Assembly (NCBI GenBank): GCA_018831055.1
Contig: JAHJRE010000221.1
Span: 1 to 34,499, forward strand
DNA length: 34,499 nt
Direction of reading: 5' to 3'
Origin: Bacteroidota bacterium
GTDB lineage: Bacteria > Bacteroidota > Bacteroidia > Bacteroidales > B18-G4
Positions within the stretch are counted from its first letter, which is position 1, and each line of letters begins with the position of its first letter. The translations under genes were made by a program, and so were the position numbers. The notes under the pieces are model-generated. The model was not told the DNA's origin. It saw only the letters and a program-made list of their open reading frames with translations, and did no database searches. Of this stretch, positions 1 through 34,499 are shown one piece after another.

Positions 1-294
1 ACGCTGGCCGCCATCCTGAACAGCCTGCAAATGGGCTTCCGTACACTGGCCATTCAAAAACGCAGCAGCGAAGTCTGGAGAATACTCGGTGCTGTGAAAA
101 AGGAATTTGAAAACTTTGGCGGTATGCTGGATAAAGCACAGAATAATATTCAAACCGGATTGAACCAACTCGATGATGTGATGGGAAAAAGAACCCGGGC
201 CATTCAGCGGAAACTGAGGGGAGTAGAAGCATTAAGCGATGAAGAAGCTAAAATGATGCTTCCTGAAATTGAAAGCGACGAGGAGGAAAAATAG
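1..294 (+). CDS. rmuC: DNA recombination protein RmuC, C-terminal fragment
   Basis: This reading frame is open from base 1 and stops at TAG 292-294, so only the last 97 residues of the gene lie in the window. The fragment matches the end of RmuC: the stretch ILNSLQMGFRTLAIQKRS, a coiled-coil-like helix rich in Lys/Gln/Asn, then the TRAIQRKLRGVEAL segment and an acidic tail. RmuC proteins carry a PD-(D/E)XK nuclease-like core (not visible here) and limit DNA inversions at short inverted repeats. The gene converges on the decarboxylase, with 11 bp between the stops. Identification rests on family memory of the C-terminal pattern. Confidence 0.82.
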   Translation, partial: TLAAILNSLQMGFRTLAIQKRSSEVWRILGAVKKEFENFGGMLDKAQNNIQTGLNQLDDVMGKRTRAIQRKLRGVEALSDEEAKMMLPEIESDEEEK

Positions 295-305
295 GTTACT
301 GAAAA

Positions 306-1733
306 TTAGGCTATCATTGCTTCTATTTCTGCCAGTAAATCGCTGAGGTCTTCCGGTTTCGTGAAAGGATTCATCAGCGATACCCGGAGAAACACCTTAC
401 CGTCAATCCGTGTCTGAACGATGTAAAAGCGTCCGGATTCTTTCAGATTTTTGCGGATATCTTCGTTCAAAGCATTTAAGGCTACCGGATCAGAATCCTC
501 GGAAATAAAGCGAAAACAGACTATATTCGAGTCCGGCATCACAGCAAGTTCAAAACCGGGCCGGGAAAGGATCATCTCAGCAAACTCCTTTGCCAATCCA
601 TAGGTATGCTCAATGTATGCCTCAAACAAGTCAGCTCCGAATGTTTTGATTAAAAGATAGACTTTTACTGCCATCGGCTTCTTGGTACATTCAAGGGTTC
701 TGCCTGCACCGTCCCACCAGTTAATATTCCCTTTTTTGCCGAGGAGGTACTGAGCTTTCTGGGCAAAAGCTTCATAGGATGTATTTCCGTTGCGGAACAG
801 GACAGCCGTTGTCAGAGCCGGAGTAAGCATCATCTTATGAAAGTCTATCACAATGGAATTTGCCTTTTCCAAACCTGCAAGCAAATGTCTGTATTTCTCA
901 CTGAACAAGGCCGGGCCGCCGTGAGCAGCATCTACATGGAACCAGATATGATTATCCCGGCAGAAATCACCCAAAGCGTCAAGGTCATCATATTTCCCTG
1001 TCGAGGTAGAACAAGCATTTCCGATCAAGGCAAAGATTTGTATTCCTTTGCTTCGGCAATCTTCCAGGATACCGGGCAACAAGGAGGTCTTTATACGATA
1101 TTGCTCATCAACCGGCACTTTCACCAGACCTTTCTCTCCCATTCCCATGATCTTGACTGCTCTTTCCACGCTATAATGAGCTTCTGTGGAAACCAAAACC
1201 GCCATCTGGTCATGAATACCATCTTCCCATGAATCCCTGCCGGCAAATGCCTGCCGGGCCGTAAGCAAAGCCGTTAGATTGCCGATGGAGCCCCCCGAAG
1301 TCATCAATCCGTTAGCGTGCTGATCCCATCCAATGATGCCGTTCAGCCAGTCAATGATTACCTTTTCCATGGCAGTGGCAGCAGGCCCCATTTCATAAAT
1401 AGCCATACCGTTATTGGTGAAAGCTTCCAGCATGGCTGTGAGCGCAGCCAATGGAACAGGAGGTACAACCTGGTGCCCGGCATAACGGGGATGATGAATA
1501 TGAATAGACTTTTCCAGGAAATCGCTATAGAAGCCGGCTAAATCAGGAGATTTATCCGAATAAAAAAAATCTTTCCAGTACTTTTCCTGATCAGCCGGAT
1601 CTTTCCATGGAAGTACCGGAAAAGCAGGATTGTTCTGACAATCATGCATGTAATCGGCAAGCAGATCGACTAACTTATGACCATTGTCGCGAAATAGATC
1701 AGGATCGTAGGCTTTGAGCAGGTTATTATCCAT
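306..1733 (-). CDS. PLP-dependent group II amino acid decarboxylase
   Basis: A 475-residue cytosolic fold-type I PLP enzyme of the aromatic-L-amino-acid / diaminobutyrate / glutamate decarboxylase group. With the ATG at 1733 as residue 1, the SGGS phosphate loop lies near 146-149, the cofactor-stacking His of STEAHYS is about H186, the Asp pairing with the PLP nitrogen is D268 in FHVDAAHGG, and the Schiff-base Lys is K300 in DFHKMM. All catalytic positions are present. The frame extends 12 codons further upstream to a TTG at 1769, but the ATG gives the normal family N-terminus. The substrate (Tyr, Trp, Phe, diaminobutyrate or other) cannot be told from the sequence. It stands alone, convergent with rmuC. 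Confidence 0.88.
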   Translation of the reverse strand: MDNNLLKAYDPDLFRDNGHKLVDLLADYMHDCQNNPAFPVLPWKDPADQEKYWKDFFYSDKSPDLAGFYSDFLEKSIHIHHPRYAGHQVVPPVPLAALTAMLEAFTNNGMAIYEMGPAATAMEKVIIDWLNGIIGWDQHANGLMTSGGSIGNLTALLTARQAFAGRDSWEDGIHDQMAVLVSTEAHYSVERAVKIMGMGEKGLVKVPVDEQYRIKTSLLPGILEDCRSKGIQIFALIGNACSTSTGKYDDLDALGDFCRDNHIWFHVDAAHGGPALFSEKYRHLLAGLEKANSIVIDFHKMMLTPALTTAVLFRNGNTSYEAFAQKAQYLLGKKGNINWWDGAGRTLECTKKPMAVKVYLLIKTFGADLFEAYIEHTYGLAKEFAEMILSRPGFELAVMPDSNIVCFRFISEDSDPVALNALNEDIRKNLKESGRFYIVQTRIDGKVFLRVSLMNPFTKPEDLSDLLAEIEAMIA

Positions 1734-1871
1734 CCGGGTATAGTTTGATCCGGTAAATTTAGAAATCAAAGTGATAATTAAAGGGATAAGAAATTATTTT
1801 TTGAAACATAGGGGATATTGATGAAATTCAGGAACTAATAATAAAGGGTTATAATTTACATTGGGTAATAT

Positions 1872-2336
1872 ATGGCAGATACATATTCACAAATTTATAT
1901 ACATATTGTTATTGTAGTCAAATACAGGGAAGCACTGATAAAAGAATCCTGGGAGGAGGAGCTATATAAGTATATTACAGGGATTGTACAGAAAAAGGAT
2001 CAAAAAATGTTGGCTATTAATGGTGTTTCGGATCATTTGCATATTTTCATCGGTATGAAACCTGGTTGTTGTATATCGGATTTGGTGAGGGAGATAAAGA
2101 AGTCATCTAATACTTTTATAAATGAGAGGAAGCTGACAGTGGGTAATTTTGGGTGGCAGGAAGGGTTTGGGGCATTTTCGTATAGCAGGTCGGAAATTTC
2201 GAGGGTGATAGGATATATACATAATCAGAAGGTGCATCATCAAAGAAAGGGATTTGAGGAGGAGTTTAAGGGGTTCTTAAAGGGATTTGAAGTGGATTAC
2301 AAAGAAGGTTATCTTTTTGATTGGTTGGACAGATAA
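1872..2336 (+). CDS. REP-associated / IS200-like HUH Y1 transposase
   Basis: A 154-residue single-strand transposase of the Y1 HUH superfamily. The metal-binding HUH motif is H55-L-H57 in SDHLHIFIG, and the probable catalytic tyrosine is Y115 in VIGYIHNQKVHH. The block GWQEGFGAFSYS is typical of the Bacteroidota IS200-like/RAYT group. There is no tnpB or accessory gene. Starting 27 bp after its stop is an array of 51-bp units, each with a perfect 17-bp palindrome, and domesticated RAYTs process such palindromes. The gene is AT-rich and full of ATA/GGG-type codons unlike its neighbours, consistent with mobile origin. It is intact and may be active. Confidence 0.88.
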   Translation: MADTYSQIYIHIVIVVKYREALIKESWEEELYKYITGIVQKKDQKMLAINGVSDHLHIFIGMKPGCCISDLVREIKKSSNTFINERKLTVGNFGWQEGFGAFSYSRSEISRVIGYIHNQKVHHQRKGFEEEFKGFLKGFEVDYKEGYLFDWLDR

Positions 2337-2363
2337 GGTAATGTGCTAATCAATGTATACATG

Positions 2364-2740
2364 CGACCCCGCCGGGGTCGAGGGTAGATCGGGGTTGGCG
2401 GGGTTATAGATATGCGACCCCGCCGGGGTCGAGGGTAGATGGGGGTTGGCGGGGTTACAGATATGCGACCCCGCCGGGGTCGAGGGTAGATGGGGGTTGG
2501 CGGGGTTACAGACATGCGACCCCGCCGGGGTCGAGGGTAGATGGGGGTAGGCGGGGTTACAGACATGCGACCCCGCCGGGGTCGAGGGTAGATGGGGGTT
2601 GGCGGGGTTACAGATATGCGACCCCGCCGGGGTCGCGGGTAGATGGGGGTTGGCGGGGTTATAGATATGCGACCCCGCCGGGGGCGAGGGTAGATGGGGG
2701 TTGGCGGGGTTACAGACATGCGACCCCGCTGGGGTCGCGA
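2364..2740. repeat. 51-bp palindromic tandem repeat array, 8 palindromes
   Basis: Units start at 2364, 2415, 2466, 2517, 2568, 2619, 2670 and 2721, an exact 51-bp period: seven full units plus a terminal partial one. Each unit opens with a palindrome CGACCCCG-C-CGGGGTCG, followed by a G-rich purine stretch (AGGGTAGATGGGGGTTGG) and a variable ATAGAT/ACAGAC/ACAGAT joint. Copy 7 has one palindrome mismatch and copy 8 has T in place of the second C of the centre. Units are nearly identical, so expansion or homogenisation is recent. The array fills most of the 474-bp gap between the transposase and the kinase gene, and I see no gene in that gap. Confidence 0.95.
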
Positions 2741-2810
2741 GTGCCGGAAAGGATGAAAAGTCTTCGAAGAACAGTCAAAATATATCCTGAAGAATAGAAG
2801 TCTAATTTCT

Positions 2811-4883
2811 CTAATACTTTAATGGAACGATTATCTTGACTTTAGTTCCGGGATTGATGTTTCCCGGGGATAAGTCTTCTATCCAATAGCGGATCCGGAC
2901 TTTTTCCAGATCTGAGTATATTCGTATAATCTCATCCAGAATCCTGAGTCCTTTCCCTGTGGATAAACTGGGCAGGGATGCAGCCTTTTCCCGTCCTATC
3001 CCGTTATCAGTGATTCGCAGGATGATTTGTTTGCCGGCTTGCTTTATTTTAATCCGTATCATCCCGCCATCATCTTCCATTGGCCGGATGCCATGTTTAA
3101 CGGCGTTTTCAACAAAAGTAAACAACATAGTCTTGGGTATTCTGTATTCCCGGTCGGTCTGTTCATCAACAACTACCTCATAATCAAACTTTCCGTCCAT
3201 CCTGAATCTTTCAAGAAAGAGGTAATTACTCACCTGCTCCAGTTCCTCAGAGAGTGTTACGGCAATGTTATCGCTATTCATCAGGGAATATCTGAGGATT
3301 TTGGAATATTTTCCCAGCAGGGTTTGCATCCTTTCCTTGTCGTTCCGGTTAATCAGCGCACCAATTGAATTCAGGATATTCAGGGTAAAGTGAGGACTGA
3401 TCTGTTTTTGGATTGACAATACCTGCAGCTCCGACATTCTTCGTTTACGGTTGTATTCCTGAATAAGCCTCTGACGCTGTATTCTGCCTATCAGGTAAAT
3501 TATTGCTACAAAACCGAGGTATATCAGGATGAATGTGAGGAATTTCAAAAAATATAAGGGATTCTTATAATATCTCAGCGTATATAATTGTCCATCGGTA
3601 TAAATGGAAAATAAGGGTTCATCCGAGCCGGTTTCATACTTACTGTAATAGAACCTGTCTTCGATGTCAATTCCTTTCAAGGAAGCTTTTATTCTGAATC
3701 GATCATCATAAACAATGATCTCTTTACGATCAAACGGACTGATAACAAACTCATCGTGCCCATCACAATCTAAATCCTCGCGAAGGAAACTAGCAATTTT
3801 CATCCTCTCCAATTCCCCTACAATAATGAACTGCAGAGAAGAGTCAACCATATAAATTCGACCTGAATTTTCGATGCAAATAGGATTAGGATAATCATCA
3901 AAGCGCACAAATTGATAATCAGTAGTGTAGTCCTGTTTTTCCAGGAATCGCTTTTTCAATATCCTTCCCGTTTGATCCATGAGAAAAACCTTCGAAGTAT
4001 CTTCCTGCCATCCTCTATGAATATGCATCCCGATAAAATGCCGTGGAATTCTGCCAAGTGGCTGAAAGAGCAACATAGAAGGATGCATCCCAAGTGAAAC
4101 AGGCTTAATAAACCAATTCAGATTGTGATCCAAAACCATAACCCAGCATGAAAAATCATCCGGAAATGTTTCAGATTTACAGTTACCATAAGCCTGATTA
4201 AGGGTTATTATAATCTCCTTGAGATGATCGCCATTCAAATCAGCAATAATATAATCATCAAGACCGGCGCAACTTTCAGGGGATCTGATGAGAAGTTCTT
4301 TCGCAAAATCATAAACAAAAATATTTCTGGGGAAAATACCGTATCCTGAAGCGATCATGCACACAAAATCTTTAACTCCATCCCCATTAATATCCTCAAA
4401 ATGAGGATTTATTACTCCGGAAGTAGTGACTTCATTGTAAGTATTGCATTTTGAAATCCCTATGCTTTCAATTTTGTAATCCGAATCAAATCCATGAACA
4501 CAATGTAAAACTATGCTGTCGTTAATAAAAGACAATGCATAAATTTCTTTAATTCCATCATTATCCCGATCACAAAAAGTAAAACGATCATTTCCTTTTA
4601 AATTGCCATCAATCCTGATGTGGTTAATTATTTTACCCTGCCTGGAAATCAGGATAGTAAAAAACTCCTCATAACCGGAATCAAACTTTACCTGTTCACT
4701 AATACCATCAAAATCAAGATCATCGTATACAATGATATCACTTTCAGAATTCGTTTGCAAATGAACCAAATCGAGCCTGTATGCAGGAAACAACCCGGTT
4801 ATAAAATATAATATCGCCAGGAAAAAGAAAAGCCCCAGGACGAAAGGATTGCTTAATATCCGGTAAAAACGCATGCGTTTCAT
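2811..4883 (-). CDS. Membrane sensor histidine kinase, FG-GAP-like periplasmic domain plus LytS-type kinase
   Basis: A 690-residue inner-membrane sensor. TM1 is about 14-34 and TM2 about 446-466. The roughly 410-residue periplasmic part carries repeated Asp-rich calcium-loop motifs (DLDFDGISE, CDRDNDGIKE, DINGDGVKD, ADLNGDHLKE, DLDCDGHDE), as in FG-GAP/VCBS beta-propeller repeats. The cytoplasmic part is a His_kinase/HATPase pair of the LytS/YehU type: phospho-acceptor H498 in ISPHFTLNILNSI, N-box ENAVKHGI, and G-box DNGIGR then STGKGL. Its usual partner is a LytTR response regulator, but none is encoded nearby, so it is an orphan in this window. The signal sensed is unknown. Confidence 0.85.
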   Translation of the reverse strand: MKRMRFYRILSNPFVLGLFFFLAILYFITGLFPAYRLDLVHLQTNSESDIIVYDDLDFDGISEQVKFDSGYEEFFTILISRQGKIINHIRIDGNLKGNDRFTFCDRDNDGIKEIYALSFINDSIVLHCVHGFDSDYKIESIGISKCNTYNEVTTSGVINPHFEDINGDGVKDFVCMIASGYGIFPRNIFVYDFAKELLIRSPESCAGLDDYIIADLNGDHLKEIIITLNQAYGNCKSETFPDDFSCWVMVLDHNLNWFIKPVSLGMHPSMLLFQPLGRIPRHFIGMHIHRGWQEDTSKVFLMDQTGRILKKRFLEKQDYTTDYQFVRFDDYPNPICIENSGRIYMVDSSLQFIIVGELERMKIASFLREDLDCDGHDEFVISPFDRKEIIVYDDRFRIKASLKGIDIEDRFYYSKYETGSDEPLFSIYTDGQLYTLRYYKNPLYFLKFLTFILIYLGFVAIIYLIGRIQRQRLIQEYNRKRRMSELQVLSIQKQISPHFTLNILNSIGALINRNDKERMQTLLGKYSKILRYSLMNSDNIAVTLSEELEQVSNYLFLERFRMDGKFDYEVVVDEQTDREYRIPKTMLFTFVENAVKHGIRPMEDDGGMIRIKIKQAGKQIILRITDNGIGREKAASLPSLSTGKGLRILDEIIRIYSDLEKVRIRYWIEDLSPGNINPGTKVKIIVPLKY

Positions 4884-4965
4884 AACGCTAAATTAAGCAA
4901 TTATGAAAATTCAGGTTAGCATGGAATATGAAAAATCAAAGATTTGTTGGACATCATTCCGGGGC

Positions 4966-4999
4966 AAAAAAAAAGAGTCTCCCTCGAGACTCCTTTTTT
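4966..4999. terminator. Bidirectional intrinsic terminator
   Basis: Seven-bp arms GAGTCTC / GAGACTC (4975-4981 and 4986-4992) with a short loop, a run of nine A on the left and six T on the right. It could terminate transcripts in either direction. It sits downstream of the small minus-strand ORF 5076-5321. Confidence 0.75.
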
Positions 5000-5075
5000 C
5001 CATAGTTATAAGTGGATCCGCAGTAGGATCGACTCGTGCATCAAACTGTAAAAGAACGTATTTAGAAAGAGATGC

Positions 5076-5321
5076 TTACAATAGGGGTAAATAAACAATG
5101 ATAAAAAAGACCAGTAACCTTGCGGTTTTCCTCATAAATGTGCTTTCTTCCGCTTCCTGGGTGTAAACATTTACGGTTTTCCGCGTCCATCCCGACTTCT
5201 CCAGGTAATTCAGTCCGGCTGCACCGAACATTACCGATCCGTAATTGAACACCAATCCTCCGTTCTGGGGCATGACCACGCGCAACGGCTTCTGGCCATG
5301 CTGTTCTGACCTTTTCATCAT
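5076..5321 (-). CDS. Small hypothetical protein, doubtful
   Basis: An 81-residue reading frame starting with tandem ATG codons (5321 and 5318). I do not recognise it. It has a Gly-rich middle (GGLVFNYGSVMFGAAGLNYL) and a hydrophobic C-terminal end (ARLLVFFIIVYLPLL) that could be a membrane segment. In favour: it is followed on its strand by a good intrinsic terminator at 4966-4999. Against: no known family, no clear promoter, and it lies in a 720-bp stretch (4884-5603) with otherwise no gene, only two terminators and a short heptamer repeat. It could be a conserved small membrane protein or chance. Confidence 0.3.
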   Translation of the reverse strand: MMKRSEQHGQKPLRVVMPQNGGLVFNYGSVMFGAAGLNYLEKSGWTRKTVNVYTQEAEESTFMRKTARLLVFFIIVYLPLL

Positions 5322-5463
5322 TCAGTAATTTTAGCGTAATAGTATCTTTAGCGAATCGAGTGCAAATTACTAAAATGCAGAGGGGACATCAATTAGCAGA
5401 TGCTTGAAATGACTACGTGTAAACCGAAGGGGTTAGTGCGTGTTTTGGGAAGGGAGGTGAATT

Positions 5464-5494
5464 GAGTGATGAGTGATGAGTTATGAGTGATGAG
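5464..5494. repeat. Short heptamer repeat (GAGTGAT/GAGTTAT)
   Basis: Four 7-bp units, GAGTGAT, GAGTGAT, GAGTTAT, GAGTGAT, plus a partial GAG, in an intergenic region just before a terminator. GAGTTAT is the reverse-complement family of the CTCATAA heptamers at 18266-18356, so the two sites belong to one repeat type in opposite orientation. Confidence 0.8.
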
Positions 5495-5506
5495 GGCCAG
5501 GTAAAT

Positions 5507-5555
5507 AAAAAAGCAATTAATACCTGTTATCGTTAAAGGTAATAATTGCTTTTTT
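5507..5555. terminator. Strong bidirectional terminator hairpin
   Basis: A long hairpin: left arm AAAAAAGCAATTA(A)TACCT and right arm AGGTA(A)TAATTGCTTTTTT, about 18-19 paired bases around an 11-nt loop, with A and T tracts at the ends. It lies 48 bp past the stop of the metallophosphoesterase gene, which it should terminate. Confidence 0.8.
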
Positions 5556-5603
5556 ACTGTTGTGGAGTTTATTTACATAACTCCGGAGAATGCGGTAGTA
5601 CTT

Positions 5604-7439
5604 TTAATTAGTGCTTCCTGTGTTCAGATCGATGGTTACGGTGTTATCGGCCGGTGGCAGATCCATGAAGATTGCCATGATAGCCTGTCCAAGCATGATC
5701 TGCATGGGATCGCCGGAATTGAGGAGAACATCGATAATAGCCTGTGACTGGGGTGTGGGGGCGGATTCATCTCCGCCATAGTGTTGCGCAAAAGCTTCTC
5801 CCATAACCGGTGACAGCATGGTGGCAAGTTCTTCAGGAAGTGAATAAGGTGGTGCCATCAGCATGTATTTTGCAATCAAAGTAATACCGGATACCATATA
5901 TTCATGGGCATACTTTTGAAAAGGAATATTACCCGGTATGGGATAGTTAATCGTTTCTATTTTCCGGGAAATTATTTCCATCATATTGTTATCAGTCAGA
6001 TGAATAACACGCAACGGGCATGGAGAAGTAACAGTAGAACCTGTTTCGATGTCGAAAATAAAATCATTCTCAACAGTCTTCTTTACGATATCCTGCGCGT
6101 GATAATGGCCTGTAAAAACCACTTTCAAGCCATTCTGAGCCAACAGGGTGGATACATTTTCATAATCCATAACAACATATTCCCAGAAAAGGGTAGCTTG
6201 TCCCATATAATGCTCCATTAATCCATGATGCATCATTCCCAATACCATTTTGCCGTTCGCTTCAGCTTCCTGGAGTCGTTCTTCAACCCAGGCAAGGGTT
6301 TCAGGTTTAAACCGTCCATGGGTTGTAGGGTAATAGAAGTTCGTATCATAATCGCAAACATCCATAGAAAGTATCCAAAGATCTTCCATTGGTTCAGCTA
6401 CATAGCTAAGAGAATTAGGATCGGAGTAAATTGCTTCATTAAAGCCAAAATTGCCGTAAATAGTTTCAAATTCCTGAGGAGTTACGCTTGGAACATGATA
6501 TACCGTATCATAATCATAACTGAAGGAGTGGGGGTTGTTCACATCATGGTTACCCGGGCAAACGAAAACCTGAATGCCTGCTGCCTCAAGCTGTTGGAGA
6601 AATGATGCTACACCTTCATGGCTAAGCTTTTCACCATCCTTTGTTAAATCACCTGGAAGGATAACAATATCGGGCATTTCTGCCAAAATAGAATTAACTG
6701 AAGCTTCCATAATGGCATGGCTTTCAGCAATCAGCTTACGATCATGAGCCAGGTAAGTTTGGAAAGCCGGTCCATCGCTGATCAGAAGTGAAGGTTCAAA
6801 ATAATGCGGGTCGGAAATGACCATAATTTTTGCACGGATCTTCGTAGTAGTGAGGTTTCCATTGGTATCAACACCCATTTTCCAACGATTACCCTGGGAA
6901 TCGGTCATAATGAGCATGGAACTCAGATCAACCGTATGGGTTCCGGCAGCATCATTCAGGATAAGGTTAGTTCCGCTTAGTTCTGCACCCTGAATCAATT
7001 CATTGGTGGGATCAGCATCTGCATCATTAACATTTGCTACGTTTCCGGCATTGAGAGCGTAAGGTACGGAAAGGAGCTGCGATGATCCCATAACCTGATA
7101 ATTGGAACCACCCGTTGCATCAATGGCAACTTCGATAAAATAATCATGAGCAAACCAATCAATCAGAGAAAAATCACCCAATGTAACCGTTCCATGACCC
7201 ACTTCGAGGCTAATCAAACCATGTGCATTGGTCTGCGCCGTGTGAGTTTCTTTATAAACTGCAGTTCCGTTGGCGGTTTCAGCCAGGATGCCCAACTCAA
7301 TTCCTACCTGTTGATTGACCAGGACATTCCCGGAAGCATCACGGGCAACAGCCTGATATTTGAATGCATGCGGTACCTGAGTCATTCCAGGAAAGGAAAG
7401 AATAAGCGCTGTGATAACTAACAAGTAAAATCTTTTCAT
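5604..7439 (-). CDS. Secreted calcineurin-like metallophosphoesterase
   Basis: A 611-residue exported protein. Residues 1-20 are a Sec signal. Residues 23-135 form the Bacteroidota N-terminal module beginning HAFKYQAVARDASGNV and ending QLLSVPYALNAG, which precedes many different secreted domains. The phosphoesterase part has all dimetal motifs: D210-x-H212, G263-D264, the G296-NHD-299 motif, MMHHG around 404-405 and GHYH ending at H447. The substrate is not predictable. It lacks a T9SS C-terminal sorting domain, but its upstream partner, 12 bp away in the same operon, has one. The pair probably shares the promoter near 7952 and ends at the hairpin 5507-5555. Confidence 0.86.
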   Translation of the reverse strand: MKRFYLLVITALILSFPGMTQVPHAFKYQAVARDASGNVLVNQQVGIELGILAETANGTAVYKETHTAQTNAHGLISLEVGHGTVTLGDFSLIDWFAHDYFIEVAIDATGGSNYQVMGSSQLLSVPYALNAGNVANVNDADADPTNELIQGAELSGTNLILNDAAGTHTVDLSSMLIMTDSQGNRWKMGVDTNGNLTTTKIRAKIMVISDPHYFEPSLLISDGPAFQTYLAHDRKLIAESHAIMEASVNSILAEMPDIVILPGDLTKDGEKLSHEGVASFLQQLEAAGIQVFVCPGNHDVNNPHSFSYDYDTVYHVPSVTPQEFETIYGNFGFNEAIYSDPNSLSYVAEPMEDLWILSMDVCDYDTNFYYPTTHGRFKPETLAWVEERLQEAEANGKMVLGMMHHGLMEHYMGQATLFWEYVVMDYENVSTLLAQNGLKVVFTGHYHAQDIVKKTVENDFIFDIETGSTVTSPCPLRVIHLTDNNMMEIISRKIETINYPIPGNIPFQKYAHEYMVSGITLIAKYMLMAPPYSLPEELATMLSPVMGEAFAQHYGGDESAPTPQSQAIIDVLLNSGDPMQIMLGQAIMAIFMDLPPADNTVTIDLNTGSTN

Positions 7440-7451
7440 GTTTATGTTGTT

Positions 7452-7928
7452 TTAATATTTATAAATCTTCAATGTTGTTGTTTCATGACCATTACTGAGC
7501 CTGAGCAGGTATAAACCGGATGACAAATGACTGACATTAAATGACTTAGACTGCCTGTCCATGTGGTCATGATAAACTTCCTGAGAATGAGTGTTCAGGA
7601 TGCTGACCGATGCATTTCCCACCTCCTGATCACAGCTTATGAAAAGATAGTCTGTAACAGGATTGGGATAAGCAATAAAAGATCCGGTAAGCTCCGTACC
7701 TTCCTCAACAGAAAACGGAGTGGAGAAATCCTGCTGAAATCCTTGATTTAAAGTAATTTCATTGGATGTAAAAGTTTCCGTCACCGGCTCTCCAAGAGTC
7801 CATGACAGGGATATTTCCTCCCCGGAATAGAAGTCACCGGAAGAAGCAATCACCCAAGGACTTATGCTCTGGGAAAACAAATTGGCGCCGGATAGAACAA
7901 TGGCAAAGAAGCAAACTAATTTTTTCAT
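7452..7928 (-). CDS. Small secreted protein with T9SS type A sorting domain
   Basis: A 158-residue protein with a Sec signal (MKKLVCFFAIVLSGANLFSQ), a short beta-rich region of the kind SPWVIASSGDFYSGEEISLSWTLGEP (quoted here in part), then a C-terminal T9SS domain: the AYPNPVTDYLFI start motif, SGLYLLRL and a terminal KIYKY. This indicates secretion across the outer membrane by the type IX system. An in-frame ATG exists 8 codons upstream (7952), but it overlaps the likely -7 element at 7952-7959, so the MKK start is preferred. It is the first gene of an operon with the metallophosphoesterase. Confidence 0.86.
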   Translation of the reverse strand: MKKLVCFFAIVLSGANLFSQSISPWVIASSGDFYSGEEISLSWTLGEPVTETFTSNEITLNQGFQQDFSTPFSVEEGTELTGSFIAYPNPVTDYLFISCDQEVGNASVSILNTHSQEVYHDHMDRQSKSFNVSHLSSGLYLLRLSNGHETTTLKIYKY

Positions 7929-7951
7929 GGGAAGATTTATTAGGGTTCCCA

Positions 7952-7959
7952 CAAAAGTA
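7952..7959 (-). promoter_or_regulatory. Bacteroidota -7 promoter element
   Basis: TACTTTTG on the minus strand fits TAnnTTTG, 23 bp before the ATG at 7928. It sits inside a near-palindrome, CACAAAAGTACCTTTGTG (7951 region), which also contains TACCTTTG on the plus strand. No clear -33 TTTG was found. Confidence 0.5.
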
Positions 7960-8045
7960 CCTTTGTGAAATTGCGTGGAAATTAAATGATCGTTAAGGCA
8001 TTGTTAAGTTTTAGGATAAAAACGGGGGGGGAATTGTCCGTTACC

Positions 8046-9209
8046 CTACTTTTTGCGGATGAACAATAGCACGATTATGATCATCAGGGCAGCAATGCCG
8101 CCTCCTGTATAAAACGCCCAGGCATGGCCCCAGGCGACATAAACAACACCTATTATTAATGGACCGATGGTTTGACCAAACCTTAACACCATTCCATTGA
8201 AAGATAAAAATATACCCCTGTATTCGAGCGGGGCTTTATTCGCCATCAATGTTTGCAATGCAGGAATATTGATGCCCTGGGCAATGCCAAATAAGATGAC
8301 CGGAAAAAGTAATTCCCATTCCGATCTTACAAAAGGAATCAGGATCAATGAAACGGCATAAAGAAAGTAAGCAACGATAAAAATTACAATATGGGAGAAT
8401 TTATCAAATAATTTTCCAACAAAAGCCGAGGCTATTGCGGTAGCAAAGGAGGAGGAAGATAATATCAGCCCGATAAAATATGCCTCCGTATGAAAACGGT
8501 CTCCAAGCATAACAGGAATATAGGTCAAATAAGTCCCGTATAGAATGATAAAAGTCAACACCAAAAGGAGAAACAACCCGATCACTTCTTTTTGCACCAG
8601 ATAACCTGCAGTGTTTTTCAGGTAAAGTAAAAACTTCTGGTTTTTCTGTGGTTCAGGATTATTCAGGCAACACGACACCCATATGCCAACAGGTATTGCC
8701 AGGATGGGCAGAAAAAACGGATAATACCAGGCCCCTATTGCCATAACGCCTCCAATAGCAGGATAGAGAGCAGTCCCAATACTAAGGGCACTTGCATTAT
8801 ATCCCATGGCAACGGCCCTATCCCTTCCGGAAAACAAATCCCCAACCAGGGTTACATTCAATGCACCCAGTGAAGCAGCTCCCATACCCTGAATAAATCT
8901 CATCACCAGCAACCATTCATAGGTTTTCATGAAACCACAAGCTGCACCGGAAATTCCGAACAGAAAGAGAGAAGGAATAATCACCGCCTTTCTGCCCAGT
9001 CTGTCTGCCAAAACACCAAGAAAAGGGGTAAGAACAACTCCCGGAAGAGTAAAATACATCATCAAATAGCCAACCTGCTGAGGATTGAGATTAAATACTT
9101 CCTGGACCTTAGGCAAAACAGGGGATAAAGAGGCCACTCCAAGAATGGCCATCAATGTGATACTGAATACAATGTGAAGATTGCGGTTACGGATAATAGT
9201 GTTTGTCAT
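8046..9209 (-). CDS. MFS transporter, DHA1 drug-efflux type
   Basis: A 387-residue polytopic inner-membrane protein with about 12 hydrophobic segments. The signature loop 2-3 motif GVLADRLGRKAVI and the helix 4 motif RFIQGMGAASLGALN place it in the major facilitator superfamily, drug:H+ antiporter-1 group (TetA/Bcr-like). Length and layout are normal for the family. It is divergent from dtd and has no partner gene. The substrate is unknown, since efflux pumps of this group are hard to assign by sequence. Its 3' side carries an eight-G tract in the non-coding gap (about 8024-8031). Confidence 0.88.
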   Translation of the reverse strand: MTNTIIRNRNLHIVFSITLMAILGVASLSPVLPKVQEVFNLNPQQVGYLMMYFTLPGVVLTPFLGVLADRLGRKAVIIPSLFLFGISGAACGFMKTYEWLLVMRFIQGMGAASLGALNVTLVGDLFSGRDRAVAMGYNASALSIGTALYPAIGGVMAIGAWYYPFFLPILAIPVGIWVSCCLNNPEPQKNQKFLLYLKNTAGYLVQKEVIGLFLLLVLTFIILYGTYLTYIPVMLGDRFHTEAYFIGLILSSSSFATAIASAFVGKLFDKFSHIVIFIVAYFLYAVSLILIPFVRSEWELLFPVILFGIAQGINIPALQTLMANKAPLEYRGIFLSFNGMVLRFGQTIGPLIIGVVYVAWGHAWAFYTGGGIAALMIIIVLLFIRKK

Positions 9210-9239
9210 GAGAAGTAAAAATAATAAGAATAGTTTAGC

Positions 9240-9247
9240 TATTTTTG
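9240..9247 (+). promoter_or_regulatory. Bacteroidota -7 promoter element of dtd
   Basis: TATTTTTG fits TAnnTTTG exactly and lies 16 bp before the dtd ATG, giving a very short leader. No matching -33 at normal spacing was found. Confidence 0.45.
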
Positions 9248-9263
9248 ATCATAAAAAAATAAT

Positions 9264-9716
9264 ATGCGTGCAGTAATCCAAAGAGTTGCCAGGGCCTCGG
9301 TCAGCATTGAAGGGAATATTTGCGGAAAAATTGAAAAAGGTATATTGATCCTCCTGGGAATTGAAGAAGCAGATGAATCCACAGATATTGAATGGCTTAG
9401 CGGGAAAATATCCCGACTCAGAATTTTTGATGACGAAAGTGGGGTAATGAACCTCTCCATCACGGAAGCATGCGGCGACATAATGATTGTCAGTCAGTTT
9501 ACCTTACATGCCAGTACTAAAAAAGGTAACCGCCCTTCCTACATCAAGGCTGCACGCCCGGAAAAAGCAATTCCCTTGTATGAAATGTTCATACGTCAGA
9601 TGCATCTTGACACAAACAGACAGCCTCAAACCGGTGAATTCGGGGCCATGATGAAAGTGGAACTGGTTAATGATGGACCCGTTACCATAATCATTGATAG
9701 CAGGAACAGGGAATGA
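9264..9716 (+). CDS. dtd: D-aminoacyl-tRNA deacylase
   Basis: A 150-residue cytosolic enzyme that removes D-amino acids (and Gly from tRNA-Ala) from mischarged tRNA. The N-terminus MRAVIQRVARASVSI, the SQFTL motif (S77-Q-F-T80) and the GPVT motif (138-141) that form the chiral proofreading site are all present, and length is standard. It is followed after 31 bp by a large heptamer-based hairpin that may act as its terminator. Divergent from the MFS gene. Confidence 0.96.
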   Translation: MRAVIQRVARASVSIEGNICGKIEKGILILLGIEEADESTDIEWLSGKISRLRIFDDESGVMNLSITEACGDIMIVSQFTLHASTKKGNRPSYIKAARPEKAIPLYEMFIRQMHLDTNRQPQTGEFGAMMKVELVNDGPVTIIIDSRNRE

Positions 9717-9747
9717 AGACCATGGGAAGATGCAGGTGATGGGCGAT

Positions 9748-9803
9748 GTTGCAGGTTGCAGGTTGCAGGTTACAAGTTGCAACCTGCAACCTGTAGCCTG
9801 CAA
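9748..9803. repeat. Heptamer-built inverted repeat after dtd
   Basis: Eight 7-bp units: GTTGCAG x3, GTTACAA, GTTGCAA, CCTGCAA, CCTGTAG, CCTGCAA. The left and right halves (about 28 bp each, centre 9775/9776) are complementary with only about three mismatches, so the transcript should form a long hairpin. It lies between dtd and pdxJ and could be a terminator or an mRNA-stabilising element. Confidence 0.85.
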
Positions 9804-9821
9804 CCCACTTTTCTTTTTTCC

Positions 9822-9829
9822 TACCTTTG
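9822..9829 (+). promoter_or_regulatory. Bacteroidota -7 promoter element of pdxJ
   Basis: TACCTTTG, an exact TAnnTTTG match, ends 13 bp before the pdxJ ATG at 9843. Confidence 0.55.
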
Positions 9830-9842
9830 CAAAAAATGATTC

Positions 9843-10562
9843 ATGACACGGCTTAGCGTTAACATCAACAAGATCGCCACCCTTCGCAATGCACGCGGAG
9901 GGAATGTCCCCGACCTTCTTAAGGCGGCCAGGGACATTGAGCGTTTCGGTGCCCAGGGTATTACCGTACACCCACGCCCCGATGAAAGACATATACGGTA
10001 CAATGATGTAAGGCTGCTAAAACCCCTGGTTAAAACAGAATTCAATATCGAGGGTAACCCTACAAACGATTTTATCCGCCTTGTCATGGAAGTAATTCCC
10101 CACCAAGTGACCCTGGTACCCGACGATCCCGGACAATTAACTTCCGATCATGGATGGGATACCTTGAAACATAAAAGCTTTCTTCAGGAAGTCATCAAGG
10201 AATTTCATAGTAAAGGTATCCGCGTCTCCATTTTTGTCGACCCTGACCCACAAATGATCCGGCATGCAAAGGAGACCGGAACCGACAGAGTCGAACTCTA
10301 TACCGAAAGCTATGCCTCCGGATATCACCATGACCGCGATAAAGCCATCTCCCCTTTTGTTGAAGCTGCAAAAGTTGCAGTGGAAACAGGGATAGGCCTT
10401 AATGCAGGCCACGACCTCGACCTGGAAAACCTGCGGTTTTTTGCCCAAAACATTCCTGGATTGCTCGAAGTCTCCATCGGACATGCTCTGATAAGTGACG
10501 CTCTGTATTTCGGTCTGGAAAATGCGGTTCAGCTTTATCTCAAGGAACTGAATTATGAATAG
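9843..10562 (+). CDS. pdxJ: Pyridoxine 5'-phosphate synthase
   Basis: A 239-residue TIM-barrel enzyme that condenses 3-amino-1-hydroxyacetone phosphate with 1-deoxy-xylulose 5-phosphate in the DXP-dependent PLP pathway. Diagnostic segments are the start [58 protein letters not shown], and GLNAGHDL near the C-terminal phosphate site. Length is normal. An ATG 7 bp upstream is out of frame. It is flanked on both sides by heptamer hairpins. A nearby PLP enzyme (306-1733) is probably coincidental. Confidence 0.97.
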
Positions 10563-10586
10563 GGTATGAGAAAAGAAAATGACATG

Positions 10587-10640
10587 CTGCAGGTTACAAG
10601 TTGCAGGCTACAGGCTGCAACCTGTAACTTGAAACCTGGG
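10587..10640. repeat. Heptamer-built inverted repeat after pdxJ
   Basis: Units such as CTGCAGG, TTACAAG, TTGCAGG, CTACAGG then CTGCAAC, CTGTAAC, TTGAAAC in 7-bp register. The two halves pair around 10612-10613 with arms of about 24 bp and a few mismatches. Same unit family as the hairpin at 9748-9803, so pdxJ is bracketed by two copies. Likely transcription end of pdxJ. Confidence 0.82.
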
Positions 10641-10682
10641 GTATGCAACCCTCATTTATCATCCTATTGATTATTTTAAAAT

Positions 10683-11456
10683 ATGAATCTTTTTTTCAGG
10701 AAATACGGACAGGGAAAACCGCTGATCATACTCCACGGTATCTTTGGCATTTCTGACAACTGGGTGACATTCGGTAAACGAATTGCCGGAAAAGGCTTTG
10801 AGGTTTTCATTCCCGATCAGCGTAACCATGGTAAATCCATGCATCATCATACTTTCAATTATTATGCTTTGGTCGACGACCTCCATGAATTCATTGAAGA
10901 ACATGGCATACAGGATCCTATTCTGATGGGGCATTCCATGGGAGGAAAAGTAGTTATGCGTTATGCGCTTGAGAATCCTGAATTGGTGAGTAAAGTCGTG
11001 ATCGTGGATGTTAGCCTGCGCACATATGTGACCCAGAACTACCATCGCAGCCTGATCAGAGCCATGCAATCGGCTGATCTTGAAAATGCGGGCACCAGGA
11101 AGGAAGTCGAGGATCAATTAGCACCTCAGATCAAGTCCGAAAGGATCCTGCAGTTCATCATAAAAAACCTTTACTGGAGAGAAAGAAACAAACTTGACTG
11201 GAGATTAAACCTAAAAGCTTTGGACGAAAACCTGGAATCGATGTACGATGGTGTTTTCTATTCAACGCGCTATACAGGTCCGGCACTGTTTATCAGAGGA
11301 GGCAAATCGGATTATATTATTGATGATGACATCAAAGCCATTGAGGAAAAATTTCCCAACGCAACCATACAAACCATACCGGAAGGTACTCATTGGGTCC
11401 ACGCCGATGATCCTGAAGAATTTTTTGCGATAGTTGCCGGATTTCTGGAAAGTTAA
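10683..11456 (+). CDS. Alpha/beta hydrolase, YbfF-like esterase
   Basis: A 257-residue cytosolic alpha/beta hydrolase. The oxyanion region ILHGIFG (17-22), the strand PDQRNHGKS (45-52), the nucleophile elbow GHSMGG with S85, a RGGKSDYI loop before the acid residue, and the C-terminal His in EGTHWVHADDPEEF all fit. This pattern matches YbfF/ABHD11-like acyl esterases. The true substrate is unknown. Only 3 bp separate it from queA, so the two are probably co-transcribed. Confidence 0.9.
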   Translation: MNLFFRKYGQGKPLIILHGIFGISDNWVTFGKRIAGKGFEVFIPDQRNHGKSMHHHTFNYYALVDDLHEFIEEHGIQDPILMGHSMGGKVVMRYALENPELVSKVVIVDVSLRTYVTQNYHRSLIRAMQSADLENAGTRKEVEDQLAPQIKSERILQFIIKNLYWRERNKLDWRLNLKALDENLESMYDGVFYSTRYTGPALFIRGGKSDYIIDDDIKAIEEKFPNATIQTIPEGTHWVHADDPEEFFAIVAGFLES

Positions 11457-11459
11457 AAT

Positions 11460-12686
11460 ATGTTTGATCCTAAGCAGATAACACCGGAAACATATAATTA
11501 CCACCTTCCTGAAGACAGGATTGCAAAATATCCCTTGCACGAAAGAGACGGATCAAAACTACTGGTATACCAGGATGGGCAGGTCAGCCATACTTTTTTC
11601 CGCAGCATTGATACTTTTCTGCCTTCGGATTCGCTGGTTGTATTGAACGAAACCCGTGTTGTACATGCCCGGTTGTTATTTCATAAGGAAACCGGAGCGA
11701 AAATAGAGATTTTCTGTCTTGAGCCCATACATCCTGCTGAGGACATGCAACAAGCGTTTTCAGCTTCATCTCCTGTCATCTGGAAGTGTCTGGTTGGCAA
11801 TGCAAAAAAGTGGAAATCAGGATTACTGAAATTATCCTACCCTGCAAACAGGAAGGAACTGAATCTTTTTGCCAGGAAGATGCAATCAATGGGGGAGGCT
11901 TATCATATTGAATTTTCCTGGGATAATCAGGAACTGACATTCAGCGAAGTACTTCAGCGTGCAGGGATGGTCCCCCTCCCACCCTACCTGAACCGTGAAG
12001 CAGAAGACCAGGATGACAGTCGTTATCAGACGGTTTTTGCGAAAAATGAAGGATCAGTGGCAGCACCAACCGCAGGTCTTCATATAACGAATGAGGTCAT
12101 CAAAAAGCTTGAAGCCCGAAACATCACATTCTCAAAGGTTACCCTTCATGTAAGTGCGGGAACTTTCAAGCCGGTAAGTGCATCCAGCATTGCGGAACAT
12201 GAAATGCATTCGGAAAAGATACAGGCAGAAAAGCATTTCCTGGAAACCATGGTAAAACATGGCAACAAACCGGTAATTGCCGTTGGAACCACTACTCTCA
12301 GAACCATAGAAAGCCTTTACTGGCTCGGCTTCAGGTATCTGCGCGAAGGGAAAATTGATAATTTTCACATCGACCAGTGGGAGCCCTACCAACACAAACC
12401 TAAACTGCTTCCTTCCCGAATAGAAGCATATTCAGGATTATTACAATACATGAATAAGGAAAAAACGGAACAAATCTCAGCCAGTACTCAACTTATTATT
12501 GTTCCAGGATACAGGGTGCAGGTAGCGGATATTCTGATCACCAATTTTCACATGCCCAAAAGTACGTTGCTGATGCTGGTTGCGGCTTTTATCGGTAATG
12601 AATGGAAAGATGCATATGAGTATGCATTAAATAACGATTTCAGATTTTTAAGCTATGGGGACGGGTGCCTGTTTTTCAGAAAATAG
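11460..12686 (+). CDS. queA: S-adenosylmethionine:tRNA ribosyltransferase-isomerase
   Basis: A 408-residue enzyme that adds the epoxycyclopentane unit, from the ribose of SAM, to preQ1 in tRNA, the penultimate step of queuosine synthesis. Seen motifs: YHLPEDRIAKYPLHERDGS at the N-terminus, AAPTAGLHIT, HVSAGTFKPV, VGTTTLRTIESL, and ITNFHMPKSTLLMLVAAF near the end. It is about 50 residues longer than the E. coli protein because of spacers around 80-170 and 320-350, as in other Bacteroidota. Its 3' end overlaps the convergent gene at 12653 by 34 bp. Confidence 0.95.
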   Translation: MFDPKQITPETYNYHLPEDRIAKYPLHERDGSKLLVYQDGQVSHTFFRSIDTFLPSDSLVVLNETRVVHARLLFHKETGAKIEIFCLEPIHPAEDMQQAFSASSPVIWKCLVGNAKKWKSGLLKLSYPANRKELNLFARKMQSMGEAYHIEFSWDNQELTFSEVLQRAGMVPLPPYLNREAEDQDDSRYQTVFAKNEGSVAAPTAGLHITNEVIKKLEARNITFSKVTLHVSAGTFKPVSASSIAEHEMHSEKIQAEKHFLETMVKHGNKPVIAVGTTTLRTIESLYWLGFRYLREGKIDNFHIDQWEPYQHKPKLLPSRIEAYSGLLQYMNKEKTEQISASTQLIIVPGYRVQVADILITNFHMPKSTLLMLVAAFIGNEWKDAYEYALNNDFRFLSYGDGCLFFRK

Positions 12687-13657
12687 CCAATTGCTTTTAG
12701 GATATTCAGAGGTCTTTCCATATCACAGACCAATTGTTCACGGGAATACTCTTTCGGGTTAAAAACGCCTCCGGTGCCTTGTTCCAGTCGTTCCAGCTGA
12801 TCCATGCAAACAAAGCAACGGCTGATGGCCAGGATGAATTTTCTGCGAAAAAGAAACAGATTTTCAGCCTTAAAGCCGGCTTCATCACAGGCATTCATTG
12901 CATCCTGAAGTTTATTAATAAAAATCTTTCTTAACCTACTGATTTTCCCGGAAGCGGTCACTGGGGTACGGATGCCCTGCGGGCTGTCTTTCCAAACGTC
13001 AAAAATATCGTTTCCCAGTTGCATCAGACTACCAAGGCGGAACAGTGCATTTTCCTCCGGCACGGTGGCAGGAATTGTGAATGCACTCCGGTAAAACAGC
13101 AAAGAATAACCTCCTTTATCGTAGGTTATTTCCAGGATGTCATCATAGGAAATTCCGGGATCGGTCTGAAGCAAGCTTTTCTGTTGAGCCAGAAACACTT
13201 TATGAAAATAATGATTGAAATACTCGGGTAAGTCAAGGTTTTGGTAAACATTTTTCAGGAATTCAATAAAGAGTTTTTCAAGTGCAGTTTTAGGTATCCA
13301 GGAGTCAGGATGATTCATCATATCCAGGATCTGCTCATCGCTGAGTCCGGTTTTATCAAAGAAATCGTCATAAAGTCCCGTCAAGGCACCCTGGAAGGTA
13401 CTGCATAAACGTTCCCTTTCCGTCATGGGCCGTCCCCTCAGGGTGCAAATGGCCTCCCCAACAATGGCAGGCACTCCAAATCCATAATAATTCAGGATTT
13501 TTTTGAAGTCTTCCTCATCAAGGGATCCATCATTATCACGACGATACCTGTTAATAACAGGTACAACATGAGCATGCAGAAATTTTCGTTGCCGTTTGAC
13601 ATCCTGAAGTAGATATCTGTATGTGTAAATGGCAGGTATTATTCTTGTAAATCCCAT
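12653..13657 (-). CDS. Class I isoprenoid-synthase-like protein
   Basis: A 334-residue, mostly helical protein without signal peptide. Two acidic motifs stand in the right order and spacing for a class I (ionisation-initiated) isoprenoid synthase: LYDDFFDK (D97-D98-x-x-D101) and QLGNDIFDVWKD (N216-D217-x-x-D220, D224), with TYDKGGYS (178-185) between them, as in squalene/phytoene and terpene cyclases. I cannot name the product. It may be a head-to-head prenyl synthase, a terpene cyclase or a non-canonical member. It stands alone, overlapping the queA 3' end and divergent from tatC. Confidence 0.68.
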   Translation of the reverse strand: MGFTRIIPAIYTYRYLLQDVKRQRKFLHAHVVPVINRYRRDNDGSLDEEDFKKILNYYGFGVPAIVGEAICTLRGRPMTERERLCSTFQGALTGLYDDFFDKTGLSDEQILDMMNHPDSWIPKTALEKLFIEFLKNVYQNLDLPEYFNHYFHKVFLAQQKSLLQTDPGISYDDILEITYDKGGYSLLFYRSAFTIPATVPEENALFRLGSLMQLGNDIFDVWKDSPQGIRTPVTASGKISRLRKIFINKLQDAMNACDEAGFKAENLFLFRRKFILAISRCFVCMDQLERLEQGTGGVFNPKEYSREQLVCDMERPLNILKAIGYFLKNRHPSP

Positions 13658-13790
13658 TAAAAATTCACTGTATATTATTCCTCAAGCAAAAGGTGATTTC
13701 AGTGATCAAGCCAAAACAAATTTATACTTAAAAATCAATATATTCATAAAGTCTGAAGGTTTTCTCCGGTATTTTCATTTGTAAAAACCC

Positions 13791-13798
13791 TATTTTTG
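13791..13798 (+). promoter_or_regulatory. Bacteroidota -7 promoter element of tatC
   Basis: TATTTTTG, an exact TAnnTTTG match 21 bp upstream of the ATG at 13820. It overlaps the earlier in-frame ATG at 13796, which argues against that start. Confidence 0.55.
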
Positions 13799-13819
13799 CA
13801 ATACCTGAAACGAGTCGAT

Positions 13820-14665
13820 ATGCCGGAGGTGATAAGCAACAAGAAGAAAAATAAACCGGATCCTGAAAAGGAAATGTCATTCTGGGAGCACCTGGAAGAA
13901 TTGCGCTGGCATATAGTCCGCTCAGTAGCGGTAATCCTGACCCTTGCCATAGTTGCCTTTATTTTCAGGAACATCATATTTGATGAGATCATCCTTGCCC
14001 CAAAAGATTCAGGATTCATTACCAATCGCTTGCTATGCCGATTATCTGAAATTCTGAACGTACAGGCGCTTTGTCTGGGAAACCTCGATCTGGAAATCAT
14101 CAACATCAAAATGTCGGGGCAATTCATGACACACATGTACGTGAGCATCGTTGCAGGACTTGTACTTGGCTTTCCCTATGTGATGGGTGAGGTTTGGGCA
14201 TTCATCAAACCCGCTCTGAAACCCAGGGAAAGAAAACACTCCGGTGGGGCAGTTTTGGTTTGCTCCTTTTTATTCCTTCTGGGGGTATTATTCAGTTATT
14301 TTCTGATTGTCCCTCTTACCCTGAATTTTTTAGGGACATACCAGGTAAGTGAATCAGTAGCCAATCAGATAGCCCTCAATTCCTACATCAGTACGGTTGT
14401 ATCTGTCACTTTTGCTGTTGGGATTGTTTTTGAGTTACCCATTCTGGTATTCTTCCTGACAAAAGCAGGGATTGTAACACCAGGATTCCTGAAAAAGAAC
14501 AGGAAATATACTCTTGTTATTCTCCTGGTCATTTCAGCCATTATTACACCACCGGATATATTCAGTCAGGTCATGGTTTGTATACCCCTGATGCTGTTAT
14601 ATGAAATTAGCATAGTAATCTCAAAAAGAGCATACAAGCATCGTGAAAACGAATTGGCGGGTTAA
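13820..14665 (+). CDS. tatC: Sec-independent (Tat) protein translocase subunit TatC
   Basis: A 281-residue inner-membrane protein with six predicted helices that binds twin-arginine signal peptides. Diagnostic: the cytoplasmic N-terminus MSFWEHLEELRWHIVRS, the periplasmic loop before FGFPY-like GFPYVMGEVWAFIKPALKPRER, and the later segments FELPILVFFL and ITPPDIFSQVMVCIPL. The start at 13820 is chosen because the -7 element covers the earlier ATG at 13796. No tatA/B gene is adjacent. Its likely clients include the Mo reductase (twin Arg at residues 4-5) and the Rieske protein encoded further right. Confidence 0.95.
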   Translation: MPEVISNKKKNKPDPEKEMSFWEHLEELRWHIVRSVAVILTLAIVAFIFRNIIFDEIILAPKDSGFITNRLLCRLSEILNVQALCLGNLDLEIINIKMSGQFMTHMYVSIVAGLVLGFPYVMGEVWAFIKPALKPRERKHSGGAVLVCSFLFLLGVLFSYFLIVPLTLNFLGTYQVSESVANQIALNSYISTVVSVTFAVGIVFELPILVFFLTKAGIVTPGFLKKNRKYTLVILLVISAIITPPDIFSQVMVCIPLMLLYEISIVISKRAYKHRENELAG

Positions 14666-14738
14666 AGGATAATTCATAAATTATAACGAAATACCGTAAG
14701 AGGGTAAGTCGGGTAGAACAGGAAAAGGTTTAAGTAGC

Positions 14739-14969
14739 TTATTTGTTCTCTTTTTCCTTTTCAGCTTTTTTGATATTGCAGCAGTTGTTGTATGCACATA
14801 TTGCAAAGAGGATCACAGCTACGGCCATAATAAGCCCGGCAATGATAAAATAGCCTTTTGATGACAGTCCGGCACAACAACCAAAGAAACCTGCAAGGAT
14901 GAGAAGTATATAACTGATAAAACCAAAAAATCCGAACAGGATTGCAATATTTACGAGCATGGGTCTCAT
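14739..14969 (-). CDS. Small two-helix membrane protein, unknown function
   Basis: A 76-residue protein with two hydrophobic segments (about 5-32 and 41-62), a Cys pair (GCCAG) between them, a second Cys pair (NNCCN) after helix 2, and a Lys/Glu-rich tail. I do not recognise the family. The start could be M1 or M4. A TATATTTG element on its strand 25 bp upstream supports expression. Four cysteines in a small membrane protein beside a sulfur island are noteworthy, but no function follows from that. Confidence 0.6.
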   Translation of the reverse strand: MRPMLVNIAILFGFFGFISYILLILAGFFGCCAGLSSKGYFIIAGLIMAVAVILFAICAYNNCCNIKKAEKEKENK

Positions 14970-14993
14970 AGCACAGATATTTTTATTTCAATC

Positions 14994-15001
14994 CAAATAT
15001 A
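14994..15001 (-). promoter_or_regulatory. Bacteroidota -7 promoter element
   Basis: TATATTTG on the minus strand, an exact TAnnTTTG match 24 bp before the small membrane protein start. Confidence 0.4.
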
Positions 15002-15033
15002 CGAAATCCTATATATTTTTACTACTATAAAAG

Positions 15034-15049
15034 TGTGATCTTCATCACA
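15034..15049. promoter_or_regulatory. CRP/FNR-type operator upstream of the first regulator
   Basis: TGTGATCTTCATCACA is a perfect 6-bp inverted repeat (TGTGAT-N4-ATCACA) of classical CRP-like form, ending 16 bp before the ATG of the Crp/Fnr gene. Its position near the expected transcription start suggests autoregulation, probably repression. It may equally serve the divergent gene at 14969. Confidence 0.7.
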
Positions 15050-15065
15050 TATAAAAAAGAAATAA

Positions 15066-15755
15066 ATGAATCAAACACAATACCATTGCAGTGAATGTAA
15101 GATCAAGTCGGATGCAGTAGGCACATTAAAGAGAAAAGACCTTGATTTTCTGAGTCAAAACTGCATGGAAATCACCTTAAGAAGGGGAGAAAGCATCATC
15201 CGTCAGGGAACGGTATCGACACACATTGCCTATTTAAAATCAGGGCTTGCAAAAACCCATATGAGCGGGCCTGCCGGGCGGGATCAGATTTTAAAGATTG
15301 TTACACCCGGATATTATATAGGAATCCAGGCCATCATGTTCGACAAGGTACATCGATATTCCGCATCGGCGCTTAACGAGTCAGTGTATTGCTTAATTGA
15401 TTCAAAATCGTTTATGCATTTAGTCCGTCGCAATCAGGTATTTGCCTATGAAATTGTTAAATATCTGAGCATGGATGAGCTTACCTATTACGACCGGTTT
15501 GTAAATCAGTTACAAAAGCATTTAAACGGACGTCTCGCCGACGCGTTAACCTATTTTTCTCAAATGTATGGAGGAAAAGGGGTTTTCCATTTGCCTGTGA
15601 GCAAGACAGATCTTGCCGGGCTGATAGGTTCTTCCCGTGAGAGCGTGTCAAGAGCATTGAAAGAAATGTCTGAAACGGGGGTCATCCGTGTCGACGGAAG
15701 AAAGATCAGTATATTGAATGTGCAGTTACTTGAAAAGATCAGCCGAAGCGGTTAA
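15066..15755 (+). CDS. Crp/Fnr family transcriptional regulator with N-terminal Cys pair
   Basis: A 229-residue regulator: cyclic-nucleotide-type beta-roll (about 20-125), dimer helix, and C-terminal winged HTH. The recognition helix reads SSRESVSRALKEM, with Arg, Glu and Arg in the positions by which E. coli CRP reads TGTGA, matching the TGTGAT/ATCACA palindrome just upstream. It also has cysteines C8, C11, C33 and C109, reminiscent of FNR, which carries an oxygen-labile 4Fe-4S cluster, though the spacing differs. It converges with the rhodanese end of the Psr operon, so it is the likely local regulator. The effector (oxygen, redox, sulfur or NO) is not known. Confidence 0.87.
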   Translation: MNQTQYHCSECKIKSDAVGTLKRKDLDFLSQNCMEITLRRGESIIRQGTVSTHIAYLKSGLAKTHMSGPAGRDQILKIVTPGYYIGIQAIMFDKVHRYSASALNESVYCLIDSKSFMHLVRRNQVFAYEIVKYLSMDELTYYDRFVNQLQKHLNGRLADALTYFSQMYGGKGVFHLPVSKTDLAGLIGSSRESVSRALKEMSETGVIRVDGRKISILNVQLLEKISRSG

Positions 15756-15763
15756 GAAAAATA

Positions 15764-16396
15764 TCAGCACCCCCCTTCAGCAGCGGTACTTTTCTTTTTT
15801 CTAACCGGCATGATCATTTCAGGTTGGTGGTTATCAGGGCTCTCTCCGGAAGCACTGGTATTGATCTCCAACAAAGATGCAAAATCGAAGGCAGGTTCTT
15901 CCACCAGGTAATTGGGAAGATCTTCAACTGCATAAGGATCAATAAGAATCCCTTTAATATAATCATAACCACCGAGGAGAACTTTCACATTCTCTATTCC
16001 AATTTGCTTCAGAAGCATCCAGGGAAGATTAGCCTGACTTTGGTTATTACCATAAAGGACAATAGTAACTGAATCTTTATCCAGCTTTTGCAGGAAAAGC
16101 AGATTATCCTCCTGAAGAAGAACACTGGAGGGAATATTTACTGCTTTCCTGATATGGCCTTGCAGAAAGTCATAAGGAGTCCGCAGATCGATAAGCTGAT
16201 AACCGGAGGCACTATCTTCGAGGGCATAAACAATATCTTCAGGAAATACTTCGTCTACTAACGATAGGGCATTATCGAGGGCTTCACGGGGTGTCAACTG
16301 ATAACCAATATCTGGTTTCCTTACCGAAAGGATTCCAAGAATGATCAGCAGGATAAAGGCCGCAACGATGATCAATATTTTATTTTTTCCATCCAT
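15764..16396 (-). CDS. Membrane-anchored rhodanese-like protein, catalytic Cys lost, C-terminal GGC tail
   Basis: A 210-residue protein with an N-terminal signal anchor (about 6-24) and one rhodanese domain (YQLIDLRTPYDFLQGHI, AVNIPSSVL, VKVLLGGYDYI). The active-site loop, normally CxxGxR, reads YGNNQSQA, so there is no nucleophile. The protein then has a disordered Ser/Asp/Pro linker and ends RKKKSTAAEGGC. The final residue is its only cysteine. The domain should face the periplasm. It is the last gene of the Psr-type operon, 18 bp after a paralogue with the same tail. Inference: a sulfane-sulfur carrier or scaffold using the tail Cys instead of the lost active site. Confidence 0.85.
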   Translation of the reverse strand: MDGKNKILIIVAAFILLIILGILSVRKPDIGYQLTPREALDNALSLVDEVFPEDIVYALEDSASGYQLIDLRTPYDFLQGHIRKAVNIPSSVLLQEDNLLFLQKLDKDSVTIVLYGNNQSQANLPWMLLKQIGIENVKVLLGGYDYIKGILIDPYAVEDLPNYLVEEPAFDFASLLEINTSASGESPDNHQPEMIMPVRKKKSTAAEGGC

Positions 16397-16414
16397 GGTA
16401 TAAATTGTTTGGGA

Positions 16415-17032
16415 TCAGCAACCGCCTTCGGCGGCTGTACTTTTCTTTTTTCGTGTAATTTCAATCTTTTCAGGTTGGCTGGCAGGAGCCGCATCTATAC
16501 TTCCTCCACCGAAGTATTGTCGTGCAGCCATTCTGAAAGAATACAGTGCAAACGCTTCTTCCGGATCGCTTTGTTTCGGTATTGGGGGTTGGAGTATCGT
16601 AACTGCCCAATGGTTAAGTCCGCCTTTCATCACACGGAGATTTTTAAAGTCTTGCCTTTGAAGCAATATCCAGGCCTGGTCGGCATATATTTCATCGTTT
16701 GAAAAGAATACAATATCGTAATCTTCTGCAGAAAAGTAATCTTCCCATTCGGGATCGAGAATATTTTCCAGGGGAATATTGAGTGCTCCGGGAAGGCTAA
16801 AATCAAGATACTCATCAGGATTTCTTACATCAATCAACAATAGTGCCGGATCCTGTTTGATAATTTTATCAGCAACCAGGTCTGTTGACCAGTAGTGCGA
16901 ATCATCACTAAAGGCCAGCAATAGGTTTTCAGGGCTTATTTCACTTGCGTTATCCGGTTCTTCGAATAAAAACATACCGGCACTCAAGAGAATAGCAAGA
17001 ACCATCAATATCAAATAAATTCTTTTCATCAT
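16415..17032 (-). CDS. Membrane-anchored rhodanese-like protein, catalytic Cys lost, C-terminal GGC tail
   Basis: A 205-residue paralogue of the next gene. An N-terminal anchor (about 4-22) is followed by a rhodanese domain (LLLIDVRNPDEYLDFSLPGALNIP, quoted in part; VMKGGLNHWA). The active-site loop reads FFSNDEIYADQAW, again without Cys. A linker leads to the tail RKKKSTAAEGGC, identical over 12 residues to the neighbour, and the terminal Cys is the only one in the protein. The two tails use different synonymous codons at six of twelve positions, so the peptide and not the DNA is being conserved. It lies 7 bp after the YeeE-like gene. Confidence 0.85.
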   Translation of the reverse strand: MMKRIYLILMVLAILLSAGMFLFEEPDNASEISPENLLLAFSDDSHYWSTDLVADKIIKQDPALLLIDVRNPDEYLDFSLPGALNIPLENILDPEWEDYFSAEDYDIVFFSNDEIYADQAWILLQRQDFKNLRVMKGGLNHWAVTILQPPIPKQSDPEEAFALYSFRMAARQYFGGGSIDAAPASQPEKIEITRKKKSTAAEGGC

Positions 17033-17039
17033 ATTGATT

Positions 17040-17630
17040 TTAATATTCGACTTTTTTAACCCGTTTCTGTATTCTGGCTGTCAGAAAAAACGCAACCAAA
17101 GCGATGATTACCAATAGGAGTACAAACAGGCTGCGGGATATTCCAATAGTTTCATATATCAAGGCGGGTCCAAGGGAACCGCTTTCATAAAGAACATTGA
17201 GCCAGGAAAAGCCTTCGGAAAAAATAAATATTCCGATAAACATCCCAATAGTAAAGAACATGGCATCTATTTTACCAATGGCAGCACCACAGAAGCTGGT
17301 ACCCGGGCAATAGCCTCCCATAATGAAGCCAAGTCCCATCACAGCTCCCCCGATAATGGCGGAGGCCACGAAGGTAGGATTAACAAAAATCATAGATAAA
17401 TCGATCCATCCTGCATAGCTAAAATAGACCAAACCAATGATAGCTGTGATAGCGGCAGTAAAAAACACACGAAGCACTGTAAAATCATACCCATAAAACA
17501 CACCTGCCAGTTTCCTGGAAGATGAAAATCCGGATGATTCCAACACAAAACCAAAGGCCATTCCGATCAGGACGGCAATAACCAGATCCCATTGTGCTCC
17601 AATAATACCTTGAGGAATAAGTGGTCCCAT
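17040..17630 (-). CDS. YeeE/YedE (TsuA-like) sulfur transporter, half 2
   Basis: A 196-residue inner-membrane protein with about six hydrophobic segments. The signature GGYCPGTSFCGAAIGKID contains the conserved Cys/Gly core of the YeeE/YedE (DUF395) family, and an earlier loop reads LESSGFSSSRKLAGVFYG. In the thiosulfate transporter TsuA, conserved cysteines line the substrate path of a single polypeptide holding both halves. Here the halves are separate genes 12 bp apart. The likely role is movement of thiosulfate, sulfide or sulfane sulfur across the inner membrane. It is tightly packed between the other YeeE-like gene and the rhodanese-like gene, so probably translationally coupled. Confidence 0.88.
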   Translation of the reverse strand: MGPLIPQGIIGAQWDLVIAVLIGMAFGFVLESSGFSSSRKLAGVFYGYDFTVLRVFFTAAITAIIGLVYFSYAGWIDLSMIFVNPTFVASAIIGGAVMGLGFIMGGYCPGTSFCGAAIGKIDAMFFTIGMFIGIFIFSEGFSWLNVLYESGSLGPALIYETIGISRSLFVLLLVIIALVAFFLTARIQKRVKKVEY

Positions 17631-17642
17631 ATTATCAAATTA

Positions 17643-18155
17643 TTAAATCCAGAACTTCCTGAAAAAATATGCATATAAATAGCCTGAACCGAAGATAGCA
17701 AGCATAGTGATGAATCCAGCCAGGGAAAGATTTACCATTCCGCTAAGGGCGGCTCCGCTAGTACAACCTCTTCCGAGTTGTGATCCTATCCCGAACATCA
17801 ATCCTCCCAGAGTGGCCATGATGAGGCGGGTTCGGGAAGTGATTTTGGGCGAATGCTCTACTTTAAATGTAAGGCGACCGGCAAGTGCTCCGCTCAGAAA
17901 AGCCCCGGCAAGTACTCCCAGCACCTCAAAAACCAGCCATGTACTCATAGGATGCTTATCATCGCTTATAAAACTACTGTAATAAGCCGAGTTTTGGGCA
18001 TGCTGGCTGGAGACAGAATTTACTACAGCTACCACTGTGCTTTTAACAGCACCACTGGCACCCAGTCCCCTGCCTGTAATATAAAAAGTCAGCAGAAGAA
18101 TGATCCCCAGCAAAATTCCTCCGAGATAGGGGTTGATGTAGTTTTTGGGTTTCAT
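17643..18155 (-). CDS. YeeE/YedE (TsuA-like) sulfur transporter, half 1
   Basis: A 170-residue inner-membrane protein with four or five hydrophobic segments. The diagnostic motif is GIGSQLGRGCTSGAALSGM, with the conserved Cys of the first TsuA half. It starts with a short cytoplasmic MKPKNYINPYLGG. Paired with the next gene it should build the complete pore. A 196-bp gap filled with heptamer repeats separates it from the NrfD-like gene upstream in the same direction, so it may be expressed differently from the reductase genes. Exact substrate not known. Confidence 0.88.
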   Translation of the reverse strand: MKPKNYINPYLGGILLGIILLLTFYITGRGLGASGAVKSTVVAVVNSVSSQHAQNSAYYSSFISDDKHPMSTWLVFEVLGVLAGAFLSGALAGRLTFKVEHSPKITSRTRLIMATLGGLMFGIGSQLGRGCTSGAALSGMVNLSLAGFITMLAIFGSGYLYAYFFRKFWI

Positions 18156-18202
18156 AATTTTATATTTATTGTTGTTTTCTTATATTGTTATATTACTGGG
18201 AG

Positions 18203-18356
18203 TTAGGGATTAGGGATTAGGGGTTAGGGATTAGAATGAAAACTTGTAAAAAAAACCATACTAATCTCATAACCCATACCTCATAATTCATAACTCATAA
18301 CTCATAATTCATAACTCATAATTCATAACTCATAACCCATAACCCATAACCCTAAT
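18203..18356. repeat. Heptamer repeat region between psrC-like and YeeE-like genes
   Basis: Two 7-bp arrays: TTAGGGA-type units (18203-18234) and, after a 31-bp spacer, thirteen CTCATAA/TTCATAA/CCCATAA-type units from 18266 to 18356. The last unit, CCCTAAT, overlaps the TAG stop of the NrfD-like gene and is complementary to the TTAGGG units, so the region can fold back. It sits inside an operon and may attenuate or process the transcript. Confidence 0.88.
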
Positions 18357-19293
18357 AAAGGTACCTCGTTATCTGCCCTGCCTCGACCATTATAAAGCGG
18401 AAAACGAGTCCGCCGAAAATAATAAGTGCGGAAGGTACAGCTACAGGCACTTTAAAACCGGTTAATTCCAACACCTCCAGGATAGCTGGAAAGACCAGTC
18501 CGAGGATAACCACAAACACCCAGAAAGAAACGGTAAACTGTCCTCCCAGGAATAGTTGAGCGGCCTCGATCTGTACCTGTGAACCGGCGAGAAAACCCAT
18601 AATCATATGAGTAATCAGGAACAGTTCCAGGAGTATCAGCATCAGGTCGATTCTGCTCATAATTCTTCTTTCCAGGTGGCTTCTGGATATCCACATAATA
18701 GTTGCTGCCCCTGTTGACAAACCGGAGACGAGGAACAGGGGACCGAGTATTGACGTATTCCACAGAGGTCTCGCATTGAAAGCCGAGAGGAGTATTCCTG
18801 TATAAATCCCGAGAATAACGGAAAGAGACAGAATAAAATACGAGAGATTTTTACGGTTTCTGGCTGTCCAATCGAGAATATCCTGTACTATTTTCAACTT
18901 CCATTTCCAGGAAGGGATGGCATCCTGGATATAGCTTCCGGCCCACAGGAATGAAAGGGGAGTAATGAGCATCAGTACCCAGGCGCCCCAAGACATAGGT
19001 GATTCAAACCTTATGGTTGTATATAGTTGCCAGAAGTACAATTGATGTTTAAGATCATAAAACAGAGCCATAAGGCCGACAGAAAGAATAGCCGGGACAA
19101 GGAATGTAGACCATTTTACGGCCGAAGGCATTTCCTTTTCCTTATCGAGGATAGTATATAATGCGGCAAAAAACATAATTCCTGCGGCAAGCCCTCCAAG
19201 GAATAAGTAAACCGGAATAGGCCAATGCCAAAGGGAAAGATAGGGATCAATTCCCGGGTTCATTCTTCCGCTGATGATAAGCTCTTCATTCAT
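18352..19293 (-). CDS. NrfD/PsrC-type quinol-interacting membrane subunit
   Basis: A 313-residue integral membrane protein with about eight to nine helices, typical for NrfD/PsrC. The start of helix 1 (WHWPIPVYLFLGGLAAGIMF) and SPMSWGAWVLML after the second loop are family signatures. It anchors the ferredoxin and Mo subunits at the periplasmic face and exchanges electrons with menaquinol. It has no heme-binding His pairs expected of cytochrome b subunits. Third gene of the reductase operon, 20 bp after the ferredoxin gene. Its stop codon is embedded in the heptamer array. Confidence 0.92.
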   Translation of the reverse strand: MNEELIISGRMNPGIDPYLSLWHWPIPVYLFLGGLAAGIMFFAALYTILDKEKEMPSAVKWSTFLVPAILSVGLMALFYDLKHQLYFWQLYTTIRFESPMSWGAWVLMLITPLSFLWAGSYIQDAIPSWKWKLKIVQDILDWTARNRKNLSYFILSLSVILGIYTGILLSAFNARPLWNTSILGPLFLVSGLSTGAATIMWISRSHLERRIMSRIDLMLILLELFLITHMIMGFLAGSQVQIEAAQLFLGGQFTVSFWVFVVILGLVFPAILEVLELTGFKVPVAVPSALIIFGGLVFRFIMVEAGQITRYLY

Positions 19294-19313
19294 ATATTAA
19301 AGATTATGAAATT

Positions 19314-19847
19314 TTACATCAAATAGAATATCTGTGGAGCGGTACCGGCTTCCGGAGCCAGAGCTTTGAATTTTCTGTTTTTCAATGCTCTGGAGACATC
19401 GCTATCGGGATCTTCAAGGTCACCGAAATACATACATTTAGTTGGACAAACGGCTACACATGCAGGCTGCTGTCCCCTTTTCACCAGGTGCTCGCAAAAA
19501 GTACATTTGTCGACATATCCATCGGGATGAGAGTAACGGGCATCATAGGGACAAGATTCGATGCATGCACCGCAACCAATGCATTTATTGGGGGTAACAA
19601 GAACAATTCCTCCTTCCACAATATGACTGGCACCTGTTGGGCAACAACGCACGCAGGGTGCATTATCGCAATGGTTACAGCGCTCCGAGCGAAGCTCCAG
19701 TTCCACATTGGGGTATGACCCGTCGACAGTTTCAGTGATCCAGTCGCGGCAATAACCTATAGGTACATTGTTCTCTGTCTGGCAGGCAACCACACAGTCG
19801 GAACAGCCTACACATTTGCGTGTATCAATAGCCATTGCATATCTCAT
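19314..19847 (-). CDS. 4Fe-4S ferredoxin subunit of the Psr/Phs-type reductase
   Basis: A 177-residue iron-sulfur protein of the DmsB/PsrB type. Four Cys-rich motifs for four 4Fe-4S clusters are visible: CVGCSDCVVAC (from residue 12), CNHCDNAPCVRCCP, CIGCGACIESCP, and CTFCEH with CVAVCP. It has no signal peptide and should be co-exported with the Tat-targeted catalytic subunit. Its ATG overlaps the stop of that gene by 4 bp (ATGA), implying translational coupling and 1:1 stoichiometry. It wires the Mo centre to the NrfD-like subunit. Confidence 0.94.
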   Translation of the reverse strand: MRYAMAIDTRKCVGCSDCVVACQTENNVPIGYCRDWITETVDGSYPNVELELRSERCNHCDNAPCVRCCPTGASHIVEGGIVLVTPNKCIGCGACIESCPYDARYSHPDGYVDKCTFCEHLVKRGQQPACVAVCPTKCMYFGDLEDPDSDVSRALKNRKFKALAPEAGTAPQIFYLM

Positions 19848-22090
19848 AACTTAGCCTCCTTTCCGGGATCTTCAGTAAGGAAAGTAACAAAATTGCTTCT
19901 CATTCCAGTCCCTCCCATCAGCGGGTCGATCTTAATATTTGTTATAAGTCCTGAATCGTTCACACCCTTGCCATAGGCCCGGGTAAGTTTTTTATCGGAA
20001 TGTCCGAATCCGTGGACCATATAGATAGAATCCCAGCGGATTCTTTCCGTCACCCTTACCTTTATTGGGAATTCGGAGACTACTCCGTCCTGGTTTTGCA
20101 ACCAGACTTTATCACCGGTATTAAGGTCCCAAAGCCTGGCAACCTTTGGGTTGACCCAGAGATAATTCTCATCCTGCAGGTCGGTAAGGTTAGGATTATT
20201 TGCCGTACGGCTGAATGTATGAGGAGGTGTCCGGCCATAAATCAGGCGGTAGTAGCCTTGCTGTGGTTGTTCATGTTCGGTATAGACCGGCATCGGATCA
20301 AATCCCTCTGCAGCAAAATCAGTGGCATACAACTCTATCTTACCGGTATTGGTATTAAAAGTCAGGTCTTCCCCAGGAGTAATATACAATGGTCCACTGG
20401 TTCTATCCATTTTTTTGATGCCAATTTGTTGCATCTCCTCCAGGGAGCTTCCGATCTGACGCAGCTGCCAATCGAGTACTTCCGAATAATTTTCATAATT
20501 AAAATAATCGCCAAGACCAAGGCGAATGCCGATTTCACGGGCAATCCACCAGGCCGGTTTGGTTTCATACATTGGCTCAGCGGCAGGCATTCTGAGTGCG
20601 ATATAAGGTTCCCTGGCCGGAGCATCTCTTAGTTCATCATATCTCTCAAGATAGGTGCATTCCGGAAGAACAACATCTGCAAACCCTGTTATTTCCATGG
20701 GCATGGTATCAACTACAGCGATGAAATCAAGGTTATTGAAAGCCTCGAATAATACAGGCATTCCAGGAAGGGTAAGAGGAAGATTGGTTCCTGCCACCAG
20801 CCATCCATGGATTTTATGTTCGCCCATATAACCGGGTACCGAAGCATCAATCAATGCATTGGACACTGAAAGCCTGGCGAACTTGTACTGATCGCCTTGT
20901 ATGTTTTTCCACGACCATTTGGGCTTTGGGAAAGGTGGATGTGGATAATCCGGGACCGAGGGGCTTTCTTTGAAATAAAAACCACCCCTTTGCCCCCATG
21001 AACCCAGGAGAGCATTGAGAATAGCAATCGCCCTGGATCTTTGGGTGTCATCACCATACCAGGTCACATGTCGTCCCGGATGGACGATCACTGCCGGTGA
21101 TGCCTTTGCCATTTCCCAGGCTGTTCTCCGGATTATATCCGGTTCGATGGTTGTGATTCCATAAGCCCATTCCGGGGTCATTTGCTTAACATGTTCTTTT
21201 AGCTGATCAAAACCAAAAGCATATCGTGAAATATAATCTTTATTATAAAGGTCTTCATATATAAGGACGTGAATCCATGCCATCAGCAGGGCCATGTCAG
21301 TAGCGGGCTTGATGGGTATCCAGTATTTCGATTTGCTGGCTGCTGTAGAGAAGCGGGGATCAACGGTAATGATGGTGGCACCATTATCAATGGCATCCGA
21401 CATTTCCTGAACCTGCCCGTTATGCATATTTTCTCCGATATGTGATCCTATCAATACCAGGCATTTGGTATTTCGGATATCGGTAGGCTCGGGAGAACCA
21501 ACGCTGGAACCGAAAGTAGCTTCAAATCCTACCTCACGTGGTCCACGACATTGGGCATAGGATGGGGCGGTAATGTTTGAACTGCCATAAGCTTTAAGCA
21601 AGTGCCCCATATGGTGCCCGGCTGATCCGTGATTGAACAATGCCATGCTTTCAGGGCCGTACTTTTCGGCTATTTCTTTCATTTTCCGGGCAACAAGGTC
21701 CAGTGCTTCTTCCCAGGTCGCTTCCACAAATTCCTGGCTACCATTCCGGTTAACCCTTATTAAAGGCTTCTTTAGCCTGTCAGGATCGTAATACATCCCT
21801 ATCCCGCCTGTACCGCGCGGACATAAACGACCGTTACACAAAGGATCGTTTTCGTTACCAATGATCTTCTGTATGCGGCCCTGCTCATCTGTATATGTCC
21901 ACCCTGCACATTTCCAGAAACAAACCTCGCAATAGGTAGGATAACGGTGGACTGCCTTCAGAGAGGCCTGGGTTCCTTCCTCAGCAGCAAAAAGACCGGA
22001 TTTGTTTAAAACGCCAATAGCACTCCCGGCCAATGCCACCCCTGCTGTCCCCATGGCTGAGATCTTGATGAAACCCCTTCTTGTACTCAT
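19844..22090 (-). CDS. Molybdopterin oxidoreductase catalytic subunit, thiosulfate/polysulfide reductase type
   Basis: A 748-residue periplasmic bis-MGD enzyme. The twin-arginine signal is STRRGFIK (residues 2-9) with an Ala/Gly-rich hydrophobic stretch. The FS0 cluster motif is C54-x2-C57-x3-C61-x28-C90. The likely Mo/W ligand is C181 in SYAQCRGPREVGF, a Cys as in PsrA/PhsA and unlike the Ser of DMSO reductases. The size fits PsrA/PhsA (about 750). With the ferredoxin and NrfD-like subunits it makes a PsrABC-type complex. The sulfur-transporter and rhodanese genes in the same operon favour thiosulfate, polysulfide or sulfur as substrate, but tetrathionate or arsenic oxyanions cannot be excluded from sequence alone. 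Confidence 0.92.
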   Translation of the reverse strand: MSTRRGFIKISAMGTAGVALAGSAIGVLNKSGLFAAEEGTQASLKAVHRYPTYCEVCFWKCAGWTYTDEQGRIQKIIGNENDPLCNGRLCPRGTGGIGMYYDPDRLKKPLIRVNRNGSQEFVEATWEEALDLVARKMKEIAEKYGPESMALFNHGSAGHHMGHLLKAYGSSNITAPSYAQCRGPREVGFEATFGSSVGSPEPTDIRNTKCLVLIGSHIGENMHNGQVQEMSDAIDNGATIITVDPRFSTAASKSKYWIPIKPATDMALLMAWIHVLIYEDLYNKDYISRYAFGFDQLKEHVKQMTPEWAYGITTIEPDIIRRTAWEMAKASPAVIVHPGRHVTWYGDDTQRSRAIAILNALLGSWGQRGGFYFKESPSVPDYPHPPFPKPKWSWKNIQGDQYKFARLSVSNALIDASVPGYMGEHKIHGWLVAGTNLPLTLPGMPVLFEAFNNLDFIAVVDTMPMEITGFADVVLPECTYLERYDELRDAPAREPYIALRMPAAEPMYETKPAWWIAREIGIRLGLGDYFNYENYSEVLDWQLRQIGSSLEEMQQIGIKKMDRTSGPLYITPGEDLTFNTNTGKIELYATDFAAEGFDPMPVYTEHEQPQQGYYRLIYGRTPPHTFSRTANNPNLTDLQDENYLWVNPKVARLWDLNTGDKVWLQNQDGVVSEFPIKVRVTERIRWDSIYMVHGFGHSDKKLTRAYGKGVNDSGLITNIKIDPLMGGTGMRSNFVTFLTEDPGKEAKL

Positions 22091-22125
22091 AAATATTCAG
22101 GTAGGTGAGTTTTTATTGATATTTA

Positions 22126-22133
22126 CAAAAGTA
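22126..22133 (-). promoter_or_regulatory. Likely promoter (-7) of the reductase operon
   Basis: TACTTTTG on the minus strand, an exact TAnnTTTG match 35 bp before the reductase ATG at 22090. No good -33 element is seen, so an activator may be needed. The 346-bp gap 22091-22436 holds this element and the palindrome at 22346-22363. I see no gene in it. Confidence 0.55.
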
Positions 22134-22345
22134 TCTTTTAATAACACATCATAATTTATTTATACTTGAGCTTTCTCAGGTAAAAAACTGTACTATGTCA
22201 TAAAATTACCAATTCCTGACCCCTCCGTAAAAAATACCATTTGCTCTTTTATAAATAACTTCTTCAGAAAGTATAAATTTAGTAAAAAGTTTTAAGAGAA
22301 AAAACGATATGCAATTATTTCCCTGAAAAAAATCCTTACTTTGTG

Positions 22346-22363
22346 GTTCAACTTAAATTGAAC
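22346..22363. promoter_or_regulatory. Candidate operator palindrome before the Rieske gene
   Basis: GTTCAACTTAAATTGAAC is an 18-bp palindrome with a single mismatched pair (6-bp perfect arms, TTAA centre), 73 bp before the Rieske ATG and just downstream of a TTACTTTG -7-like sequence (22337-22344). It fits the symmetric half-sites of a Crp/Fnr-type or other dimeric regulator, though the half-site differs from TGTGA. Confidence 0.5.
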
Positions 22364-22436
22364 AGCAGGATCTGAGATTGTAGAGGATAAATAAAGATTT
22401 AAGAAAATTCTGGCTATTATTTTTTAGTAAACATCC

Positions 22437-22847
22437 ATGAATAGGGTAGAAAAAAAAGACCGGAGGGCATTTCTGAAAAGTCTGGGTTTAATCATGGTTT
22501 TACCTTTTTTCTATGCCTGGTATTCAGTCATTAAAGTCAAACTGCGGCAGGAAAGCTATGAAACAATCAAAATACCCCTCGGTTCCATTACGGAAGGGAT
22601 CAGTTTCCATAATGAAATAATAATCAGGAAAAAAGGGGACGAAATACGCGTTTTATCATCCCGATGCACCCATCTGGGCTGTAAAATATCTGAATTCCAT
22701 GATGGCAAACTGATTTGTCCCTGCCATGGATCTGTTTACACGACAGACGGAGAAGTAATAAAAGGACCAGCAACCAAACCCCTTCAAAATTTCTCGCACG
22801 ATTTGGATGAAATTGAAGGAGTTTTGATAGTGAAATCAAACAATTAA
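22437..22847 (+). CDS. Rieske 2Fe-2S protein
   Basis: A 136-residue membrane-anchored protein. The N-terminus KKDRRAFLKSLG is a Tat motif followed by a hydrophobic anchor (about 16-30). The Rieske domain has the full bc-type site: C77-T-H79-L-G-C82 and C94-P-C96-H97-G-S, so 2Fe-2S ligands C77, H79, C94, H97 and the stabilising disulfide C82-C96 are all present. It lies 12 bp before a cytochrome b/c fusion gene, together forming a minimal quinol-oxidising bc-like complex. Tat export depends on TatC, encoded at 13820. Confidence 0.94.
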   Translation: MNRVEKKDRRAFLKSLGLIMVLPFFYAWYSVIKVKLRQESYETIKIPLGSITEGISFHNEIIIRKKGDEIRVLSSRCTHLGCKISEFHDGKLICPCHGSVYTTDGEVIKGPATKPLQNFSHDLDEIEGVLIVKSNN

Positions 22848-22859
22848 TCCGGAAAAACC

Positions 22860-25574
22860 TTGAGTTTCCTCAGCAAAATAGAAAAGGGGTTATTGCCCGG
22901 TACTTACGGAACTACTGCAATTGCTTCCCTGCTTATCTGTACAGTATCCGGTATCATCCTGGCCATTCCATACGATGTTGTAAAACCATTCGAATCCATC
23001 CGGCAAATGCTCCTTACCAATCCGGCAGCCGTATTTTTCCGCAATCTTCATTACTGGAGCGCTCAGTTTTTTCTCATCTTTACCATTCTACATTTTTGGG
23101 ATCATTTATATCGCTCAACAGAATACAGGGTAAAGACCGGGGTTTGGTTCAGACTTTGTGTTTCGGTATTTTTCATATTTTTTGTCATGCTTTCGGGTTT
23201 TATTTTAAAAGGAGACCAGGACAGCAGGCAGGCAGCCATGATATTCCGGTCACTCTTTGAAACTATACCTGGCGGTCGATGGGTTGCCTTTGCTCTGCTG
23301 GGCCGCGAAGATTCATTCCAGCTTGTTTATGTCCATCACATCGCTACTGCAACAATATTTATATTTATCATAACCTTTGAACACGCCAGGACAATTTGGA
23401 GTAAAGTGCCCGAATTTCTTGCCGTTTCCGGTGTATTGATCATTTTCTCCTTTCTTTTTCATGCACCTTTGCAAACCCATTCAGGAAATATCGTAAAAGG
23501 CCCCTGGTACTTCCTTGGTTTACAGGAAATACTGCACTTAACTGCCCATCCCTGGATTGTAATGACAGCCTTGTTATTTCTGTTTTTTGTCTTGCTTTTT
23601 CTACCCCGCTTCAGGAAAAATACTTCCTGGAAAATGAAGCATGCATTATTAGGATTGTTTGGCTTCTATATTCTGCTAACGATTAGCGGATATTTTTTCA
23701 GGGGGCCCAACTGGTCGTGGACATGGGATGTAAAGCAGGCCTATTTCCCTTTTCAGCCGGTGGTGATCATACCGGCGGATTATTTTCCCGAGGCCGTTCA
23801 ACCCGGTAAACAGGAAGGATGCTTATTATGCCACATGCCAGTATCGGGTTTTTCTCCTTCTCATGATCCTTCAGCGATAGGTTGTTCTTCCTGCCACCTG
23901 GGCAATCCCTTCACTCCTGATAAACAGGAGGCACACCGTTCCATGGTTCTGATTCCGGGTAACCTGGCACAATCCAGGCAAACCTGTGGCACAGCCGACT
24001 GCCATCCCGACATAACGGAGCGCATGAATAACAACATAATGACCACCCTGAGCGGGATGGTCAGTATAGATCGTTATGTTTTCGGTGAGTCATCCAGCCT
24101 TTCGGATTCCTGCCGAATAACAGACATAGGACACTCCCCTGCCGACATGCATTTAAGGAACTTATGTGCACATTGTCACCTTGGAAATGAAAAAACAGAA
24201 ATTGGTCCTCAAACACAAATCAGCCGTGGAGGAGGATGCAACGCCTGCCATTTGAATTATAGCCATACTGCCCTTCAGGAGCTTTTTGCTTATAACTCAA
24301 CCAGCAAGAAGGATACTTTCCTGATGAAAAACCACCCTTCATTGGATATCCATGTGACAGGCCAACACTGTTTCGGTTGTCATTCAAGGTCTGGAAGGAT
24401 ATCATTGAATTATGAGGGGTGGCAGGAAACCTTGCTTCAGGCAGATGACATCTCCGGGGGGGGAGATGTCATCTGGTACAAAACCTTGGAAGACAACAGA
24501 GTATTAAAATTCATTTCAGAAGACATCCATCACAAAGCAGGGCTGGAGTGTATCGATTGCCATATTTCGTATGAACTTATGGGAGATGGCACTTTCTACC
24601 TGCACAAGGAAGAACAGTTAAAAGTTGCCTGTGAGGATTGTCATTATTCCGGAGCACCAAGGGTTGTTGCAAATATTGATGCAGAAAGTCAGAAGATTAT
24701 GCAACTCAGAGGGTGGGAATCCGGTTCCTGGACCATGCTTCTTTCGAAGAGTGGCTATCCGATGGTAAATACAAGGATAGATGCAGATGGAAATTCTTAC
24801 CTTATTCTGAAGAACTCTGGAAATATCTTACCCCTCAGCCCACCTGCCCAGGTCTGTAAAGAAGGGAAAGGCCATCAAAGACTTTCCTGTAGCAGTTGCC
24901 ATACCGCCTGGGTACCTCAATGCATTGGGTGCCATAATGAATATGATCGTTTCGCTGATGGTTATGACCTTCTGGAGAATACACCCATCACTGGCACATG
25001 GGTGGAGTATGTTGCAAAGTTTACTGCAGGACCTCCCATATTGGGTGTCCGTGAAACAGGAGCTTCTTCAGGAAATATTGATCCAAACCGTGAAGAAATC
25101 GTATGCTTCACTCCGGGAATGATATTGAGCATTAAACCCATGGAAAATGATGGCAGGTTTACAGAAAATATTTTTCACAGACTTTTTGCCCCAACTGAGG
25201 CCCATACAACTCAGGCCGTAGGCAGGGATTGTAAAGGCTGCCATCTGGATCCTTTGGTACTGGGCTTTGGAAGCGGAGTCCTGGAATATATTATTGAAGA
25301 TAACCATGGAAAGTGGAATTTCACACCTTCTTACGCCGACAATCCTTACGACGGATTACCCGAAGATGCCTGGACTGGATTCCTGGAAGAGAGGAAAGGG
25401 CAAAGTGCAACAAGGTATCATCACCGCCCTTTTAGCCTCGCAGAGCAAAAAAGGTTGCTTCTGGCAGGTTCATGTTTGCATTGCCATGCGCCTTCAAGCC
25501 AGGTTATGAAAGAAGCGCTGGAGGACTTTGATGGAACGATGAAACGGTTGGGGAAGGGATGTGTGGTGCCGTGA
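22860..25574 (+). CDS. Cytochrome b6-like domain fused to a dodecaheme cytochrome c
   Basis: A 904-residue fusion. Residues 1-285 hold a cytochrome b6-type membrane domain: heme ligands H64/H78 and H160/H175 (13 and 14 residues between, as in cytochrome b6), and a Qo-like motif GPWYFLGLQE where bc complexes have PEWY. Residues 300-904 are periplasmic with twelve heme c sites: CxxCH at C321, C342, C436, C460, C504, C564, C591, C677, C688, C791, C872, and one CX4CH (CGTADCH, C376). The start is TTG, 12 bp after the Rieske stop, because no suitable ATG lies near. It contains an 8-G tract within a 14-bp inverted repeat (24442-24475). Its stop lies in a repeat array. Confidence 0.92.
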   Translation: MSFLSKIEKGLLPGTYGTTAIASLLICTVSGIILAIPYDVVKPFESIRQMLLTNPAAVFFRNLHYWSAQFFLIFTILHFWDHLYRSTEYRVKTGVWFRLCVSVFFIFFVMLSGFILKGDQDSRQAAMIFRSLFETIPGGRWVAFALLGREDSFQLVYVHHIATATIFIFIITFEHARTIWSKVPEFLAVSGVLIIFSFLFHAPLQTHSGNIVKGPWYFLGLQEILHLTAHPWIVMTALLFLFFVLLFLPRFRKNTSWKMKHALLGLFGFYILLTISGYFFRGPNWSWTWDVKQAYFPFQPVVIIPADYFPEAVQPGKQEGCLLCHMPVSGFSPSHDPSAIGCSSCHLGNPFTPDKQEAHRSMVLIPGNLAQSRQTCGTADCHPDITERMNNNIMTTLSGMVSIDRYVFGESSSLSDSCRITDIGHSPADMHLRNLCAHCHLGNEKTEIGPQTQISRGGGCNACHLNYSHTALQELFAYNSTSKKDTFLMKNHPSLDIHVTGQHCFGCHSRSGRISLNYEGWQETLLQADDISGGGDVIWYKTLEDNRVLKFISEDIHHKAGLECIDCHISYELMGDGTFYLHKEEQLKVACEDCHYSGAPRVVANIDAESQKIMQLRGWESGSWTMLLSKSGYPMVNTRIDADGNSYLILKNSGNILPLSPPAQVCKEGKGHQRLSCSSCHTAWVPQCIGCHNEYDRFADGYDLLENTPITGTWVEYVAKFTAGPPILGVRETGASSGNIDPNREEIVCFTPGMILSIKPMENDGRFTENIFHRLFAPTEAHTTQAVGRDCKGCHLDPLVLGFGSGVLEYIIEDNHGKWNFTPSYADNPYDGLPEDAWTGFLEERKGQSATRYHHRPFSLAEQKRLLLAGSCLHCHAPSSQVMKEALEDFDGTMKRLGKGCVVP
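24442..24475 (+). repeat. Intragenic hairpin with 8-G tract in the cytochrome gene
   Basis: Arms CAGATGACATCTCC (24442-24455) and GGAGATGTCATCTG (24462-24475) pair perfectly over 14 bp around six G. Together with the adjacent arm bases there is a run of eight G (24456-24463). It encodes the residues ADDISGGGDVIW between hemes 6 and 7. Such a tract could slip, and the hairpin could pause translation. Confidence 0.9.
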
Positions 25575-25762
25575 TGTCCCGGCTTACGCCGGGATGTCCC
25601 GGCTTACGCCGTGATGTCCCGGCTTACGCCGGGATGACGGGGCTTGCGCCGGGATGACGGGGCTTGCGCCGGGATGTCCCGGCTTGCGCCGGGATGACGG
25701 GGCTTACGCCGGGATGTCCCGGCTTACGCCGGGATGACGGGGCTTACGCCGGGATGACGGGG
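25571..25762. repeat. 20-bp palindromic tandem repeat array
   Basis: Nine full 20-bp units starting at 25571 plus a partial one. Units come in two forms, with GATGTCCCGGCTTACGCC (T) or GATGACGGGGCTTRCGCC (A), in the order T T T A A T A T A. T units contain the inverted repeat CCCGGC-TTAC-GCCGGG, and GCCGGGA-TG-TCCCGGC forms across T-unit joints. The array begins at the cytochrome stop codon and covers the last codons of mobB. No unique spacers, so not CRISPR. Confidence 0.95.
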
Positions 25763-26299
25763 GGTTATGTGCCAGGAGTTTGGGGTGGGAATGATGTTAT
25801 TTATGTCTAAATCAAAATCATGGCCGTTGAAATAAACGATTTGGTCTGCTATGTTCAGAAGGGGTTTGACACTTTCTTTCCAAGGGGCATCATCCTTTCT
25901 TCTTATGATCAGGAATAAGCCGGGAACGACAAAGTGACGCAAACCACCGGATTCGCAAACCCAAAGATGTTCAGGATTCAAACAATCATGAAGGTGAGTA
26001 AAAGCTTCAGGCAGGAATGTGTCGGAAGACCTCAGAAAAAAAACTTCCCTGGCACCTGCGGACAACATCCTCGAACTGTCTTTATCACCAAAGGGATTCA
26101 TCTCGTGCTCTATGACAAAAGAACGATTATTCCTAAATTCATATTCATTCATGTCATGAAAATGAGGTGTGATTTTAATCGCAGTTACGGGGAAGACATT
26201 GCTAATCCGGGTGATAATCCTTGAAATGAAGGTCGTTTTTCCTGAATTCCTTCCGTTTCCGGCAATGATAAGCATATTTGGATAGCTGGGCAAAACCAT
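25724..26299 (-). CDS. mobB: Molybdopterin-guanine dinucleotide biosynthesis protein MobB-like GTPase
   Basis: A 191-residue P-loop protein: Walker A AGNGRNSGKTTF (13-24) and KITPHFHD after strand 2, consistent with MobB, the GTP-binding partner of MobA in making MGD. It is 17 bp downstream of mobA on the same strand. The last roughly dozen residues (ending PGVSPVIPA) are translated from the 20-bp repeat array, so the original stop has probably been lost or displaced. The C-terminus is therefore uncertain. An alternative start is M9. Its cofactor is needed by the reductase encoded at 19844-22090. Confidence 0.8.
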   Translation of the reverse strand: MVLPSYPNMLIIAGNGRNSGKTTFISRIITRISNVFPVTAIKITPHFHDMNEYEFRNNRSFVIEHEMNPFGDKDSSRMLSAGAREVFFLRSSDTFLPEAFTHLHDCLNPEHLWVCESGGLRHFVVPGLFLIIRRKDDAPWKESVKPLLNIADQIVYFNGHDFDLDINNIIPTPNSWHITPRHPGVSPVIPA

Positions 26300-26315
26300 T
26301 TTTTTAATCTTTCGT

Positions 26316-26936
26316 TTAGGGTGTGAAATGAATTAATCCTTCCTTTATTCTTTTTTCCAGATCCTTTACCTCATCAATGGTATTGATATTAACAAAGGCA
26401 TGCTCCTGAAAACATCCTGGATTATCCATAACGGAGAGCTTAACCATTGGGATATCACGGAAAATGACAGGAAGTTTAAAAATATGCAAATCCATAAAAT
26501 CTTTGATTACCTGGCTCATTTTCCTGTTGTAAACAGCGCATAAGGGTTCGTACTTTTCTCCGCCATACCAGGGAACGACTACCATGGCCTCCATTCTCCT
26601 TTCAAGCAGGCAATGCATCGCAGGGAGATCAAAAAAAGGTGTATCACAGGAAACAACCAGATTATAATCATCCGCTGAACGTTTCAGACAGGAATAGATA
26701 CCGGCTGCAGGACCAAATCCTGGAAATTCGTCCGGAACAACAGTATAGCCCAGATAATCATAAACCTGTGAATTTGAGCTTATCAGGATTTTGTGGCAAA
26801 GCTGCTCCAGGTGCCCTGCCACATATTCAATCAATGGCTTCCCCAGCAACGGAACAAGTCCTTTATCTCTTTTCATTCTGGAACTCTGGCCACCAGCCAG
26901 GATGATACCGGTTAAACTTTCTGATTGCAAAGCCAC
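26316..26936 (-). CDS. mobA: Molybdenum cofactor guanylyltransferase MobA
   Basis: A 206-residue nucleotidyltransferase that joins GMP to molybdopterin to give MGD. The N-terminal GTP loop LAGGQSSRMKRDKGLVPL, the VVPDEFPGFGPAAGIYSCL segment (given as VVPDE and GPAAGIYSCL) and the metal-binding SCDTPFF are all present. The start codon is GTG (26934-26936), since there is no earlier in-frame ATG before the GTP loop. It is upstream of mobB in one operon, separated by a terminator from the rhodanese gene to the right. Confidence 0.93.
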   Translation of the reverse strand: MALQSESLTGIILAGGQSSRMKRDKGLVPLLGKPLIEYVAGHLEQLCHKILISSNSQVYDYLGYTVVPDEFPGFGPAAGIYSCLKRSADDYNLVVSCDTPFFDLPAMHCLLERRMEAMVVVPWYGGEKYEPLCAVYNRKMSQVIKDFMDLHIFKLPVIFRDIPMVKLSVMDNPGCFQEHAFVNINTIDEVKDLEKRIKEGLIHFTP

Positions 26937-26953
26937 AATTTTGAGGTAAAAAT

Positions 26954-26983
26954 AAAAAAAGTCCCCTCACCAGGGGACTTTTG
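26954..26983 (-). terminator. Intrinsic terminator after the tandem rhodanese gene
   Basis: Arms GTCCCCT (26961-26967) and AGGGGAC (26972-26978) with loop CACC. On the minus strand the hairpin is followed by a run of seven T. It lies between the rhodanese stop (27028) and the mobA start (26936), so mobAB needs its own promoter or read-through. Confidence 0.85.
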
Positions 26984-27027
26984 TCAATTAAACTATACAG
27001 TTATGAAAAAGCAACAAGTTTTCGAAA

Positions 27028-27894
27028 CTAATTTTTGGTTATTGGGTTATTCCCGGCTACCCATTCAACATAGGATCCATCATAAACCTTTACGTTGGGG
27101 TATTCCAAGACAGAGTTCAGTGCTGTGTAAACCACGGCAGCCCATATTCCTGTATTGCAGTAAACTATTATTTCCTTGTCTTTTGCTACTCCCTTGGAAG
27201 AAACAATTTGTTTAATTTGCTCAGCTGATTTATAGGCTCCCTTATCCGTTAACAAATCAGTATAGGGAATATTAACAGCACCTTCGATATGTCCCTTGCT
27301 TTCGCCTTTTTCATCCACGCCTTTGAATTGCTCAATGCTTCTGGCGTCGATAATAATGGTTCCGGAATTTTTTTGTTTTGCTTTCACATCTGCCATGGAA
27401 ACATAAATTGCACTATTAACCTTTGGGGTAAAAGTAACAGCAGCAGGTTTGGTAGCTGCACGGGTAACGGGTATCCTGGCAACCTTCCATTGATCCATGT
27501 CTTTGTGAAGGATTTTCACATCACTGGCACCCAAATACTTAAGTATCCAATAAACCCTGCTGGAATATTTGTTTGAGCCGTCATCGTAAATAACAATAGA
27601 TTTATCGGCGCTAACGCCATTGCTTCCAAAGATTTTTGCCAGATCTTCGGGGCTCTTGATCAATCCTTTAACATCACCGGGTTTATATAAGTCCTGGTGA
27701 GGTATGTTGACAGCACCCTGAACGTGAACTTTGGCGTAGTTTTCCGCAGTGTTCACATCAATCACCACGAGGTTCTTGTTGGATTTCAAGGCTTCACCAA
27801 AAGCTTTGGCTGAAATAAGATCGGCAGCTTGTACTTTTATCACACTAATCAATGCTATTGCCGAAAATAAGATTACTTTCTGAAAAGTCTTCAT
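27028..27894 (-). CDS. Periplasmic tandem-rhodanese sulfurtransferase
   Basis: A 288-residue protein with a Sec signal (1-23) and two rhodanese domains. The first domain is structural, its loop reading YDDGSNKYSSR without Cys. The second carries the catalytic C246 in IVYCNTGIWAAV, the only cysteine in the protein. This is the classic thiosulfate/3-mercaptopyruvate sulfurtransferase layout (SseA/rhodanese), which moves sulfane sulfur to a thiol or cyanide acceptor. The export signal places it in the periplasm. It is the last gene of the lipoprotein-porin-rhodanese cluster, 21 bp after the porin gene, and is terminated at 26954-26983. Confidence 0.9.
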   Translation of the reverse strand: MKTFQKVILFSAIALISVIKVQAADLISAKAFGEALKSNKNLVVIDVNTAENYAKVHVQGAVNIPHQDLYKPGDVKGLIKSPEDLAKIFGSNGVSADKSIVIYDDGSNKYSSRVYWILKYLGASDVKILHKDMDQWKVARIPVTRAATKPAAVTFTPKVNSAIYVSMADVKAKQKNSGTIIIDARSIEQFKGVDEKGESKGHIEGAVNIPYTDLLTDKGAYKSAEQIKQIVSSKGVAKDKEIIVYCNTGIWAAVVYTALNSVLEYPNVKVYDGSYVEWVAGNNPITKN

Positions 27895-27915
27895 GATATA
27901 ATATTAATTTAATGA

Positions 27916-29067
27916 TTAAAACTTAACCTGTACCTGTACCATAAGTTGATTCAGGTAATAGTCCTGTGCTTGCTTAGCCTGATAGTCATTGATCAGATAA
28001 TTGATCTGCAGGCGGGTCCAGTCGTTAAAGAAATAATTCAGGCCGAAGGTATAGGTTGTTATATTATCCTCGTTGACATCTACATTAGGTTCATAGTTTT
28101 CATATTTCACGACAGGTTGGATCCGCCATGGGGTCATGTACATTGCCTGTGCATAATATCCGTATTTTTCATTATTTCCAGGAACCAGGGCACCCCCGGT
28201 TGATCCGCAACCACCGCCACCACCGGAGGAAGTATATCCATCATCATATCCCCAGATGTATTCACCCTGCAGGAGAAAATCACCCAAAGAAAGTTCGGCA
28301 TCAAATCCGATACGGGTAATTTTCTGACCATATTTCTTAATTATTTTGTTAGTATTGGGATCTCTTACAGCATGCACTCCATATTTATAGCTACCACCGA
28401 GGCTGATAAACTTCCAGGGTGAAAGTACAAGCCGGCCGATGAAGTCTTTACTGGCATTATCATCCCAGCGGTTCAGTCCAACACCGTTTGTAAAAGCAAT
28501 CTGATAGCTAATGATATTGTGGTTTTTCAATCCGAAAATAGAAAGTGAATCGGTACCACCCCACAGCATTATTCCCAGATCGCGGAAAGGAATTGCCAGT
28601 TCGCGGACCACAAGAGAGCGGTTAATTGTATGGAGCGACTGGCAGGGAGTAGTAAGTTCCAGACCAAAAGGAGCCTTAAACTGCCCCAGGGTAATGTTCA
28701 TCCAGGGTCCAAGACGTTTATATGTAATAAAGGCGTCGAGCAGGTAAGGTCCATTTCCTACGTTGGTTTTATCATCCCCCTGTGAAAACAGGAAAGGACT
28801 GAATTCTACCATTGCATAGTAAGAGAAATCATAAGGAATATTGCCGGTTACACCCAGCCTGGCGCGTTTAAAATAAAAGCTGCTGTAATCTTCAATGTGG
28901 GCTGTATTTTTATCATAGCCATTGAAATCATAATTAAACTGGGGTTGCAAATACCCGATTACGGAAACGCCATCATCCGACGACGATTCCATACAACCCT
29001 GTGTCCGGCCGGTAAATGGAATTAAAAACAGAGTTGCAAAAACAAGAATCATTACTTTTTTCATCAT
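27916..29067 (-). CDS. Outer-membrane porin, phosphate-selective OprO/OprP-like
   Basis: A 383-residue protein with a Sec signal (about 1-22), alternating beta-strands rich in aromatic residues, FKRARLGVTGNI and GQFKAPFGLE motifs typical of the OprO/P family, and a C-terminal strand ending in Phe (VQVQVKF). Family members pass anions. An unusual Gly-rich loop with a lone Cys, SGGGGGCGSTGG, interrupts the barrel near residue 280. Its place between two rhodanese genes suggests uptake of an anionic sulfur compound such as thiosulfate. The start could be M1 or M2. Confidence 0.85.
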   Translation of the reverse strand: MMKKVMILVFATLFLIPFTGRTQGCMESSSDDGVSVIGYLQPQFNYDFNGYDKNTAHIEDYSSFYFKRARLGVTGNIPYDFSYYAMVEFSPFLFSQGDDKTNVGNGPYLLDAFITYKRLGPWMNITLGQFKAPFGLELTTPCQSLHTINRSLVVRELAIPFRDLGIMLWGGTDSLSIFGLKNHNIISYQIAFTNGVGLNRWDDNASKDFIGRLVLSPWKFISLGGSYKYGVHAVRDPNTNKIIKKYGQKITRIGFDAELSLGDFLLQGEYIWGYDDGYTSSGGGGGCGSTGGALVPGNNEKYGYYAQAMYMTPWRIQPVVKYENYEPNVDVNEDNITTYTFGLNYFFNDWTRLQINYLINDYQAKQAQDYYLNQLMVQVQVKF

Positions 29068-29106
29068 AACTATATTTCTTCGGAGTTATACATGTTATCA
29101 AAAGGC

Positions 29107-29130
29107 AAAAGGGGGAAAATCCCCCCCTTG
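29107..29130 (-). terminator. Terminator-like hairpin after the lipoprotein gene
   Basis: AAGGGGG / CCCCCTT arms around an AAAAT loop, read on the minus strand as a GC-rich stem followed by TTTTGCCTTTTG. It lies in the 79-bp gap between the rhodanese lipoprotein stop and the porin start, so it may set lower porin expression by partial termination. Confidence 0.55.
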
Positions 29131-29146
29131 CATATCTATAATTTAG

Positions 29147-30136
29147 TTACGGTACTACCGGATAGTCGGTACCTGGCATGTGCCACTTGGTCGGACCATC
29201 GGCGAGATTCGAATAAATCATGCCATTGGTTCCAAAAGTCAGACTCTTCGCATCATATCCCATAATTGTCAGGTATGCAGTAACAATGGATGATGTCTGT
29301 CCTGTCCAGCAATACGTTACAACGGTTTTGCTTGCATCAAGGTGCTTGAATTCGTTGTTCTCCAGGGTAAGGGGAAGAATACGGTAAGCACCGGTGATGT
29401 TTCCGTAGGTTTCAACATCTGTAGTTTTCCAGTAATTATTTATGAAATAATTCGAAGGAGTTCCCAGGACATCAGTATTAGCAACAGTTTTAAATCCCTG
29501 GCTCAGCATATAATTAACCCTTTCTGTAAGGATTTCAGGACCGGTAGTATACAAGCTGGTGAAGGTAGGAGCGGAAAAATCAGCACTTGGAGTGATGCTT
29601 CCGGGAGCGGCAACCCAGTTCGGGTTTGTCAGGGCAATGTCACCAGTTTTCGTTTCCCAGGCAGCTGAGAACTGGCTGTTCCATCCTGCCATACCCCACT
29701 TAAGAGCTTTGGCATCCATATGACCGCTCAGGCGAAGGGCAACAACAGCGTGACAAGCTGTTTGTCCTGTATAACATACCACAACAATCGGCTTGGTAGC
29801 TCCCTGAACCGTTGTAAGTATCTCACCCAAAGTAGATCTTACAGCGCCATCAATATGTGCAGTATTGAAATCAGCCTCCTGACGGATGTCAACGATAAAA
29901 TAATCTCCGGTACCCTTGGCATTAATAGCATCAGCCGTAATAACAAAACCACCATTTGCGGCTGTAATGTCATCCAGGTCCATATTATTCTGAACAAGGT
30001 AGGTCTTCAGAACTTCATATGCATTTACCTGAGGCTGACTGCCACCATTGTCATCATCATCACTCTTATTACAGCTTACAAAAGTAAGAGCCGGAACAAG
30101 CATGAAAACGAACAATAATTTAATTAACTTTTTCAT
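29147..30136 (-). CDS. Lipoprotein with two rhodanese domains
   Basis: A 329-residue lipoprotein. The signal ends in a lipobox LTFVSC with C22, followed by a run of Asp (SDDDDNGG), a sorting context common in Bacteroidota lipoproteins. Two rhodanese-type domains keep catalytic cysteines: C121 in VVVCYTGQTAC and C276 in VTYCWTGQTSS, both with the CxTGQT loop. It could handle sulfane sulfur at the cell envelope. The frame opens upstream to GTG 30175, but the -7 element at 30180-30187 and the signal peptide support the ATG at 30136. First gene of the cluster with the porin and periplasmic rhodanese. Confidence 0.88.
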   Translation of the reverse strand: MKKLIKLLFVFMLVPALTFVSCNKSDDDDNGGSQPQVNAYEVLKTYLVQNNMDLDDITAANGGFVITADAINAKGTGDYFIVDIRQEADFNTAHIDGAVRSTLGEILTTVQGATKPIVVVCYTGQTACHAVVALRLSGHMDAKALKWGMAGWNSQFSAAWETKTGDIALTNPNWVAAPGSITPSADFSAPTFTSLYTTGPEILTERVNYMLSQGFKTVANTDVLGTPSNYFINNYWKTTDVETYGNITGAYRILPLTLENNEFKHLDASKTVVTYCWTGQTSSIVTAYLTIMGYDAKSLTFGTNGMIYSNLADGPTKWHMPGTDYPVVP

Positions 30137-30179
30137 GTTACAGTTTTTAGTTAGATAAGTTGTTATTTCTTTCACAAGT

Positions 30180-30187
30180 CAAAAGTA
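30180..30187 (-). promoter_or_regulatory. Bacteroidota -7 promoter element of the rhodanese-porin cluster
   Basis: TACTTTTG on the minus strand, 43 bp before the ATG at 30136. Eight-bp inverted arms TAATTCAT (30193-30200) and ATGAATTA (30243-30250) lie farther upstream in the shared divergent region. Confidence 0.55.
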
Positions 30188-30287
30188 TCTTGTAATTCAT
30201 TCACTTATAAAGACTGAAAATTCATATTAAACAGAAAAAAAAATGAATTAGATCATAAAAAAACTGATCCAGATCATAAAAAAAACT

Positions 30288-30295
30288 TACCTTTG
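30288..30295 (+). promoter_or_regulatory. Bacteroidota -7 promoter element of the second regulator
   Basis: TACCTTTG, an exact TAnnTTTG match 39 bp before the ATG at 30335. Immediately upstream is a direct repeat of GATCATAAAAAAA (near 30251 and 30273), a candidate regulator contact site. Confidence 0.55.
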
Positions 30296-30334
30296 TATGT
30301 TGGTTTTCACATAGATAACACATCAATATAATAC

Positions 30335-31027
30335 ATGGCCATCAACTACTTAGATTCCTGCAAACTTGAATACTACGATGCTGTAAGTTATGATATGCTC
30401 TCGGAGAATGAAAAGGAACTCCTGGATAAGAATACAGTTATTATAGATTATAAAAAAGGTGAGACCATTTGCAAGCAGGGGACCTTTGCTTCCAATGTAA
30501 TTTTCATAGAAAAAGGGCTGGTAAAGGTATATATTGAAGGTAACCCAAAAAATCTCATCCTTACCATAACGCCTGAAAATTACTTTGTTGGCCTACAAAC
30601 CTTTTACAACGGGAATAACACATATTTATATTCTGTGAGCACATATGTGGATACACGTGCAAGGTTAATCGATATTCAAACATTCAAACAGGTACTTAAC
30701 AGCAATGCCCGTTTTGCATCACGGATCATACAGATCCTCAATGAAAATTCAGCCCAGGCTTATGGCCGTTTTTTCTGCCTTACACGAAAACAATCGCATG
30801 GCCGTATGGCCGACATCCTTTTATGTCTTTCCTACCGGATTTTTAAAAGCAATTCCTTTGAACTTCCTTTATCAAGGCAAGATCTGGGAGAACTGACCGG
30901 TCTTTCCACGGAAAGTGTTATCCGGATCATGAAAGACTTCAAAGACGAAAAACTCATTTCCGTTTCATGTAAAACCCTTGAGATCCTTGATCCTGAAAAA
31001 CTTCAGAAGATCAGTGAGGTAGGATGA
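30335..31027 (+). CDS. Crp/Fnr family transcriptional regulator, second copy
   Basis: A 230-residue regulator with a cyclic-nucleotide-type sensor domain and C-terminal HTH. The recognition helix reads GLSTESVIRIMKDF, with Thr where the first regulator and CRP have Arg, so its DNA target probably differs from TGTGA. It lacks the N-terminal CxxC of the first regulator (one Cys at residue 9, another at 46). It is divergent from the rhodanese lipoprotein gene over a 198-bp shared upstream region and is the natural candidate to control that cluster. The effector is unknown. Confidence 0.87.
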   Translation: MAINYLDSCKLEYYDAVSYDMLSENEKELLDKNTVIIDYKKGETICKQGTFASNVIFIEKGLVKVYIEGNPKNLILTITPENYFVGLQTFYNGNNTYLYSVSTYVDTRARLIDIQTFKQVLNSNARFASRIIQILNENSAQAYGRFFCLTRKQSHGRMADILLCLSYRIFKSNSFELPLSRQDLGELTGLSTESVIRIMKDFKDEKLISVSCKTLEILDPEKLQKISEVG

Positions 31028-31036
31028 TGTTTTTGC

Positions 31037-31044
31037 TACTTTTG
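31037..31044 (+). promoter_or_regulatory. Bacteroidota -7 promoter element of pssA
   Basis: TACTTTTG, an exact TAnnTTTG match ending only 5 bp before the GTG start at 31050, which implies a leaderless or nearly leaderless mRNA. Confidence 0.55.
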
Positions 31045-31049
31045 GAAGT

Positions 31050-31757
31050 GTGAAAAGGCATATACCCAATATTGTTACAGGATTGAATCTATTGACCGGC
31101 AGTATTGCTGTTGCTGTTGCTTTCCAGGATGTGGTCCTTGCTTCCTGGTTAATACTGATCGCGGCCTTTTTGGATTTCCTTGATGGGTTCCTTGCCCGCT
31201 TGCTGAATGCATATTCGGAATTCGGCCATCAGTTTGATTCACTGGCTGATATCGTTTCATTTGGTATGGCGCCTTCTGTGTTGATGTATCTGTTACTTCA
31301 GGATTCAAACCCGCTACCGGTATTGAATTTTGGTGATCTGAACATGGTTCCTTTCATTTCCATGCTATTGGCCTTGTTTGCAGGAATAAGGCTAACCGTT
31401 TTTACCCTCAGAAAGGAAAACAAAACATTTAGCGGGCTGCCAACCCCGGCAACAGCAATTTTAATGGCCTCACTAACCCTTATGCTAAAAGGGCACGAAG
31501 CCGGGGGTACTTTCGGGCAGGTAATGTTTAATTCCTGGTTTCTTATTGGTTTTATTATCGCCATATCAATATTGATGGTGATACCCATAAAAATGATCTC
31601 CCTGAAAAAAAGCATCCGTCAGTGGTTTAAAGCACCTGAGATAATAATTCTTTTGCTTGGAGCAATGTTCCTGGTAATTTTTCTCGGATATACCGGAATA
31701 GCTTTAACTATACTCCTGTATATTCTGATTTCTTTGGTTCTGAATTTCCGTATGTAA
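31050..31757 (+). CDS. pssA: CDP-diacylglycerol-serine O-phosphatidyltransferase
   Basis: A 235-residue membrane enzyme that makes phosphatidylserine from CDP-diacylglycerol and serine, the precursor of phosphatidylethanolamine. The CDP-alcohol phosphatidyltransferase motif DG-x2-AR-x8-G-x3-D-x3-D is complete in DGFLARLLNAYSEFGHQFDS followed by LAD. Several hydrophobic helices follow. The start is GTG, giving the family N-terminus MKRHIPNIVTGLNLLTG. No ATG fits, and the -7 element is almost adjacent. It follows the regulator gene by 22 bp but has its own promoter element. Confidence 0.93.
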   Translation: MKRHIPNIVTGLNLLTGSIAVAVAFQDVVLASWLILIAAFLDFLDGFLARLLNAYSEFGHQFDSLADIVSFGMAPSVLMYLLLQDSNPLPVLNFGDLNMVPFISMLLALFAGIRLTVFTLRKENKTFSGLPTPATAILMASLTLMLKGHEAGGTFGQVMFNSWFLIGFIIAISILMVIPIKMISLKKSIRQWFKAPEIIILLLGAMFLVIFLGYTGIALTILLYILISLVLNFRM

Positions 31758-31776
31758 GATTTCCCTGGATTTGGGT

Positions 31777-31784
31777 TAACTTTG
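31777..31784 (+). promoter_or_regulatory. Bacteroidota -7 promoter element
   Basis: TAACTTTG, an exact TAnnTTTG match 24 bp before the ATG of the secreted sialidase-like gene at 31809. Confidence 0.5.
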
Positions 31785-31808
31785 TGCTAAGGAAATAATA
31801 AACCACGA

Positions 31809-34499
31809 ATGATCATCAAGACTGCCAGACTATTCTGTATCCTTCTCCTCTTCATCCTGAGTATTAATGGTATTTCCCAGGACAACCCCAATCTTGACCA
31901 GATCCCCTACCCTTTTCTTCCAGGTAAGATAATTGAGGAATCGCGTGAATCCATGGTGATAACTATTGACGGCTATGATAATTTTTATCTGGGTACGGAT
32001 TTTGCCGAGAGTTCGATCACAGAAGATCCTAATAATCCTCAGCGATATTTCACGGTATTCAATATTGACAATCCACACTATACCGATAATGGTCACGACT
32101 GGCAAATAAGCAGTCCTGCCTGGGGAGGTTATACGGTAAGGGGAGACGTCATTTGTTGTTACGATAATCAGGGCAATCTGTATTATGAAAACATGTATGG
32201 TTCTCCCACCATTCAAGGTTGTGTGGTGATTAAGTCGATCGACAACGGGGCGAGCTGGTCTTCCCCGGTTACAGCCATTACCGGGATAGATAAAAACTGG
32301 ATGGCATGCGATCAAACCAGCGGACCATACAGCAACTTCATTTATACAACCATGACCGCCTCCAACGGGGGTAATTTTACCAGAAGTATCAACGATGGGG
32401 TGTCTTTCACAAACACCTGGACTTTTGACACACAAACGCTCCCGGGCATGATGGTTTGTGTTGGTCCCAATGATGAGATAGATGGAGGAACCGTTCATGT
32501 AGTCACCAATTCAGGAGATCCGTTTTCCTCTTTATATACTTTTTACAGCTCCAAAAACGGCGGATTAAGCTTTGAATACCAGTCGGAGCAAAGATTTGCA
32601 GGATATGTTGGCACGGCAGTAAATGGCCGTCATTCGGTCAATAACATGAGAACGAGGCCCTACCCGTTTATTGCCGCTGATAACAGCCATGGCCCTTACC
32701 GTGGCCGGCTATATTTGGTTTATGCTTCGAATTTCCCGGCAGGTAACGGGAACAAACCCGATATCTTCCTGCATTATTCCGACAATGACGGCGCTACCTG
32801 GTCAGAAGCCTTTACGATAAACGATGATTTTCCCTCCAATCTTCATTCCCAGTACCATCCCATTTCCTGGTGCGATAATGAAACGGGAAGGTTATACATA
32901 CACTGGATGGATACCCGGAATACTCCAACGTCAGACAGTGCATTGATCTATGCTACTTTTTCTGATGATGGAGGAGAAAGCTTTGCCCCCAATGTTGCGG
33001 TTTCAAATGAAAAGATGCCCATTGATTGTATCACCTGTCCGGGAGGAGGAACTCCCCGATATCAGGGTGATTATAATGGAGTAGTCTCTAACGGCGATAT
33101 TGCTATGCTGAGCTGGGCCGACTTCCGCTACGGTGATTTTGCTAGCTTTACCGCGTATTATCCTGACTTTGCCATGAAACTTTCCCCGGAACTGGATACC
33201 ATCAGCGGTGCTGCCATCTTTACCATTGAAATCCCGGGTGTAAAAGCATATGATAATGATGTGATTTGTGAAGCGACTGTGGAATCTCCGCCATCGGGAT
33301 ATTTTACTGTGTTATATCCATACGGCAATGTAATCAGCATCCTTCCCGGAACCCTGGAAATATTTATCACGGCAAGCATCGATGTTCCTCCGGGGGATTA
33401 TATTGCAACATTTACGGCAAGAGGCCCCAACAATACCCCCGTCCATAAGCGTTATGCTACGGTCAGAGTCCTGGATCCTTACAAACCGGTTGCAGATTTT
33501 ACTTCCGATTATACTGAGTTTTGTGAAGGACAACCCATACACTTTTATGATCTTTCATCAGGCACACCTACAAGCTGGGAATGGTATTTCTTCGGAGCTT
33601 ACCCTCCTACCTCCACGCAGCAAAATCCTGAAGGTATTGTATATACAGCCCCCGGTGAATATGACATTTCACTGATAGTAGCAAATTCTGCCGGATCCGA
33701 CGACACCACCAAAGCAGACTATGTTCGGGTCAGCATTATTCCGATTCAACCGCAAACATGGGATGAGGAGACTTGCCTGGGAGGCCCCCAACCCTATTTG
33801 CTTGCCGGAGGAGAGAATATCCGGTGGTATGATGATCCATTTCTGATACATTTAATACATTATGGTGACACTTTGTATGTCAATGAAAGTCTACCGGGTA
33901 TATATACTTACTACGCAACACAAACTATCAATGGATGTGAGAGTAACGGAGAAGAAGCACATCTGACCATACACCCTATACCGGAAGTCACTTTAGCGCC
34001 ATTTGACACAGTTTGCAAAGGGGATACACCTTTTCTTCTTACCGGTGGTTTTCCCGAAGGGGGTAATTATTACGGAACAGGAATTACCAACAATTACTTT
34101 GACCCATTTGTAGCCGGACCCGGAACCCATCAGATTCGTTATCTGTATGCAGATAGTAATGGATGCGTCAATTCTGCCATACAAGCTCTGACTGTAAAAC
34201 CCGGTCCTGCTGTGTCCCTTCAGCCTTTTTCCGCCATTTGCGAGAATGAAGAGGCCTTAGAACTTACAGGAGGCGAACCGACCGGTGGTGTTTATGAAGG
34301 GACAGGGGTGCAGGACGGTTGGTTTTTCCCGGCGTTGGCAGGGCCCGGCATTCATAGAATTCGTTATACTATTGAGGATAGTACAGGCTGCGCAAATGCT
34401 GCCGAAGAAACCATAGAAGTATACCCGTTGCCCATTGTTTTCATCCAGCCTTACGAAACCGTTTGCAGTAACTTTCCCCCTTTCCTGCTTACCCAGGGA
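31809..34499 (+). CDS. Secreted BNR/sialidase-like protein with PKD and Ig-like repeats, 3' end outside window
   Basis: The frame is open from ATG 31809 to the window end (897 codons, no stop). A Sec signal (about 1-22) is followed by a roughly 450-residue beta-propeller region with Asp-box/BNR-like motifs (SIDNGASWSSP, SINDGVSFTNTW, SDNDGATWSEAF, SDDGGESFAPN), as in sialidase-type propellers. Next, around 555-640, comes a PKD domain (PVADFTSDYTEFCEG, SWEWYFFG, TAPGEYDISLIV). The last part holds roughly 75-residue repeats that each begin with a Cys (DTVCKGDTPFLLTGG, SAICENEEALELTGG, ETVCSNFPPFLLT) and contain YxGTGI/V and GPGxHxIRY. Such proteins are usually T9SS-exported cell-surface enzymes or adhesins. 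Sialidase catalytic residues were not identified. Confidence 0.85.
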   Translation, partial: MIIKTARLFCILLLFILSINGISQDNPNLDQIPYPFLPGKIIEESRESMVITIDGYDNFYLGTDFAESSITEDPNNPQRYFTVFNIDNPHYTDNGHDWQISSPAWGGYTVRGDVICCYDNQGNLYYENMYGSPTIQGCVVIKSIDNGASWSSPVTAITGIDKNWMACDQTSGPYSNFIYTTMTASNGGNFTRSINDGVSFTNTWTFDTQTLPGMMVCVGPNDEIDGGTVHVVTNSGDPFSSLYTFYSSKNGGLSFEYQSEQRFAGYVGTAVNGRHSVNNMRTRPYPFIAADNSHGPYRGRLYLVYASNFPAGNGNKPDIFLHYSDNDGATWSEAFTINDDFPSNLHSQYHPISWCDNETGRLYIHWMDTRNTPTSDSALIYATFSDDGGESFAPNVAVSNEKMPIDCITCPGGGTPRYQGDYNGVVSNGDIAMLSWADFRYGDFASFTAYYPDFAMKLSPELDTISGAAIFTIEIPGVKAYDNDVICEATVESPPSGYFTVLYPYGNVISILPGTLEIFITASIDVPPGDYIATFTARGPNNTPVHKRYATVRVLDPYKPVADFTSDYTEFCEGQPIHFYDLSSGTPTSWEWYFFGAYPPTSTQQNPEGIVYTAPGEYDISLIVANSAGSDDTTKADYVRVSIIPIQPQTWDEETCLGGPQPYLLAGGENIRWYDDPFLIHLIHYGDTLYVNESLPGIYTYYATQTINGCESNGEEAHLTIHPIPEVTLAPFDTVCKGDTPFLLTGGFPEGGNYYGTGITNNYFDPFVAGPGTHQIRYLYADSNGCVNSAIQALTVKPGPAVSLQPFSAICENEEALELTGGEPTGGVYEGTGVQDGWFFPALAGPGIHRIRYTIEDSTGCANAAEETIEVYPLPIVFIQPYETVCSNFPPFLLTQG

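Follow-up and report, generated by a model that had tools for sequence, protein, structure and literature searches.

Why do two neighbouring rhodaneses that have lost the catalytic cysteine end in one and the same peptide, and why is the last residue of that peptide the only cysteine in either protein? The question is raised by two genes, rhd1 and rhd2, in the window, as we call the whole stretch of 34,499 nucleotides that was analysed. The features concerned are the following:

15764-16396, minus strand: Rhd2, 210 aa, architecture as in Rhd1
16415-17032, minus strand: Rhd1, 205 aa, with an N-terminal membrane helix, a rhodanese domain and a flexible C-terminal arm
15764-15802, minus strand: tail RKKKSTAAEGGC of Rhd2 and its stop codon (sequence)
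16415-16453, minus strand: tail RKKKSTAAEGGC of Rhd1 and its stop codon (sequence)
16049-16051, minus strand: codon GGT of Gly116 of Rhd2, at the position of the catalytic Cys (alignment)
16700-16702, minus strand: codon TCA of Ser111 of Rhd1, at the position of the catalytic Cys (alignment)

Two rhodaneses without a catalytic cysteine

Both Rhd1 and Rhd2 terminate in RKKKSTAAEGGC, and the sole Cys of each protein is its final residue. This identical 12-residue end had been pointed out in the first-pass annotation of the locus, and the ORFs confirmed it. Six of the twelve tail codons, compared by eye between Rhd1 and Rhd2, are synonymously different (AGA/CGA, ACC/ACA, GCT/GCC twice, GGG/GGC and GGG/GGT), again as annotated.

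The rhodanese domain (Pfam PF00581) was detected with 57.8 bits in Rhd1 and 50.9 bits in Rhd2 at a cut-off of 22.2, and this profile, together with Foldseek matches to solved rhodaneses, places both proteins in the rhodanese superfamily. In an alignment with a relative that has the loop YCKKG, the catalytic Cys lines up with Ser of Rhd1 and with Gly of Rhd2, so neither protein has the active-site loop Cys by which a catalytic rhodanese (thiosulfate sulfurtransferase) is recognised. AlphaFold models of Rhd1 and Rhd2 were built from alignments of 47 and 34 rows, respectively. Their overall mean pLDDT is 87.4 and 81.9, with confident cores and N-terminal helices at residues 2-22 of Rhd1 and 3-24 of Rhd2. 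The tail blocks are disordered in both models (mean pLDDT 47-64), and the terminal thiol lies 30 residues (Rhd1) or 26 residues (Rhd2) beyond the last modelled helix. The architecture proposed earlier, an N-terminal anchor, a rhodanese domain lacking the loop Cys and a flexible tail, is thus backed by the modelled helices, by Pfam and by the alignment. Three of the six rhodanese proteins of the source genome carry the tail.

The operon and its neighbours

The genes next to the pair were assigned as follows:

15066-15755, plus strand: CRP/FNR-type regulator (Pfam), adjoining the operon end
17040-17630, minus strand: YeeE-A half transporter (PF04143)
17643-18155, minus strand: YeeE-B half transporter (PF04143)
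18352-19293, minus strand: PsrC, NrfD-type membrane subunit (Pfam)
19314-19847, minus strand: PsrB, iron-sulfur subunit (Pfam)
19844-22090, minus strand: PsrA, molybdopterin subunit (Pfam), with a twin-arginine-like leader by eye

The gene order is PsrA-PsrB-PsrC-YeeE-B-YeeE-A-Rhd1-Rhd2, and the Rhd pair closes the operon. The Mo, FeS and NrfD subunits recognised by Pfam, together with the match of PsrA to the structure 2vpw, assign the first three genes to the PsrABC/PhsABC type. Among solved structures, 2vpw, which was deposited as a thiosulfate reductase and which we take to be from Thermus thermophilus, is the closest to PsrA (E 1.7e-203). As PsrA reached 471.7 of the 694 bits of the PhsA equivalog NF012032 and so stays below the curated cut-off, no substrate was assigned to it. 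The YeeE halves belong to the YeeE/YedE family (PF04143, 56 and 79.7 bits, cut-off 27); they are half-length proteins that score at most 36.2 of the 400 bits of the TsuA thiosulfate transporter equivalogs, which places them outside that group. Each half has one invariant Cys, namely Cys108 of YeeE-A (Cys in 66/66 cluster members of the loci described below) and Cys131 of YeeE-B (65/65). The CRP/FNR-type regulator may be the controller of this sulfur operon.

Further genes of the window were noted. Divergent from psrA, positions 22437-25574 of the plus strand encode a Rieske-type protein and another of 904 aa that includes a cytochrome b part and resembles ExtM of a selenite/tellurite operon. 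Two tandem rhodaneses are encoded on the minus strand: one at 27028-27894, which does not appear in the set of ORFs of the source genome that end in GGC, and one at 29147-30175, which is lipoprotein-like by eye and has a loop Cys and no GGC tail. Homologues of the latter form the third operon gene in six loci, where they have a tail of the Rhd1/Rhd2 type. A 334-aa ORF at 12653-13657 (minus strand) has no Pfam match.

Relatives keep the terminal cysteine

Tailed pairs were present in four of the eight other genomes of the same family that were searched. Named genomes were scanned as well: a single sequence gave no match there, and a five-row alignment gave 69 loci, at least four of which (L037, L038, L039 and L062) are, to judge from their length and position, contigs already in the same-family sample. 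The labels of these loci are mostly Bacteroidales, Bacteroidetes or Chlorobiota and include Draconibacterium, Maribellus, Mariniphaga, Ancylomarina and Lutibacter. The 1159 ORFs of the 69 loci and the window (70 loci) were then clustered.

The rhodanese cluster is represented in all 70 loci, YeeE-A in 66, YeeE-B in 65, PsrC in 62, PsrA in 55 and PsrB in 52. YeeE-B, YeeE-A and a rhodanese occur together in 65 loci, 62 of which have PsrC too, and the full set of six partners was called in 47. The first-pass annotation had offered the co-occurrence of the tail with YeeE and PsrABC for checking. In five loci the two YeeE halves are not both present. Four of these (L063, L072, L088 and L093) begin at or just before rhd1, and the fifth, L077, has an Rhd pair with neither Psr nor YeeE nearby. 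A single clustered Rhd copy was seen in 14 of the 70 loci, in one of them (L078) at a contig end.

A GGC end was found in 124 of the 127 members of the rhodanese cluster. Two of the misses, the copy in L078 and Rhd2 of L082, run to the contig end. The third, Rhd2 of L067 (10491-11123), is a real exception: it is a complete ORF, and no terminal Cys tail was found in it or in other frames nearby. The catalytic position of the 127 members is occupied by Ser (65), Gly (41), Ala (6), His (6), Tyr (5), Cys (3) or Asp (1), so that the catalytic Cys is absent from 124. In 51 of the 124 tailed relatives there is no Cys besides the terminal one, so having a single Cys characterises the window and not the family as a whole. 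The net charge of the tails averages +3.7 versus 0.6 for other ORFs, with a minimum of -1, so not all tails are basic.

Other sulfur-related genes also accompany some of these loci. Proteins of the DsrC/TusE-like, DsrE-like, pyridine nucleotide-disulfide oxidoreductase and DUF1641 kinds are encoded at 1788-3909 of L102 and 13305-14063 of L069, and their clusters occur in 14, 13, 11 and 10 of the 70 loci, respectively.

Proteins that carry the tail

Outside the main rhodanese cluster, 11 of 1032 ORFs end in GGC, and the remaining 1021 do not. No other operon protein of the 70 loci ends in GGC. The first-pass annotation had asked whether unrelated proteins bear the tail; the 11 turned out to be rhodaneses too, of other architectures and, by eye, with the active-site Cys kept in at least one domain.

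Five genomes, the source genome and four isolates, were scanned for the tail with TAA and TGA stops only. The source genome has 23 GGNGGNTGYTRA sites versus 16 for the reversed-pattern control. Three ORFs of at least 150 aa, a limit chosen after the list had been viewed, end at such a site, and all three are rhodaneses; the next longest frame has 130 aa (L034) and lacks Met. The four isolates have 138 sites versus 153 for the reversed control, and their seven distinct ORFs of at least 150 aa are again all rhodaneses, the shorter frames being of 61-92 aa, besides two cut copies of Rhd1. A chance origin of the tail is ruled out by these genome scans, in which the long GGC-ending ORFs are rhodaneses without exception.

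A fixed end motif on predicted extracytoplasmic proteins might also be taken for a C-terminal sorting or lipidation signal. Such a signal would be expected on unrelated proteins, yet the tail was seen on rhodaneses only, and the N-terminal helix of Rhd1 and Rhd2 already looks like a membrane anchor. We regard this explanation as barely credible.

One tailed rhodanese of the source genome (L003, contig C7, 1486-2004) is lipoprotein-like and combines the loop CKKGKRS with a KKESGGC tail of its own; similar ones are found in L043, L048 and Ancylomarina L114. Since some rhodaneses have both the tail and the active-site Cys, it would be too simple to regard the tail as replacing the pocket Cys. The description of the tailed proteins as catalytically dead suits the 124 of 127 cluster members that lack the catalytic Cys, but does not extend to every rhodanese with a tail. 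The active lipoprotein-like rhodanese had matches in 10 other genomes of 296, and no tail was found in the five that were read.

Linkage to YeeE and to reductases across the phylum

One phylum (395 genomes) was searched with a full-length profile, tail included, and 49 of the genomes had a match at E 1e-20. Of 51 matches, 50 were read, and every one had a Cys within the last two residues, the ends being GGC (25), EGC (18), GGCG (2), GGCT, GGCA, DGC, MGC and QC. The Cys is retained where the Gly residues of the tail vary (EGC, DGC, MGC, QC). One residue follows the Cys (GGCG, GGCT, GGCA or GGCS) in L317, L326, L327, L328, L367 and L368.

Since the tail itself could have steered the matches to this profile, a second search used the core alone, the last 39-40 residues having been cut from each of 23 rows. 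It found 71 of the 395 genomes at E 1e-12, and 76 stretches were read; among these, Rhd1 of genome G146 is counted twice (L377 and L256), and the Rhd2 match of the window was left out of the re-read. Rhd2 of G146 is likewise GGC-ending. A stretch was called YeeE-linked if a YeeE-A match lay in the same ORF or within the roughly 1-1.5 kb of DNA retrieved around the match, which gave 65 linked and 11 unlinked stretches. A Cys was present in the last two residues in 64 of the 65 linked stretches versus 1 of the 11 unlinked ones (Fisher p 1.3e-10, a descriptive value, as the genomes are related and the rows not independent). The exception among the linked stretches, L363, has a broken ORF with the tail downstream in another frame. 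The catalytic residue of the linked stretches is Ser (24), Ala (23), Gly (15), Cys (2) or Asp (1), and nine of the 11 unlinked stretches have the catalytic Cys. Relatives without the terminal Cys, or with a Cys kept in the loop, had been named in the first-pass annotation as evidence against a carrier. In the event, the terminal Cys is kept in the main, Rhd2 of L067 being the exception, and the loop Cys is lost in nearly all (present in 3/127 and 2/65).

In 33 of the 65 linked stretches the rhodanese is fused to YeeE-A in the same ORF. The helix between the two parts corresponds to the N-terminal helix of Rhd1 and is preceded by a basic, presumably cytoplasmic segment, which would place the rhodanese outside. 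Two neighbouring proteins that have one Cys each and the same tail could be joined by a disulfide between their terminal Cys residues, or be bound in this way to a partner, the bond acting as a redox-controlled tether. We give this little weight, in view of the 14 loci with one clustered copy and of the YeeE-A fusions, which bear one arm; a disulfide between the terminal Cys and some other partner may nevertheless form.

Twenty of the stretches were longer. PsrA lies upstream in ten of them, including L305, which has a fusion. The other ten encode a 519-547-aa protein with eight CxxCH motifs; here a fusion was called in nine, and in L311, where the blast labels missed it, a frame ends in KKIQGGC. 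Two of these cytochromes were scanned and belong to the tetrathionate reductase family of octaheme cytochromes (TIGR04315, 568 and 590 bits, cut-off 375), and one protein next to an octaheme cytochrome was cytochrome b561-like. The reductase context also bears on what the Cys might bind. The ExtM-like cytochrome divergent from psrA, and selenium transporters among the weak YeeE matches, would suit a system that handles metal, selenium or tellurium species instead of sulfur. This seems very improbable: the ExtM score of 238 bits is far under the cut-off of 800, the ExtM-like cytochrome cluster and the Rieske-type cluster each occur in 12 of the 70 loci, PsrA is closest to 2vpw, and the alternative context has the tetrathionate reductase family cytochrome.

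The single unlinked stretch with a terminal Cys lies beside PsrBC-like genes in G308 (L257; 99% complete), a genome with two tailed rhodaneses and, by eye, PsrB- and PsrC-like ORFs. Neither the YeeE-A search nor PF04143 found a YeeE in G308. As this genome keeps the arms without YeeE, YeeE is not an obligatory partner, and the common factor of the arms is a reductase of sulfur compounds, usually together with YeeE. The partner had been sought in YeeE or in the Mo enzyme. This choice is now narrowed, with both kept as candidates, by the YeeE-A fusions (33/65) and by the arms beside PsrBC-like genes in YeeE-less G308. Among plasmids, two partial matches covered the YeeE part only.

Evolution of the tail

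Of 54 pairs of paralogues, 39 were kept after loci with Rhd1 at least 80% identical had been dropped. At tail positions -12 to -4, that is, without GGC, identity between Rhd1 and Rhd2 is 0.775 within a genome versus 0.436 between genomes, and none of 20000 permutations was as high, although the genomes are related and the permutations therefore not independent. Positions -21 to -13 match too (0.376 versus 0.176, 0/20000), and at -30 to -22 the match is weak (0.160 versus 0.104, 18/20000). The core identity is 0.249 within and 0.219 between genomes.

Among matching tail residues, 175 of 388 codons are identical, and 178.0 are expected from codon usage. In the core tree, the 39 R1 and 39 R2 sequences are fully separated with support 1.0, and the R1 of the same genome is never the nearest tip to an R2. 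The duplication that separates Rhd1 from Rhd2 is old. Recent gene conversion of the tails is ruled out by the chance-level codon matches and the complete R1/R2 separation, and the same two results uphold the earlier proposal that the tail is held by selection and not by recent copying. Ancient gene conversion may have occurred.

The within-genome match reaches well beyond the Cys, the tails are mostly basic, and a third gene of another rhodanese architecture has the same tail in six loci. All this would suit a tag by which the protein docks onto one partner or is assembled with it, with the Cys as a structural contact and no sulfur carried. We consider such a tag unlikely, given that the Cys stays where the Gly residues change and that the tail was seen on rhodaneses only in the five genomes scanned, the other operon proteins being without it.

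Proposed mechanism

Rhd1 and Rhd2 are probably membrane-tethered periplasmic sulfur carriers whose nucleophile has left the pocket for a swinging arm like that of SoxY, and which serve the reductase and YeeE. The rhodanese domain, its catalytic Cys lost, would act as a docking head, and a flexible arm, in most cases basic, would bear the working thiol at its tip. From the tethered head, the terminal Cys would visit the reductase and the mouth of YeeE. It could exchange sulfane sulfur (as a persulfide) or a thiosulfonate with a periplasmic reductase, PsrABC here and the tetrathionate reductase family octaheme cytochrome elsewhere, and the arm could hand the sulfur to the YeeE channel with its one invariant Cys per half. 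We infer the periplasmic side, the loading with sulfur, the direction of transfer and the identity of the group carried; for the location, the periplasm is indicated by the positive-inside rule and by PsrA, which has a Tat-like leader (each judged by eye). Tailed rhodaneses that have an active-site Cys may, speculatively, charge the other carriers.

The observation from which this work started is correct, and its spread is much wider than first reported. The dead-rhodanese GGC arm is a real, conserved design that would add to the known swinging-arm sulfur carriers. No such tail is described in titles or the starts of abstracts of the open-licence literature, among the matches listed. A more tentative proposal, which we put forward as a possibility, is that such carriers act throughout the phylum, with the nucleophile on a GGC arm converging on SoxY, and that protein-bound sulfur passes directly from a periplasmic reductase into YeeE, which would couple sulfur respiration to sulfur import with no free sulfur in between. 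Sulfur import is called poorly understood in the available part of PMC11582611. The arm touches two points, namely how YeeE receives its substrate on the outer side and how reactive sulfane sulfur is delivered to a Psr-type reductase. With a conserved candidate carrier, in many cases fused to YeeE, both questions become testable through one Cys mutation. If Rhd1 and Rhd2 are such carriers, they would provide a clear example of a nucleophile relocated out of an enzyme pocket onto a swinging arm.

Comparison with known systems

The Rhd1 profile matched 1qxn (E 1.4e-4), which is listed as a sulfide dehydrogenase and which we take to be Sud, the polysulfide-sulfur transferase of Wolinella. Sud is a rhodanese that serves a Psr-type reductase and carries sulfur on a Cys in the rhodanese loop. 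At this loop position Rhd1 has Ser and Rhd2 has Gly, so they differ from Sud; the Rhd genes lie in one operon with Psr genes, and their products may serve the reductase. DsrC/TusE proteins have a C-terminal arm with a near-terminal Cys. This likeness is visible in the ends of DsrC/TusE-like proteins of the loci, and such genes occur in 14 of the 70. DsrC/TusE form the family PF04358, whereas Rhd1 and Rhd2 match PF00581 and have no PF04358 match.

The transporter YeeE/TsuA is paired, and in some species fused, with the small sulfur-handling protein YeeD/TsuB (PMC11073785, in the part available), and YeeD is cytoplasmic and TusA-like (PMC11582611, likewise in part). Here, in contrast, the partner is a predicted periplasmic rhodanese, and YeeE is split in two halves. 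The YeeE-like importers SoxT1A and SoxT1B are believed to take up sulfur whose path begins on a carrier in the periplasm, but the carrier proposed there is SoxYZ; a route on which sulfur leaves the SoxY Cys and moves along the cysteine residues of a YeeE-like channel has been considered (both from the accessible text of PMC11582611). Divergent soxY genes stand beside the octaheme tetrathionate reductase gene otr and beside YeeE/D, according to the part of PMC11237559 at hand.

SoxYZ carries sulfur intermediates on a swinging-arm Cys, and a C151E mutagenesis primer implies the end TVGGCG for SoxY of P. pantotrophus (PMC5336275, in the part available). Together with the considered route into a YeeE-like channel and the soxY neighbourhoods, this lends the SoxY-like reading indirect support from the literature. 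No SoxY family match was found in Rhd1 or Rhd2 with Pfam or NCBIfam at E up to 0.001, and no Sox proteins were recognised among the neighbours scanned, which covered few of the rarer ones. The head differs from SoxY, being a rhodanese domain with a membrane helix. The likeness lies in a Cys near the C-terminus after two Gly residues, GGC in Rhd1 and Rhd2 and GGCG in L317 and L328. The first-pass annotation had proposed a swinging-arm carrier by analogy with DsrC/TusE. The arm itself gains from the kept terminal Cys and the mostly lost loop Cys, but the analogy gives way: by the primer-implied GGCG end in the available part of PMC5336275 and the two GGCG relatives, SoxY is the closer model.
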